Of a DNA stretch of 64,000 bases, positions 1 to 64,000 are shown one piece after another. The DNA lies in the NCBI GenBank assembly GCA_002688035.1, contig NZBU01000001.1, positions 1 through 64,000 on the forward strand, in the 5' to 3' direction. The DNA comes from Candidatus Iainarchaeum sp. (GTDB taxonomy: Archaea > Iainarchaeota > Iainarchaeia > Iainarchaeales > GCA-2688035). The first letter of the stretch is position 1. Every line of letters begins with the position of its first letter. The translations under genes were made by a program, and so were the position numbers. The notes beneath the pieces are model-generated. The model was not told the DNA's origin, ran no database searches, and worked only from the letters and a program-made list of their open reading frames with translations.

Positions 1-1
1 C

Positions 2-85
2 AAAAACGTGCACCCGTTTGAAATTACCGAGAACGGAATTTTGGTTAAGTCCAAGGAGCAAGTGCTCTGGGAAGCAATCAAGTAG
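2..85 (+). CDS. C-terminal fragment of a KaiC/RAD55-like RecA-superfamily ATPase (truncated by window start)
   Basis: Frame 2 reads KNVHPFEITENGILVKSKEQVLWEAIK*; the HPFEITENGI tail is typical of archaeal RAD55/KaiC-like ATPases. Confidence 0.65.
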   Translation, partial: KNVHPFEITENGILVKSKEQVLWEAIK

Positions 86-88
86 TCT

Positions 89-1342
89 TTATGTCCCTTC
101 CTGCCAACTGGCAAGATATGCTTTTTGTTCAGTAGTAAGCTCGTCAATTGTTAGGTCCATTGCATCAAGCTTTAGCTTTGCAATTGTTTCGTCAACCTCT
201 TTTGGAAGAACGTGAACCTTTGGCTCAAGCTTTCCCTTATTTTTAATTCCATATTCTAATGCAAGAGCTTGTCCACAAAATGACAAATCCATTACCTCGC
301 TTGGATGACCCTCTGCAGCTGCAAGGTTTACTAAGCGACCTTCTGCGCACAGGAAAATCTTTTTTCCACCTTCAATAGTATACTCGTCAAGCTGCCATCT
401 AACCCTTCTCTTGGATTTAGCCATTTCATCCAAACCAGTAACATTTATTTCACAGTCAAAGTGACCGCTGTTTGCAAGAATCGCACCATCCTTCATTTCT
501 TTCATATGCTGCACATCAATAACATGCTTGTCGCCTGTAACTGTAACAAAGATGTCACCAAGCTTTGCTGCCTCTGCAATTGGCATTACTCTGTAACCGT
601 CTTGTCTTGCCTGCAATGCTCTAACAGGATCTACTTCACAAACAATTACATTTGAGCCAAGTCCTGATGATCTTAATGCAACTCCTTTTCCACAGTCACC
701 ATAGCCTGAAACCACAAGGGTTTTTCCCGAGAAAAGAACATTTGTAGCGCGCATTATTCCATCAAGCGTACTTTGTCCTGTCCCATAGTAATTGTCGAAC
801 AAGTGCTTGGTTTGATTATCATTAACCGCAATTATCGGGTATTGCAAAGCATTGTCTTTCTCCATTGCATGCAACCTAATTATTCCCGTAGTAGTTTCCT
901 CTGTTCCAACAATAAGATCTTTCAGCAGATCTGTTCTCTTTGAATGGATTTCGGAGATAATGTCACAGCCATCATCAATCGTTGCTGTTGGCTTGAAGTC
1001 AAGAACGGCATTCAAAAATTTGTAATAATCTTCTTTTGTTTCTCCCTTATAAGCAAAAACTTTCACACCTTCCTCTGCAAGCGCTGCCGCAACATCGTCT
1101 TGTGTTGAAAGAGGATTACAACCGGTAATTGCCACTTCTGCTCCGCCGGCAATAAGTGTTTTCACTAGGTTTGCTGTTTCTTTTGTGACATGTAAGGCCA
1201 TACCTATTCGCATTCCCGCAAGTGGCTTCTCTTTTTCAAAGCGCTCTTTAATTTTTTGAAGGGCAGGCATATGCTGAGCAGCATACTCAATCTGGTTTTT
1301 GCCCTGTTCTGCAAGTTTTATATCTTTTACATTAAAATCCAT
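89..1342 (-). CDS. ahcY: Adenosylhomocysteinase
   Basis: 417 aa; GCNPLSTQDDVAAAL, NDNQTKHLFDNYYGTGQSTLDGI and GYGDCGKGVA NAD-binding motifs. Confidence 0.97.
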   Translation of the reverse strand: MDFNVKDIKLAEQGKNQIEYAAQHMPALQKIKERFEKEKPLAGMRIGMALHVTKETANLVKTLIAGGAEVAITGCNPLSTQDDVAAALAEEGVKVFAYKGETKEDYYKFLNAVLDFKPTATIDDGCDIISEIHSKRTDLLKDLIVGTEETTTGIIRLHAMEKDNALQYPIIAVNDNQTKHLFDNYYGTGQSTLDGIMRATNVLFSGKTLVVSGYGDCGKGVALRSSGLGSNVIVCEVDPVRALQARQDGYRVMPIAEAAKLGDIFVTVTGDKHVIDVQHMKEMKDGAILANSGHFDCEINVTGLDEMAKSKRRVRWQLDEYTIEGGKKIFLCAEGRLVNLAAAEGHPSEVMDLSFCGQALALEYGIKNKGKLEPKVHVLPKEVDETIAKLKLDAMDLTIDELTTEQKAYLASWQEGT

Positions 1343-1378
1343 TATTCACACCTACCAGTTTTTTTAAGCAATAGTTTT

Positions 1379-2041
1379 TTAATTAACCCCCATCTCAGAG
1401 AGAACCTTTTCAACATTCTCCATATTCTCGGGTAGCTCGCCATTTACATTAACTTCCTTCAACAAGCCCTTGTTCTTGTAGTATTCAACAAGTGGCGCTG
1501 TTTTCTCATTATAAATGCGAATCCTTTTCTTTATTGCCTCAGGCTTGTCATCCTCTCTTTGATAAAGTTCTCCGCCACACTCATCGCACTTTCCCTCAAC
1601 CTTTGGAGGAATATTTTTGATGTGGTATATTCTGCCACAAGATTTGCACTGTCGTCTTCCTGATAAACGCATTATAACAGTTTCCTCAGAAGCCCGCATG
1701 ACCATGATTGCACTTATATTTTTTCCAAGTACGCCAAGAATCTCATCCAACAACTCTGCCTGCTTAACTGTTCTAGGATAACCATCTAAAATAAAGCCGT
1801 TGTTTGTATCTGACTCGTTTAACCTGTTTTTAACTATTTCAGCCATTGTCTCATCATCAACATAGTCCCCGCTTTCCATTATGGCTTTAACTTTCTTGCC
1901 AAATTCATCTTCCTTTTTTGCAGCCTCGCGGAGAATTTGCCCTGTGCTAATCTGTGGGATACTGTATTTGTCACACAGTCTTTGTGCAATGGTGCCCTTT
2001 CCTGCCCCAGGCGAACCCAAAAAAACCAAGTTTAAAGCCAA
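1379..2041 (-). CDS. adk: Adenylate kinase with Cys4 zinc-binding LID
   Basis: GSPGAGKGT P-loop, DGYPRT, CKSCGRIYH...CDECGG LID. Confidence 0.96.
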   Translation of the reverse strand: MALNLVFLGSPGAGKGTIAQRLCDKYSIPQISTGQILREAAKKEDEFGKKVKAIMESGDYVDDETMAEIVKNRLNESDTNNGFILDGYPRTVKQAELLDEILGVLGKNISAIMVMRASEETVIMRLSGRRQCKSCGRIYHIKNIPPKVEGKCDECGGELYQREDDKPEAIKKRIRIYNEKTAPLVEYYKNKGLLKEVNVNGELPENMENVEKVLSEMGVN

Positions 2042-2087
2042 TTCAATACCTCCACAAAAAAATCTTTAAAAAGTTAGTTCAATACAA

Positions 2088-2576
2088 TCAATTTTGGAAC
2101 CGAATCCTTTTAAACAATAGCATTGCTGCTCCAGCCCAAACAAGGTTACTGAACAAAAGCGCCCACATTATTGCATTTACTGCAACAATAGGCATTCCCA
2201 CCAGGAATAAGTCTGTGTACCAAAGCCAGGGGAGCTGTATTGCAAAAGCAATCATTGCGGCTGATACCAAGTTTATCCTCTTCGCAAACATTCCTGTAAA
2301 GAATCCCAGAATAATGTTTCCCACAATAATGTAGGGATTTCCAAGAAGAACAGCTGTAAAAATGCTTCCAAAGCCGCCGCTTAGTGCTCCACCCCACTTT
2401 CCATAATAAGCAGCAGCAAAAAATATGAGCAGCTGGAATATATGCAGCTTAAATCCGAATGGAGTCTGTAACACGACCAAACCCAGAAGGTTTGGAAGAA
2501 TAGCTAGTATCACAAGCATTACCAGACTCTTGTAAGAGAACTCTGCGCCAAAAAGATTGCGATAAACATTTGACAT
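2088..2576 (-). CDS. Polytopic membrane protein, ECF transporter S-component-like
   Basis: 162 aa, multiple TM segments; FQLLIFFAAAYYGKWGGALSGGFGSIF resembles S-component proteins. Confidence 0.5.
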   Translation of the reverse strand: MSNVYRNLFGAEFSYKSLVMLVILAILPNLLGLVVLQTPFGFKLHIFQLLIFFAAAYYGKWGGALSGGFGSIFTAVLLGNPYIIVGNIILGFFTGMFAKRINLVSAAMIAFAIQLPWLWYTDLFLVGMPIVAVNAIMWALLFSNLVWAGAAMLLFKRIRFQN

Positions 2577-2608
2577 AGGTAAAACTAAGTAGAATCTGAT
2601 TTTAAATA

Positions 2609-3454
2609 TTACTTAACACGAAAATCGATTACCACTTGAATTGCTCGCGCAGAGAAACTACGTACCTTTTTTTTGGACAGGACTCTGCATTTTCTGCCCT
2701 GTTTTTTGCATTCCTCGCGAATCAGCTTTAGAGATTCTGAATAAGGATCATCAATCGGGACAAATTGGTAGAAGTGCACGACTCCGCCAGAAGACTTTAT
2801 TGAGGAAATGGATGCTGCAAGAAAGTTTTCTCCGCCTTTTGGAAGTGGCATCACGACTCTATCAAATTTTCCTTTATACTTTTTTGGCACAACTTTGTTT
2901 ACATCCCCAAGCACAGCCTCAACTCTTTCCTGTTGCTTGTTTAGAATAATGTTCTCGCGCATGTTTTCAACTGCGTGCGGGTTTAGCTCTATTGCAATTG
3001 CTTTTTTCATTTCGGAGTTTTTTGCAAACACAAGTGGAAAAGGCCCAACACCTGCAAAGAATGCCCCCACAACTTCCCCTTTTTTAATAAGCTTTGCTAT
3101 TCGCTCGCGCTCATGCGACAAGCGAGGGGAGAAAAATACTTTTCCAAGATTTACTTTTAGAATGCAACCACTTTCCCTGTAAGTTGCGGTCTTGTTGCGC
3201 TTGCCCGCGATAACTTTCACCGGCTGAATCCTAAAAAAGCCCTTGTGTGCCCCCACAATTCTGCAGACGGTTTCAAACTGCGGATTCACTTCCAGCAAGG
3301 CCTCGCCAATCAGAGCCTCTTTCTTTTCAAGCTCTGGGGGAATTTCTATTACCGCAATATTACCCACACTGTCATATGAAGTGCGCAGGAACTGCATCTC
3401 GCGCTTTGAAAGCTTTTTCTTCAACGCATCCTTTAGATTTCTAGGTTTGTTCAT
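2609..3454 (-). CDS. Trm5-like class I SAM-dependent tRNA methyltransferase
   Basis: VNLGKVFFSPRLSHERERIAKLIKKGEVVGAFFAGVGPFPLVFAK, AIELNPHAVENMRENI, MPLPKGGENFL. Confidence 0.88.
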   Translation of the reverse strand: MNKPRNLKDALKKKLSKREMQFLRTSYDSVGNIAVIEIPPELEKKEALIGEALLEVNPQFETVCRIVGAHKGFFRIQPVKVIAGKRNKTATYRESGCILKVNLGKVFFSPRLSHERERIAKLIKKGEVVGAFFAGVGPFPLVFAKNSEMKKAIAIELNPHAVENMRENIILNKQQERVEAVLGDVNKVVPKKYKGKFDRVVMPLPKGGENFLAASISSIKSSGGVVHFYQFVPIDDPYSESLKLIREECKKQGRKCRVLSKKKVRSFSARAIQVVIDFRVK

Positions 3455-3490
3455 ATTAGAAGTATTTAAAACGCTTAACTAATTTAAAAG

Positions 3491-3547
3491 TTGACCTTCT
3501 GAAAAAACACGTTTTAAAGGTTTCTTTTAGGAAACTCAGAAGGTCAA
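3491..3547. repeat. 12-bp perfect inverted repeat with nested 5-bp inverted repeat (potential hairpin)
   Basis: TTGACCTTCTGA (3491-3502) and TCAGAAGGTCAA (3536-3547); nested GTTTC (3520-3524)/GAAAC (3531-3535). Lies between the 3564-4055 gene and the trm5-like gene. Confidence 0.75.
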
Positions 3548-3563
3548 ACCGCCTGCCTGGCTT

Positions 3564-4055
3564 TTATTTCTTTTTCCTAAACAATAAAGTCGGCAAAGCG
3601 ATTGCTGCGATTAAAGCAATTATTCCTGTTGAGATTTCCATTTCACTGAATTCAAATTCTATTCCTGCGAATTCTGGAATTTTGCAATACCCCACGGCAT
3701 TGGTGGTGCAGGTGGCGCCTCCAGTGACATAACAAGGCTTGCACCAGCTTGTCATACCACCAGTATATTTGCATTAATTGGTGCACGTGCCTACTGTTAT
3801 TGGGGTACAATTTGTAACGGTTGTTCTTAAATCAACTTTACATTTCGTAGCACTTACGCAATTTGATGCTGACCACTTGCATTGTTTATAACCGCAGTCT
3901 TTCATTGTTGCAAAATAGTTTTCGCATGTTGTTTCGGGTTTGGCTGCGCAACCCCCAACGTCGGTAGTGCCAACGCAATCAGGGTATGTTCCAGAGAAAG
4001 CGCTATTTCCAAACAATGTCAGAAAAACCAGCAACAACAGAATTTTTACTTGCAT
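3564..4055 (-). pseudogene. Cys-rich secreted protein with PEF-type C-terminal sorting signal, interrupted by one in-frame TAA
   Basis: ORFs 3774-4055 (signal peptide + Cys-rich) and 3564-3755 (Cys-rich + IPEFAGIEFEFSEMEISTGIIALIAAIALPTLLFRKKK) are in the same frame, separated by TAA at 3774-3776 and six sense codons (CKYTGG). Confidence 0.85.
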
Positions 4056-4080
4056 AGCAAATATATCTAAGTTTTTGGAA

Positions 4081-4094
4081 AATTTAATTGTTTC
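4081..4094 (-). promoter_or_regulatory. Shared 14-bp element GAAACAATTAAATT (coding strand), likely BRE/TATA promoter
   Basis: About 26 nt upstream of the ATG at 4055; identical 14-mer upstream of the two other PEF-tail genes (24591-24604, 51279-51292). Confidence 0.65.
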
Positions 4095-4104
4095 TTTTAG
4101 GATA

Positions 4105-4293
4105 CTAGACCGATTTCTCTACTACAACTCGTCCTTTCTTAATCTTCCATTCTAACTGCTGTTTTGGAATATCGGTTTTGAGTCCGAGGACGTCTATTGC
4201 AATGTCGCGGGGTATCTGTGTCCGGAAATATTTTCCTTTGTGGTGGGATGTTACCGTGGATTTCTGTTGCATACTCAATATTATTGTTAACAA
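4105..4293 (-). CDS. Small AbrB/SpoVT-like (swapped-hairpin) protein
   Basis: STVTSHHKGKYFRTQIPRDIAIDVLGL...LEWKIKKGRVVVEK pattern; start probably the internal MQQKST. Confidence 0.55.
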   Translation of the reverse strand: MLTIILSMQQKSTVTSHHKGKYFRTQIPRDIAIDVLGLKTDIPKQQLEWKIKKGRVVVEKSV

Positions 4294-4390
4294 TTTATTT
4301 AAACTTTACTGGCATTATGAGCAGAATGCCCTAAGGTTACCTTTATTAATCTGAAGGTATTAAATTAATTAACTAATTTAATGGTTTACG

Positions 4391-5224
4391 ATGGACATAG
4401 GCGAACTATTATATGATATTTTTGGGAAGAGAATTGCTGAGGGCGGCCAATTCTCACCAGTAGAATACTTGATTTATGGCGCAATAATGCTGGCGCTTGC
4501 ATTTTTTGTTATTTTCCCTGTGCTGGATAGACGCGGAATAAAATTTGATCTGCGTTTTGCAATGGCAATTATCCCATTCATTCTTTTGGGAAGCCTAATA
4601 CACGTGCTTGAAGACATGGCCCTCATCCCAACACAAAGCGCCAATCCTCTTGAATTAGGTTTTTGGTTTGTCACCCCTGGAATATGGATCTTAGTGGCAA
4701 CAATAACAATAGCGACTCTTGTAATCGCAAAATATTTGGAAAGTAAAACAAAGTACTCTTTTCATCTTCTTTTTGCAGCAACTGGATTGATCCCCAGTAT
4801 ACTGATCATGCTTTTTATAATGTCTAATTTTGGAAACTGGCCTGGGTTTTTGGGTTCACTAGCGATTGTTGCGGGCATCACAGCAGTGGCAGTCCTGGGT
4901 TTCAACAAGCTAACAAAACTCAAACTTTTAAGAGACAAGTTCAATATCCTTGTGACTGTGTCACAGCTTATTGGGAGTGTTCCAACTTTTATTGCAGTAG
5001 AATTTTTTGGGTATGGAGAACAGCATCCAATCTCAGACATTATTCTAAAGTTTTTCCCATTTTCCTTTGTGTTGATTAAACTCGGATTAGTACTGCTTAT
5101 ACTGCACTATGTGGACATTGAAATCGAGAACGAGAACTTGCGCGGCTTCATCAAAATTGTTGTTTTAATTCTCGGTCTTGCAACTGGTTTGCGCGATCTT
5201 TTCAGGCTTGGGATACCAGCTTAA
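4391..5224 (+). CDS. DUF63-like archaeal integral membrane protein
   Basis: 277 aa polytopic; GSLIHVLEDMALIP and VEYLIYGAIMLAL resemble the archaeal DUF63 family. Confidence 0.65.
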   Translation: MDIGELLYDIFGKRIAEGGQFSPVEYLIYGAIMLALAFFVIFPVLDRRGIKFDLRFAMAIIPFILLGSLIHVLEDMALIPTQSANPLELGFWFVTPGIWILVATITIATLVIAKYLESKTKYSFHLLFAATGLIPSILIMLFIMSNFGNWPGFLGSLAIVAGITAVAVLGFNKLTKLKLLRDKFNILVTVSQLIGSVPTFIAVEFFGYGEQHPISDIILKFFPFSFVLIKLGLVLLILHYVDIEIENENLRGFIKIVVLILGLATGLRDLFRLGIPA

Positions 5225-5279
5225 TTAGACAATCCAAATAGTTAAACTTTTGCCAATTTTTAGATTCATTTTATTATTC

Positions 5280-5495
5280 TTACAAAAAAATAGTAAAAAA
5301 GTGGAGATGGTTGAGGCGAGAGGGGAAAGCTTCCTTCAAAACTCCTTTGCGCGGAGTGAGCTTCTTTCCAATCATGCGCCCTATTTGATGCCTTGTATAA
5401 TTAACAAACCATCTCCAAAATGGTATAGGCATTGGACCTTTAAAAGGCTTTCTGAAACTCGGAGCGGTGAAGTAGTTAAGGGAAAAAATAAGCAT
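5280..5495 (-). other. Ambiguous locus: 71-aa basic ORF or small structured RNA, bounded by U-rich tracts
   Basis: Minus strand carries GGAGATGGTT...AACCATCTCC (5303-5312/5407-5416), then ACTTTTTTACTATTTTTTT; the ORF ATG sits inside the pckG terminator-like hairpin region. Confidence 0.35.
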
Positions 5496-5517
5496 TCGCC
5501 GAAGACATATTCGGCGA
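5490..5517 (-). terminator. Terminator-like hairpin plus U-tract downstream of pckG
   Basis: Minus strand: CGCCGAA-TATGTC(T)-TTCGGCG, then AATGCTTATTTTTTCCC. Confidence 0.6.
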
Positions 5518-5527
5518 TTGGCACCCG

Positions 5528-7393
5528 CTATTTTTCCAAAAATTCGTTTGGCTCTATAACACTCTTACCAAACTTTTCCTTTGCATCAAGCAAACTTTGT
5601 TTCTGCTGCTCGAATTGATCCCAAAATATTTGGGGGACATCACCCTCATCCCTGAACACAGGTTCAACACGCGTCAGTTTGTCCAAGTATTTATCTATAC
5701 GGATACTGAATTGATTGGTATAGTTTGCTAGAGGATACTCTTGGTTCAAATATTGTTTGAACAATTGTTTGAGGTCCTCATACTTTGGAATGAAACCTAT
5801 TGGAGTTTCGATTGCCTCAAAGTCATTGTGTATTCTACCCTCTGCCCAGAGCACCCAGACTTTCTTATCAAGCATTCCGTTAAGGTACTTTCCATCTTCC
5901 TTAAGGAAATAGTTTGTTGAAAATATCTTTATCGGCTTTTTTATTTGCTCTCCAAAATCCATGTGCTTCTCGATATACTTTCCAAATGGAATTACAAGAA
6001 AATCAAGGTTTGCCATTGGGTTATGGACACGCTGACCCTCAGCCCCTAATGTTGCAGCAGTTGTCTCGCTTTCAACTGCCGCGCCCATAAATACTCCGTG
6101 CGGCCAGCTAAGGGATTCTGCAACAGGAACTGTTGTATCAGAATCTCTGCCACCATATACAAAGGCACTTACAGGTACGCCATCTGGCGCGTCAGCTTTC
6201 TCATCCATGTTCTCAAGCTCGCTTAACCTTATTGTATATCGCGCGTTCTTGTGCGAAGCTGTAATTTCATTTCCATTCTTGTCCTTGGCTTCCTCTTTCC
6301 ACTCACCTGAGTGGTTTACTCCCTCTTTTGGAAGCTCTTGTCCCATACCAAGCCAGTATGGCTTGGTGTCTTTTATCAAGACATTGGAAAATATTGCTTC
6401 TCTCGGAGTTGTGATAGACTCAAATATATGAGGATCGCCCTTTGAATCCACATCTCTAATAATTCCAAAAATTCCCTGCTCTATGTTTACTGCACGGGCC
6501 TCCCCCTCAGAACTTATGCGAACGTATGCAATGTCATCCCCGATTATTGTCTGACCTGACAGCATTGCCGTACTTGTTTTTCCGCAGGCACTTGGAAACG
6601 CACCGGTAATATATGTTACACGGTCCTTTCCTTTCGGGTGCAAGCCCATTACAAACATGTGCTCTGTGAGCCAATCTTCCTCAGAGGCCTTTTTGATTGC
6701 AAGGCGCAACGCCAGTTTTTTCAAACCAACACTGTTCCCGGCATACTGGTTGTTTACTGTAAAAACTCTGTTCTCATCAAGGTCTATGTAAATTCTTCTT
6801 TTGTCAACGTTTTTGCTTACATAATTCTCAAGTTCGCCTGCTGAGTGAACAAAGTAGAAGAAATCTGATTTGTCCTGCAGCTTCTCGAATTCCTTGTACC
6901 CCTGCCTGTAGAGAATATTTTCGCTATGCCCCACATAGCCGGAATCGGTTATCTGTAAAGCGGGAATTGAGAACTCGCTGTTTGTTGGGCCGAGACAGTA
7001 GAACATTACAAGCATTTCCTTGCCCTTCATGCAACCCACAAATATCTCAAATATTTCTTTCAAGCCCTGGTCACGGTCCATTGAGTTAAGTGCCTTTGTA
7101 ATTTTCATTCCAGGGGAAAGCAATGTAACAGTATGTGCCTTGTCCCTAGCCTGATCATTATAACCATCAAAGTGAACAGTGTGCCCCTCGGTTCCAAGCT
7201 TTTGTTCCTCGCCATTTTTGATTGCGAGCCCCCTAACATAATCGATATCTTCCTGTGAATCATTCAAAACTGTTATTTTGTCCGGCTTGCATATTTCAGC
7301 AAACTCGGCAACTGTTTTCTCAACCTTTGGATTTTTCAAAGCCGTCAGCTTTTCCTTACTCTTTTCGTCCATAAGACTAAACATTGTTTCCAT
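5528..7393 (-). CDS. pckG: Phosphoenolpyruvate carboxykinase (GTP)
   Basis: 621 aa; FPSACGKTSTAM P-loop, GDDIAYVR, GRDSDTTVPV. Confidence 0.97.
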   Translation of the reverse strand: METMFSLMDEKSKEKLTALKNPKVEKTVAEFAEICKPDKITVLNDSQEDIDYVRGLAIKNGEEQKLGTEGHTVHFDGYNDQARDKAHTVTLLSPGMKITKALNSMDRDQGLKEIFEIFVGCMKGKEMLVMFYCLGPTNSEFSIPALQITDSGYVGHSENILYRQGYKEFEKLQDKSDFFYFVHSAGELENYVSKNVDKRRIYIDLDENRVFTVNNQYAGNSVGLKKLALRLAIKKASEEDWLTEHMFVMGLHPKGKDRVTYITGAFPSACGKTSTAMLSGQTIIGDDIAYVRISSEGEARAVNIEQGIFGIIRDVDSKGDPHIFESITTPREAIFSNVLIKDTKPYWLGMGQELPKEGVNHSGEWKEEAKDKNGNEITASHKNARYTIRLSELENMDEKADAPDGVPVSAFVYGGRDSDTTVPVAESLSWPHGVFMGAAVESETTAATLGAEGQRVHNPMANLDFLVIPFGKYIEKHMDFGEQIKKPIKIFSTNYFLKEDGKYLNGMLDKKVWVLWAEGRIHNDFEAIETPIGFIPKYEDLKQLFKQYLNQEYPLANYTNQFSIRIDKYLDKLTRVEPVFRDEGDVPQIFWDQFEQQKQSLLDAKEKFGKSVIEPNEFLEK

Positions 7394-7401
7394 TGTACCA
7401 C

Positions 7402-7815
7402 CTACCTTTTTTCCACAACTAAAAAACTTTCAGTTTCAATAACACCAGAGATATCGCGTATCTTATCAATTATCCTATTAAGTTCACGTGCAGTGGGAGC
7501 AGAGACATTGCAGAAAATATCAAACCTCCCGGTTACCTCAAAAACAGGTATCAGTGAATTTATTTCACTGATTTTTGCAACTATCTTCTTTGTGCTCTTT
7601 GGCTTACATTTTATTGCAACAAGACTCTCAAAGGAAAGTGTTGAGTTCAATTCAACTGTGAAAGAACGTATTACCCCGCGCTCCCTCATCCTTGAAACTC
7701 TTTTCCTAATCGTGCTCTCGCTAACACTCAATTCCCTTGCAATCTGCAGGAACGGAGTTCTGCAGTTCTCTTTCAAGAACAAAAGAATTTTAGTGTCCAA
7801 TGAATCTAAAAGCAT
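7402..7815 (-). CDS. Lrp/AsnC family transcriptional regulator
   Basis: LDSLDTKILLFLKENCRTPFLQIARELSVSESTIRKRVSRMRERGVIRSF HTH plus RAM domain. Confidence 0.93.
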   Translation of the reverse strand: MLLDSLDTKILLFLKENCRTPFLQIARELSVSESTIRKRVSRMRERGVIRSFTVELNSTLSFESLVAIKCKPKSTKKIVAKISEINSLIPVFEVTGRFDIFCNVSAPTARELNRIIDKIRDISGVIETESFLVVEKR

Positions 7816-7871
7816 ACAATAATTAGAAAACGAAAAATATTTAAAAATCAGGTTAAGGGTACGAAATTCGT

Positions 7872-9047
7872 TTATAGGGCTTTTGTGGCTTCTTTTATTT
7901 GCTTCAGGCCTTTTTCAATCGATTCTAAAGAGGAAGCACAAGAGAATCTTACGCAACTATCGAGGCCAAAAGCCACTCCCGGAACAAGAGCGACATGCGC
8001 TTCCTCAAGCAAAAAATCACAAAAGGCCGATGAGCCTTTCACCTTTTCGGTGTAGAGGCCATCAACATATGGGAAGAGATAGAATGCTCCTTCAGGCTTG
8101 TTGCACTTTACGCCATCAATGCTATTGAAAGCGTCAACAGCAAACTTTCTTCTTTCATCAAAAGCCTTCGCCATATTTTTCACATCATCCAAACTTCCTT
8201 CCAAAGCAGCGATCACAGCCTTCTGCGCAATACTGTTTACATTGCTAGTTGTTTGACCCTGCAGAGAAGACATTGCTTTAACAAGCGGTTCTGGCGCAAC
8301 AGCATAACCAACACGCCATCCTGTCATTGCAAAAGTTTTTGAAAAAGCATTAACAGTAATAGTTTTTTCCGCGATTTCAGGCGAGAGAGAAGCAACACTA
8401 TGATGTTCTGCACCACCATAAACAAAATTCTCATAACACTCGTCTGAGAGAATGTAAACATCATTCTCAAGCGCAATGTCGGCAACAGCTTTAAGGCTGG
8501 CTTTTGGAAAGACTGCACCGGTTGGATTATTTGGAGAATTAACAACAATCATCTTTGTGTTGTCAGTGATGGCTTCGCGAATTTTATCCGGAATTGGCTG
8601 GAATTGCTCATCACAATCAACAATAATTGGTTTGCCCTCGGAAAGTTTAATTTGTTCAAGATAACTAACCCAGTAAGGCGAAAGAATAATTACCTCATCC
8701 CCTGGATTAAGCATTGCTTGGAAAATGTTGTGCAAGGAATGCTTTGCGCCGTTGCTGACAATAATGTTTGCTGCACTGCACTCAACAGAATTCTGTTCCT
8801 TCATTTTGGATGCAATGCCCTCACGTAATTCTGGGATTCCCGCAGCAGCAGTATACTTTGTAAAGCCCTCGTCAAGCGCCTTTTTGGCAGCGTCCTTAAT
8901 ATGTTGAGGGGTATCAAAATCCGGTTCGCCCAAACCAAAGCTCAGAACATCAACTCCCTTTGCCTTTAGTGCGTTTGCCTTTGCCTTCACAGCAAAGGTC
9001 GCGCTTGGAGCAATTCTTGAAACTCTTTCGCTCAATAGTTCAACCAT
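7872..9047 (-). CDS. Class I pyridoxal-phosphate aminotransferase (aspartate aminotransferase-like)
   Basis: FGLGEPDFDTPQHI, NSPNNPTGAVF, NAFSKTFAMTGWRVGY. Confidence 0.94.
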   Translation of the reverse strand: MVELLSERVSRIAPSATFAVKAKANALKAKGVDVLSFGLGEPDFDTPQHIKDAAKKALDEGFTKYTAAAGIPELREGIASKMKEQNSVECSAANIIVSNGAKHSLHNIFQAMLNPGDEVIILSPYWVSYLEQIKLSEGKPIIVDCDEQFQPIPDKIREAITDNTKMIVVNSPNNPTGAVFPKASLKAVADIALENDVYILSDECYENFVYGGAEHHSVASLSPEIAEKTITVNAFSKTFAMTGWRVGYAVAPEPLVKAMSSLQGQTTSNVNSIAQKAVIAALEGSLDDVKNMAKAFDERRKFAVDAFNSIDGVKCNKPEGAFYLFPYVDGLYTEKVKGSSAFCDFLLEEAHVALVPGVAFGLDSCVRFSCASSLESIEKGLKQIKEATKAL

Positions 9048-9119
9048 ACAGTTAATTAGAACTAAAAGAGTTTTTTAAAATAATTTGTTTGGTGCGAAAT
9101 TCATACAATGCAGGACAGA

Positions 9120-9572
9120 CTATATTTCCTGCTTCCACTTTTCAACAATTTCAACATCTAGCTTTGCCTTGCCATCATAAAGTATGCTAAGCGCGCCTGT
9201 TGCAGCAGGCTCTACAATCTCGAGTTCCTGCTCGCCAAAAAGCGAGAAAGCGTTGTGGAATTCGAAGGCAGGGACTGTTGTCCACTCACCATTTTTTAGG
9301 GGTAATATTTCTTTCTCTTTTCCCTTGCCCTCTTCAACAGCCATTGAGAATATCCCATCATGCTCTTTTTTCTCAAAGAGGATTACTCCGCCAACTTCTT
9401 CACCCATTGGTTTGTTGGAATTGTTAACGCGAATTCTTTCAATATCAATGTGGAGAGCAGGCTTGTGTTCTGATTCAATAAGCAAGGCCTCTTCTTTATT
9501 CAAAGTTAATGGCCTAGAAAAGTGGATGAAAGAACCGCTTCGATAAAAAACTTTTTTCTCCAAGAAAATCAC
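9120..9572 (-). CDS. Hypothetical protein (150 aa), translationally coupled to prs
   Basis: 4-nt overlap with the prs stop; no recognised motif. Confidence 0.7.
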   Translation of the reverse strand: MIFLEKKVFYRSGSFIHFSRPLTLNKEEALLIESEHKPALHIDIERIRVNNSNKPMGEEVGGVILFEKKEHDGIFSMAVEEGKGKEKEILPLKNGEWTTVPAFEFHNAFSLFGEQELEIVEPAATGALSILYDGKAKLDVEIVEKWKQEI

Positions 9573-10501
9573 TCAAACAAACTGCTGATACTTTCATTGT
9601 TGTGGCATCGCTTGATTGCCTTGCCAAGCAAATCACTTATATCCAATACTTCCAACTTTCCGTTTCCTTTCTGCGGAATGCTGTCAGTTATAATTACACG
9701 GTCAATCTCACTTTGCTCTATTTTCTCTAGCGCGTCTTTTGAGAAAATTCCGTGCGTGGCAAAAACAGTAACAGAATTGGCGCCTGCCGCTTTCACTGTT
9801 TTGGCTGCCGCTCTAATTGTGCCGCCTGTATCAATCATATCCTCAAACACAACGCAGTCCTTTCCTTTAACGTCTCCTATCAAATGCACTGCCTCGGCAT
9901 CCCCGTGCTTTGGCCTGTGCTTGTTTACAATCGCGAGATCTACCCCAAGCTTGAGCGAGGCCTTTGTGGATTTTTTGGCCGAACCGGCGTCGGGGGCAAG
10001 AACTATTGGTGAGGATAGCTTGAGTTCCTCAGTGTATCGAATGAATTTCATAAGTGCTGTTAGAGCATCAACCGGGATGTTGAAGAAACCCTGTATCTGT
10101 TCGGAGTGAAGGTCAAGGGCAATTATTCGATCTGCTCCTGCGGCAGAAAGCAGGTCTGCTAAGAGCTTAGCAGTAATAGGTTCACGTGAAGCTGCCTTCC
10201 AGTCTTGGCGCGCATAAGCATAGTGGGGAATGACAACAGTAATGCGCGCAGCACTTGACCTTTTTGCCGCGTCAACCATAATCAGTAGTTCCATTAAATA
10301 ATCATTTATCGGGCCATACAGGCTTTGGATTAGAAATGTGTCACAGCCTCGCACATTCTCCAGGAAGCGCGCGTATGTTTCCCCATTGCTAAATTTTTTC
10401 AAATCAATTTTTCCAAGGGGAACTTCTATAGAATCGGCGATTTTTTTGGCAAGCTCAGGATGGCTGCTCCCTGAAAATATTTTCATCTCATGGTTCTTCA
10501 A
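9569..10501 (-). CDS. prs: Ribose-phosphate pyrophosphokinase
   Basis: FSGSSHPELAKKIA, FLIQSLYGPINDYLMELL, ALDLHSEQIQGFF, VFEDMIDTGGTI. Confidence 0.96.
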   Translation of the reverse strand: MKNHEMKIFSGSSHPELAKKIADSIEVPLGKIDLKKFSNGETYARFLENVRGCDTFLIQSLYGPINDYLMELLIMVDAAKRSSAARITVVIPHYAYARQDWKAASREPITAKLLADLLSAAGADRIIALDLHSEQIQGFFNIPVDALTALMKFIRYTEELKLSSPIVLAPDAGSAKKSTKASLKLGVDLAIVNKHRPKHGDAEAVHLIGDVKGKDCVVFEDMIDTGGTIRAAAKTVKAAGANSVTVFATHGIFSKDALEKIEQSEIDRVIITDSIPQKGNGKLEVLDISDLLGKAIKRCHNNESISSLFE

Positions 10502-10736
10502 CTTGGCCCACCAAAAAAAGAAAAGATAGTTGTTTTTTTAAAACAATTGGCAGAAAATTATAGTTTATATAACACTTTTAGCACCTCATGTGCTTTTTAT
10601 AAAAAATCCAGTTTATTAATAGTTGCATCTGGATGCGCCTGTTTTTCCCTAAAAACCCAGTGCATTCCAATAACCTCTGCCCAATTGCAAGCAAAGGAAT
10701 AAAAAAAGTTGTGGTTAAATTCATTCTGGTGGTAGC

Positions 10737-12017
10737 ATGGGAGATACAATTAAATCTATTAGGGCAAGACAGGTTTTGGATTCAAGGGGAAATCCAACAG
10801 TTGAAGCAGAAGTTTTAACTGAAAAAGGCAAATTTTTTGGAATAGTTCCAAGCGGTGCAAGTACTGGAACAAATGAGGCACTTGAAATGCGCGACGGTGG
10901 GAACGCTTTCAAGGGAAAAGCGGTTACAAAAGCCGTTGGAAACGTTAACAATATTATTTCGGGCAAGATTGTTGGAATGGACTGCACTTTGCAGGAAGAA
11001 ATTGACAAAGCCATGATTGAACTGGATGGCACGGAGAATAAGGACAAACTTGGGGCAAATTCAATTCTCGCAGTCAGCATGGCTGTGTGTAGGGCAGGAG
11101 CAGTAGCAAAACAAAAAGAACTTTTCCAGCACATTGCAGAGTTAAGCGGGAACAAGGGAAATGTGCTACCGCTTCCACAGATGAATGTAATGAACGGGGG
11201 AAAGCACGCAGGCCTTGATGAAGATATCCAGGAACAAATGATTGTTGCAACAGGCGCAAAAACTTACAGTGAAGCTGTTCAGGCAAGCGTTGAAACATAC
11301 CACACACTAAAAGGAATTTTGAAGAAAAAGTTTGGAGCACAGGCAACATTGATTGGAGACGAAGGCGGTTTTGTGCCAAAGGTTTCAAACGTACAGGAAA
11401 GACTTGACCTAATGAACCAGGTAATAGAAGAAGCCGGTTACAAGGGCATTATTGAACTGGCCATAGACAGCGCTTCATCTGAATTTTTTAGCGAAGGAAA
11501 ATACAAACTATATGGAAAAGAATATTCTCCAAACGAGCTCGTTGACTTTTATGCAAATCTTATTGCAACATACAGCAACATTGTTTCTTTGGAAGATGGA
11601 ATGGCTGAAGAAGATTGGGAAGGCTGGAAAAGCCTAACCGGAAAAATCGGAAACAAAATACAGATTGTTGGAGATGACCTCCTTGTGACAAATCCAAAGA
11701 TGATTGAAAGAGCAATAAGCGAAAAAAGCTGCAACGCACTGCTGCTGAAAATAAACCAGATTGGAACAATAACCGAATCCATTGAGGCTGCAAGAAAAAG
11801 TAAGGAAGCCAGTTGGGGTGTAGTTGTTTCACATAGGTCGGGGGAAACAGAGGACAGTCTTATAGCAGACTTTTTGGTGGGGATTGATGCAGGGCAAAGC
11901 AAGCTTGGGGCACCAGCCAGAAGTGAGAGAAATGCAAAGTACAATCAGTTACTACGCATAGAAGAAATACTTGGGGAGAACGCACAGTTTCCCGGAAAAA
12001 GTGTCCTAAGAAAGTAA
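10737..12017 (+). CDS. eno: Enolase
   Basis: IRARQVLDSRGNPTVEAEV, GDEGGFVP, SHRSGETED. Confidence 0.98.
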   Translation: MGDTIKSIRARQVLDSRGNPTVEAEVLTEKGKFFGIVPSGASTGTNEALEMRDGGNAFKGKAVTKAVGNVNNIISGKIVGMDCTLQEEIDKAMIELDGTENKDKLGANSILAVSMAVCRAGAVAKQKELFQHIAELSGNKGNVLPLPQMNVMNGGKHAGLDEDIQEQMIVATGAKTYSEAVQASVETYHTLKGILKKKFGAQATLIGDEGGFVPKVSNVQERLDLMNQVIEEAGYKGIIELAIDSASSEFFSEGKYKLYGKEYSPNELVDFYANLIATYSNIVSLEDGMAEEDWEGWKSLTGKIGNKIQIVGDDLLVTNPKMIERAISEKSCNALLLKINQIGTITESIEAARKSKEASWGVVVSHRSGETEDSLIADFLVGIDAGQSKLGAPARSERNAKYNQLLRIEEILGENAQFPGKSVLRK

Positions 12018-12247
12018 TCTAAACCATTTTTGAAGAATTTGCTTTCGGACTATATTCCAGAGTCTGTATTGCCAGAAATTGCATAAAACATTAAACTTTG
12101 GCCCAGGATGGCACTACTCTGTTCAAAAAATTTGGTATTTGCCTGTTTTTTGATGTCAGATGCGGTCTTTTTCACATGGTTTTGAGAGTATTACAGATTA
12201 GGACTAAGAGCAAATTTTAAATATACAAACCTCCTTATTGGAGTGTA

Positions 12248-13486
12248 ATGTTAGAAATAGACCTTATTATTTTGGGAATCCTGCTGGTCCTGAGTGCCTT
12301 CTTCTCAGGTGTGGAAACAGCCATTGTTTCAGTAGATAGGATAAAGGCAAGACAGCTTGTGAAGGAAGGCAACAAGTCAGCCAAGCTTATTGAAGAGTTT
12401 CAGAATAACCCTCATAAAATGCTTAGCGCAATACTGATTGGAAACAATGTGGTTAATATTGCTTCAACCGCCATCGCGACAAATGTGGCAATCCAGATTT
12501 TTCAGAGTAATGCGATTGGAATCGCAATTGGAATAATGACCTTTGTGATTCTTGTGTTTGGGGAAATAACTCCAAAGAGTATTGCAGTGCAAAACTCCGT
12601 TGCAATCTCCCTTATCGCAATTCGCCCAATAAAACTTCTTTCAATTTTATTGAGCCCACTGATTTGGTTGTTGGGGGGCGTGCGAGGACTTTTAGGGAGA
12701 ATAATTGGAGTGCGGGAGAATCAGCGCATGACAGAGCAGGACATCAAGACAATGGTTACAATGGGTGCGGAAGCAGGGGCAATAAACAAAATTGAGAGGG
12801 AAATGATTCACAGGATTTTCAGCTTTAACGATATTGATGTCGAACAAGTTATGACTCCAAGCATTGAAATGAAAACAATTCCAAGTGGAACAAAAATTAA
12901 AGAGATAAAAAAGCTTTTTGTTGAAACACCTTTTTCACGCATCCCCATTTATGACGAAAAGAAAAGAAAAATAACGGGAATATTTTATGTGAAGGATGCC
13001 TGGGCCTACCTTAAGAAGAAGGATGAAAATACTCTTGTGGAAAAAATCGCGCGCCCAGCACTCTTTGTGCCGAAAACCAAGAAGATTGATAAACTGCTTT
13101 CGCAATTCCAACAGGAGTACATTCATCTTGCGGTCGTAATTGATGATTATGGGGGAGTGCTTGGAATCGTTACCATCGAAGATTTGTTAGAGGAGATTGT
13201 TGGGGAGATAGTGGATGAGTCAGATGTTGAACTTGGAATCAGAAAAGTGGGAAAAGATGTTTTTGAGGCAAGTGGAAAAATCAGCCTCGATGAGATAAAC
13301 CAGCACGTTGGCACAAAGTGGGAAAGTAAAGAGTTTGATACCCTGAGTGGTTTCATAATAGAAAAACTTGATCGCCTGCCAAAGGAGAACGAGGAAATAA
13401 AAGTCGACAAACACACTATCACTCCAATTAAGGTACGCGAACCAAAGATACTCAGAATTCGAATATCAAAGAATGTAAACAAGTAA
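12248..13486 (+). CDS. CNNM/CorC-type protein (DUF21 + tandem CBS + CorC_HlyC domain)
   Basis: FFSGVETAIVSVDR, VMTPSIEM, HLAVVIDDYGGVLGIVTIEDLLEEIVGEI. Confidence 0.95.
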   Translation: MLEIDLIILGILLVLSAFFSGVETAIVSVDRIKARQLVKEGNKSAKLIEEFQNNPHKMLSAILIGNNVVNIASTAIATNVAIQIFQSNAIGIAIGIMTFVILVFGEITPKSIAVQNSVAISLIAIRPIKLLSILLSPLIWLLGGVRGLLGRIIGVRENQRMTEQDIKTMVTMGAEAGAINKIEREMIHRIFSFNDIDVEQVMTPSIEMKTIPSGTKIKEIKKLFVETPFSRIPIYDEKKRKITGIFYVKDAWAYLKKKDENTLVEKIARPALFVPKTKKIDKLLSQFQQEYIHLAVVIDDYGGVLGIVTIEDLLEEIVGEIVDESDVELGIRKVGKDVFEASGKISLDEINQHVGTKWESKEFDTLSGFIIEKLDRLPKENEEIKVDKHTITPIKVREPKILRIRISKNVNK

Positions 13487-13530
13487 GAACCATTAAAATA
13501 GTTACTAGGCATAATTGGTTCTAGATTTCT

Positions 13531-14679
13531 ATGAAAAAGCTATTTGCCTTACTGTTTTTGCTCATAGTGTTATTGCTGCCAATTACAGCGTTAGCTGACA
13601 CTGATGCAAGCACTTGCGATACCGATATAGATGAAGTGAAGGTCTATTATTTCTGGAGCGAAAACTGTGCGGAATGTGCCAACGGAACAGAATTTTTGAA
13701 TGGGCTTGAAGGGAAATACGGGGGAAAAATTGAAGTCCAGTACTTACGAGCAGAAGATAATCTTGAGCTATTCAATCAGATGGCAGAAAGTCACGGCGCA
13801 GCTACTCAATGGCTCCCGGTCACATTTATTCCTTGCTGCAACTGGCATGTTGTGGGTTTTAATGAGGAGATTGGAAAAGAGATCGATAAACACATTGAAG
13901 ATAAACATAATGATCCAGTTTGCAAAGAGGACGACTATGTTCTAGTGCCCATACTTGGGAAAATTGAAATGAAAAATATTTCCTTGCCGCTTTTCACAAT
14001 AACCCTTGGAGTGCTAGATGGATTTAATCCTTGTGCAATGTTTATACTTCTCATCTTGCTTTCATTACTCATTCACACAAAGAGCAGGAAGAGAACCGCA
14101 TTTGTAGCAGGAACATTTGTGTTCTTCTCGGGTCTTGTTTACTTCCTTTTCATGACGCTCTGGCTGAACATCTTCCTTTTCTTTGGATACAGCAATATTA
14201 TTAGAACAGTACTTGCGCTATTTGCATTGGGAGTCGGCCTGATTAATGTCAAGGACTTTTTCTTTTTTAAGAAAGGAATTTCGCTTTCAATTCCCGATAG
14301 TGTAAAGCCGGGCATATTCAAAAAAATGCGCGGAATTGTGCAAAGTAAAGAGTGGCCAATAATAATTTTCGGAACAATATTCCTGGCTTTCTCTGTAAAC
14401 CTCTTTGAGTTCTTGTGCACAGCAGGCTTTCCCGCAATATTCACAAAAGTTTTGGCATCACAGAACCTTGAGCCAATAATGTATTACTTCTATATGTTAC
14501 TTTACATTATTTTCTATATGATTGATGATGCAATAATGATTGCTATTGCAGTAATAACTTTGAGAAGCCAGCGTCTGACAGAAGTCGGTGGAAAGTGGCT
14601 GAAGCTTATTAGTGGACTTGTTATGTTGGGATTGGGATTGGCCCTTTTGTTCGCACCCGAACTACTCACCTTTGTTTAA
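13531..14679 (+). CDS. Fusion of secreted thioredoxin-like domain (CAEC) with CcdA/DsbD-type membrane electron carrier
   Basis: Signal peptide, YYFWSENCAECANGTEFL, then six-TM-type domain with LDGFNPCAMF and FEFLCTAGFPA. Confidence 0.85.
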   Translation: MKKLFALLFLLIVLLLPITALADTDASTCDTDIDEVKVYYFWSENCAECANGTEFLNGLEGKYGGKIEVQYLRAEDNLELFNQMAESHGAATQWLPVTFIPCCNWHVVGFNEEIGKEIDKHIEDKHNDPVCKEDDYVLVPILGKIEMKNISLPLFTITLGVLDGFNPCAMFILLILLSLLIHTKSRKRTAFVAGTFVFFSGLVYFLFMTLWLNIFLFFGYSNIIRTVLALFALGVGLINVKDFFFFKKGISLSIPDSVKPGIFKKMRGIVQSKEWPIIIFGTIFLAFSVNLFEFLCTAGFPAIFTKVLASQNLEPIMYYFYMLLYIIFYMIDDAIMIAIAVITLRSQRLTEVGGKWLKLISGLVMLGLGLALLFAPELLTFV

Positions 14680-14732
14680 ACAATTAGCCTTGACTTTTTC
14701 TTAAAAAACATTTCCCAACTAGAATTATCACT

Positions 14733-15491
14733 ATGGATTGGGCAATCGCAACCAACAAGATTAGAGACGGCATCTCAAAAAAACATCTGACAACTATTTT
14801 CGGGGTTTGCGAAGTGGATTATATTGGTAGAGCTACAAGCCGACTTCCACTAGGAAAAAGACTTGTTCTCATTAAGGGAGACAACTCTATCAGCATACAC
14901 CAGAACAGGCTTGTGAGGCCAACGAATTATATGATGAACACGCGCATAGGGGTTGAGGTCAATGGAGATAGCGCGATTCTTGTTGCAAAAAGGCTCAAGC
15001 CAAAGGAAAGCCTTACAGTAAAGTTTGATAGGATTGATGACGTGCAGTCATATGAAATGGAAATAAGCAATGACTTAAGATTAAGCGGCTCGGAAAAAGA
15101 CTTGAATGATATGCTAATGCAGGACCTCTCGATGATAGAACCAGGATTAAAGCCACTTAATCAACAGGAACAATTTAGAAAAGGAGTGGCGGACATAATT
15201 GCGGAGGATGCACAGGGCAATCTTGTTGTAATAGAGTTAAAGCGCAGGCAGGCTGACTATGCCAGTGTTACGCAACTGCAGAGATATATGCAACAGGTGG
15301 AAAAGATAAAGGGAAAAACCGCGCGCGGAATACTGCTCGCGCCAAGTATAAGGAAGAACGCCAAAGAACTGTTGGAGAACATGGGGTTGGAATATGCGAG
15401 AATTGATTTTGAGCTATTGCCAGCAAGCAATGAAAAGGCAAAAATTAAAGGCCTTAAAAAGAAGCAGGAAACCCTACATAGATTCTGCTAA
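14733..15491 (+). CDS. nucS: Endonuclease NucS (DUF91)
   Basis: RKGVADIIAEDAQGNLVVIELKRRQADYASVTQLQRYM nuclease core. Confidence 0.93.
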   Translation: MDWAIATNKIRDGISKKHLTTIFGVCEVDYIGRATSRLPLGKRLVLIKGDNSISIHQNRLVRPTNYMMNTRIGVEVNGDSAILVAKRLKPKESLTVKFDRIDDVQSYEMEISNDLRLSGSEKDLNDMLMQDLSMIEPGLKPLNQQEQFRKGVADIIAEDAQGNLVVIELKRRQADYASVTQLQRYMQQVEKIKGKTARGILLAPSIRKNAKELLENMGLEYARIDFELLPASNEKAKIKGLKKKQETLHRFC

Positions 15492-15532
15492 AACAGGAAA
15501 ACAAAAGATTTAATAAAAAGAAACTCTATTTT

Positions 15533-15829
15533 ATGAGCATGGATGCAACAGACTTTGCAATTGGCATAGTGCTTATCGCTCTTCTCACCTGGGTGTCACT
15601 AATTTCACTGAACCAAGGTGCGGCAGGCGTATCGATTGCAGATTTATATGCAATCTCTTCATTAAGTGAGCCACTGATTTCGCCGGAGGAACTATGCCCA
15701 GCTGAAAGCGGATTTAAACTGGTTCAGCCGGAAAGAATAGATGACAATCCATACTATGTTTCAGTGGGAAAAACAGAGTTCAGACAAACCTACTTTTGCT
15801 TCTACGAAAAAGTGGACGAATCAGCTTAG
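15533..15829 (+). CDS. Hypothetical protein with N-terminal TM segment
   Basis: 98 aa; convergent, 9-nt overlap with nadA 3' end. Confidence 0.55.
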   Translation: MSMDATDFAIGIVLIALLTWVSLISLNQGAAGVSIADLYAISSLSEPLISPEELCPAESGFKLVQPERIDDNPYYVSVGKTEFRQTYFCFYEKVDESA

Positions 15830-16726
15830 CTCAAGCATTCTGTTAATTGCTTTGACTGCCTTTTCGCTAATGTCTTTTGGAACCTGAACCTCATTGCGCT
15901 CTTCTTTAAGCGTGAGATATACATCTTCTAACGTAGTCTTTTTCATTTGACGGCAGATTGCGTTTTCAAAAGCAGGGAAAATCTTTTTCTCAGGGTTTTC
16001 TTTCTGCAATCGGTGGATAAGACCAACTTCTGTTCCAATAATAAATTCTTTTCCAGGAAGTTCTTTCACAAGCTTAACCATCCCTGAAGTTGAGGCAATG
16101 TAGTCTGCACGATCCTGAACATCGGCAGGACATTCAGGGTGAACAATTATTGTTGCCTTAGGATGCCTTTCGATGGCAACTTCTAAAGCAGGTAATTCAA
16201 TAATATTGTGGACATAGCAGTGGCCATTTTCTGGAACAGGAATAATTTTTTTGTCACTGCGCTCTTGCACATAGTGCACAAGGTTTTTGTCGGGCCCGAA
16301 AAGAATTGTATCAGAGTCCATTGCATTGACAATTTTGTCTGCGTTGGCTGAAGTGCAGCAGCAGTCCGCAAGCGCCTTGCACTCTGCACTACTGTTAACA
16401 TAGAGAATTACCTTGGCGCTTGGATGTTGCTCCTTGGCCTTTAGAAGTTCTTCTTTGGAAAGCATGGCAGCCATTGGGCAGCAGGCCTCCTTTGAAGTAA
16501 TCAAAACCTTTTTGTTGGGGTTAAGTATTTTTGCTATTTCAGCCATAAAGTCCACGCCGGCAAAGACAATCAGGTCAGCATCTGTTTCAGAGGCCTTTCT
16601 GGCAAGGCCAAGGCTATCGCCCAAAAAGTCCTGCACATCCTGCACCTCTGCTCTCTGATAATTGTGAACCAGGAGAACGGCATTCTTCTCCTTCTTTAAC
16701 CTATCAATCTCATCCACCAAATCCAT
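15821..16726 (-). CDS. nadA: Quinolinate synthase
   Basis: VLLVHNYQRAEVQDVQDFLGDSL, GVDFMAEIAKILNP, VHPECP, GTEVGLIHRL. Confidence 0.97.
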   Translation of the reverse strand: MDLVDEIDRLKKEKNAVLLVHNYQRAEVQDVQDFLGDSLGLARKASETDADLIVFAGVDFMAEIAKILNPNKKVLITSKEACCPMAAMLSKEELLKAKEQHPSAKVILYVNSSAECKALADCCCTSANADKIVNAMDSDTILFGPDKNLVHYVQERSDKKIIPVPENGHCYVHNIIELPALEVAIERHPKATIIVHPECPADVQDRADYIASTSGMVKLVKELPGKEFIIGTEVGLIHRLQKENPEKKIFPAFENAICRQMKKTTLEDVYLTLKEERNEVQVPKDISEKAVKAINRMLELS

Positions 16727-16734
16727 TTTTCCAC

Positions 16735-17493
16735 CTAAAAAATATTTATTCCATTCTGTATTTTTTTAACCAAATCAAATGCGCTATAAGCTGCCGTACT
16801 GCTTGTCTTCGGATTTTTTGTGGGTTGTGCCTTTACATCCAAAACAAAGTTGCCGAAAGCGTGCTTGACATTTAGAGTGTGCCTGTTTCCTCCACAGTCA
16901 GGATCGGAAACAAGTTTTACAGTAGTCTTGTCAAAACCGATTCCGTTAAGGGAAACAGTGGCACTAATGTTAATGTTCTTAGGATATGCTTTGCAAGCTT
17001 CTCTTGCAGTGCCTTCAAAAATAATTGTTTTCTCAGAATCCTCTCGACCCCAGCCCTTTGGGTTTTTCCTTGAAACAATTTCAACTTCCTCAAGCTCAGA
17101 CTGCATTGCCTTAAGCAGGTCTATTGCTGCAATCGCTCCACTCGGAGCAAAGAGTTTTGTTCCATTAGACTTGCATAAGCCCTTAACTTTTTCTTCAAGG
17201 CCTTTGTCTGCAAAAGCCCCAACACTAAGAACAAGAAAGTTTGTTGTTGAAAGCACATGCTCGGCGTACTGCCCGATTGCCTGCTGGGACGCAGCCTCAA
17301 TAACCAAGTCTGGTTTCTTCGCACCCATTTCACTAATCGAATTGATTACAATGTCTTCTGAAAAGTCTTTTACTTTCTCAGGATCAATATCAAGAACAAA
17401 GCATAGTTCCAGTGAGGAATCTTCCTGGATTCTCTTAACTAGAAAACCTCCAATCGTGCCTACTCCTATTAAACCAATTTTCAACCCAAACAC
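16735..17493 (-). CDS. nadX: L-aspartate dehydrogenase
   Basis: GLIGVGTIGGFL Rossmann motif, SGAIAAIDLLKA, ISATVSLNGIGFDKTTVKLVSDP; adjacent to nadA. Confidence 0.93.
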   Translation of the reverse strand: MFGLKIGLIGVGTIGGFLVKRIQEDSSLELCFVLDIDPEKVKDFSEDIVINSISEMGAKKPDLVIEAASQQAIGQYAEHVLSTTNFLVLSVGAFADKGLEEKVKGLCKSNGTKLFAPSGAIAAIDLLKAMQSELEEVEIVSRKNPKGWGREDSEKTIIFEGTAREACKAYPKNINISATVSLNGIGFDKTTVKLVSDPDCGGNRHTLNVKHAFGNFVLDVKAQPTKNPKTSSTAAYSAFDLVKKIQNGINIF

Positions 17494-17508
17494 CCCTAAG
17501 ATTTAGAA

Positions 17509-18609
17509 TCACAAAGAAATTAATGCTTTTGGTGCATTGCTCAGCTTCCGACATTTACCTGTTTTTACCACAATATCGTCCTCAATCCTTATTCCAAAGC
17601 CTTTGAGGTATACGGCGGGTTCTACGGTAAGCACCATATTCCTTCCAAGAACTGTTTTGCTGTCAGGTAGGAATCCGCATGGAGCGTCATGAGTTTCAAG
17701 ACCTAAGCCATGACCTAAACCATGAACAAGCTTTTGCCCAGTGCTCTTTTTTAAGAATGATGAGACTTTTTTGAATATTTGCGAAGCACTTGCTCCCTCA
17801 ACGCTTAGTTCCTCACCAATCTTTTTTGCTTCAAACACTGCACTGTAAACCTTTTGCTCCTGCTTTGTTGGTCTGCCAACTGAGAACATTCTTGTTAAAT
17901 CCCCACAGTAACCTTTGTAACGAGCACCGCAATCAATCAGAATCAAGCCCTTGCGAATTTTTTTGTCAGAGGGAACATGGTGTGGGAAAGTACTATTCCG
18001 ACCATTAGCCACTATGACAGGGAATGCAAGAGATTCTCCTGTTTGCTCGCGCAGCAAAATCTCGATTTTCAATGCAAGCTGTTTCTCAGTTATCCCTTTT
18101 CTGAAAAGTCTGGGAACTTTCCTGAGAACCTTCTCCGTTATTTTTGCGGCTTTTGCAATCTTTTCTATTTCAGCATTGCTTTTTATGTTTCGGGTTTCCA
18201 TCAACTGCTCTGAGATATCTACAAAACGTTTTTTTGGCAAAGCCTTTTGCAGGGCTTTGAAAGATGAAATAGTGTAAATAGATTTGTTTACCCCGATCTT
18301 TTTTCCTTTGAGTTCTTTTTTCAAAAGGGACTCCATCTCTTTTCTTTTTTTGACGGTTTTGATTCTGAGTTTTTTTCCTTTTACTTCAGGATCAAGAACT
18401 GTGCGCACAACCAACGGCTTCTTCTTTTTACCAAGGAGAAGAAAGTTATTGGTGAGAAAGCCAGAAGGCAAACCAGAAAAATAGGGAAATGAAGCATCAG
18501 GATTGTTGGGGAATGTCCTTAGCGCAATAGCATCTACTTTAGTTTTTCCAAATAGTTCTTTTATTCTCTCGCGCATCATACCACGAGCTTTCCCTTCTTC
18601 ATTATCCAA
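17509..18609 (-). CDS. M24 family Xaa-Pro aminopeptidase
   Basis: ILIDCGARYKGYCGDLTRMFSVG, HGLGHGLGLETHDAP, LTVEPAVY. Confidence 0.93.
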   Translation of the reverse strand: MDNEEGKARGMMRERIKELFGKTKVDAIALRTFPNNPDASFPYFSGLPSGFLTNNFLLLGKKKKPLVVRTVLDPEVKGKKLRIKTVKKRKEMESLLKKELKGKKIGVNKSIYTISSFKALQKALPKKRFVDISEQLMETRNIKSNAEIEKIAKAAKITEKVLRKVPRLFRKGITEKQLALKIEILLREQTGESLAFPVIVANGRNSTFPHHVPSDKKIRKGLILIDCGARYKGYCGDLTRMFSVGRPTKQEQKVYSAVFEAKKIGEELSVEGASASQIFKKVSSFLKKSTGQKLVHGLGHGLGLETHDAPCGFLPDSKTVLGRNMVLTVEPAVYLKGFGIRIEDDIVVKTGKCRKLSNAPKALISL

Positions 18610-20357
18610 ATTTCCTTACCCTTGGGTGTTTCAACCCACATATCTACTTTTTGCCTTGGGCAATTGAGAACAATGTCACAGTGATAAGTTGATTCTCTGT
18701 TTGGCTCGTAGCCAGAGCCAAGTGCTATGTGCATCATGCGCGCAAGCTTCTCAGTTTCAATCAAATACCTTGAAATCTTTGCCTTTGGATTAGTATTTAT
18801 TGCTATTTCACCAACCCTGTCAAAGTTCTTTTTATAAGTGTTGATAATTGTTTTTGGCATACTCTTGCTTTTCTCGTAAAGCTTTATCATCTTCCAGCTG
18901 TCGCGCTTTCTCTTGTTAAAGGCATTAACAATTTTCTTCTGGCCGCTCTTCACTTTATATCTCCCATGCTTGATCTCGACTACAAAAGGCTTCTTGTTTC
19001 CAATGATATAACTTTGGTCAACATTTATTACTACATCTCCAACATATGTTCCGTTCAAGTCATAAGGGGTCCAGAAGACCTCGCCACCTGGAAAATTACC
19101 ATAGCGACCATGATTTACTTTAAAGATTTTACTGGCTTCCCGCTCGGTTTTCGGGTTAACCTCTATGTCAGATGCAAGAATAGGGCTCTTTTTCTTCAAT
19201 ACGCGGGTCATATCAAGTCGCAAGTTTGTTTGTAAGTTTCCCATCTTTTTTCCTTTGACAAAAAAAGTTTTGCCCTGCTTAAGTACATGCCTTATTCGGT
19301 CATCCATCCTGCGCAGCTCAAAGTAGTCCACATAGCAAGTGCGAATAAAGTTTTCCAATGGAAGTGTTTCAGTTATTGCATACCTTGTTTTTGGATCGCG
19401 CTTGTCAATCTTTGATTGCGTAAGCCAATAGGGCTTAAGGAACATTTGACCAGGACCCTGCCATCTACTCTTCCTGTTCGGAGTTGGATAGCCAATATTC
19501 ATTCCAAAGAAGTGCTTTCCACCATAACCTTTCCCGTGAATTCCAAAAGCGGCATCGCTTGGTTTCAAGCGATCATAACGTAGAAGCTTTGAAACTTTTT
19601 TGAATTTTTTAAACCATGGTTCGTTGATATTTTTTTCGTACTCACAGCCAACAAGTGTGGCGCCAAGATCGGAAATTCTTTCCAGCTTGTCAAGTTGAGA
19701 CATTCTTGTGGTACTGGAGCCAAGAGAAACTTTTTTGCACATCTTTTTGGCAGCCAATGCCATGGCATAGCCGATTGAAAGATTGTCAAGATAATCGTCA
19801 AGTGGTAATTGCAAATCTTTTTTAGTTGGAATAAGTTCGAATGAAACCGAGAAGCGCTCGCTCTTTCTAAGATTGTAACCTTGCCCTAGGATTCTCTTAC
19901 ATGTTGCAAGTAGTTCGCGCCACTTGCGTTTCTTAAACCACTTGGTCTGGAATTCAAGTTCAGTTCCATTAACATAGAAAACTTTTTTGCTCGCGATAAT
20001 TGTAAGCTCGGGTTTCTTAAACAATTTTTCAAAGTACTTGCTCTTTGTTTTCTTGTTCACGGAGGCAATGAACTCGTCAAGGACCTCTTTCTCCTTACTA
20101 CTCTTTACTCTGGCAGCCCAAGTGCGCTTTAGTGCAGAAAGCATTTCGCTGTTCTTGTGCACAACAAAAAGATTCATGTCAGCTTTAAGTTCATGAATGG
20201 CACGGCTGAGTGGCGCAACAGAGTAGAAAGCTTGGTCACTTTCAAGCGGAATCTCAACAACACAAGTATTGCCCTTCTTAACCATCTTCCTAAGCTTGGT
20301 GCGATAGTATGCAACCGCCTTGTCAAATTCCTTAATTTTGTATTTCATTAACAGCAC
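18576..20357 (-). CDS. M29 (aminopeptidase T)-like metallopeptidase with N-terminal extension
   Basis: GNFPGGEVFWTP, VGEIAINTNPKA, HIALGSGYEPNRESTYHCDIV; overlaps the M24 peptidase start. Confidence 0.75.
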   Translation of the reverse strand: MLLMKYKIKEFDKAVAYYRTKLRKMVKKGNTCVVEIPLESDQAFYSVAPLSRAIHELKADMNLFVVHKNSEMLSALKRTWAARVKSSKEKEVLDEFIASVNKKTKSKYFEKLFKKPELTIIASKKVFYVNGTELEFQTKWFKKRKWRELLATCKRILGQGYNLRKSERFSVSFELIPTKKDLQLPLDDYLDNLSIGYAMALAAKKMCKKVSLGSSTTRMSQLDKLERISDLGATLVGCEYEKNINEPWFKKFKKVSKLLRYDRLKPSDAAFGIHGKGYGGKHFFGMNIGYPTPNRKSRWQGPGQMFLKPYWLTQSKIDKRDPKTRYAITETLPLENFIRTCYVDYFELRRMDDRIRHVLKQGKTFFVKGKKMGNLQTNLRLDMTRVLKKKSPILASDIEVNPKTEREASKIFKVNHGRYGNFPGGEVFWTPYDLNGTYVGDVVINVDQSYIIGNKKPFVVEIKHGRYKVKSGQKKIVNAFNKRKRDSWKMIKLYEKSKSMPKTIINTYKKNFDRVGEIAINTNPKAKISRYLIETEKLARMMHIALGSGYEPNRESTYHCDIVLNCPRQKVDMWVETPKGKEIWIMKKGKLVV

Positions 20358-20359
20358 TT

Positions 20360-20524
20360 TTATTTTTTTTTCAGCATTGGTAAGCCAGTGATACTGTTCT
20401 CGATAATCTTGTATCCTTCAGGCAGCTCAGCGCCGTCCTCAGGCTTCTTTGAAAAGTAGAACAATTTATCGCGCTGATGCAAATAATATTGTTTTCCCTT
20501 GCTATTAGTATGCTCGTAACCCAT
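20360..20524 (-). CDS. Small conserved-looking protein (54 aa) not in the supplied ORF track
   Basis: Reads MGYEHTNSKGKQYYLHQRDKLFYFSKKPEDGAELPEGYKIIENSITGLPMLKKK*; 2-3 nt upstream of the M29-like start, below the ORF track cutoff. Confidence 0.75.
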   Translation of the reverse strand: MGYEHTNSKGKQYYLHQRDKLFYFSKKPEDGAELPEGYKIIENSITGLPMLKKK

Positions 20525-21677
20525 GAAATTCCCCCTAAACAGTAATGATAGAAATAACTGGCTTCAATTATTAAACCTTTTCCCTATTTTAGCTTTTATG
20601 CGGAAAACCGAATTATTGAAGCGTTTTAAGGCCTTCTGCAATGGTCTGAAGAAGACCGATAGAATAGCTTTGCTTCACCACTCTGATCCTGACGGCTTTT
20701 GCTCCGGGCTAATTACTATGAAGGCCATCAAAAAGATTACGGGGAAATTGCCCGAATATATTTCACCCTATGAGTATGGCAACCAAGAGCAGGCAGACAA
20801 GCTTGTAAGGGTTACAAAACGAAAGAAACTCAATAAGCTTATTGTTGTGGACGTTGGAATTGATGGGGGCAGTAATTGGAAGGAAATGTTTGTAGCTTTT
20901 GAGGAAGTACTTATAATAGACCACCACAAGATTTACCAGGACCTTAACAGTAAAAAAGTTGTTTTTCTGAAAGCAAAATGGTTTTCAAAAAAAGACCCTG
21001 CGCAGTATGCCTGCAGCAAACTCTGCTTTGATTTGTTTAACAAAATTGTGGATATCAAGAAAACAGATTGGATTGCCAGCATTGGAATTTTTGGAGACAT
21101 GTCATTTAGGAGCTGGAAGAGCTTTGTCAGGAAAACTGTTAGGGAGAGTAACTTTGAACTTGAACTGCTTTGCGAACTGCTCGAGCTTATTGCGGCAACA
21201 GAGGTTATGGCTGAACATAGGATGGGCACACTGCTCATGGAGTTCTACAATGCGAAAAGCCCAAGGACCCTTACAAAAAGTGTTTTCTGCAAGTACACAA
21301 AGGGGCTGCGCAAGGAGCGGGACAGACTAATCAATGGTTTTACGGAAAAAGCAGACTATTATCCGGAAAAAGAACTTTTTGTCTACGAAATAAAAACAGA
21401 TCGAGAGGGAATAAAGAGTTATGTCATAAATGAAATTAGTACTGTTCTCCCAAATCAAACAATTGTAGTGATACAAGATTCTGGAAACTCTGATTTGAGG
21501 ATTAGTGGAAGGAGACAAGACTACAAGGTTAAGATTAATGAGCTTATGGAGAAATCTGTGATAGGAATCCCGAATTCAAATGCAGGCGGACACATTCCTG
21601 CTGCAGCTGCACGCATACCAAAGAAATACAAGGCAAAATTCAAAAAGAATTTGCTACGAATAGCAAAGAAAGGTTAG
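20523..21677 (+). CDS. DHH/DHHA1 phosphoesterase (RecJ-like)
   Basis: LLHHSDPDGFCSG, LIIDHHKI, NAGGHIPAAAARI; true start possibly MRKTELL at about 20598. Confidence 0.88.
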   Translation: MKFPLNSNDRNNWLQLLNLFPILAFMRKTELLKRFKAFCNGLKKTDRIALLHHSDPDGFCSGLITMKAIKKITGKLPEYISPYEYGNQEQADKLVRVTKRKKLNKLIVVDVGIDGGSNWKEMFVAFEEVLIIDHHKIYQDLNSKKVVFLKAKWFSKKDPAQYACSKLCFDLFNKIVDIKKTDWIASIGIFGDMSFRSWKSFVRKTVRESNFELELLCELLELIAATEVMAEHRMGTLLMEFYNAKSPRTLTKSVFCKYTKGLRKERDRLINGFTEKADYYPEKELFVYEIKTDREGIKSYVINEISTVLPNQTIVVIQDSGNSDLRISGRRQDYKVKINELMEKSVIGIPNSNAGGHIPAAAARIPKKYKAKFKKNLLRIAKKG

Positions 21678-22666
21678 GCTTTTCCAACTTTAAATTTTTT
21701 TATTGCTTTTTCTATTTCCCCTATGTTCTCTCTTTGAGTTGGTGGAATATAAGCCATGCCAAGCTTGTTGTAGATTTCTTTCTCGGTTTTGCTTACAAGA
21801 ACTTTTTCTTTTTCAAACAAGCCGTATTCGGAAACTTTCCAGCCTTTCTTTTGCGCCAGTCTTCTCAAAGAAATGTTGTGCTGTTTGCTCCCAGTAAAAT
21901 AGAGAAGTGCGGAACCCCACTGCACAGGCTTTACCGCGCGCAAATCAACCTGAATCCCCTTAAAACTTATGCTTGATTTTGTTGAGCCCTTCATTAAAAC
22001 TTGCTCCACACCCTTGATTGAAGTGAAAAAATCCATTACACTTTCCGGCTGGTTTGTTGCAACAAGAATATCTACGTCATGTACCGTTGGCTTTTTTCTT
22101 CGCAGTGAACCGGCGAGTTCAGTTCGCAGGGCTGTTTTGCATCTTTTTTGAAGCGCAGTCTTAACCTGATTTGCAATAGGGAGTACCTGTTCCAATGCAA
22201 TTCTCTTTTCTTTTGACGCACTAATACTTTTCAAAATCTCGACTTCGCTCTTTTCTCCAAAGCCATCTAGGCCACGGATGCGATGCTGCTCTGCCGCCTT
22301 CTTCAAATCCTTTAAATTCTTTACTCCGAGTTCTTTGTAGAGCTTAATCATCTTCTTGGAACCCAAACCTTGAATTTGCCCAAGGTCATCAACATTAACA
22401 GGAACTCGTTTCTTCAGGTTTTCAAGGGAGCGCGACTTTCCTGTTTTAATTAGCTCCTCAATCTTTTTTGCGATTGCCTCTCCAACCCCTGGAATTTCTT
22501 TTAGTGCTTTAAGACCCCCTGATTTGTAGCGCTCTTGAATTGGTTCCTGTAGGTTTTCGATGGAGCGGGCAGCAGTCCTATAAGCACGGGGCTTCCACTG
22601 AACGTCTTTCATCTCCAGTAAATCAGCGATCTGAAAGAAAATTTCGGCAATCTCCTGATTTTTCAT
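21674..22666 (-). CDS. Family X DNA polymerase (PolX) lacking a PHP domain
   Basis: HhH motifs (EIPGVGEAIAKKI, IQGLGSKKMI), ELAGSLRRKKPTVHDVDILV, VDLRAV; ends soon after MAYIPPTQREN. Confidence 0.92.
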   Translation of the reverse strand: MKNQEIAEIFFQIADLLEMKDVQWKPRAYRTAARSIENLQEPIQERYKSGGLKALKEIPGVGEAIAKKIEELIKTGKSRSLENLKKRVPVNVDDLGQIQGLGSKKMIKLYKELGVKNLKDLKKAAEQHRIRGLDGFGEKSEVEILKSISASKEKRIALEQVLPIANQVKTALQKRCKTALRTELAGSLRRKKPTVHDVDILVATNQPESVMDFFTSIKGVEQVLMKGSTKSSISFKGIQVDLRAVKPVQWGSALLYFTGSKQHNISLRRLAQKKGWKVSEYGLFEKEKVLVSKTEKEIYNKLGMAYIPPTQRENIGEIEKAIKKFKVGKA

Positions 22667-22681
22667 ATCGAAACCTTAATT

Positions 22682-22963
22682 TTAATCTCTGGCTTTTCTG
22701 TCCTCAAAGTTGTTAGAGCACTTCTCGCTACAGAACCAATAAGTTTTGCCATGAATTACACGTTCAATGCTGTTCTCCAAATCAACGTTCTTGCCGCATG
22801 TTCCGCACTGAAGCATTTTAGGATTTTCATATCCTTCCATAAAACCTGCTTCCGCCGGAGTTATTTCACTGTCATCCAATTGATCCTCTCGGTCAGCCTC
22901 ATTATAAATATCGTCGTCAGGACTTTCCTCATCTTTTCTCTCAGCCATTGCACATTCCTCCAA
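22682..22963 (-). CDS. Small TRASH/zinc-ribbon-like protein
   Basis: LQCGTCGKNVDLENSIERVIHGKTYWFCSEKCSNNF. Confidence 0.65.
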   Translation of the reverse strand: MEECAMAERKDEESPDDDIYNEADREDQLDDSEITPAEAGFMEGYENPKMLQCGTCGKNVDLENSIERVIHGKTYWFCSEKCSNNFEDRKARD

Positions 22964-23012
22964 TTTAATATAATAGATTAATTAATAAAAAGTAATTCGC
23001 CTTAATAAGAAT

Positions 23013-23588
23013 ATGGAATTGTCCGAAGCTTTAAAGGAGAGGCGCACCATAAGGCGCTTTCAGGGCAAGCCAGTGGAATTCAAATTACTCGGGACTTGTG
23101 TGGAAGCAGCTCGCTTGGCTCCAAGCGCACGCAACACTCAGGAACTGGAGTTTATTGCCGTGAACAAGCCTGAAACTGTTGGCGAATTAAATGGAGTTGT
23201 GAGATTTGGCGGCGTTGTCAAAGAGAAAGGAAGGATTAAGGGAGAGGAACCCAAATCATTTATCATAATTGTTTCTGATGACCTTAGGTCTGACGAAGAT
23301 TACACAAAGACAAATGTCGGCATTGCAGCAGGGGCAATTGTGCTAAGTGCATGGGAACAGGGCCTTGGCTGCTGTATTATGGGTGCGATTGACCGCGAGA
23401 AAATAGAGGAAATCCTCGGCACTCCAAGGGAGTACAGTGTGGAGCTTGCTATTGCAATCGGCTTTCCCTCTGAGAACCCGGTGCTTGAAGAGGCTGAGGA
23501 TGATAAGCTTGGTTATTGGGTTGAAAAGGGAGAATTGCACATACCAAAAAGAAAGCTTGGAAAAGTATTGCACAAGAACAAATGGTGA
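23013..23588 (+). CDS. Nitroreductase family protein
   Basis: ALKERRTIRRFQGKPV, AARLAPSARNTQ, GAIVLSAWEQGLGCCIMGAID. Confidence 0.93.
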   Translation: MELSEALKERRTIRRFQGKPVEFKLLGTCVEAARLAPSARNTQELEFIAVNKPETVGELNGVVRFGGVVKEKGRIKGEEPKSFIIIVSDDLRSDEDYTKTNVGIAAGAIVLSAWEQGLGCCIMGAIDREKIEEILGTPREYSVELAIAIGFPSENPVLEEAEDDKLGYWVEKGELHIPKRKLGKVLHKNKW

Positions 23589-24016
23589 ACAAGATGAAAT
23601 TTAACAAGCTCATCCCAGAACTATCTGTTTCTGATATAAACAAAAGCCTTGAGTTCTACACAAAAATCCTCGGCTTCAAAGTTGAGTACGAGCGCCCTGA
23701 GAAGAAATTCGCTTTCCTTTCCTTGGGAGAGGCACAGATAATGATTGATGGCAATAGCAACGGGGGACAAGAGTTTAAAACAGGAAAGCTTGAGAAGCCG
23801 TTTGGAAGAGGAATCCACTTTCAAATAGAACTTAAAAAAATAGAGCCTGTGCTCGAATCAATAAAAAAAAGCGGCTGGCCGCTCAAAAGCAGCCCAAAAG
23901 AATACTGGTTTAGAAAAGACAAAGAACTGATTGGAATGAAAGGTTTTCTGGTGCAAGATCTAGACGGCTATCTTCTCATGTTCAACCAGCACATTGGAAA
24001 CAAACCAGTAAAGTAG
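23582..24016 (+). CDS. Glyoxalase/VOC-superfamily protein
   Basis: LIPELSVSDINKSLEFYTKILGFKVEYERPEKKFAFLSLG ... FLVQDLDGYLLMFNQ. Confidence 0.9.
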   Translation: MVNKMKFNKLIPELSVSDINKSLEFYTKILGFKVEYERPEKKFAFLSLGEAQIMIDGNSNGGQEFKTGKLEKPFGRGIHFQIELKKIEPVLESIKKSGWPLKSSPKEYWFRKDKELIGMKGFLVQDLDGYLLMFNQHIGNKPVK

Positions 24017-24033
24017 AACAGTAAACTATTTTT

Positions 24034-24567
24034 TCACTTCTTTTTTCTGAACAAAAAAGTCGGCAAAACAATTGCTGCAAGCAACGCGATTATTCCTGTT
24101 GAAACTTCCATTTCATTGAATTCGATTCCTATGAATTCGGGGACGCAGACATTGGCTCCAGTAGTTCCACAGCCAAGTGTTGGATTAGCCCACCAACAGA
24201 ATTTGCTTGGAGTCCCTGGTTGAAAGTATACTACGCAGTCAGTATAGTTGGTTTGATTTGCACAATTTGGCGTTGAGGTATGTTTTCCACCAATAGTGTA
24301 TTTCAAATAGCAGTTTGTTCCCGACTCCTGTCTACATTTTCCTGTTCCCGTTCTCCAACCACACCTACGACCCGATGCCACAGGCCCTGTGCTAAGTATC
24401 GAATAATAATTTGGGCAATCCCCCTCTGCCAAAATCTGCCAGCAAGCCTGATTAGGAGTGCCTGTAGTTGTTGTTTCAATATAATTACTACAAGTGATTG
24501 CAAACGCCGTTTCTCCAAACAACGCCACTAGCACCAAAACCAAAACAAACAGACTTACAGCCCTCAT
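24034..24567 (-). CDS. Cys-rich secreted protein with PEF-type C-terminal sorting signal
   Basis: Signal peptide; CPNYY motif; tail VCVPEFIGIEFNEMEVSTGIIALLAAIVLPTFLFRKKK. Confidence 0.88.
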   Translation of the reverse strand: MRAVSLFVLVLVLVALFGETAFAITCSNYIETTTTGTPNQACWQILAEGDCPNYYSILSTGPVASGRRCGWRTGTGKCRQESGTNCYLKYTIGGKHTSTPNCANQTNYTDCVVYFQPGTPSKFCWWANPTLGCGTTGANVCVPEFIGIEFNEMEVSTGIIALLAAIVLPTFLFRKKK

Positions 24568-24590
24568 TCAAAAATATATATATATAGTAT

Positions 24591-24604
24591 AATTTAATTG
24601 TTTC
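24591..24604 (-). promoter_or_regulatory. Shared 14-bp element GAAACAATTAAATT (coding strand)
   Basis: About 24 nt upstream of the ATG at 24567; identical to 4081-4094 and 51279-51292. Confidence 0.65.
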
Positions 24605-24669
24605 TAATGAGAACATGCTCAACTCAGAGCCTACCTATTTTAATTAAATAAAATTAAAAACTATTGCGT

Positions 24670-26694
24670 TTAGAACAACACGTCAAACGCTTTCTTGCCA
24701 TCCATATCTAATAAGAATTTGTATCGTGCATCAACATAGTCCTGGATTTTTTGCACTTCTTCTTCGCCCAAATGTTTGAAGCGGCCTTGCAGTTGTAGGT
24801 ATTCAAGAACAGGCTTTGGTTTCTCTACCTTTTGATTAATTTTTACCACACCGTTCTCTATCTCATAAAGAGGGAAAACTCTTGTTTGAATTGCAAGCTT
24901 GCTTAACTCAATAGTGTCATCAGATTTACAGTGCCAGCCGACTGGGCAGACACAATAAGCATGCAAGAAGCTTGCGTGGGGGATTGCAAGCGCTTTTTGC
25001 ACCTTTGTCTTTAAATCCAAAAGGTTTGCAGGGGACATTGAAGCAACATACTTTATCCCATGAGACGCAATGATATAGGGCAAGGGTTTTTTTGGTTCCT
25101 GTTTACCCGGAATCTTTTTTCCGGCAGGACTTGTAGTAGTTGAAGCATATGGGAATGTTGCACCACTTCTCTGCACCCCGGTATTGTGTACAACAAACCC
25201 GTTTGCAATAAAATTATGTTCTCCTTCGACTCTCAGGTCAAGTGTTGGTTCAAGGCGCTTCCGTTCTATTGACCTTATTTTTTTCATTTCAAAGTTTTTG
25301 TTCCCATATAGGAAATCTCTGTATTTATTCTGGGATCTGTATTTTGAGTTCGTTCCCTTCTTTAGGCTGAAGCAGATATAGCCATAAGTTGAAGCTTTTT
25401 TCAAAGCCCTGTAAACAACTTTGGTGCCCTTTGCTTTTGTCTGCTGGTGGATCTTCCCAACTCTTACATTCATTGTTTGCAGTAATAGTCTCAGCGTCTG
25501 CAACAGCTCTTTGCTTGCTGAAACATAACGGTAACTGTTTCCTATTTTGTAACCGTCGGAAAGCAACAGACCTTCAATAAACGCTTTCTTTTCTTCAATT
25601 GGAAGAGTAAAAACCCATTCAGGAACAACTTTGTTTTTTGCCCCCTTTCCAAATCCAAGCGATTCAACGAACTTGGCGGCATTGATTGAACCTAAATAGA
25701 CTTCGTTCTCGTTTTCCCTTGTTGCATCAACACTAAACACTCTCCTGATAAGTTGCTTTACTGGCACTCTTGCCCTATTACCCTTCGGAACTGAAAATCC
25801 GATTTCTGCCTTCTCAACTCTTACCCAGCCATCTCCGACATACAAGCCAAGCAGTTTCATCAAATCCTTCGAAGACTTTTTTGGAATTGTAACTTCCCTG
25901 ATCCTGTTTACTTTATAATCTCCTTTCTTAGACAACTGTATCTTTGGAAAAATATGTGATTTGCCTTCAAGCCCCTGTTTGAGTACAACGACTTCGTCTC
26001 CCGCACGCAATTCTTCAACGGTTTTCCAGACAAGTTCGCTTTGTTTTCCTCTCCCGTTTCTCTCCAAAACCAGGAATGGGTGATTTCCAGTAGCTTTTAT
26101 TGTCTGGGAATCTGTGTTTATTTCAAAGATTCTTTTTTTTCCATTGTCAAAAATTCCCGTACATTTTTTCAAAACAAGCTTGTGGTTTTTCTGGCTGAAA
26201 GCATAAACCATATCGCCCACACCAATATCAATTATTCTCTTTAAGCCGTCCTTGGTCATTATAAGCGAGTCAAGAGCCAAACAATTCATGTAAGCCTCGT
26301 TGTCTGTTGCAATATATGTGAACTTATGTCCGCGTTCTAATGCACCACTTAGTGCGCCGAAACCAATGTCAAAGCTAGCGCCGTCTCCACCCATTGCAAT
26401 AAGATTAACTTTTTCTCTTTTACCCTGAGCTTTTAGACCGGCGTCAATTCCTGAGGCAATTGCCGCAGCGTTCTCAAATGCACCGTGCACCCATGGAACC
26501 CGCCATGCGCTTTGAGGATAGGGTGTTGAAACAACTTCCATGCAGCCTGTTGCCTGTGCAACAATTGTTTTTGGGCCGGCAGCCTTCATTATATGCCTTA
26601 AAACAAGTGCTTCTCCGCACCCTGCACAAGCTCTGTGGCCTGACGCAAAGTATTCTTCATAATTAATGCCTTTCAAGTCCTTCACATCAACCAC
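24670..26694 (-). CDS. porB: Pyruvate/2-oxoacid:ferredoxin oxidoreductase beta subunit, intein-containing
   Basis: Exteins: [53 protein letters not shown] / [22 protein letters not shown]. Confidence 0.95.
25183..26283 (-). mobile_element. Intein with LAGLIDADG homing endonuclease domain (367 codons)
   Basis: Starts [13 protein letters not shown]; block [18 protein letters not shown] motifs LLGLYVGDG and [10 protein letters not shown]; ends [13 protein letters not shown] before Thr+1. Confidence 0.95.
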
Positions 26695-27818
26695 TCCCTC
26701 GACTGCTTACCCTTCTCCAAATCAGTGAAAACAGATTCAATGTGTTTAAGGGTAATATCCTTTCCACCAAGTCCTGCAATATAACCAAACAGTTTCAGTT
26801 CAGGAGTGATTGCGCTAATCTCGGTAAACAATGGCCCATTGGATCCGAGTGAAATATGCCTGTCCAATACTGCGAGTCCCTTAAGATTTTTCACTGCGGC
26901 CTGAAGCTCTTTGACAGGGAATGGTCTAAAGCTCCTGAGCCTTATAACACCAACCTTTTTGCCTTTTGCCCGCAACTCCTCAGCCTTTGCCTTTGCTGTT
27001 CCACAAAGGGTTCCCATTCCAAGGATTGCGTATTCCGCATCACCCATATCAGTTAACTCAACAAGGCCATCACCATAACCTCTTCCAATCTGTTTTTTGT
27101 AATATGAATTAGCTTTTTTAATCACATCCAATGCAGCCGTCATTGCGTCCTGCTGCTGCTTCTTGAAGCCCATGAAGCTGTCAGGGAAACCAATTGGCCC
27201 AAATGTCTTTGGATTGTTCACGTCAAGTGTGTCCTCCCTCGTGAAAGCAGGAAGGAATTTGTCAACCTGTGCTTGTTCAGGCACATCAACATTTTCAAAA
27301 ACATGGGTTAGTGTGAATCCATCAAGGCACATCATTGCAGGCAAGGAAACTTTTTTGTCCTCCGCAATTTTGTAGCATTGAATCATAGTGTCAACGCACT
27401 CTTGACTTGACTCTGCATACAACTGAATCCAACCCTGGTCTCGAGCTGAAACAGCATCGCTATGATCATTCCAAATGTTTATTGGCGCCGCCAAAGTTCT
27501 GTTCGCAACAGCCATTACAGCAGGGAGGCGCATTCCGGAGAGTATTGGTAAAATCTCATACATTAGCGCAAATCCATTGCTGCTTGTCGCAGTAAAGCTT
27601 CTTGCACCAGAAAGAATTGAGCCAATGAGGGCTGAGGCAGCGGAGTGCTCTGATTCAACATGAATCATTTCTGCGTCCATTTCGCCGTCAAAAATGTAAT
27701 CCGCGATTCTTTCAGGAATGTGTGTTGAGGGGGTAATAGGATACATTGGGCAAACCTTTACCCTGGCAAGCTTTACAGCTAGTGCAACTGCTTCACTTGC
27801 TTCTACAACAGATTTCAT
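26682..27818 (-). CDS. porA: Pyruvate/2-oxoacid:ferredoxin oxidoreductase alpha subunit
   Basis: [57 protein letters not shown]. Confidence 0.96.
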
Positions 27819-28129
27819 TTCTCCTCCAACTCCTTGTTTATTGCGTCAACAGGGCACTCTTTTACACAAGTCAGGCAACCCTTGCAGTAATCATAATTCA
27901 CATTATAACGCCCTTTCTTGTCTACAAAGATTGCTGCATCAGGGCAAACTCTCCAACAAGTGCTGCACTTAATGCACTTTTCTTGAATGATAACAGGGCG
28001 AAATGTTCTCCATGAGCCAGTGTGGTAGTCCATAGAGCTTCCTGGTTTCTTTATTACTGCTCCAAGATTCAACTCTATCTGTTGGGCCTTGATATCTCCC
28101 ACGGTTTCCTTCCTTTGGACTTTTGTCAT
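27815..28129 (-). CDS. porD: Pyruvate/2-oxoacid:ferredoxin oxidoreductase delta subunit (2x4Fe-4S)
   Basis: CIKCSTCWRVCPDAAIF and CKGCLTCVKECPVDAI. Confidence 0.95.
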   Translation of the reverse strand: MTKVQRKETVGDIKAQQIELNLGAVIKKPGSSMDYHTGSWRTFRPVIIQEKCIKCSTCWRVCPDAAIFVDKKGRYNVNYDYCKGCLTCVKECPVDAINKELEEK

Positions 28130-28683
28130 CCTTTCACTTCCTTGGCTTTTTCAAACAAAATCTTACAGGCTTCCTTATTAAGGTCTGAGACCCTGCCTTT
28201 TGCTGCAAACTTTTCTTCAATTGCCTTGTTAAGCGCTCCTAGTGAAACTTCTTCGCTCATAGCTGCAAATGCTCCCAGTGCAGCAATATTCACAAACGGT
28301 TTCCCAATAACCTTTAGAGCGACCTCGGTAATGTCAATTGTCTTTGCATTAAATTTTTCAAGCCCGAGTTCCTTTGGACTCTTGTTGCTGTTAACAAGAA
28401 TCATTCCATCTTTTCCCACTCCTTTGGCAACATCAATGTTTGCCATTAGAGAAGGATCAAGAACAATTGCATAATCGGGAGTGTAAACATGCTGTCTTAC
28501 ATTAATTGGATTCTCAGAAATACGGGTGTAACTTTCAACTGGGGCTCCAGTTCTTTCAACACCAAAATTAGGGAAAGCCTGTGTATACTTTCCATCGTGA
28601 AAAGCGGCAATGGCCAGTACTTGGCTGCTTGTTACAGCCCCTTGGCCACCTCTCCCATGAAATCTGATCTCACGCAAAGGCAT
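28126..28683 (-). CDS. porG: Pyruvate/2-oxoacid:ferredoxin oxidoreductase gamma subunit
   Basis: IRFHGRGGQGAVTSSQVLAIAAF, FGVERTGAPVESYTRI. Confidence 0.95.
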   Translation of the reverse strand: MPLREIRFHGRGGQGAVTSSQVLAIAAFHDGKYTQAFPNFGVERTGAPVESYTRISENPINVRQHVYTPDYAIVLDPSLMANIDVAKGVGKDGMILVNSNKSPKELGLEKFNAKTIDITEVALKVIGKPFVNIAALGAFAAMSEEVSLGALNKAIEEKFAAKGRVSDLNKEACKILFEKAKEVKG

Positions 28684-28726
28684 GTACTAGAAAAGGGAGG
28701 AAAAGATTAAAAAAGGCAATCAACAT

Positions 28727-29014
28727 TTGTTATTACGTCGCATGCCGAGAATTAATTTGATTGTGAAAGGCCGTGTTCATGGCGTTGGTTTCAGGTTCTT
28801 TAGTTCAAGGACCGCAAACAGCCTTGGGCTAAAGGGCATTGTGAGAAATCTACCAAACGGTTGTGTGGAAATTATTGCAGAGGGTCCAAAGCCAATGCTT
28901 GACAAGCTATTGGAGAGAATTCGCGACGGTCCAATAACCGCCAGGGTAGATGATGTAGATTGCAAGTGGGAAGAAGAGAAAAACGAATTCAGCTGCTTTG
29001 AAATAAAATTTTAA
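28727..29014 (+). CDS. acyP: Acylphosphatase
   Basis: VKGRVHGVGFRFFSSRTANSLGLKGIVRNLPNGCVEIIAEG. Confidence 0.94.
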   Translation: MLLRRMPRINLIVKGRVHGVGFRFFSSRTANSLGLKGIVRNLPNGCVEIIAEGPKPMLDKLLERIRDGPITARVDDVDCKWEEEKNEFSCFEIKF

Positions 29015-29499
29015 ACTACTTTGACGCCGAGGATTAATTCCTCGTTTGCTATTTCCTGACCATTAATGCTAAGTGAGATCCTGACCTTATATGAACCGCT
29101 TTGAATTTCTTTTGTTGGATCAGGTCGCAATACAAAGGCTTTTAGCTCGCGGCTCGTTCCAGGGGCCATAGAATCAATTCGCCTTGAAACAGGAAAAATT
29201 ATCAGCTTGTTGCTGCCTACTTCCTCAACCTTTACCACAACACTGGAAACCGTTGTGCTATCTGTATTGAAAACATTCACGTTCAGCAAAGAACTTGACT
29301 CTGTACTGGTGGTTAGGTCAAGTGGGTTTGGTGCAAGCGAAACCTCTAATGGTTTTGGTTTCAAAAATTCTGCCAACGAAAATAATAGGGCAAGAACAAC
29401 AATAAGTACAATAATTGCGAGCAGTGGATATTTGAACTGCTTCAATGAAACCTTTACAGTTGGAAAATTAAAGGTCTTGTTTTCATCATATATGCTCAT
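29011..29499 (-). CDS. Membrane-anchored protein with CARDB/Ig-like ectodomain
   Basis: One TM near residue 25-45, then NVFNTDSTTVSSVVVKVEEVGSN... beta-rich domain. Confidence 0.6.
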   Translation of the reverse strand: MSIYDENKTFNFPTVKVSLKQFKYPLLAIIVLIVVLALLFSLAEFLKPKPLEVSLAPNPLDLTTSTESSSLLNVNVFNTDSTTVSSVVVKVEEVGSNKLIIFPVSRRIDSMAPGTSRELKAFVLRPDPTKEIQSGSYKVRISLSINGQEIANEELILGVKVV

Positions 29500-29652
29500 A
29501 GTTTAGAATAAGAGCTTTGAGGTTAATAAAAGTTTTCCTGCTCGGCCCTATAAATACTCTGCCTGCGCCTCTTTCCCCAGGCATTTCTCACAATCACCTC
29601 TTTTAAGCTCAAGGCAATAAAGGTTTAAAACTTTAAAAGCCTAAATTAGTTT

Positions 29653-30039
29653 ATGAAAGGCAGAAAAAGAAGGTTGGAAAACTTTGATAAAAGAGCAGAA
29701 GCAGCTTTTAGGGCCAGGAAAAAGGGAAAATACCGGATTAGTACAAGGGATGGAAGACGCATAATGTTTGCGGTTGATGGCCATAAGCGGCTTGTCCTGA
29801 AGTTCAATCCAAGGGATGTCCAGGATGCATTAAAAATCCAAAACGAGCTTACTGCAAGAATAAAGAGAAGGAATATTGTACCGAAAAAATATGTCTTTGT
29901 GCCAATCAAAGCCGTAGTTGAAACACGGTCCAAGGAATGGGCTGTCCAGGAATACCTTAACAAACCATCGCTCAACGCATTGCGCAAATATTTTGAAGCG
30001 GAAAAGGATTTTAAGCGAAACGGCAGGCACAAGGTATAA
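29653..30039 (+). CDS. Hypothetical basic protein (128 aa)
   Basis: Good coding character, no antisense gene; no recognised family. Confidence 0.65.
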   Translation: MKGRKRRLENFDKRAEAAFRARKKGKYRISTRDGRRIMFAVDGHKRLVLKFNPRDVQDALKIQNELTARIKRRNIVPKKYVFVPIKAVVETRSKEWAVQEYLNKPSLNALRKYFEAEKDFKRNGRHKV

Positions 30040-30054
30040 CTCCTTCCAGAGAGA

Positions 30055-30291
30055 ATGGATCCAAAGGAGAAAGACCGCGCAGGAAGACTTACAATGGAGG
30101 AAGTGCGAATCTGCAAAAACTTCCTAAAATCAAACAAAGGCGTTTCAATGGAGCAGATTGAGGCTAGTGTTAAAGAGCTTCAAGAACATTTGGACCTCCT
30201 TAGCTATCAAGCAGCAGTTCATGAAAGCAATATACTAGTTATTGGAAACACACCCGACAAAAAAATAAGACTTGCGATAGTCGACCTCTGA
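30055..30291 (+). CDS. Hypothetical protein (78 aa)
   Basis: Follows 29653-30039 in the same direction; MDPKEKDRAGRLTMEEVRICKNFLKSN. Confidence 0.6.
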   Translation: MDPKEKDRAGRLTMEEVRICKNFLKSNKGVSMEQIEASVKELQEHLDLLSYQAAVHESNILVIGNTPDKKIRLAIVDL

Positions 30292-30294
30292 TTC

Positions 30295-30588
30295 TCAGGG
30301 CAGGGTAAACAGCTGATCGTCCTCTTTCCCATCGAGAATTCCTGATCTGACACCAGCATCAAGCCAGGCATGAGCATAGCTATAAGCCGCAAGGGCCAGC
30401 AAAAGCTTTTCGGATTCCTCAAAGTGCTTTGCATCATTAAAATAGTTGTTGGCCATTTCAAGGAAATCCTCTGCCCGCTTAAAATCAGGTGTTCCCTCCT
30501 TGGCCTTAATCTCGACTTTCTCAAGTGCCTTTTTTGTCAGCACACGATAGTGCCGAACTTTTGCTTTTAGTGCGTTTTTTTCAATCAT
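30295..30588 (-). CDS. DUF357 family protein
   Basis: FLEMANNYFNDAKHFEESEKLLLALAAYSYAHAWLDAGVRSGIL. Confidence 0.88.
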   Translation of the reverse strand: MIEKNALKAKVRHYRVLTKKALEKVEIKAKEGTPDFKRAEDFLEMANNYFNDAKHFEESEKLLLALAAYSYAHAWLDAGVRSGILDGKEDDQLFTLP

Positions 30589-31345
30589 TCCAATCAGCCA
30601 ACTCGCGCAGCGCCTCTTTCTCTTTTTCGTTTAGGTTTCCGGCAACAATAAGGGACTGAGGCATTGCAGCATAAGACGAGCGCGTTAACTCGCTAAATGT
30701 TCCGGCCTTGATCTTTTCGTCCTTGCAACCCAAACCATAAAGCCCGATCAGCACGGCATTCTGAACAATCTTTTTGCCATTGCTCTTCTCAATCTTTTCA
30801 AGGACTGCTAGGGCCTCTGAAACAATCACGAGATTGTCTTTTTCCGCATCAATATCAAGCAAGCAAAGAGTATGTAATCCTGCTTCGTGATTGGCCTCGA
30901 TTACATTGTAAAAAGATTCAGGAGCATAGTTCTCACGCGGAGCCACAATTGTTGTTACCCTACCAAACTTGTAAGAGTCCAAACCGCTTTCCGGGAGAAA
31001 ATCAAATATACTTAGACCGGCGACAACTTTTGTTTCGGCCCCCAGTTTTTTTGCGTCAATCAAGAGTTGGAGATGGGTTGTTGCATTAAGGGCATTACCA
31101 AAAACCAGTAGGGCAATGTTCTCCTGCTTTGATTCCTTGAGCAGTAATTCAAAACCCTCTTCAACCCCTTTTCGCTCGAGGGCAACAAACTTTTTTCCGG
31201 TAAGCTGTTCAAGCTCGGCAATACTGCCCTCGCTGTACTTGCTTGTGTAGTTCTCGAAGAAAACCTTGGAGCAGGATTCAATGGCCTGCTTTGCCTCAAT
31301 TGTGAGATGGCCTGATTTCAAACCAATTCCAATCAAATAAAACAT
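30581..31345 (-). CDS. dph5: Diphthine synthase
   Basis: MFYLIGIGLKSGHLTIEAKQAI, LVFGNALNATTHLQLL, TIVAPRENYAPESFYNVI. Confidence 0.95.
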   Translation of the reverse strand: MFYLIGIGLKSGHLTIEAKQAIESCSKVFFENYTSKYSEGSIAELEQLTGKKFVALERKGVEEGFELLLKESKQENIALLVFGNALNATTHLQLLIDAKKLGAETKVVAGLSIFDFLPESGLDSYKFGRVTTIVAPRENYAPESFYNVIEANHEAGLHTLCLLDIDAEKDNLVIVSEALAVLEKIEKSNGKKIVQNAVLIGLYGLGCKDEKIKAGTFSELTRSSYAAMPQSLIVAGNLNEKEKEALRELADWND

Positions 31346-31582
31346 TTTTCACACCGGTGTTTTTATTATTAAAATATTGGCTCCAAAAAGGTTTTTATAT
31401 AAGCACCGGTAATCAAAACCAAGTTTCACCCCACATGACCCCCAAAGGTATTGTTATTAGCACAGATATAATAATACGAGTTTGGAATAGGTTCTGGGCA
31501 TTTAAAAAATTGAAATATTTAACTGATGCGACCCCCCATAAATTCATTTATTAAAATTAATCCCACTCATAAAACTGTGTAC

Positions 31583-31657
31583 GGGGCGGTAGTATAGCTT
31601 GGTCTAGTATTCGGCGTTCGGGGCGCTGTGACGGGGGTTCAAATCCTCCCCGTCCCA
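31583..31657 (+). tRNA. tRNA-Pro (anticodon CGG)
   Basis: Acceptor GGGGCGG/CCGTCCC, T arm GGGGG-TTCAAAT-CCTCC, anticodon stem CGGCG/CGCTG with loop TTCGGGG; no encoded CCA. Confidence 0.95.
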
Positions 31658-31738
31658 TCTACTCAAAGTCAAAGACACACAAAACTTTTTAAACTAGTTA
31701 GCATTTAATCTTTAAGTTGGGAATATTTCGGTGGTTGG

Positions 31739-33436
31739 GTGAAAGGGAAAGACATTTTGAACGAGATTATTTCTACTTCTGGTGGAGAGTTCTACACCCC
31801 TATTCCTGATGGATATAAACTGGGGAAAACCAAGTATGTGATTGTTACCGGCTCTGTGATGTCGGGAATTGGTAAAGGCACTATCAGCAGCTCGCTTTGC
31901 AAGTGTTTGCAGGATCGCGGTTTGAAAGTTGAGCCTACAAAACTCGAAGCTTATTTGAATGTTGATGCCGGCACACTAAATCCTTTCAGGCACGGTGAAG
32001 TATTTGTGCTTGATGATGGTTATGAAACTGATTTAGACTTAGGAACTTATGAGAGAATGCTTGACAAGAATCTGACAAAGGACAACTTTGTTACTTCAGG
32101 TAGAATCTACCAAACACTAATTGAGAAAGAGCGCGCAGGAAAGTATTTGGGGAGAGATGTTCAATTCATACCCCATGTTACTGGCGAAATTAAAAGCATT
32201 GTGAGAAACCTTGCAATCAAGAGCAAGGCCGATGTTGTTGTAATCGAGATTGGTGGAACAGTTGGAGACTATGAGAACATGTTTGCACTCGAAGCCCTAA
32301 GGGAGCTCCAGTATGAGGAGGGCCATGAAAATGTTTGCTTTGTTAATGTTACATATATCATGCAGCCAAGCAGTCTTGGGGAACAAAAGAGCAAGGCAGC
32401 ACAGCTTGGCATAAAGCGCCTGATTGGAATGGGAATACAGCCAGATGTTATTGTGTGCAGGAGCGAGAGTCCTGTTAGGGCAAGTATCAAGGATAAGATA
32501 AGCCTCAACACTAATGTTCCATTAAACAGGGTTATTGGAGTGCATGATGTGAGCAACATTTATTCTCTGCCACTTGCATTGAGAGAGCATGAGTTTGGCG
32601 AGCGCGTTCTTGAAACACTCGAGCTAGAGAAAAAGTTCAAGACAAATGGTAACACAGCCCTGAAAAAGTGGGTTAAGGAAACAAGTTACTTTGGAAAGGG
32701 CAAACCACTTGTAATTGGCATTGCCGGAAAATATACCGGGAGCAGTGACACTTATATCAGCATTCTAAAAGCACTGGAGCACTGCAGTTTTGCAATCGAC
32801 AGGAAACTTAATTTTAAGTGGGTTGAAACAACAGAGATTGAGAAAGGCAAGAGCGTTGAAAGCGAGCTCAAGGGCCTTGACGGGGTAATTGTCCCTGGCG
32901 GATTTGGGAAGCGCGGAATAGAAGGAAAGATTGCTGTTGCAAAGTACTGCCGCGAGAACAATATTCCATACCTAGGATTATGTCTTGGATTCCAAATCGC
33001 GCTGATTGATATCGCGAGAAATGTTGTTGGTTTGAAGGAAGCAAACAGCACAGAATTTGATCCAAAGGCAAAAGACCCTGTAATTGATATTTTACCTGAG
33101 CAAAAGAAGATCCATGGACTTGGCGGAAATATGCGTTTGGGTGGAAAGGATGTTGAGGTAAAACCTAGAACTATTGCTGCGAAGATTCATAATAATGCAA
33201 AGAAGATTAGGAGGCGCTTTAGACATAGGTTTGAGTGCAACCCAGAGTATATTGAAAGGTTTGAAAAGGCCGGAGTAGTCTTCAGCGGGAAGGCACCTGG
33301 CGAACAGATAATGCAAATCCTGGAACTGCCAAAACACAAGTTCTTGATGGCTTCGCAGTTCCACCCTGAATTTACCAGCAGGCCACTGCATGCCGATGAG
33401 ATGTTCTTGGCCTTTGTAAAAGCCTGTGAAAAATAG
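31739..33436 (+). CDS. pyrG: CTP synthase
   Basis: KYVIVTGSVMSGIGKGTISSSL, PYLGLCLGFQIALIDIARNV, ASQFHPEFTSRP; GTG start. Confidence 0.98.
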   Translation: MKGKDILNEIISTSGGEFYTPIPDGYKLGKTKYVIVTGSVMSGIGKGTISSSLCKCLQDRGLKVEPTKLEAYLNVDAGTLNPFRHGEVFVLDDGYETDLDLGTYERMLDKNLTKDNFVTSGRIYQTLIEKERAGKYLGRDVQFIPHVTGEIKSIVRNLAIKSKADVVVIEIGGTVGDYENMFALEALRELQYEEGHENVCFVNVTYIMQPSSLGEQKSKAAQLGIKRLIGMGIQPDVIVCRSESPVRASIKDKISLNTNVPLNRVIGVHDVSNIYSLPLALREHEFGERVLETLELEKKFKTNGNTALKKWVKETSYFGKGKPLVIGIAGKYTGSSDTYISILKALEHCSFAIDRKLNFKWVETTEIEKGKSVESELKGLDGVIVPGGFGKRGIEGKIAVAKYCRENNIPYLGLCLGFQIALIDIARNVVGLKEANSTEFDPKAKDPVIDILPEQKKIHGLGGNMRLGGKDVEVKPRTIAAKIHNNAKKIRRRFRHRFECNPEYIERFEKAGVVFSGKAPGEQIMQILELPKHKFLMASQFHPEFTSRPLHADEMFLAFVKACEK

Positions 33437-33442
33437 TTTTCA

Positions 33443-33628
33443 TTACTTTGTCTTCTCGGCTTCATCTACAAGCATTATTGGAATGCCGTTTTCCACCCTA
33501 TAAGCAAGTTTGCAGTTTTTGCACAAGAGTTTTGCCTCCTGCGCCTTATAGGATAGGGAACCCTTACATTTTGGGCAGGCAAGCACATCCAAAAGCTGTT
33601 TTGGGACTTCTTTCTGCTGCATAGGCAA
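33443..33628 (-). CDS. Trm112-like small zinc-binding protein
   Basis: LLDVLACPKCKGSLSYKAQEAKLLCKNCKLAYRVENGIPIML. Confidence 0.87.
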   Translation of the reverse strand: MPMQQKEVPKQLLDVLACPKCKGSLSYKAQEAKLLCKNCKLAYRVENGIPIMLVDEAEKTK

Positions 33629-33693
33629 AATTTAAGGAACTAAAAATTTTTAAACCAGTTTCTCGTTATTAAATACACTTTTTGGGTGCTTAA

Positions 33694-34638
33694 ATGGCGA
33701 AGATTGTTGAAGCAAGAAATCTTGTAAAAAGTTTCAAGATAAAAGAGAACAGCGGGAAACTTATCAAAGACTTTTTTTACCCAAGCCAGCAGAGCTTCAG
33801 GGCACTTGATGATGTCTCACTTTCAATAGAAGAAGGAGAAACCCTGGGTTTGCTGGGCCCAAACGGAGCGGGAAAAACAACGTTCACCAAATGTCTTTGC
33901 GGATTAATCAGCCCTGATGAAGGTCAAATCACTATAGACAGCAGGCCTGTCGGGGAATCGGCAAACAATATTGGTGTAACCCTTGGATACCACTTGGTTT
34001 ACCATCGGCTAACTGGCTATGATAACTTGAAGTTTTTTGCAAAGCTTTACAAGGTCAAGAATTACAAGGAGCGTATAAAAGAACTCAGCGAATTCTTTGA
34101 ACTTGACAAGAGAATACATAATTTCGTTGAGAACTACAGTCTTGGGATGAAAGCAAAACTTGCTTTGGCAAGAGCGCTCATTCACAATCCTGATGTGCTG
34201 TTGTTGGATGAGCCAACCCTTGGTCTCGATCCAAGAATTTCTGCAACAATTAGAAGCGAGATAAAGGCGATGAAGAAAACCATTTTGCTTACAACACACT
34301 ACATGCCTGAAGCACAGGAACTGTGCGACAGGATCGCGATAATAAACAAGGGAAGCATAATTGTAGTTGACACTCCTGAAAAACTGAAGAAGATGGTTGA
34401 GAAGCACACAATTGTGGAAGTAAATTTACAAGAGTTAAATGGTAGCTTGAAAAACGAGCTCAATGAACAGAACTTCGTTCACGGCGTTTCGAGTTATAGG
34501 GATCGACTAAGGATAATCATTGATAGGAAAAGCGATTTGCCTGAACTATTGCTCATGCTGTCAAAACACAATATCACAAAGGTTGATGAATACGAACCTA
34601 CGCTTGAGGACGTGTTCTTGAAATTGGTGGGTGAATAA
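33694..34638 (+). CDS. ABC transporter ATP-binding protein
   Basis: GLLGPNGAGKTTFTKCL, YSLGMKAKLALARALIHNPDVLLLDEPTLGLDP. Confidence 0.95.
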   Translation: MAKIVEARNLVKSFKIKENSGKLIKDFFYPSQQSFRALDDVSLSIEEGETLGLLGPNGAGKTTFTKCLCGLISPDEGQITIDSRPVGESANNIGVTLGYHLVYHRLTGYDNLKFFAKLYKVKNYKERIKELSEFFELDKRIHNFVENYSLGMKAKLALARALIHNPDVLLLDEPTLGLDPRISATIRSEIKAMKKTILLTTHYMPEAQELCDRIAIINKGSIIVVDTPEKLKKMVEKHTIVEVNLQELNGSLKNELNEQNFVHGVSSYRDRLRIIIDRKSDLPELLLMLSKHNITKVDEYEPTLEDVFLKLVGE

Positions 34639-35445
34639 ATGAACATCATAAACGACATGTTGGCAATAGCTGAGAAAGAGATAAAACTTTCTTTGCGTTT
34701 TAAAATTCCTTTTTTTACAGGAAGCATGGTTGAGCCATTCATTAGAATTGCGCCCTTTCTCCTGGTGTACTTTGGATTCTTTTCTGCAGGAGCACAGTCT
34801 TTTGGAGGAGTAACAGAATCAAACTTTGTTGTCTTTTTAATACTTGGAATGCTGATAGACCTAGTGCTTGTTGAAGGATACACCAGACTTTACATTAGAT
34901 TTATGGAGGAAAAGTACTGGCAAACAATTGAGGCAATGCTGCTTGCGCCAATCAACAAGCTTTCACTGCTTGGTGGACAGGCATTAAGCTTACTAGTGGG
35001 ATTATTTCCTTCGATGCTCTTATTCTTAGGGGTCTCCTTTGTACTTATTCCAACCACTATTCAAAATATTATTCTTTCAATAGCAGTAGTTGCAATGGTA
35101 ATGTCAATTGCGCTGTCAATTGGACTCATATATGCTAGTTCTGCTTTGTTCAACGAGAACTTCGATCCTCTTTTCAAATATGCAAGAGTCGGCCTGGTAT
35201 TTATCTCATGCTTTTACTATCCAATAACAATATTCGATACAATTCCTGTACTCTCACTATTAAAGCCGATTGTTATTGCAAACCCATTATACCAGGCAAT
35301 AACAATTATCAGGAGCGCCTGGATCTATGGAACAATTGAAGTAGCAAGTGTAGCTTATGTTGCAGCCTTTGCAATTATTGCCCCGCTGCTAGCAGTATTT
35401 ATATTCAACAAGCTTTGGAAGAAACTCAATATTCAGGGTTACTAG
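34639..35445 (+). CDS. ABC-2 type transporter permease
   Basis: Polytopic, immediately downstream of the ATPase; VEGYTRLYIRFMEEKYWQTIEAMLLAPI. Confidence 0.92.
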   Translation: MNIINDMLAIAEKEIKLSLRFKIPFFTGSMVEPFIRIAPFLLVYFGFFSAGAQSFGGVTESNFVVFLILGMLIDLVLVEGYTRLYIRFMEEKYWQTIEAMLLAPINKLSLLGGQALSLLVGLFPSMLLFLGVSFVLIPTTIQNIILSIAVVAMVMSIALSIGLIYASSALFNENFDPLFKYARVGLVFISCFYYPITIFDTIPVLSLLKPIVIANPLYQAITIIRSAWIYGTIEVASVAYVAAFAIIAPLLAVFIFNKLWKKLNIQGY

Positions 35446-35456
35446 GAGAAAAAATA

Positions 35457-35969
35457 ATGGACGCGGCACTTCACTTAGCACTCCCTTTTATCTTTCTTGT
35501 TCTCGCAGGAGTAAACAAAAAACACGCTCTCATGCTTCTGCCACTAGCAATTCTACCTGACCTTGGCAGGTTTTTATATATCCGTAAAGGTTTTCACTCG
35601 TTTTTTTTTATTTTCGCCGTACTCGTAGCACTCTATTTGATTGTAGTTGCAATGAAAAGAAAGAAGCATGCGAAAGAACTGCTTGCAATAGGGGCATTCT
35701 ATCTTTTCGCACACTTGCTGCTTGATTTGGGGTCCTTTATGGCTCTATTCTACCCTTTTTCAGGGCAAACCTATGCCCTACAGGCAAGAATAGTGCTGGT
35801 TGACCTAATTCCAACTCTCATACTTGGCATGGAACAAGGCGGCTTAAGCGAGCTTGAACAGGGCATTGGTGGCGTTTTGTCAGAACAGGGATTGGGGGTT
35901 CTGGTCCTCGTTGGCTCAATAATAGTATACTTAAAATACAAAGGAAAAGAAGCAATAAAATTGGGTTAG
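35457..35969 (+). CDS. YdjM/DUF457-like membrane protein (putative metal-dependent hydrolase)
   Basis: MDAALHLALPFIFLVLAG, ILPDLGRF, FHSFFF, HLLLDLGSFMALFYPF. Confidence 0.6.
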   Translation: MDAALHLALPFIFLVLAGVNKKHALMLLPLAILPDLGRFLYIRKGFHSFFFIFAVLVALYLIVVAMKRKKHAKELLAIGAFYLFAHLLLDLGSFMALFYPFSGQTYALQARIVLVDLIPTLILGMEQGGLSELEQGIGGVLSEQGLGVLVLVGSIIVYLKYKGKEAIKLG

Positions 35970-35976
35970 AATTCTT

Positions 35977-37275
35977 TTATTTTTGTTTTGGACTGGCTTC
36001 CTGTTCTGCAATTTTCTCAAGCTCGAGCTCAATATGCCTTAGTTTTATATCAATCTCTGCCTCATTTTTGTCAAAGACTGATCTGGATATGCTTCTGTTT
36101 TTAAAATAGTTTTGTTGATTCTTCTTTTTGAGAGAAATAAACTTTTTCTGTCCGGTCAGCAGATCTTTCTTATGCAGGAAAACCCTGGATTTTTTATACC
36201 AGAAAACTGTGAGGGCTATCAAAAAAATGAGAGGCAGGCCAATGAACAAAGCATTCTTTCTAAGAAAATGGGACAAGTAACCCTGGGGTTCAAACTGTAC
36301 AAACTGCTCGGAAGAATTGCCCAAGCCATCATTTGCCTTGACAACAACATTCAGTACCTTATTTTCAAGAGCAGATGTGGGAATTGAAACAAAGAAATAT
36401 CCAGCCTCATCTAGTTGCATTGGCAACTCCCAGGACCTGATTCCCTGCGAAAGCACAGCCACAACATTACCATCCATAAGTGTTGTATCGTCAGCATAAA
36501 AGAATCCTACGCGCAGATTCAAAGGAGAATCAAAATAAAAGTCCCGTTCAACAGGCTCAAAGACTTTGGCTGCCAACTGTATTGGTTGGATAATAACATT
36601 GATTGTTGATTCCCCTCCAATAGACGCGATTTCTCTGCGTGAAAAAGAAACAGCTTTTATTCCCCATTCTCCAAGCTCGGCGTTTTCCGGAATCCTGTAA
36701 GTGTAAGAATATATTGCCTCGTCTCTATGGGGAATATTTATTTTGCCCCCATCAATCCCCCAAAAGTAAACCAGGGCAGCATCAACAGGCTGGCCAACAT
36801 CGGTAATGCGCAGTATTATATCAATGCTATCTGTTCTTTTGAAAAAAGTTGGAGTAGGACTTAGAAATGTTACTGCAAGAAACGCAGATTCTCTTGTCTG
36901 GCTAACAGAAACTTCTTTTGTGATTTGAGTATTGCCATCACCCACAGTTATTTCCCATGGCCCTGAGGGGTCAAGCAAATCGATTTTATGGGAGAGGGCA
37001 AAATTTTTTCCATCAAGTAAAACTGATCTCTTGAAAACCATTCGCCCCTCATTCAAAATAGTTATTGTAACATTTGTGTCAGCTGTTCCAGTAACCTCAA
37101 GGTATTCCCCCTTGTCAAAATCCAGTTTATTCAAAGTAAAGTCAAATACCGAGGCTTCACTTTCAGAAGCAGGTTCGTCAACAGGATCAACAACAGGATC
37201 AATGACTGGATCGTCAGCCAATGCTAATTGCATAAGACAAAGGACCATTAAACCAAGAAAGATGTGTGCTTTCAT
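35977..37275 (-). CDS. Signal-peptide protein: Ig-like ectodomain, single TM, cytoplasmic basic/coiled-coil tail
   Basis: N-terminal signal, beta-rich repeats, LRKNALFIGLPLIFLIALTVFWYKK TM, Lys/Glu-rich tail. Confidence 0.8.
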   Translation of the reverse strand: MKAHIFLGLMVLCLMQLALADDPVIDPVVDPVDEPASESEASVFDFTLNKLDFDKGEYLEVTGTADTNVTITILNEGRMVFKRSVLLDGKNFALSHKIDLLDPSGPWEITVGDGNTQITKEVSVSQTRESAFLAVTFLSPTPTFFKRTDSIDIILRITDVGQPVDAALVYFWGIDGGKINIPHRDEAIYSYTYRIPENAELGEWGIKAVSFSRREIASIGGESTINVIIQPIQLAAKVFEPVERDFYFDSPLNLRVGFFYADDTTLMDGNVVAVLSQGIRSWELPMQLDEAGYFFVSIPTSALENKVLNVVVKANDGLGNSSEQFVQFEPQGYLSHFLRKNALFIGLPLIFLIALTVFWYKKSRVFLHKKDLLTGQKKFISLKKKNQQNYFKNRSISRSVFDKNEAEIDIKLRHIELELEKIAEQEASPKQK

Positions 37276-38909
37276 TTGGATTCCTCTGCGGATAAGGCAG
37301 CATCTATCTCATCTATTTCGGACTGATAACGATTGAGAATTTCCCTATACTCCCCTGACTTTATCTTTCCTTTTTCAAAGTACTGCTGCCGCAGCTCCTC
37401 GATTAGGCGCTCTAATTCGACTTTTCTTTTTCCGTGTCCCTGTGCTTTCAATATTTTTCGGACATAAAGAGCCGCAATGAATAAAGCAAATAACATAACG
37501 CCGCCAAAACCGATAATGAAAATCGTATTACGCTGAAGCGAATAAAGCGGTCCGCCGCCAGCCCTAATCTCAAACTCCTCGCTGTACTCCCCGAGATTCT
37601 CACTTTGGTCTTTAACACCCATGAACAACAACATTCTTTCTATCTCAATTTCGTCACTAACAATGTAGGTTGCATGGTAAAGGCCACGGCTGACTTCTTC
37701 GACCTGAAGCAACTTGTTGTTAACTTTTAAATCTACAATTGCCTTTGAAACAGAAGTATTATCAAAGTAATGCAGTTCAAATTCAAAGTTAATGGCATCT
37801 CCAAAATAAAAGATCCTTTTCTCCGGTTTCACCAGATCCACAAAGATCTTTCCCTTATCAATAATAGCTTCCTTTGATGAAAAGCCCGAGAACAAAAAGC
37901 CGTTAATATCTTTGGAGGCCACTACTGTAAAAGAACGTCTGCCAAGACCAAAGTCATAAGGAAGCTTGTAAGAGTTTGTGTAGCTCCCGGTTGTAATTTC
38001 GTTTAATTTGAGGGTCTCAGTATTTGGCAAAGAAATGTTAACATTTGCGCCATCAACAAAATTGCCGTCCTCATCCGTTATTTCTACAAGGAATTTCATT
38101 ACATCTCCCCGACTAAATATTTTGGACAAAGGTTCGACGAACTCAAGATTGTAGTAAAAGTCCTGGATTCCCTTGTATAATTCAAAGGTTTTCTCAGAGG
38201 TTCCCCTGTTTCCTTTTGCGTCAACCGACCCTGCTGAAATGGTCCACTTTCCAAGGGGGTCGATTACACTTGTGTGATAAGTATAGGAGAAAGAGCCGTT
38301 TTCATCAGGCTCAATATATGCGCTCACCAGAGTGTTTCCGTCAAAAAGAAAGTATATTGCGATTGTATCTTGTATTGGAAGACCTCTTCTTTTCAACTGG
38401 CCGTCAAGTTCGATTGCATCACTAAGAACAAACCGGTCATCATTAATGGTCATTGACAGTTCAAGAGAAGCATCAAGCTCCATTTCAACTGAGACCGTGC
38501 CGACGACACCACGCTTTTCAGCTGTAATCTTCAATACTTTGGTCCCCTCAATTGCATTTGCAGGAATAATGAAACTGTTTGCAAAAACAGTGTCAAACTT
38601 TTTGTCATCGCCATGATTCCCATCATCATATAGTTTCATTGAACCAAAAAAACCGATTACAGAAACATTGGGGTCACTCACCGGTGAACCGTCAGCCAGC
38701 ACCTTAATTTTAATGAATATTTCCTCACCACGCATGTAAGACTGGCTGGCATCAAATTCAAGAACTTCTATTGTTATTGCGCCAGGATCACAGTCCGCAG
38801 GGCAGTTTGTAAAGTTTTCTGCAGATTCACAAGTGTGGTTTCCACATACGGCATTAACCATAGACATGGAAAGTGTAAGTGCAATGCACAGCAATAAAAA
38901 TTTTTTCAT
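37272..38909 (-). CDS. Signal-peptide protein: macroglobulin/Ig-like ectodomain, single TM, cytoplasmic coiled coil
   Basis: Signal peptide, CGNHTCESAENFTNCPADC, several beta-rich repeats, LQRNTIFIIGFGGVMLFALFIAALYVRK TM, VELERLIEELRQQY coiled coil. Confidence 0.82.
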   Translation of the reverse strand: MKKFLLLCIALTLSMSMVNAVCGNHTCESAENFTNCPADCDPGAITIEVLEFDASQSYMRGEEIFIKIKVLADGSPVSDPNVSVIGFFGSMKLYDDGNHGDDKKFDTVFANSFIIPANAIEGTKVLKITAEKRGVVGTVSVEMELDASLELSMTINDDRFVLSDAIELDGQLKRRGLPIQDTIAIYFLFDGNTLVSAYIEPDENGSFSYTYHTSVIDPLGKWTISAGSVDAKGNRGTSEKTFELYKGIQDFYYNLEFVEPLSKIFSRGDVMKFLVEITDEDGNFVDGANVNISLPNTETLKLNEITTGSYTNSYKLPYDFGLGRRSFTVVASKDINGFLFSGFSSKEAIIDKGKIFVDLVKPEKRIFYFGDAINFEFELHYFDNTSVSKAIVDLKVNNKLLQVEEVSRGLYHATYIVSDEIEIERMLLFMGVKDQSENLGEYSEEFEIRAGGGPLYSLQRNTIFIIGFGGVMLFALFIAALYVRKILKAQGHGKRKVELERLIEELRQQYFEKGKIKSGEYREILNRYQSEIDEIDAALSAEESK

Positions 38910-39868
38910 GTGAACTCACTTGGAACTGTCTTTGAAGAGTAGTGCCTTTTAGAACGAGACTTGGCAAGCACCTCGTTAAAAGCGCCGCCTCGCTTCTCAA
39001 TCGTTATTCCTGTCTTTGTAATGGAATAAGGAATCATTCCCTTTAGATGGTCGCTGCACCTGAGTTTCAATAATTCCAATGCCCTTTGTCTCTTTGAACC
39101 TGATTTTAAATTGTAAAGTACAATAACTCCATCTGCCAAAAACTCTTCGATTCCACTCCTACTGTAAATCCCAGGGTCAAGTTCGGTTTCACTAATGACA
39201 AAATTGACCGACTTGTATTCGTCAAGTTTCTCAAACAAATGTCTAATGTAATAACGGTAATTTTCAACATTCCCCATGAACGCAATGCTCAAAGCGGATA
39301 AAGAATCAACCACAACTCGATCAGGCATAAAAGGGAGGTCTATGCTCTCCATGGAAACCAATAAGTCTCCGGACTTTTTTATGACTGAAGCTTCTACCCC
39401 GCGAGCAATCTTGAAAGGATCAAGTTTTAGTAAAGCAAGCTGTCCATTGTCCTCATACTTTTTTAATTCCCATCCAAAGTTTGATTTCATATGCCGCCTT
39501 AGCTTTCCAACCGGCTCCTCAAATGAAAGATACACTCCTTTCTCACCATTTTTTACACCATGGTAAAGCGACTGCATGGTAAAAGTGCTTTTGCCTGTTC
39601 CACAGCCACCGGCCACAAGCAAAGTGTTGCCGCGCTCAACCCCGCCCTTATCAATAAGGCTATCAAAGTTCGATACTCGAGTTGGCAAAAATTCTATTTT
39701 TTTTACTGCCGGCGCTTTTGTAGGGGGCGGTGGAGTTGCAGGGTCCTCTTTAACCTTAGAATGAGTTTTAGCTGGAGCGGCAACTAAAGGTTCAATTGGC
39801 TTTTTCCCGGACTTCTTTTCCATCTTTTTCTTCTTTTTGAGAAAATTGAGGAATCCTAATTTTGACAT
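38906..39868 (-). CDS. KaiC/RAD55-like RecA-superfamily ATPase with Lys/Pro-rich N-terminal extension
   Basis: TLLVAGGCGTGKSTFTMQSLYHGVKNGEKGVYLSFEE, RVVVDSLSAL, DGVIVLYNLKSGSKRQRALELLKLR. Confidence 0.92.
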   Translation of the reverse strand: MSKLGFLNFLKKKKKMEKKSGKKPIEPLVAAPAKTHSKVKEDPATPPPPTKAPAVKKIEFLPTRVSNFDSLIDKGGVERGNTLLVAGGCGTGKSTFTMQSLYHGVKNGEKGVYLSFEEPVGKLRRHMKSNFGWELKKYEDNGQLALLKLDPFKIARGVEASVIKKSGDLLVSMESIDLPFMPDRVVVDSLSALSIAFMGNVENYRYYIRHLFEKLDEYKSVNFVISETELDPGIYSRSGIEEFLADGVIVLYNLKSGSKRQRALELLKLRCSDHLKGMIPYSITKTGITIEKRGGAFNEVLAKSRSKRHYSSKTVPSEFT

Positions 39869-39968
39869 TTAATTCACCTTTACATATAAATAAATGCCAG
39901 TATTTAATACTTATCCCCCTGATAAAATAACAAAAATATTTAAATGAGTAAAACCTTTTCTCTATTCA

Positions 39969-41501
39969 ATGAAAAACTCCAATACCCTTGTTTTGGTGGC
40001 AATACTGGCGCTTGCGGTTTATACTATTGTATCCTCAAATCCGGCGTTAATTCCCACACATATGGATGAATATGACCACTTAGCCATTGCAAAGGAAAGC
40101 GTTTCAGAGCAAAAAATTGTGTTTTACAACCCATTTCTTGATAGCAAGCCGCCGCAAAGTTTTTTCCACAGCCGTTTTGAATCCTCTTTTGATGTTCTGC
40201 TGGCTTTGCTTTTGATAATGCTGCCAATAGAATCTGTAGATCTTGCGGTTCCGTTCGTGCTTTTTGTTTCAAGCCTTATTTCTCTTGCAGCATTTGTATT
40301 TGCAAGGAAAATTTTTAACAACCGGCTGGCTGCGTTAATAATGGCTGCAAGCGTTTTTTTCATTGAAAACAACTTTGCTTTTTTGGGCTATGCATTCATG
40401 GTTCCAATGAGCCTTGCGTCAGCAATGCTGCTTGCAATGGCTTACCTTTTCATTAAATCGCTTGATTCAAACAAGTACTGTATTCTGTTCCTCGCAGTAA
40501 TGATTAGCACAATATTTATTCACCCCATATTCTCTTTTATGGCAGTGGCTGCCGCGGCAGGTTTTGTAATAGTGAGGCCAGGGATACTGGTTGCACACAA
40601 AGGCAAGACACTGATTGCGGGGATTATTATGGTTGGAGGGGCACTGGCTGTAGAACTTTTCACAAAATACAGTTTGGCTGAATTGTTTTTCTGGCCATAT
40701 GACACATATACTAAGAACTTTCCACTACTTGAGTTTGTTACAGTACCAATCCTCGTACTTGCAATTGTTGGCGCGATGGCAATTGCCTGGGCAATTATAA
40801 AAAAACAGTTTTCAAAGGAGCAAGAGAATTATGCAGGATTTTTGATTGCAGCAACCCTCGTGGGCCTGCTGATAAGGCTTTATGCTGATGCTACACAGGT
40901 TTGTTTGCTTGGCCCATGCAGGCGAACAACAAGCGCTTTTGCACTCTTCCTGTTTGTGCTGGCGGGCGCAGGAATATATGCAATGCTTTCAAGGGCACTT
41001 GCTGAACTCAAATCACTTTCGCCAAGTGCTATAAGAATAGGCTTTGGTGCACTAGCCCTTGTTCTTGTTCTCGGATTAATTACAGGGCTTGAATATACTT
41101 CTTTCAAAAATTTCCACGAGGTTGCGGACAAATATGCTATTCCGGACACACAGGCAATCAAAACTATGAAGTGGCTTTCACAGAATACTGAGAAGGGGGA
41201 CAATATTCTGGCGCTCCCATGGCATGGAAAAGGAATATTTATAGTGGCAAACAGGACTGTTACACCCACTATTGCAACCAGGATGGGGACTTTTTCCACA
41301 AGCACAGCGATGGAACTGGGCTATGATGACTTGCTTGATTTCTTTAACCTTAACTGCGAAGGCAAGTACAAGGTATTGGATAAATATAATGCAGAGTTTA
41401 TGTTTTCAACAGAAGAGAGAGTGGATTGTCCTAAAATAAACAAGATCTACCAGGGCAGCGCAAACAATCACTCGGTTTACGCAGGCGAGAAAAGTATTTA
41501 A
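39969..41501 (+). CDS. Polytopic membrane protein, GT-C/oligosaccharyltransferase-like
   Basis: 510 aa; IPTHMDEYDHLAIA after TM1, about 10 TM segments, C-terminal soluble domain. Confidence 0.55.
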   Translation: MKNSNTLVLVAILALAVYTIVSSNPALIPTHMDEYDHLAIAKESVSEQKIVFYNPFLDSKPPQSFFHSRFESSFDVLLALLLIMLPIESVDLAVPFVLFVSSLISLAAFVFARKIFNNRLAALIMAASVFFIENNFAFLGYAFMVPMSLASAMLLAMAYLFIKSLDSNKYCILFLAVMISTIFIHPIFSFMAVAAAAGFVIVRPGILVAHKGKTLIAGIIMVGGALAVELFTKYSLAELFFWPYDTYTKNFPLLEFVTVPILVLAIVGAMAIAWAIIKKQFSKEQENYAGFLIAATLVGLLIRLYADATQVCLLGPCRRTTSAFALFLFVLAGAGIYAMLSRALAELKSLSPSAIRIGFGALALVLVLGLITGLEYTSFKNFHEVADKYAIPDTQAIKTMKWLSQNTEKGDNILALPWHGKGIFIVANRTVTPTIATRMGTFSTSTAMELGYDDLLDFFNLNCEGKYKVLDKYNAEFMFSTEERVDCPKINKIYQGSANNHSVYAGEKSI

Positions 41502-41527
41502 ATAATGAAATCTAATTTGGTAGTAGT

Positions 41528-42140
41528 ATGCACGATAGAAAAGCTGGTCTCATTTTTGGTGTAATATTTATTGCCCTGCTGACAAGCCCGGCTGTAAGTG
41601 GAGCCAATCTTGTTGAAAGCAGTGCAATGCTAAAAAAATAATGAATTGTACATGCAATTTTTGTTCACAAACGATACCGAGTATGAAAAAGAAGTTCTAA
41701 TCAACGTTAATTACCTTGGGCAGTTGGATGTTGTAGTTGAGAATGTTCCAAGTGGCAGCACAAAGCTTTTAACATATAAAATATCAAATATCAAGCCAAG
41801 TGAGATCAAGTTTGCGGTTACTGCTGACAACAACAGTTTCATCAAAGTAACTGTTCCTGAGAACTTTCATGAGAGAGATGTTTTGCTCGTGCATCAAATC
41901 ACTGCTGACGAGTGGAAAAGAAGTCTGCCAGGCGAAGGAATCATTGATAAGGTTGCGAGTTCATTCAAACACTTATTAGCAAGCCCTGACGCAGTTGCTG
42001 TGGCAACAGTACTCTTGATTGCTACCGCAGCACTCATTGCCATTAGGCTAGTGTTCAGGAAAAAGAGCAAGGGCGAAAAGAAAGTTGCAATAAATGAAAA
42101 ACTGCTTAAAGCTGTAAAGGAAATAGAAAATAAGAAATAA
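41528..42140 (+). pseudogene. Secreted single-TM protein interrupted by a +1-nt homopolymer (A7) frameshift
   Basis: 41528 ATG gives MHDRKAGLIFGVIFIALLTSPAVSGANLVESSAMLKK*; removing one A from A7 at 41632-41638 joins it to NNELYMQFLFTNDTEYEKEV... with a C-terminal TM and Lys-rich tail. Confidence 0.8.
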
Positions 42141-42162
42141 AAGAAAGGCACCTCAACTAGTT

Positions 42163-44370
42163 CTATACTTTGATTGCCTTTGATTTCTTTGTCTGCTGGA
42201 TGAAATAGCTTGCAAGGAATACTGCGGCAATCTCAACCGCTGCCAATCCAATTCCAACATAAACACTTGCAACATTGCTTCCGGCAATCGGGAGGATAAA
42301 TGCCACAACAGCCAAGCTTATTCTTACCAATGTTTCTTTTCTCTTCTCATTAGTAGACTTTACTTTCTCCTCAAACAATAGTCTTGACCTATCAAAGACA
42401 AGTAATGCTGCTACCACTGCAAGAATTAATACCAATGCAAGTGAAACTGGGTTCTCAAGAGCCGTTGATCCAAACAATAGGGCTGCAATATCAGTTAAAG
42501 ATTCAACAACACTAGTTACAAGAACCAAGCCTCTAAACTCTGTTGTTGTCTCAAATGCGCCCTTGGTTGCAATAATTTGGTATGTTCTTTCTGCTTTCAC
42601 CCTATATTCGAGTATGCCTTGCTCACCAGTGGATAACGTAAGTTCTTCTCCTGAAACAACAATGTCAACACCGCCAACCATCTCACCTGTAGCAGTGTCC
42701 TCAACCCAAATCTTCTGGGTCTCACCCACCAATAACTTTTCTTTCTCAATTCTAAGTACCCAAGTATCCGTCTCGGGATCCTCTTCACTCAGATCCTCAT
42801 GTTCTACACAATCAGATTCGCCTATGACGCCATTCTCATTGTCATCAAAGCCATTGTCACATATTTCATTTGGCATTTGTTCATCGTCATCATCACAATC
42901 CTCATCAACTTGCCCGTCACCATTATCATCTAAACCATTATAACATACTTCTACACTTGGCTCAGGACAATTAGATGATACCAACAAGTGCAATGTTCTG
43001 GCGTAAAAGTATTGTTTGCTGTATCTTATATCTGAAGTTGTTGGATAAGCAGAAATATGCGCACGTATTGTATTAGTTGCTGCAAGAGGACCAACATTAG
43101 CAACATAAGTTTTGCCTGTTGTATTCTCCATTAGCTTTACATGGGACTGCCCAGCAATAGTGTAAAATAGTTTAACTGAAAGTGGGTCTATGTTTTGTTT
43201 AAGCACGACTTTGTATTCTACCAGGTAAGTTAATCCATCATCTACTTTTGTAACACTGAATTCCGCACTTGCAAAAGGATTAATTGTTGGAGTTGGTGGA
43301 ACTCCGGCTTCATCAAACACCTGGAAAGTCTGCATGTTTATCATGCTGCCATCAAAGTCAACAAAGTTGAAGTAGGCAATTGCGTCCGCAGGCTGATCCT
43401 CAATTATTAGAACATCGTTTTTTGTGGCCTCTTTTATTTCATAGGTTGTGTCAACGCCATCAACAATAACGTGAATTGATACAAGTTGTATACTGCCATC
43501 ATCATCATTAACTCTCTTTACTTTAAGTGTCCAATTACCATTATCTTCTATCTTTCTCTCTATGTCAATTTCAGAGTAGCCACCAATCTGTTTGAACAAG
43601 ATTTTTTCCCCTTCACTTGGAAGAGCTGTTAATTCGCCTTGGTCTCCAGCCTCAGGCTCACCAGTATCTGAGTCTGCAGGAGCAGTACATTCAGTGTAAC
43701 TAAACCATCGTGGATGCATCCAGAGATTAGCAAACCTTTGCTCGGTATCAACAGGGCTTGGCCTGAAATCACCGCCCATAAAAAATGTTTCTGTAAAGGG
43801 CCCCATTGTTTCTGTCCAAACATTTGGCTCATCATTCTCAAGTAAGAAAGAGCTAGTCTCAGTCTTTCCACCAGATAGATTATAATTGAAAAGAATGTCT
43901 GCAATATCATATTCGGGCTTAGTGTTTGCAGTAATATCAATTAAGAATGCTGATTCATCTCCATTAAGCCTTGGCTCGAGGAAGGCAGAGCTTATTACCC
44001 TAAAGCGTGGTTTTCCAGGTGGACCTGACGGTACTATTCCTGCAATAGGTTGGAAAACACCAATATTCTGAACTGCACCATCGCGATCCATAAAATTGTA
44101 GTAAATTCCTTCAAAGTCGCCGTCTGCAACCGTCATTAGCTCTTGGTTTGGCAAAACGTTCTCAAAACTGTACCTATCAACCGTGCCCAAATTTGCGACA
44201 AATATCTCTACAAAGCCTATTGACCCATCATCATCATATAGGCTTTCAACATATATTACACCTACGCCAGTATCTCTTACAATTTTTACTGTTGATAAGT
44301 CTGCTGCACTTGCACTTAAAAAAGCGCACAGTAGGAAAACCAATCCAAAAATCTTTATTGCATTATTCAT
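42163..44370 (-). CDS. Large surface protein with internally duplicated ectodomain, MopE-like Asp-rich motifs and C-terminal TM segments
   Basis: Signal peptide; two copies of (Y/N)DDDGSI...Y(Y/F)NF.D.DG..N...FQ; CYNGLDDNGDGQVDEDCDDDDEQMPNEICDNGFDDNENG; TM helices at C-terminus. Confidence 0.82.
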   Translation of the reverse strand: MNNAIKIFGLVFLLCAFLSASAADLSTVKIVRDTGVGVIYVESLYDDDGSIGFVEIFVANLGTVDRYSFENVLPNQELMTVADGDFEGIYYNFMDRDGAVQNIGVFQPIAGIVPSGPPGKPRFRVISSAFLEPRLNGDESAFLIDITANTKPEYDIADILFNYNLSGGKTETSSFLLENDEPNVWTETMGPFTETFFMGGDFRPSPVDTEQRFANLWMHPRWFSYTECTAPADSDTGEPEAGDQGELTALPSEGEKILFKQIGGYSEIDIERKIEDNGNWTLKVKRVNDDDGSIQLVSIHVIVDGVDTTYEIKEATKNDVLIIEDQPADAIAYFNFVDFDGSMINMQTFQVFDEAGVPPTPTINPFASAEFSVTKVDDGLTYLVEYKVVLKQNIDPLSVKLFYTIAGQSHVKLMENTTGKTYVANVGPLAATNTIRAHISAYPTTSDIRYSKQYFYARTLHLLVSSNCPEPSVEVCYNGLDDNGDGQVDEDCDDDDEQMPNEICDNGFDDNENGVIGESDCVEHEDLSEEDPETDTWVLRIEKEKLLVGETQKIWVEDTATGEMVGGVDIVVSGEELTLSTGEQGILEYRVKAERTYQIIATKGAFETTTEFRGLVLVTSVVESLTDIAALLFGSTALENPVSLALVLILAVVAALLVFDRSRLLFEEKVKSTNEKRKETLVRISLAVVAFILPIAGSNVASVYVGIGLAAVEIAAVFLASYFIQQTKKSKAIKV

Positions 44371-44376
44371 GTTTCA

Positions 44377-46887
44377 TTACTCCTCGTATATTACCTCAAA
44401 GAACAATTCAGTTAGATTGTTAATTCTCTTAAAGTTGAAAAGCTTTAGGAACTCTGGGTCATTCCACCATCGCACTGTAAGCTCATCTGTAATAGTATAC
44501 TCGATTGGAATCTCTAAGCCTAAGACCTCCTCAGTAGCTCTTTTATCGATAAGATTAAAGTTGTGTTCAGCATAAAAGCCACTTGAACTAGCTTCCAGAG
44601 TATATGGGCCCATGTTCTGCAGAGAATTCAATTCAAATATATCAAGCACAAAGCCGTCAAAAGGATCAACTGTTTCCTCCACAATTGTAAAGTCCGCTGT
44701 GCTCGAATCGAAGGTAAAAGCCTTTGAAGAACTAACTCTTGCACCAGCCATTATTGCTTCTGACTGCACAAAAGGATTGAAAGAGTAAATCTTATCCAAG
44801 GCTGCCGCAGCAAGGATAAATCCAATCGTGTTATTGGTTTCGTCTCCCTCATTAACGTTGTTGGCAGAATCAACCATTACACAAAATTCTTGGTCTCCTG
44901 CCCAGCTAACTATACTTTGGAAAGAATTCTTTCTTATATTACCGGCGGCAAGTGAATTAATTGCATAGCTCTGTAGTACATTGGATTCAGATGCATTGGC
45001 ACAACTGCTTTCATAAACTGTAACAGCGAAGTTGCCAGTAGCATCAGTTCCAATATTCTCAACGTCAATCTCAAAATAGGCTATTGGAGCATACTCCAAG
45101 TCAATCGAGGCTCCTTCTACAATAAGGAAGTTACTCACTTCTACTTTGTTAAAAATCAGGTCGGCTGCAGAGCACACTCCTGTACATTCTCCCCAACTGT
45201 CGTTAATGCAAACCTGTGTTCCAAGGCAATCGCCAAGATCCAATTCACATTCCCTTGTTTTTCCGCCAGAACAGATTTCTATGCATGGCTCTTCATCTAC
45301 TTCTCCGTCACAATCATTATCTTTTAAGTCTCCACAAATCTCTGGTGCTGCTGGATGCACTAAAGGATCGTTATCTGCACAATCTACACTACCACAATCC
45401 CCTCCTTCAATTGCAAAACCATCGCTGTCTTCATCAGTACAGGACGAGCCTGTTGTACAGGTTGGAGTACTACAAGATCCTACTTGGTCGTACCTTATGG
45501 TAAGATCACCGTTTATTTCACCACTCCCACCAAACTCGGCTGAAATCATTCTAAGTTTTTCGCCTGCAAGAATATCAATGCTATAATCTTTCTTCCATTT
45601 AAGGAATTTTCCTGGCTTCTTGCCATCATAAAGTATTGGAGTTCCACCCCTATCCCAAACATGGGTTTTCTCACTTCCGCAACTACCTCCCCCACAAACA
45701 AAAGAGTCTTTCCACCAAGGACTTTTACCATTTTTTCCTGTTCCAGGGTAGCCCATGAAATCAAACAGGCTACAGTTTGAGGGAGGATTACTACCTATAA
45801 ATATAGCACAGGTATTTCCAATAAGACTGAATTTTGCCCAATCACTCTCAACAAAGAGATCATATCTGCCGGCAGTGTCTTCAATAACCGCCAAAATATC
45901 ATCATTATACTTTGTGTCCTTAGGCAAGGTTAATGTACCGTCACAAGGCAATTCAAATACACCGTCACGGAGAATATCAGTAGTCATGTGGATTTCTTGC
46001 CCATCTTCAAGGCAGATTGCTTCACAGCTCTCGTCAACATCGCCATCACAGTCATTGTCATAGCTATCACACAATTCAGGGGCAGGATAAACAGCGTTTT
46101 GGCACTCACCCCATACTCCAGTGGCTAAACAGCTTTGGATACCGTCAACACAAAGTCCTACGCTTGTTCCAGGACCACATGCCCTTGTTGCGTCAGGAAT
46201 ACACTCTTCTAGCGCACCTCCATTTAAAATTAAAAAAGCAAAATCGTTATTGGTTTCAAGCAATTCATCCTGAACCTCAGTTGAATCTACTGTTGCACAA
46301 AATTCCTGAGTTGTGTCGGCTTCCCAGTCAACCGCTGTCTCAAATTCTATGATATCACTAGCACCAACTGCAAATGTTGTAAAGGGATACTCTACTTCTG
46401 CAACAAGCTCTGCGCTTGGAGAACCACAAATTCCTTTGTAAAGGGCAGTGCTAAAAGCACCTGATACATCAGATGCACCACTGTTGGTTATTCCAACCTG
46501 GATTATTGCTGCTGCATCCTCAACACTTGCTGTTTCATCAGGATTAATTTCCACACCATCAATTATGGCAGTATAAATCGTTAGGTCGGGAAGATTATCT
46601 CTTGGGCAAACTTCTGGACACTCTGGTCTAGTAGTACCTATGCCACAAATACCACTTTCCTCCTCATCACAGGCCGTTAGACAATATTTACAAGATTTGT
46701 CACCATAAGCACTTACAAGCACCTCACAACAATTGTCGATTGTATTGCATTCGCCAAGCACATATTTCACACATTGTTGCCAATTGGATACCACGGCCGT
46801 GGCGGTTCCTGCAGATAATAAAAGCAGAGATATGACAAGTAGAATTCCGATTGTTCGCTTTGCATTGAAATTCATCAAATTTCCCAA
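44377..46887 (-). CDS. Large secreted protein with two CARDB-like domains and two MopE-like motifs
   Basis: LPDLTIYTAIIDG...VGITNSGASDVSGAFSTALY and ADLIFNKVEVSNF...VENIGTDATGNFAVTVYESSC; PAPELCDSYDNDCDGDVDESC and AAPEICGDLKDNDCDGEVDEEPC. Confidence 0.85.
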   Translation of the reverse strand: MGNLMNFNAKRTIGILLVISLLLLSAGTATAVVSNWQQCVKYVLGECNTIDNCCEVLVSAYGDKSCKYCLTACDEEESGICGIGTTRPECPEVCPRDNLPDLTIYTAIIDGVEINPDETASVEDAAAIIQVGITNSGASDVSGAFSTALYKGICGSPSAELVAEVEYPFTTFAVGASDIIEFETAVDWEADTTQEFCATVDSTEVQDELLETNNDFAFLILNGGALEECIPDATRACGPGTSVGLCVDGIQSCLATGVWGECQNAVYPAPELCDSYDNDCDGDVDESCEAICLEDGQEIHMTTDILRDGVFELPCDGTLTLPKDTKYNDDILAVIEDTAGRYDLFVESDWAKFSLIGNTCAIFIGSNPPSNCSLFDFMGYPGTGKNGKSPWWKDSFVCGGGSCGSEKTHVWDRGGTPILYDGKKPGKFLKWKKDYSIDILAGEKLRMISAEFGGSGEINGDLTIRYDQVGSCSTPTCTTGSSCTDEDSDGFAIEGGDCGSVDCADNDPLVHPAAPEICGDLKDNDCDGEVDEEPCIEICSGGKTRECELDLGDCLGTQVCINDSWGECTGVCSAADLIFNKVEVSNFLIVEGASIDLEYAPIAYFEIDVENIGTDATGNFAVTVYESSCANASESNVLQSYAINSLAAGNIRKNSFQSIVSWAGDQEFCVMVDSANNVNEGDETNNTIGFILAAAALDKIYSFNPFVQSEAIMAGARVSSSKAFTFDSSTADFTIVEETVDPFDGFVLDIFELNSLQNMGPYTLEASSSGFYAEHNFNLIDKRATEEVLGLEIPIEYTITDELTVRWWNDPEFLKLFNFKRINNLTELFFEVIYEE

Positions 46888-46955
46888 TCCTAACTGGCTT
46901 ATATAATAAAATTGCTAATTATTAATAAACTATTCTGCTATTTAAAGTTAATGGG

Positions 46956-48119
46956 TTGTGTAAAACCGTGTCTGTTGAGAAGATCTCTGTTCAAGGTAAG
47001 GAAATAATTCTTGTTGGCACTGCCCACATAAGCAAAAAGTCAATTGAGCTTGTTAGGGAAACAATTGACAAGGAAAAGCCCGATGTTGTTGGAGTAGAGC
47101 TGGATCCACAGCGCTACACGCAATTGAAGTCGCAGAAGAAATGGCTTGACACTGATTTGAGCAAGATTGTGAAAGAAGGCAAGACCTATCTTTTTCTTAT
47201 TAACATTATGCTGGCCAACATGCAGCGCAAGCTTGGGGAAGAAATTGGATTAAAGCCCGGCATGGAAATGGTTGAAGCAATAAAAGCCAGCGAGGAGAAA
47301 AAAATTCCAGTTGCACTTCTTGATAGAGATGTTAGAGTAACACTCAAACGCGCGCTCAATGAAATGAGCATCAAAGAGAAAGCAAAACTCTTTGGAGAGA
47401 TTGCGATTGGAATGTTCCAAGGGCCAGAACCGCTTGATGAGGAAATCATAGAACAGCTCAAGGAAAAAGATACTCTTAACGCACTGCTTGCAGAGCTAAG
47501 TGAAAAAATGCCGTCTGTGAAAAAAGTTCTTGTGGATGAAAGGGATGTGTTCATTGCAAACAAAATCATGCAGACCCCGCACAAAAAGATTTTAGCAGTT
47601 GTTGGCGCGGGGCACCTTGAGGGCATAAAAAAGCATCTTGGAAAAACTGTTGACCTTAGAGAGCTTAGCAGGATTAATGAAAAGAAAAGCAATCTGCGCT
47701 ATTTGAAGTACGCTGTTCCGGCATTGTTTATTGCACTAGTCGGATATGGAATTTATGCAAAAGGAATTGGAACTGCGGCAGAACTCTTGCTCTGGTGGTT
47801 TTTGATTAATGGAACTTTATCTGCATTGGGCGCACTTATTGCAAAGGCACATCCGGCATCAATTGCAACCGCATTCTTTGCAGCGCCCTTTACATCGCTT
47901 CACCCGGCATTTGCTGCAGGGTGGTTCGCGGCAATAGTGGAGACAAAATTCAGGTGCCCAAAAGTAAAAGATTTTAATGGCCTGCAAAAACTTGAGTCCT
48001 ACACAGACTTTTCAAACAACAGAGTAACCAAAGTTCTATTGGTTGCGGCTTACGCAAACATAGGCTCTACAATCGGAACGATAATCGCTCTGCCATATAT
48101 TCTGAGTTTGCTGGGATAA
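46956..48119 (+). CDS. TraB/PrgY family protein
   Basis: IILVGTAHISKKSIELVRETIDKEKPDVVGVELDPQRY, ILAVVGAGHLEGI, C-terminal TM region. Confidence 0.94.
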   Translation: MCKTVSVEKISVQGKEIILVGTAHISKKSIELVRETIDKEKPDVVGVELDPQRYTQLKSQKKWLDTDLSKIVKEGKTYLFLINIMLANMQRKLGEEIGLKPGMEMVEAIKASEEKKIPVALLDRDVRVTLKRALNEMSIKEKAKLFGEIAIGMFQGPEPLDEEIIEQLKEKDTLNALLAELSEKMPSVKKVLVDERDVFIANKIMQTPHKKILAVVGAGHLEGIKKHLGKTVDLRELSRINEKKSNLRYLKYAVPALFIALVGYGIYAKGIGTAAELLLWWFLINGTLSALGALIAKAHPASIATAFFAAPFTSLHPAFAAGWFAAIVETKFRCPKVKDFNGLQKLESYTDFSNNRVTKVLLVAAYANIGSTIGTIIALPYILSLLG

Positions 48120-48446
48120 TTATTCTATTTTCGAGCCTGGCTCAACAGCCTCGTCAATCTCCACAACCTTATACTTGCCCTCGGCATCCTTTGCAGCGAG
48201 AAGCATTGCCTGGCTTTCAATTCCAGCGATAGTGGCTGGCTCAAGGTTTGCGACAACAACAATATTTTTTCCCTCAAGTTCATCCTTCAAATAGAATTGT
48301 TTTAGGCCTGCAACAATCTGCCTCTCTTCCTCACCCAGAGAAATTTTTATCTTGTAAAGCTTGTCTTTATCCTCGATGTCCTCTATGCTGAGAATTTTTG
48401 CAACCTTTAATTCTGTTTTCTGGAAATCCTGAAATGAAATCAACAA
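48120..48446 (-). CDS. MetG C-terminal/CsaA-like tRNA-binding (OB-fold) protein
   Basis: ISFQDFQKTELKVAKILSIEDIEDKDKLYKIKISLG...IVAGLKQFY...IVVVANLEPATIAGIESQAMLLAA. Confidence 0.92.
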   Translation of the reverse strand: MLISFQDFQKTELKVAKILSIEDIEDKDKLYKIKISLGEEERQIVAGLKQFYLKDELEGKNIVVVANLEPATIAGIESQAMLLAAKDAEGKYKVVEIDEAVEPGSKIE

Positions 48447-48452
48447 ACCACC

Positions 48453-48857
48453 TCACTTGGTTATATCTACTACTTCAACGTCATCATTAAAATCTTTTAT
48501 TTCCTGCGGGGAAATCTCAAGTGTTTTTTCATGGGAAAGAATGCAGTGCACGCTCTCTTTTTCCAAAACCTTTTTGTCAATCAACACTCTTAGCCCATAA
48601 ATCGAGATTGGTGGCAGGAATTCTTTTTTGTAACCGGTTGTTTCCTTTACTTGTTCTTCCTCAAGCGGTTCTACTACTCCAACCAGTGCCTGCATTTTTG
48701 GATAATCCAAAGTGTTGGCTCTTAAGGAAATTATGAGAACATCTTCTTTTTTCCCGGCAAAAATCCTGCACCTTACAAGGTCTGATTTAATCGTGCCTTG
48801 AAGAATCTTGGCCTTGAGGCCATTTGATTTGATGAAATCGTCTAACATTGTAAACAA
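48453..48857 (-). CDS. YbaK/ProX-like aminoacyl-tRNA deacylase-domain protein
   Basis: TGYKKEFLPPISIYGLRVLIDKKVLEKESVHCILSHEKTLEISPQEI. Confidence 0.82.
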   Translation of the reverse strand: MFTMLDDFIKSNGLKAKILQGTIKSDLVRCRIFAGKKEDVLIISLRANTLDYPKMQALVGVVEPLEEEQVKETTGYKKEFLPPISIYGLRVLIDKKVLEKESVHCILSHEKTLEISPQEIKDFNDDVEVVDITK

Positions 48858-48902
48858 AAAGTGTGCATAGAAAAAAATAAAAAAGAAAGCAAAAAGGCGG
48901 CT

Positions 48903-50063
48903 TTACAAGCCACACTCTTTCTTCAATAGATCTGCCTTATCGGTTTTCTCCCAAGAAAAGCCCTGATCTTCCCGGCCAAAGTGACCATAGTTTGTGGTCT
49001 TTCTAAAGATTGGTTTTCTAAGACCAAGTTCTTGGATGATTTGCCCTGGAGTGAAGTGGAAGTGTTTGTTCACGGCCTCATAAATCTTCTGGGCATCAAC
49101 CTTTGCAGTTCCGTGTGTGTCAATGAAAACACCTGTTGGATCTGTTCCGCCAATTGCATATGACAACTGTATTTCACATCGGTCAGCCAGACCTGCTGCA
49201 ACAACATTTTTTGCAATATAGCGCGCATAATATGCAGCTGAACGATCAACCTTTGAAGGATCCTTTCCTGAGAAAGCTCCGCCACCATGATTCCCTACTC
49301 CACCATAAGTATCCTGAATTATTTTTCTACCAGTACAACCACTATCTGCAACCGGCCCTCCAATTACAAAGCGACCTGTGTTGTTGATAAAGTACTTTGT
49401 GTTCTTATCAACCATGTCTCCGCAGACTGGTTGAATTACTTTCTCTTTGATGTCTGCTCTAAGCTGTTCGAGTTCGACGTCAGGATCGTGCTGTGATGCG
49501 ATAACTACTGCAGAAACTCTAACAGCTTTTCCAGCATCATAATCAACTGTAACCTGTGTCTTTCCATCTGGACGTAGGTAAGCAAGTGTGCCATCTTTTC
49601 TCACGTCTGTGAGTTTTCTTGCGAGCCTGTGAGCAAGCAAAATTGGCATTGGCATTAACTCAGGAGTTTCAGTGCAGGCATAGCCTGACATCATACCCTG
49701 GTCTCCTGCTCCAACATTCTCAGGGGATTCTTTTGTTACACCCCTTGAGATGTCTGCACTTTGCTCGTGGATTGATGTTAGGACTCCAACGCTCTCATTG
49801 TCAAAGCCATACTCTGGCTTAGTGTATCCAATATCTTTTAGGACATCTCTTACGACTTTTTGAACATCAACATATGTTTTGGTTGTTATTTCACCTGTTA
49901 CAACAATAAAACCGCTTCCGGCCATTGTCTCACATGCAACCCTTGCGTTTGGGTCATCTGTGTATATTGCATCCAAGACAGCGTCACTAATCTGATCACA
50001 GACTTTGTCAGGATGTCCTTCGGTCATTGCTTCCGAAGTAAACGAAAATTTCCCATTTCTCAT
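48903..50063 (-). CDS. metK: S-adenosylmethionine synthetase, bacterial type
   Basis: [72 protein letters not shown]. Confidence 0.97.
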
Positions 50064-50158
50064 ATTACCACTCCAAAAAGATTTTTTTTAAAAAGACTAT
50101 ATCAAAGAAAACTGGATTAGCTTTAAAACCGAATGTTTTTTGACAAAATTATTCCAAT

Positions 50159-50743
50159 ATGAATTTAAGCTTTTGCACCTCCATATCCAATATGCTTCCG
50201 GATTTGAGCGAGATTAAAATGCGCAGGAAACAGCATGGTCTAACCCAAAGCGAGTTGGCTCTGCAGAGTAATGTTTCCCAGAGCCTTATTGCAAAACTTG
50301 AAGCAGGAAAAATAATTCCAAGTTATGACAAGGCAAAGCGGCTTTTTGATACTCTGGAGAAAATGCATGAGGAAACAAGACTTAGCGCAAAAGATGTTAT
50401 GATTAGAAAGGTGCTACATGTGAGTGAGAGCGATTCAGTAAAGAAGGCCGTACGGCTTCTGGAGAAGAATGGGCTTTCACAGCTCCCCGTACTGGAAAAA
50501 GGGCAGAGCACAGGGCTTGTTACAGAGCGCGGAATCCTCGCGAAAATAAATGAGGGAATTGACGTTGAAAAGGACACAGTGCAGCAAGTGATGGTAGAGG
50601 CTGCATCAACCATACAGGAAAATACTCCTCTCCCAATTGTTTCACAGCTACTCAACTACAGCCCTGCAGTGCTGGTGAAAAAGAAGGGCAAAATACAGGG
50701 AATTATTACTAAGAGCGATTTGTTGAAGACGATGCTGAAATAA
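50159..50743 (+). CDS. XRE-type HTH plus tandem CBS transcriptional regulator
   Basis: LSEIKMRRKQHGLTQSELALQSNVSQSLIAKLEAGKIIPSYDKAKRLFD plus two CBS repeats. Confidence 0.93.
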   Translation: MNLSFCTSISNMLPDLSEIKMRRKQHGLTQSELALQSNVSQSLIAKLEAGKIIPSYDKAKRLFDTLEKMHEETRLSAKDVMIRKVLHVSESDSVKKAVRLLEKNGLSQLPVLEKGQSTGLVTERGILAKINEGIDVEKDTVQQVMVEAASTIQENTPLPIVSQLLNYSPAVLVKKKGKIQGIITKSDLLKTMLK

Positions 50744-50749
50744 AAGCAG

Positions 50750-51229
50750 CTATCTCTTCTTGAACAGCCACATCGACAGGGCAATTGCCACAAGCAAAGC
50801 AATTATTCCTGTTGAGAACTGCATCTCTGGGAAATAGATTCCAGCAAATTCCGGGACACATTTAGCATTAGTTGTGCAAGATTTAGACCCAGGTGTTAAG
50901 GAACAAACATATTCTGTTGCACCTGTTTTATAGTAGTTTGGACAAGTTCCTGTGGCAAGAGCCTTACAATTTGAAGTGGTTTTTGACCTAACCACGTCAC
51001 ACAATGGAGTGCAGGCAGTGACACCTTGTGCACAGATAGGCCTATTCCCAGTTATGGGGTCAATAATGCAATTTACGAAGCTAGCACCAAGGCCAGCTTC
51101 TCCATAAAACAAACTGCAAGTTGTAGTATCAGATCTTTTTGCAGTGCAGCCACCGCCAGCCCAAGACAAAGTGCAAGCAGCACCCAAAACATTCACTGCT
51201 AAGAATAACAGCAAAATCAATACAACCAA
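50750..51229 (-). CDS. Cys-rich secreted protein with PEF-type C-terminal sorting signal
   Basis: Hydrophobic N-terminus (true start may be slightly upstream), GTCPNYYKTG, tail KCVPEFAGIYFPEMQFSTGIIALLVAIALSMWLFKKR. Confidence 0.87.
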   Translation of the reverse strand: MVVLILLLFLAVNVLGAACTLSWAGGGCTAKRSDTTTCSLFYGEAGLGASFVNCIIDPITGNRPICAQGVTACTPLCDVVRSKTTSNCKALATGTCPNYYKTGATEYVCSLTPGSKSCTTNAKCVPEFAGIYFPEMQFSTGIIALLVAIALSMWLFKKR

Positions 51230-51278
51230 GATTTTTGCTTTAATGATTACCCCAATAAATAATATACCCCTGTTCTAG

Positions 51279-51292
51279 AATTTAATTGTTTC
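51279..51292 (-). promoter_or_regulatory. Shared 14-bp element GAAACAATTAAATT (coding strand)
   Basis: Upstream of 50750-51229; identical to 4081-4094 and 24591-24604. Confidence 0.6.
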
Positions 51293-51309
51293 GCAATCCC
51301 AAATTATGC

Positions 51310-52203
51310 CTACTCTGCATAGCTCTGCAGAAAGACTCCCCTTATTTTTGAGGCAAGCCCTGCAAGCAAGTAATATGAAACATTCAATCCCATTCCAAGC
51401 CAAACAACTGGTTTGACAATTACAGGAAGGGAATAATGCTTTTTGAAAAAATAATACATGCTCTTGTGGTGTAGTATTACGGACTTGAGTTTTACCTGGC
51501 CGGTAGATGTTCCAATCAAATGAATTGCTTTAGTCCTTGGATGATAGACAACTCTGTAGCCTGCCTTTTTTGTTCGGTAACACAAATCAAGGTCGTCGCA
51601 GAAAAGGAAGAAGTATGGATCCAACAAACCAATTTCATCCAAAAGGCTTTTGCGAACTATCATGCAGGCCCCAATAACCCAGTCAACATCACGTACTTCA
51701 CTGTGGCTGCTTCCGGAGAGAAGATATTTTTTGGATTGTGAATTGTTTGGAAATAGTTTTGTGAACAAACCTGTTCTACCAAACAAGGGAGAAAAGTAAT
51801 TTGGAAAGGAGCGGCAGCTGTGTTGTAGCGAACCGTCATTGTTCAGGAGCTTTGTGCCCAGCACACCAACACTTGGATTTTGTTTCATGAATTCTAATTC
51901 TTGCTTTCCAAAAGAGTCAAGAAGGAAACAGTCCGGATTCAATAGTAGCACAAATTCCCCACTACATTGTTCCAGGGCAATGTTGTTGGCTATTGCAAAG
52001 CCAAGATTCTCTTTGTTTTGAATTAAGTTTACTCGAGGAAACTTTTTCGCGACCATGACTGTACTATCTTCGTGGCTTGCATTATCAACAACAAAAACTT
52101 CAAAAGAGACGCCCTGAACTTTACTGAAAACATTTTCAAGGCAAAGCTGCAGCATATCCCTGGTGTTGTGGTTTACGATTACAATGCTCAAATCAGTTGG
52201 CAT
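51310..52203 (-). CDS. GT2 family glycosyltransferase
   Basis: LSIVIVNHNTRDMLQLCLENVF, VDNASHEDST, LLLNPDCFL, FFLFCDDLDLCYRTKKAGYRVVYHP. Confidence 0.95.
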   Translation of the reverse strand: MPTDLSIVIVNHNTRDMLQLCLENVFSKVQGVSFEVFVVDNASHEDSTVMVAKKFPRVNLIQNKENLGFAIANNIALEQCSGEFVLLLNPDCFLLDSFGKQELEFMKQNPSVGVLGTKLLNNDGSLQHSCRSFPNYFSPLFGRTGLFTKLFPNNSQSKKYLLSGSSHSEVRDVDWVIGACMIVRKSLLDEIGLLDPYFFLFCDDLDLCYRTKKAGYRVVYHPRTKAIHLIGTSTGQVKLKSVILHHKSMYYFFKKHYSLPVIVKPVVWLGMGLNVSYYLLAGLASKIRGVFLQSYAE

Positions 52204-52255
52204 GTATAATAGTAGGTATTTTCATATATAATATTTGCTTAAGTTATATTTAGAT

Positions 52256-53731
52256 TTACTGCAAATACCCAAGTGCGCGCAGCCTTTGGAATGTTTCCAC
52301 ATCAAATTCTGGAGTCGCTCCTTCCACACTACCACTGTAGTTCTCTATGTGTTCGATTAGTTTTTCTTCTAAGCGAAGCGCCTGCTCGTGTTCCTCATCA
52401 ACCAAATTAATTGTTTCCTGCGGATCATCACAGAGATTGAACAACTGTGGTTCATCCTGGTAGTGGTCATAAATGTATTTCCAGCATTCCTCTTGCACAG
52501 CACTCTTGTAGTATGGCGAGATTATTGGATAGAGATGGGTGAAAGCAAACTGCCTGAAGGAATTTACGTCTCCCTGCATTAGGGGCAGGAGTGAAACGCC
52601 TTGTGCTTTCTCAGTACTTGGGATTCCAAGAACGTCAAGAACAGTAGGCATTAGGTCAACGTGCTCTACAAATGAATCAACCTTTTTCCCCTCTGGAAGT
52701 GTTCCAGGGAGAGACATTACAAGAGGGACATGGGTTTCTTGGTCATAGAGTGTTCGGGCATGCTCATAGAGAACAGGGAAAGACATTCCTCTATAGAAAG
52801 GGGTTTCGTGTTCTCCGAACTGCTCACCGTGATCTGAAGTGTAAACTATTAATGTGTTGTCCTTTACACCGAGCTCCTCAAGTTTGTCAATAACCATCCC
52901 AATGTGATCATCGCCAAACCTTATCTCCCCATCATAGCGAGAAATTACTTTTCTTATCTCAGTGAAATGTTGAGGGTATAGCTCGTCGTACATTTTGTTG
53001 TAGTCAACATACTGTTCGGTAATGCCATCATGCTCCATATAATTGTCATGCGGATCATACAAGTGGAACCAAAGGAAGAATTTTCCATTGTTTGCGTTTT
53101 CCTCCAGCCAATCCAAAGCAAAAGGAGTGGTTTCCGCAGCGAGCCTTACTCCTGGCGGAAAATTGTAATAGTCAAAACCCTGACTCAAACCAGAGTCCCA
53201 ATCCATCATTCCAACAGAAATTACTGCAGCAGTATTGTAACCATTTGCTTTTAGCACTTCAGCCATCATCAAATACTTTTCAGGAATAGTAACAAAACCG
53301 CTTGAGTTTGCCCTCATAGGTCTTGGTTGATAAACAAAAGGATATTGTGACGACATCATTGAGATGTGGCTGCTTGTAGTGTATGGAACAACAGAGTAAG
53401 AATTCTCAAATAGCACGCCATACTCTGCCAGCTCGTCAAAGACAGGGGTTGTTTTTCTTGGATAGCCATAGGCGGACATATGGTCATAGCGCGTAGTGTC
53501 AAGGACAATGAATAATACATTTGTGTTCTGTGTACTGCTTTGAGTTTGCATTGGCACTTTTTCAATTGCTTCTGGTGCAGCGGCTGTAGGTAATGCAACA
53601 GCACCAGTGTGCACTAGCAAAACAAAGCTCGCACTGAGCAGCAACAATACTACAAAAGCTATTGCCTGATTCTTAGTTTCTTCTTTAATTCTTTCACCCT
53701 CTTTTCCATGAATCCAAGTGTCAAATACCAA
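52256..53731 (-). CDS. Membrane-anchored sulfatase/alkaline phosphatase-superfamily enzyme
   Basis: NVLFIVLDTTRYDHMSAYGYPRKTTPVFDELA, IVYTSDHGEQFGEH, HVDLMPTVLDVLGIP; start may be downstream of the listed ATG. Confidence 0.9.
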   Translation of the reverse strand: MVFDTWIHGKEGERIKEETKNQAIAFVVLLLLSASFVLLVHTGAVALPTAAAPEAIEKVPMQTQSSTQNTNVLFIVLDTTRYDHMSAYGYPRKTTPVFDELAEYGVLFENSYSVVPYTTSSHISMMSSQYPFVYQPRPMRANSSGFVTIPEKYLMMAEVLKANGYNTAAVISVGMMDWDSGLSQGFDYYNFPPGVRLAAETTPFALDWLEENANNGKFFLWFHLYDPHDNYMEHDGITEQYVDYNKMYDELYPQHFTEIRKVISRYDGEIRFGDDHIGMVIDKLEELGVKDNTLIVYTSDHGEQFGEHETPFYRGMSFPVLYEHARTLYDQETHVPLVMSLPGTLPEGKKVDSFVEHVDLMPTVLDVLGIPSTEKAQGVSLLPLMQGDVNSFRQFAFTHLYPIISPYYKSAVQEECWKYIYDHYQDEPQLFNLCDDPQETINLVDEEHEQALRLEEKLIEHIENYSGSVEGATPEFDVETFQRLRALGYLQ

Positions 53732-55254
53732 AACAAAACAAAGTATGCAACAAAGACCAATAGGCCTGTTGCCTCATTAAGCATTCTGGCTGTATCAGGG
53801 GATACAAATGCTCCCAGAACCAATACAATGTAAAGACGCAGGACATTTACCATAAATGCGCCGAACGCTCCCGGGATATACATTACAAGCGCCTTCTTTA
53901 AATGCAGATACTTCCAGTTGAAGAGAAGTAGCACAGAGAAGGCAACAAGGAAATATATTACATTGTTTGCCCCTGCGCTGGCCTCACTAATCCTAATTGC
54001 AAACTGGTTTAATTGGACTGTGAGCTGTGCTCCCTGCAAAGTGAAAGCAGCATTAAAACCGCTGACTTTGAGCAGGAAATAAACAAAGAATGTAGTGCTC
54101 TCTGCAAGTAGCTTTGTACTTTCCTCTACTACGAGCGCGAACCAGTAGACTAATCCTCCTGCCAAAATCGAGAAAACCAGTTCCTTTCTAAGCTTTGAAA
54201 GAGCAAAGCGCGTGAAAGTAATTCCGAACACTGCAAGGAACAGCAGGGCGACCGCTAAAAACTTTAGTATGAAACCAAGTTTGAACAATGCCGAGAATAG
54301 GAAGTTGTTTGATTGTTTTGTATACATCAAGATTTCGCCGTCAACTTCTTTCCAAGAGGAACCATCAAACAGAGTGCTGTTGTCTCGCGCAAAACCTTTT
54401 CCAACAACAAAGCCGACATTTTCCTCAATCCCTTCACTCGTTTTTGCGAGGAGCTCGATTTTGTTGCTTCCTTGTTTTAAGTGTTCTTTGGAAATTGTGA
54501 TTTCGAGCCAACCGCTCACATGCTCAGGAAGAGAAGCATACTGTTCAGTAACATTGTAGTCATGACCATTCACTTGAAGAAAAACCTCGGTGTAAGGATT
54601 GAAAACATTGTCAAAAAATAGTGAGCCGTGCCAGACACCCTGCCAAGTAATTGTAAGGTCTTCTGCTGGCTGGATCTCAAGAATAACTTCTTTTCTAAGT
54701 TTTTGGTCGCGCGCTTCGAGAAAAACCTCACTTATTTGCAGTGAGTCCGCTAGCAGCGGAATTGTCAGGAAACGCCCTGCATCAGGATTAAGTGATTCTG
54801 AACCAGGATTTGAAACGATCATTGGACCCCGCTGTCGCCCTATATTAGCGTCAGGAGGAAGTTCTTGCAGTGCAAAAGTACCGTTAACCTCTGCGCCCTC
54901 GCGAAGCATTCCATCAAAGTCTGAAAGGGAGAAAGCATAAGCTGAGAACAATAAGAGTGATGCAATTAGCAAGTAAAGGGAATTCTTTTTGCTGAATTTT
55001 AATTTTAATTTTTTACCCGATGCTACTGCAAGGAAAACGAAAAGGGAAATTGCTATTCCAGAGAGCCAAATAAATCTTGAAATATTTAGGGCTATAGAAA
55101 TCTTTTGAAACAAATCGTTTCCAGGAACGAAAAATGAAAACGCTAGCGGAAATAAAACAAAGAGCGCTGCAAGGAAAGCCAGAAGTCTGAATAGGATTGG
55201 GTGCAAGCCCACTTTTATTATGATCTCTGGTTGCTTCATTAGAATACCTTCCAA
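53659..55254 (-). CDS. Archaeosortase/exosortase-like membrane protein with altered active-site residues
   Basis: Core aligns with 56163-57638 (ISEASAGANNVIYFLVAFSVLLLFNWKYL..KALVMYIPGAFGAFMVNVLR), but the Cys position is Ser and the His is absent. Confidence 0.82.
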   Translation of the reverse strand: MEGILMKQPEIIIKVGLHPILFRLLAFLAALFVLFPLAFSFFVPGNDLFQKISIALNISRFIWLSGIAISLFVFLAVASGKKLKLKFSKKNSLYLLIASLLLFSAYAFSLSDFDGMLREGAEVNGTFALQELPPDANIGRQRGPMIVSNPGSESLNPDAGRFLTIPLLADSLQISEVFLEARDQKLRKEVILEIQPAEDLTITWQGVWHGSLFFDNVFNPYTEVFLQVNGHDYNVTEQYASLPEHVSGWLEITISKEHLKQGSNKIELLAKTSEGIEENVGFVVGKGFARDNSTLFDGSSWKEVDGEILMYTKQSNNFLFSALFKLGFILKFLAVALLFLAVFGITFTRFALSKLRKELVFSILAGGLVYWFALVVEESTKLLAESTTFFVYFLLKVSGFNAAFTLQGAQLTVQLNQFAIRISEASAGANNVIYFLVAFSVLLLFNWKYLHLKKALVMYIPGAFGAFMVNVLRLYIVLVLGAFVSPDTARMLNEATGLLVFVAYFVLFWYLTLGFMEKRVKELKKKLRIRQ

Positions 55255-56102
55255 AATCTTCGCTTTTCAATCTTGTGGTCAATTATGCTGCTCTTGCTCA
55301 AAAGTTCATCGATAACTTTATAGTCTCGCCAACCAATAAATATCCGAGGATATTTTCCTATTAATTTTAGGGCCCATTTTCTATAAAAAAGGAGGACATT
55401 TTTGTAGTTTGGTTTGCCACTAATATCTCCACTGGCATGCTCATGGTGTATACCATTTGCATCCCCCGAAAGCCAGATTGATTCACCAGAGAACTTTGCT
55501 TTTAAGCAGAGGTCAACATCTTCCAAACCATAAAAGAATCGTTCGTCAAACCCGCCTAGCTTGTTGAACAGGCTTTTTTTTATCATCAAGCAGGCTCCGG
55601 TTACAACAAGTTGCTTGGAGTCCCGACCAAAAAGACCTGACAAGAATTTTGGGTCAAAGCCGTAGAATGCGTGCATTGGCAAAAGGTTTGAGCGAAAGAG
55701 AACACCAACATGCTGGATTGTTCCATCAGGAAAGAAAAGGTTTGTTCCAACAATGCCGGCCTCACGCTCATTCATTGTTTTTATCATTGATTCAAGGCAA
55801 CCATTCTCAAGCAAAACATCGTCGTTTAAAAAGCAAAGTATTTCTCCCTTGCTTGCTTCTACTGCTTGATTGTTACTGTAACTGTAACTCTCGTTTGATT
55901 CGTTAAGAATTATCTTACAATTCTTCTTTTTGGAAAGCCTGTTGCAGAGCTCCCTTGTTTCAGGAGTTGGGTCGTTTGCAACAATTATATGTTCATAGTT
56001 AAGCTTTGTGCCTGCCTCAAGCACTTTCACGCTTTGTTCAAGTAAATCAGGCCTGTTTCTCGTTGGCGTGATAACGCTTACAATTGGCTTTGTCTCCAAC
56101 AA
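55239..56102 (-). CDS. GT2 family glycosyltransferase
   Basis: VSVITPTRNRPDLLEQSVKVLE, CFLNDDVLLENGCLESMI, FYGLEDVDLCLKAKFSG. Confidence 0.95.
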   Translation of the reverse strand: MLETKPIVSVITPTRNRPDLLEQSVKVLEAGTKLNYEHIIVANDPTPETRELCNRLSKKKNCKIILNESNESYSYSNNQAVEASKGEILCFLNDDVLLENGCLESMIKTMNEREAGIVGTNLFFPDGTIQHVGVLFRSNLLPMHAFYGFDPKFLSGLFGRDSKQLVVTGACLMIKKSLFNKLGGFDERFFYGLEDVDLCLKAKFSGESIWLSGDANGIHHEHASGDISGKPNYKNVLLFYRKWALKLIGKYPRIFIGWRDYKVIDELLSKSSIIDHKIEKRRFWKVF

Positions 56103-56162
56103 ACTCCCCAGACTATTTTTTCTACAGTAAGAAATAAAAACGCAAGCACGAGGTGCGAGAGA

Positions 56163-57638
56163 TTAGTCTCGGCGAATGAACTTCATTACAAGTGGCCAGA
56201 ATATTACAAAGTAAATTATGAACAGGAACATTGCCGCATTGGTGTGGAAAGTATTTATCGCAAACTCCTTGTTGTAATAGGCTCCGATTAGAAGTATTAG
56301 GGCTACACGAATAATGTTTACAATGAATACTCCAAGCAAGCCCGGAATATAGAGAATTAAAGCGCGCCTTAGGCTAATGCGATGCCAGTTAAAGATTATT
56401 AGTGCAGTGTAAGCAATCAAGAAATATGCCATGCTTTCAACACCGGAACAAATATCTGCAATTGAAACAACAAAACCGTTTATGCCAAGTCTTGGTAAGT
56501 TCGGATTATTGAGATTCATTACAGGGTTGAGCATTAGAACCTTGTAGATATTGTAAATTACTGTGGTAACAATAAATGAAAAGAACTGCCAGTAGCCCTG
56601 CAGGAACGTTCCAAACCAGTAAACCGCGTAAGCGAAAAAGGTACTGAACGCAAATTCTTTCTTTGCATTAAAAATAATTTGTTTAAGGAAGTTCAATCCA
56701 AAAACTGCAAGGAAAAGGAACAGCAAGCCCAATATTTTAAACACAAACCCAAACTTGAAAAGAGTGGAGAACAAAATATTATTTGGTTTGTTTACAAACA
56801 TAATATATTCATGGTATGGGCCAAGTGCTCTATAGCCACCGTTTCCTGAGATAAAACTGTCGTTTGTAAAGTAGGTTGCCTGAGCCAACAAACCTATTCT
56901 TTCACCAGCAGGCCCATTGTCCTTACGAAGTGTAATTGTGTTAAGCCCTGATTTAAAAAAACTTGCAGGAACATTTACTGCAAGCCACTCGATTTGGTTT
57001 TTCTCGAGGCCGGCGTAATACTGACTTATATCAAATTCGTTGTCGTTGACAATAAGGCTTACTTGAGAATTGAATTCTGAATCAGGGCCTCCTTGCCAGA
57101 CAGCAAGGAACTTTATTTCAGTATCCGTTGTTGGCTGTGCATCTAACCTAAGTCGCTTGAGAAAAAATTCGCCCTTTCGATTTAGCAAGTGTACAGCCAC
57201 AGGAACATGGTCATCCAAAGCACCGTGGGCTATTAGACGCGAAGCGTCCAAGTCAATGGTTGTTTCTTTGTCCAGCTGCACAAGTTCTACACCCTCAACA
57301 AGAATAGGATTGATGTCGAGTTGAGTGTAAAAGAGCGCAGCAAACAATAGAATAGAGAGCAAAGCAAATTTTGCATTGGACTTATTAAATGGAATCAACT
57401 CAAATTTTTTTGGTCGAACTAAGAATATTAGAATCAGAACTGAGAATGCAGTAAAAATGTAAACTTTCTGGAGCAGGAAGACTGTTCGCATCTTAGCCTC
57501 AAAATCAAAGCCCGCGACAAAAAATGAAAATGCAAGGGGCAGAAGAATAAGAAGAATTAGCAAGTAAATAAGGGCTCTTGATATTGAAGAATCGAAAAGA
57601 TTGATTTTTGGAATGGAAAGCTTTGGAATGCGAAACAT
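56163..57638 (-). CDS. Archaeosortase/exosortase family protein with extracytoplasmic domain
   Basis: VSIADICSGVESMAYFLIAY (Cys), IPGLLGVFIVNIIR (Arg), NTFHTNAAMFLFIIYFVIFW (His), multi-TM. Confidence 0.9.
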   Translation of the reverse strand: MFRIPKLSIPKINLFDSSISRALIYLLILLILLPLAFSFFVAGFDFEAKMRTVFLLQKVYIFTAFSVLILIFLVRPKKFELIPFNKSNAKFALLSILLFAALFYTQLDINPILVEGVELVQLDKETTIDLDASRLIAHGALDDHVPVAVHLLNRKGEFFLKRLRLDAQPTTDTEIKFLAVWQGGPDSEFNSQVSLIVNDNEFDISQYYAGLEKNQIEWLAVNVPASFFKSGLNTITLRKDNGPAGERIGLLAQATYFTNDSFISGNGGYRALGPYHEYIMFVNKPNNILFSTLFKFGFVFKILGLLFLFLAVFGLNFLKQIIFNAKKEFAFSTFFAYAVYWFGTFLQGYWQFFSFIVTTVIYNIYKVLMLNPVMNLNNPNLPRLGINGFVVSIADICSGVESMAYFLIAYTALIIFNWHRISLRRALILYIPGLLGVFIVNIIRVALILLIGAYYNKEFAINTFHTNAAMFLFIIYFVIFWPLVMKFIRRD

Positions 57639-57690
57639 AATAGATGCCTCATATAGAAAAAGCGGCTAAAGTATAAATTAGTTTGGGTTT

Positions 57691-58449
57691 TTATTCCAAG
57701 ACCTTATCAATAGCCTCTTTCAAAACCTTGAAATCAACTTTGCTTTTCTCCGTGTTAACGAAGACTGTGGGGGTTCCCCTTATCCCTATTGAAGACCCGT
57801 AGGAAATATCCCTCTCTAGCTCTACCGAAGTTTCCTTATTGCCAAAACAGTTGTTGAAGGAAGCTGTGTCAAGGCCGAGGTCTGAGGCAAATTGTTTCAA
57901 GAGCTCTGCACTCTTTTCTTTATCTCGTTCTTTAGACCAACCGGCAGCATCACCCTGCTTTTCAAATAGTATATCGTGGTATTCCCAAAACTTTTCCTGC
58001 CTGCCGGCACAAATAGCTGCAATGGAAGCGTTCTCAGCATTACGATGAATAGATTTCAGGGGGAAATGCCTAAATGCAATTTTAACTTGAGTTGGATAAG
58101 CTTCTCTCACTTGCTCTAACACTGATTGAACTTTTTGGCACCAAGGGCACTGGAAGTCCTCGAAAACAGTTATTAGGACAGGGGCATCTGGATTGCCCAA
58201 GAGTTCAGCCCCTGCCTCGAGCTCGGCGATAGTTGGTTCTTTCAACGGTACTGCCTCCTTAGCAGCTTTTACATTTTTAGCACGCTCATCAAAGTAGCGC
58301 TCAATTGCATCGTCCATTTTTTCAATTGCAAAATTTGCTTTCTTGTTCACAAAATAACCTGTTACTCCTAAAGAAGTAACAATTACTAATGCTAGAAATA
58401 TAATAGAAAGAGGCGTGGCATATTTTGAGACCGTACTTTTATAATTCAT
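57691..58449 (-). CDS. DsbA-like thioredoxin-fold oxidoreductase, membrane-anchored
   Basis: VLITVFEDFQCPWCQKVQSVLEQV, RGTPTVFVN, N-terminal TM. Confidence 0.95.
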   Translation of the reverse strand: MNYKSTVSKYATPLSIIFLALVIVTSLGVTGYFVNKKANFAIEKMDDAIERYFDERAKNVKAAKEAVPLKEPTIAELEAGAELLGNPDAPVLITVFEDFQCPWCQKVQSVLEQVREAYPTQVKIAFRHFPLKSIHRNAENASIAAICAGRQEKFWEYHDILFEKQGDAAGWSKERDKEKSAELLKQFASDLGLDTASFNNCFGNKETSVELERDISYGSSIGIRGTPTVFVNTEKSKVDFKVLKEAIDKVLE

Positions 58450-58485
58450 CCAACCAAAATAAGTTGGAAAAGTTTAAAAAGATTG

Positions 58486-59364
58486 TTAGCGCTGTCTTTC
58501 TTTCAAATAGGTTGCGAGTTCTTCCAAGAGCTCTGCTTTTTCACCCAATGGCTCCAAGGCACTCAGAGCCTTGGCAGTAAATTCTTCTTCAAGCTGTGCT
58601 GTTTTTTCCTCACCATAAACTTTCACAGCATTTATCTCGTTCTTTTGCTCCTTGTCAAGCAAATCATCCTTGAGCTGGAAAGCAATTCCCAGATTTTCTG
58701 CGTACGCGCGCAGTGCCTCGCGCGCCTCAGCAGATGCTTCGCAAATTACTGCTGCGGAATCAACTACGGCAACAAACATGCTTGCGGTTTTTTTCTTGTG
58801 AATGAACTCGAGTTGCTTTGCATCCAATTCTGTTCTCTGTAATTCTATGTCAGTAAATTGCCCAACGACAACTCCCCCAGAACCGATTGCACCGGAAATA
58901 ATTTTTACAACCTCTAAAACTTTTTCGGATTCAACATTCTGTTCCTGTAAGCCCTCAACAATAACCGCGTAAAGCCTATCAAGAAGAGAACAGGCAGCGA
59001 GAATCGCAGTTGATTCTCCAAATGCTTTGTGGCATGCTGCTTTTCCCCTGCGCTCATCAGAATTGTCCACGCAGGGAAGATCATCAAGAATAATTGAGCC
59101 TGTGTGGGCCAACTCAATAGCAACTGCGGCAGGTAAAACCTTCTCTGCTTTGTAACCCAAACTTTCTGCAACAGCAATGGCTAAAACTGGTCTAATTCGC
59201 TTTGCGCCATCAAAAAGGGAGTAGTGAATTGCGTGGTGGAGCTTCTCAGGATAAACAGAAACGGCGGGAACAGCATCTTCCAAAGCGGCTTCTATAAGCT
59301 CTTGATTATCTTGCACAAATTGTTTAATGTCCATAACTAAAAAGACCTGCAAAAAGTATTTCAA
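58486..59364 (-). CDS. Polyprenyl (farnesyl/geranylgeranyl) diphosphate synthase
   Basis: GAKRIRPVLAIAVAE, ELAHTGSIILDDLPCVDNSDERRGKAACH, FQLKDDLLDKEQ. Confidence 0.95.
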   Translation of the reverse strand: MKYFLQVFLVMDIKQFVQDNQELIEAALEDAVPAVSVYPEKLHHAIHYSLFDGAKRIRPVLAIAVAESLGYKAEKVLPAAVAIELAHTGSIILDDLPCVDNSDERRGKAACHKAFGESTAILAACSLLDRLYAVIVEGLQEQNVESEKVLEVVKIISGAIGSGGVVVGQFTDIELQRTELDAKQLEFIHKKKTASMFVAVVDSAAVICEASAEAREALRAYAENLGIAFQLKDDLLDKEQKNEINAVKVYGEEKTAQLEEEFTAKALSALEPLGEKAELLEELATYLKERQR

Positions 59365-60245
59365 ACTAAGTATGCAATAGCAAAACCAATTTGCGCAACC
59401 ATGAGAAGTAGATACATGTGAATCCAGCTAGGGTGGTTGCCCTCCAAAGCCATTGCCTCAGGATTCCGCAGCACCAGGTACACAATGTAAGCGCCCCATA
59501 GCGCAAGCAAAATCAGCCAAATTGCGCTTCCAACAACCCAACCCATTGCAACCCCTATCGGGATTAACAGAAAGGGAACAACAAAAGCCGGCGACATAAG
59601 GTATACGGCTTTTTTCACTCCAAACATTATCGGCAAAGTTCTAATGCCATAGCGGGCATCGCCTTTAATATCAGCAAAGTCCTTGGTTGTTGCCGCACCC
59701 AGAACATAGAGGAAAAGAACAGTTCCAATAAACCAGGGCTCTGGGCTAATTGGGACAATTGGTTTTACCACCGCCCAGCCCGCGAGGATAATGAAGAGAC
59801 CGCGAGGAATTGCAATTGTTATATTCGCAATTAGACCAAAGCGCTTTAGCCGCAAGGGAGGCACACTATAAGAAAGAATGAAAAGAAGGGTAATCCAGCC
59901 AAGAATAAAGAACTGTAAGTTCACAAACCAAGCTAGCACTACTCCAAAAATAAAAAGGGCAATTCCAAAATTCCTTGCAGCATTTACACCAATCCTTCCA
60001 CTTGAAATTGGGCGCGCTGGTTTGTTGATTCTATCAATTTCCAAATCGTAAATCTGATTAAAGACATTACTCATCGCATTCCCAACAGCTATTACAATTG
60101 CACCGAGAATAATTGGGATTAACAAGGAAGAAGTGAATTCTATTTTGGGAGCAGATTGCAATGCAACAATTACCATTGCAAGAAAACCTATTGTTGGGCC
60201 AAGCAAAGTAAAAGGCCGTAGCAGTTCAATATAATCCTTCAACAT
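59361..60245 (-). CDS. UbiA prenyltransferase, probable digeranylgeranylglyceryl phosphate synthase
   Basis: NAMSNVFNQIYDLEIDRINKPARPISSG; KDFADIKGDARYGIRTLP. Confidence 0.88.
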   Translation of the reverse strand: MLKDYIELLRPFTLLGPTIGFLAMVIVALQSAPKIEFTSSLLIPIILGAIVIAVGNAMSNVFNQIYDLEIDRINKPARPISSGRIGVNAARNFGIALFIFGVVLAWFVNLQFFILGWITLLFILSYSVPPLRLKRFGLIANITIAIPRGLFIILAGWAVVKPIVPISPEPWFIGTVLFLYVLGAATTKDFADIKGDARYGIRTLPIMFGVKKAVYLMSPAFVVPFLLIPIGVAMGWVVGSAIWLILLALWGAYIVYLVLRNPEAMALEGNHPSWIHMYLLLMVAQIGFAIAYLV

Positions 60246-60247
60246 TT

Positions 60248-61540
60248 TTACACTCCTAAAATTAATGTGGAAACAATTATTGCGATAAGTACAGCGCTAA
60301 GAGTGCAGAGGAAATTAACTGATTCGTTTCCGAGCCAATTGCTGTTCTCCAAAGTTGCGCCAAGCACGGAATCAATTAACATTCCTGCAAAGCCTGCGAT
60401 TGTTGCAATTATCATAAAGTTAAATGAAATAAGGCCAACGAGAAAGGATACTGCTGCAATTGCGGCTGCGCCAAGCAATCCGATGAATGTTCCTTGAATA
60501 GAAATTGCACCATTTAGACCTGGCTCGGCCGGCCTGAAGTTTGTAATCATAAAGGGCTTTTTGCCAAAAATTTGCCCGAGCTCGGAACTTAGGGTATCGG
60601 AGTTGGCTGCGGCAATTGCTGCTGTGAATGCAAGAAGAAAAACTTCATTGAAGGGAGTTGCGACTGCAAGCAGTGCACAGTAAACTGCTACAATGCTGTT
60701 TGAGATAACATTTCTCCCACTTCTGATTTTTCTATCGTGTCCAAGGCCCTGCTTTGCTTTATCCCTGTGCTTGAATTTTGTTGCAGCGCTCCCCAATACA
60801 AAGAAAGCTAGACCCACCAAAAAACCGTTTATACCTAGAAAAGAAAAAATTGAAACACTGAGTATTGCACCCATTGTTGCACCACGAAGATTTATTGCCC
60901 CCTTATCAAGCGCAACAAAAGCAGCGATTGAACTAAGAAGAATTCCGATGAGAACATTATCAAGACTTATTGCAAAAGGAAATTGGGTAAAAGTTAAACT
61001 GTGAAGGAATAAGCCTGCTGCTAGTGGCACACTCAGATTATCTTCAATGCGAAGCGAAGAACTTTCCACAAGAGCAGCTACAAAGGCCGTTCCAAGCGCG
61101 AACAATATGAGACGGTAAACGCTTTCCAATCCTCCAAGATACCAGAGGAAGAATGCTGCTCCCAGTGTTCCAAAGAGGATGAAGGCAAGTGTTCCTCCAA
61201 GGCTTTTGTCAGGATTCCAGGGAATTTTTTTTATTGGAAACTTTTCTCCAAAAATTGTTGCAAAGCCATCTCCCAAAGCCATGATTGCCCAGGCTGCAAT
61301 AGCTATATGCATTGGAAAAATAATCATGAGGACAAGCACACTGATAGGATAAAATATGACTCCGAGTGAATAGCCTTTCTTCTGCTCTTGCTCTCGCAGA
61401 AACCATTCTTTTTTCCGATTGTAAAGAATGTAGATTCCCAGGGCGAAAACTGCTGTGAAAATTATGGCTGTGGCCCTGTCAACGAGTGGAATGAGTAGAG
61501 CCAAGAATATTGGCGCAATATGAAGCAATTGTCTGTTCAT
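60248..61540 (-). CDS. Fusion of phytol/dolichol kinase-like (VTE5/SEC59-type) and DUF92 (VTE6-type) domains
   Basis: ALGDGFATIFGEKFPIKKIPWNPDKSLGGTLAFILFG; then LGSAATKFKHRDKAKQGLGHDRKIRSGRNVISNS, AANSDTLSSELGQIFG. Confidence 0.85.
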   Translation of the reverse strand: MNRQLLHIAPIFLALLIPLVDRATAIIFTAVFALGIYILYNRKKEWFLREQEQKKGYSLGVIFYPISVLVLMIIFPMHIAIAAWAIMALGDGFATIFGEKFPIKKIPWNPDKSLGGTLAFILFGTLGAAFFLWYLGGLESVYRLILFALGTAFVAALVESSSLRIEDNLSVPLAAGLFLHSLTFTQFPFAISLDNVLIGILLSSIAAFVALDKGAINLRGATMGAILSVSIFSFLGINGFLVGLAFFVLGSAATKFKHRDKAKQGLGHDRKIRSGRNVISNSIVAVYCALLAVATPFNEVFLLAFTAAIAAANSDTLSSELGQIFGKKPFMITNFRPAEPGLNGAISIQGTFIGLLGAAAIAAVSFLVGLISFNFMIIATIAGFAGMLIDSVLGATLENSNWLGNESVNFLCTLSAVLIAIIVSTLILGV

Positions 61541-61589
61541 AATACCAATTACTTTAAAGCAATTAATTAAAGAATACTATAGTGAGAAA

Positions 61590-62558
61590 ATGAGTGTTTT
61601 TGTTACAGGGGGAACAGGCTTTCTTGGAAAGCAACTGGTAAAAGAGCTTGCCAAGCAGGATAAAGTACATTTGCTTGCAAGGGAGCAGAGCGATCTAAGT
61701 GGGCTTGAGGAGCTTGCAAATGTTAAAGTGTTTAGGGGAGATTTGAAGGATTTGGATTCTGTTGGGGCTGCGATGGATAGTTGTGAAACGGTTTTTCATC
61801 TTGCAGCGCTTGTTTCTAGCTGGGGGCCAAGCTGGCACCACTATAGTGTTAATGTAAAGGGTTTTGAGAATGTGGCAAAGATTGCGCTCGCACAGAAAGT
61901 GAAGAAGTTTGTTTACTGCAGCAGCTTTCTCGCGTTAGGAAATAGCGATAAGTGTGTGAGCAAGATTGGAGATGAGGAGAAGCTGCACGATAGAAAATTC
62001 CACAATCCTTATGAGCGAACAAAATACCTTGGCTTGTGCAAAGCCAGTGAGTTCGCAGAAAATGGTTTGCCAATAGTTACAGTGCTTCCCGGAATTCTTT
62101 ATGGCGCTGGGGAGTTGCGCGAAAGCAACTACTTTGGAAAATGGATTGAGTCCTACAAAAAAGGAAAGACAATTGTCGTGCCTGGAAAGGGAGACCAGCT
62201 CGGATGTTGTTCTTTGATTGGAGATGTAGTGCAGGGAATTCTTTTGGCCTGGAAGAAGGGGGTAGTGAAAGAGAACTATATTCTCGGGGGAGAAAATGTT
62301 TCGCTTAACCAATTTGTTTCTGCAATGGAGACTGTTGGAGGCAAAAAGGCAAGAGTAAAACATATTTCTTTTGCAGTACTTAAAATTGGAGCTTGGCTGT
62401 CAGAAAAGAAAGGTTTTTTCTCAGGGCAAAAACCAGAGCTTGCGCAACACGAGGTTGAAATTTTCAAACACAATTGGGGCTATAACAGTGCGAAGGCCGA
62501 GAAAGAACTGGGTTATAGAATTACACCGCTTGCAAAGGGACTTAAGAAAACTATTTGA
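61590..62558 (+). CDS. NAD(P)-dependent epimerase/3-beta-HSD-like SDR
   Basis: VFVTGGTGFLGKQLVKELA, VFHLAALVSSWG, PYERTKYLGLCKASEFA. Confidence 0.93.
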   Translation: MSVFVTGGTGFLGKQLVKELAKQDKVHLLAREQSDLSGLEELANVKVFRGDLKDLDSVGAAMDSCETVFHLAALVSSWGPSWHHYSVNVKGFENVAKIALAQKVKKFVYCSSFLALGNSDKCVSKIGDEEKLHDRKFHNPYERTKYLGLCKASEFAENGLPIVTVLPGILYGAGELRESNYFGKWIESYKKGKTIVVPGKGDQLGCCSLIGDVVQGILLAWKKGVVKENYILGGENVSLNQFVSAMETVGGKKARVKHISFAVLKIGAWLSEKKGFFSGQKPELAQHEVEIFKHNWGYNSAKAEKELGYRITPLAKGLKKTI

Positions 62559-63753
62559 AAAGCTTTGCTGCAAAGTAAGCGCGCGCAACAATACGAATTA
62601 GATTCTGCTTCGCTTCTCTCAGTTTAAAACCCAAATTATTTTTGTTTGAGAATGCTTTGCACTCCTCTGGCAGCATTACCATCGCAGTTCTAATGTTTGG
62701 AGCCATATTAAGAAGAACATCGTTTTCGATTGCTGCATCATACAACCTTTCAAAGGCAGGAAGCACTTCCTTAACCTTTGGTGGATCACGGTTAGCAAAG
62801 TTTGTTCCAAGACAAGGCCTGAAAACGCAAAGAGTAGTAACAGCCCCATGCTCAGCAAACCATTCAATTCCCGCAATGGAATCTTTTACTGGCTCTAAGC
62901 CAGCAATAATTTCCCCTGCAACTCTGCCTTTCCCAAATAACTTAGAAGTGTAGGCTATTGCATCCAAGTAGCGTTGCTGTGAAATCTTTGCATCTTTTCC
63001 AGGACAAACTTCTTTGAAATAGTTTGGAGAGAAAATTTCAATGCAAAAACTTAAGTGATCAACACCAAGGCTCTTTAGTTCGTCATAAATTTTGAAATCC
63101 TCTGCTGGCGGACACTGTACTCCCACAAGCAAACCGGTTTCCTTTTTCACAGCCTTGATGAAAGGGAGCAGTGATTTTACTCCTCGACCATACATGAAAC
63201 CGGTGTTGAAGTGCACAAAAGTAATTTTTTCCTCTTTCATTGCAGCCTTAATTGTTTCCACAACATCCTGCACTGTTTTCACTTCTTCCTCGGTCTTTCC
63301 AATGTTTAAGCCGATGGAACAAAAGCGACAGTTCTGCTTTGGTTTCATATCCCAAAAGTTGCAAAGCTCGTTTGCGTAAATTCCAAGGTATGTTCCCTGC
63401 ATTACACCAATGCGCGACATTTTCTTGCCGGAACTTGTTTCAAGATCATAGAACTTTGGGCGAGGGGGGGGAGTAACCTCAAACAAGAATTCATCTTTGC
63501 AGTAAAGTTTGTACTGACCATTCTCCTTGAAGAGTTTATAAGGAGAGTTTTTCACAAAATGCTCTTCTAAGGGAGCGTTGGCCCAAATGCCTTTTGGCAA
63601 AATCATTTCAAGGCCAGAACCAAGGCCGCCCCTTGTTCTAAGAATTGCACGTGCGTCTTTCTCCAGCTCGCAGCTCTTGTCAATAAACAGCCCTTTGCAG
63701 AAAATGTCGAGTTTTACAAATGCAGGGTCATTCTTGTTAGTCATATTATTCAC
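62551..63753 (-). CDS. Radical SAM protein
   Basis: ELCNFWDMKPKQNCRFCSIGLNIGKTEEEV cluster-binding region. Confidence 0.87.
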   Translation of the reverse strand: MNNMTNKNDPAFVKLDIFCKGLFIDKSCELEKDARAILRTRGGLGSGLEMILPKGIWANAPLEEHFVKNSPYKLFKENGQYKLYCKDEFLFEVTPPPRPKFYDLETSSGKKMSRIGVMQGTYLGIYANELCNFWDMKPKQNCRFCSIGLNIGKTEEEVKTVQDVVETIKAAMKEEKITFVHFNTGFMYGRGVKSLLPFIKAVKKETGLLVGVQCPPAEDFKIYDELKSLGVDHLSFCIEIFSPNYFKEVCPGKDAKISQQRYLDAIAYTSKLFGKGRVAGEIIAGLEPVKDSIAGIEWFAEHGAVTTLCVFRPCLGTNFANRDPPKVKEVLPAFERLYDAAIENDVLLNMAPNIRTAMVMLPEECKAFSNKNNLGFKLREAKQNLIRIVARAYFAAKLFK

Positions 63754-63773
63754 TTATTTATATATAGTATATA

Positions 63774-64000
63774 TTAATCAAAAAGGTTCCTGCCATCCAT
63801 AGTTGGAGCCTCTTGTTCGAGCAATGCAAGCACTGTTGGAGCCAAATCCATAATATTTGGGTTTTGAAGCTCTACTTTCTTGTTTATGAGCAAAATACCC
63901 TTGGTTATTTCAGGATCAAAAGTAACGTGGTCTCCTGACCACTTGCGTTCATTCCCCTCAATAATGTTCTCTGAAAGTCCGCCTACTGCGGCCTCCCAGG
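63774..64000 (-). CDS. C-terminal part of alkaline phosphatase/type I phosphodiesterase-superfamily protein (truncated by window end)
   Basis: WEAAVGGLSENIIEGNERKWSGDHVTFDPEITKGILLINKKVELQNPNIMDLAPTVLALLEQEAPTMDGRNLFD*. Confidence 0.8.
   Translation of the reverse strand, partial: WEAAVGGLSENIIEGNERKWSGDHVTFDPEITKGILLINKKVELQNPNIMDLAPTVLALLEQEAPTMDGRNLFD

Follow-up and report, generated by a model that had tools for sequence, protein, structure and literature searches.

A genome-wide family of Cys-rich secreted proteins with a PEF-type C-terminal tail and a candidate archaeosortase encoded near one of its members

The 64-kb stretch of DNA analysed here (hereafter the window) comes from a genome whose genes mark it as probably archaeal, and it encodes three members of a multi-copy family of Cys-rich proteins that carry a signal peptide at the N-terminus and a shared C-terminal tail made of a PEF motif, a hydrophobic helix and a basic end. 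We consider it probable that these proteins are substrates of a lineage-specific archaeosortase/tail system that would cleave, attach and display co-regulated and recombining Cys-rich bodies at the cell surface, a 491-residue protein encoded in the same window being the likeliest enzyme. The family genes of the window and their promoter elements are:

24034..24567, minus strand: focal family gene, intact, 177 residues, Cys-rich secreted protein with signal peptide and PEF tail
24591..24604, minus strand: promoter element GAAACAATTAAATT of the focal gene, starting 37 bp upstream of its ATG
3564..4055, minus strand: second family member, tail intact, reading frame broken by a stop
3774..3776, minus strand: in-frame TAA, codon 94 of the second member
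4081..4094, minus strand: promoter element GAAACAATTAAATT of the second member
50750..51244, minus strand: third family member, probable start at ATT 51242-51244 and not at TTG 51229
51279..51292, minus strand: promoter element GAAACAATTAAATT of the third member

The sequence-only reading had reported three dispersed genes with Cys-rich bodies and near-identical tails, and all of them are present at the coordinates first given; it took them without their strand, and the minus strand is the coding one in every case, the plus-strand reading of 3564-4055, 24034-24567 and 50750-51229 having been rejected because stops interrupt its translations. Two of the three also needed correction. The second locus is not one open gene, owing to the in-frame TAA, and in the third, as drawn (50750-51229), the TTG lies inside the signal peptide. 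The leader of the paralogs (M-R/K-A-K-I-L..) aligns with the third member from ATT 51242-51244, which is probably its start. ATT, ATT and ATA occupy the position of the paralogs' ATG in three members (window 51242-51244; contig C8 of the source genome G000, L012; contig C7, L014), two of them with an SD-like GGGGT/GGTG shortly upstream, a pattern that suggests rare start codons or start loss. Elsewhere in the window, an intein that carries a LAGLIDADG domain splits a protein with a TPP-enzyme C-terminal domain (24670-26694), which adjoins a pyruvate:ferredoxin oxidoreductase alpha-like gene (26682-27818).

Over 36-40 residues, the tails of the two other window members share 81% and 67% identity with that of the first, and PEF, GI, F, EM, STGIIAL, AI, LF and K are invariant among the three. 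A profile of these tails, searched against the 745-kb assembly (61% complete), recovered 15 strong copies, with E between 1e-17 and 1e-27, plus a divergent one (C5:6532), so that the three loci first recognized are the window's share of a much larger family. The consensus reads PEF-x-GI-x-F-(x)n-EM-x2-(S/P)TGIIALxxAI-helix-RKKK, with 10-15 residues between PEF and the (S/P)TG at which the helix starts. Fourteen of the 15 strong copies can be read from leader to tail, the fifteenth (C5:2-88) ending at a contig edge; these members are 146-191 residues long, begin with a hydrophobic leader and contain 10-16 Cys ahead of the tail, and PEF is invariant in all 14. The divergent tail stands behind a protein that matches CBM96 (E 4e-8), with an in-frame TAA directly before the tail. 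Over the aligned tails of the 14 paralogs pS is 0.65 and pN 0.13; with pS near saturation and pN this low, the tail is under strong purifying selection rather than conserved by chance. C-terminal motif, helix, basic cluster, N-terminal signal peptide and many copies per genome, which are marks of CTERM sorting signals in general, are all present, and the tripartite archaeosortase-substrate layout first proposed is borne out, as far as sequence can tell, in a genome that also encodes exosortase-fold enzymes.

Family members further share a promoter element. In the window, exactly three sites match the 14-mer GAAACNATTAAATT perfectly, each starting 37-48 bp before one family gene, and RAAANNATTAAATT has 12 exact matches in the 745-kb genome, 11 of them directly upstream of family genes, including that of the CBM96-type protein; the reversed RAAANNATTAAATT, used as a control, gave 2 matches genome-wide. 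The twelfth match (C2:68279) does not precede any plus-strand gene and was taken as chance. In its exact form the element is specific to the tail family, and its sequence is suggestive of an archaeal BRE and TATA box. The gene of the 491-residue enzyme (56163-57638) lacks it.

In contrast to the tails, the bodies have diverged widely, with a mean identity of 30% among paralogs. They gave no significant match in Pfam, and an AlphaFold body model from two sequences reached a pLDDT of 41, a fold that is not usable; their Cys residues are probably disulfide-bonded. In the closest pair (C7:9228/C12:83098), the codons of identical residues differ at 17 of 91 positions before the tail vs 16 of 29 within it (p 3e-4), and the tail DNA of C7:9228 has its closest counterpart in the tail of the 50750 gene, not in that of its body's closest relative. 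This contrast and the mismatched nearest relative point to recombination between body and tail. In four members a single in-frame stop breaks a frame that is otherwise open and still ends in a conserved tail:

window 3774-3776, minus strand: TAA, second member
contig C7, L068:8850-9362: member with TGA
contig C7, L068:13640-14220: member with TAA
contig C5, L067:6661-6663: TAA

In one stop-bearing copy, C7:14090, the ATG is lost as well and the frame extends beyond the usual end. These members are probably decaying copies; programmed read-through of the stops was rejected, decay by point mutation being simpler and C7:14090 combining a stop, a lost start and an overrun.

A cluster of genes close to the third member, whose end lies 80 bp away from the 50750 gene in its drawn extent, encodes the candidate enzyme, its paralog and further proteins:

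56163..57638, minus strand: archaeosortase-family protein, 491 residues, candidate sorting enzyme, with Cys (CSG), Arg (NIIRV) and His (TFHTN)
53659..55254, minus strand: paralog, 531 residues, same architecture, Cys replaced by Ala and His motif lost (LNEATG)
55239..56102, minus strand: GT2 glycosyltransferase, flanked by the two archaeosortase-like genes
52256..53731, minus strand: sulfatase-superfamily protein (PF00884) with N-terminal hydrophobic segment
51310..52203, minus strand: GT2 glycosyltransferase adjoining the third family member
57691..58449, minus strand: DsbA-like thioredoxin with N-terminal hydrophobic segment, adjoining the 491-residue enzyme gene

The nearby enzyme, the in-frame stop, the genome-wide size of the family and the shared promoter had all been left out of the sequence-only reading. 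The PF09721 search of the genome retrieved three archaeosortase-family proteins, in the window and on contigs C5 and C11; the degenerate paralog comes in addition to these. The 491-residue protein belongs to the superfamily by TIGR04178 (47.2 bits, cut-off 23) and PF09721 (44.6 bits, cut-off 25.7), and its Cys, Arg and His motifs are conserved in a second genome, G001. Its paralog scores 25.6 bits, narrowly over the cut-off of 23 for the archaeosortase/exosortase superfamily, and in two genera it has ASAG where CSG, and LNEATG where FHTN, would stand; it is predicted to be inactive as an enzyme. The G001 counterpart of this paralog (L064:7264-8568) has its 5' part in a separate frame. No model of the named subfamilies (ArtA-F, pacearchaeosortase, heimdallarchaeosortase) scored above cut-off in the four proteins scanned. 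A structure model of the 491-residue protein from two sequences is poor as a whole (pLDDT 44), with a better-supported beta-sandwich at residues ~149-251. In fold comparison this sandwich is closest to carbohydrate-binding modules (CBM36, E 4e-4, TM to target 0.54), no more than a lead towards a carbohydrate-binding-like domain. The DsbA-like protein might form disulfides in the Cys-rich bodies. The C5 enzyme (C5:46557-46985, about 165 residues) carries Cys/Arg/His and lies among CDP-archaeol synthase-, SecDF- and SppA-like genes in G000, and partly in G001; the third protein (G000:C11:10898-11452, L066) is found among pilin-like and TadC/ATPase-like genes (all these neighbours named by sequence inspection), a context that suggests sorting tied to a pilus-like system.

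Several known sorting systems offer terms of comparison. Archaeosortase C is the partner of PEF-CTERM, and archaeosortase A that of PGF-CTERM (PMC5244752); tripartite tails confined to a lineage have been read as marks of undescribed sorting systems (PMC3237569). The tail described here shares with PEF-CTERM/archaeosortase C (TIGR03024/TIGR03762) the PEF motif, the helix, the basic end, the archaeal setting and a partner of exosortase fold, here a candidate one. However, TIGR03024 had no match in the genome at E 0.001, nor in the control genomes, and against 13 tails its best E was 0.011; on member 1 (14.3 bits, cut-off 23 bits) it aligned residues 15-38, that is helix and basic end, leaving the PEF at 4-6 upstream of the match and hence outside the modelled 25-residue helix region. 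The early remark that this tail departs from PEF-CTERM therefore holds, and no curated NCBIfam CTERM model scored above cut-off on it. Nor do the enzymes fit archaeosortase C, the 491-residue protein giving no ArtC match and the C5 enzyme a weak one (30 bits, cut-off 100). By sequence, the tail would work like a PEF-CTERM-type system, yet it is outside the PEF-CTERM family as defined. The PGF-CTERM proteins of Haloferax volcanii have a tripartite C-terminal signal too, lipid attachment comes after cleavage in the case studied, and Cys173, Arg214 and Arg253 are critical in ArtA (PMC9263693); their motif is another one, the third critical residue is Arg whereas the 491-residue enzyme has His, and the ArtA model is absent from the NCBIfam matches of this enzyme. 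Its second-best NCBIfam match is the exosortase E/protease of VPEID-CTERM (TIGR04162), likewise a large protein with an exosortase domain, but its 45 bits are far under the cut-off of 150 and cover the exosortase domain only, the extra part here being a predicted beta-sandwich. The GlyGly-CTERM/rhombosortase system provides a parallel in its many substrates alike in the tail only, its single enzyme and its link by phylogenetic profile (PMC3237569), with enzyme and motif unrelated to the present ones.

Tail and 491-residue enzyme are both narrowly distributed. A class-wide search with the tail profile found only the source genome positive among 87 genomes (46 genera), and a scan of one genome per species over 84,980 species, with narrow patterns that reach close relatives only, added a single locus, L021, whose tail gene is frameshifted; viral contigs searched held no tail relative. 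Tails occurring mainly in genomes without an archaeosortase would have spoken against sorting, as the sequence-only reading pointed out, and this was not found. The bin of L021, the only other strong tail (bacterium ARS1290), has bacterial genes and no detectable archaeosortase. It was rejected as a tail-bearing genome without enzyme: its contig is archaeal by its archaeal-type ATPase operon, is best read as misbinned, and is thus uninformative on enzyme absence. L146 (NZBZ01000013.1), a contig in this bacterial MAG, holds the A-type (archaeal-type) ATPase operon and the broken tail gene. Among 77 genomes searched, the full-length 491-residue type, accompanied by its paralog, is restricted to G000 and G001, with partial matches in the exosortase domain region in G071 and G030. 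Within the taxonomic family, of which 18 genomes were covered, the PEF tail is likewise confined to G000 and G001; the G001 tail CVVPEFTDLPFGGSAGILAVIGAVAAALFFSKRKQK is one divergent copy on a small secreted Cys-bearing protein, first matched below threshold (E 0.0145) and then included in the profile that recovered it strongly. Tail and 491-residue enzyme therefore go together in 2/2 vs 0/16 genomes of this family (Fisher p 0.0065), weak statistics given two genomes and one divergent tail.

Since the genome encodes two further archaeosortases, on C5 and C11, and short C5-like ones are common in the taxonomic family, either could be the tail enzyme. Processing of the tails by the C5 protein as a housekeeping archaeosortase, with the 491-residue pair doing something else, is possible, although we think it unlikely: this protein carries Cys/Arg/His, its synteny is conserved between G000 and G001, and a single enzyme commonly serves many substrates (PMC3237569), but most of the genomes with such short relatives, which are most genomes of the taxonomic family, have no PEF tail, while the 491-residue type tracks it. 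Less probable still is that the tail is a plain membrane anchor, a stop-transfer helix with a positive end that stays uncleaved. Helix and basic end alone suffice to anchor a protein; such an anchor needs no PEF, GI, EM or STGIIAL, yet these have been kept while synonymous sites approached saturation, and the archaeosortases of the genome also argue against it. We can give hardly any credence to recent gene duplication as the cause of tail conservation, for even though leader, promoter and tail clearly show the genes to be paralogs, the near-saturated tail pS of 0.65 contradicts it, and the divergence of the bodies to a mean identity of 30% speaks against it.

In the archaeosortase system that we favour, a Sec-type signal peptide would export each Cys-rich protein and the C-terminal tail would keep it in the membrane until an archaeosortase cut near PEF and linked the body to some molecule of the membrane or envelope. 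The likeliest cutter would be the 491-residue protein, with its paralog devoid of an active site as a partner; the common promoter element would co-express the members, while bodies diverge, recombine and get lost. Protist Cys-rich variable surface proteins, such as Giardia VSPs and ciliate antigens, combine many variable bodies with one conserved C-terminal tail. As a tentative and rather doubtful extension, the present family could be a co-expressed, recombining, nonsense-prone repertoire of disulfide-rich surface proteins resembling those protist systems, served by a dedicated archaeosortase with a carbohydrate-binding-like domain and a dead partner, and in which stops ahead of the tail could even let members alternate between release and anchoring; the likeness is one of analogy only, no homology having been found, and there is here no evidence of one-at-a-time expression.

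Our literature search on archaeosortases in DPANN archaea, and on Cys-rich surface proteins there, retrieved nothing specific. If the proposed system is real, it would add a distinct type of archaeosortase, an enzyme with a predicted beta-sandwich and an inactive paralog, together with its own tail, and an archaeon with a small genome would devote many genes to a repertoire of Cys-rich surface proteins that is co-regulated and diversifies fast, contact with other cells or viruses being a plausible role. Tail, promoter element and enzyme would provide three independent handles on this system.
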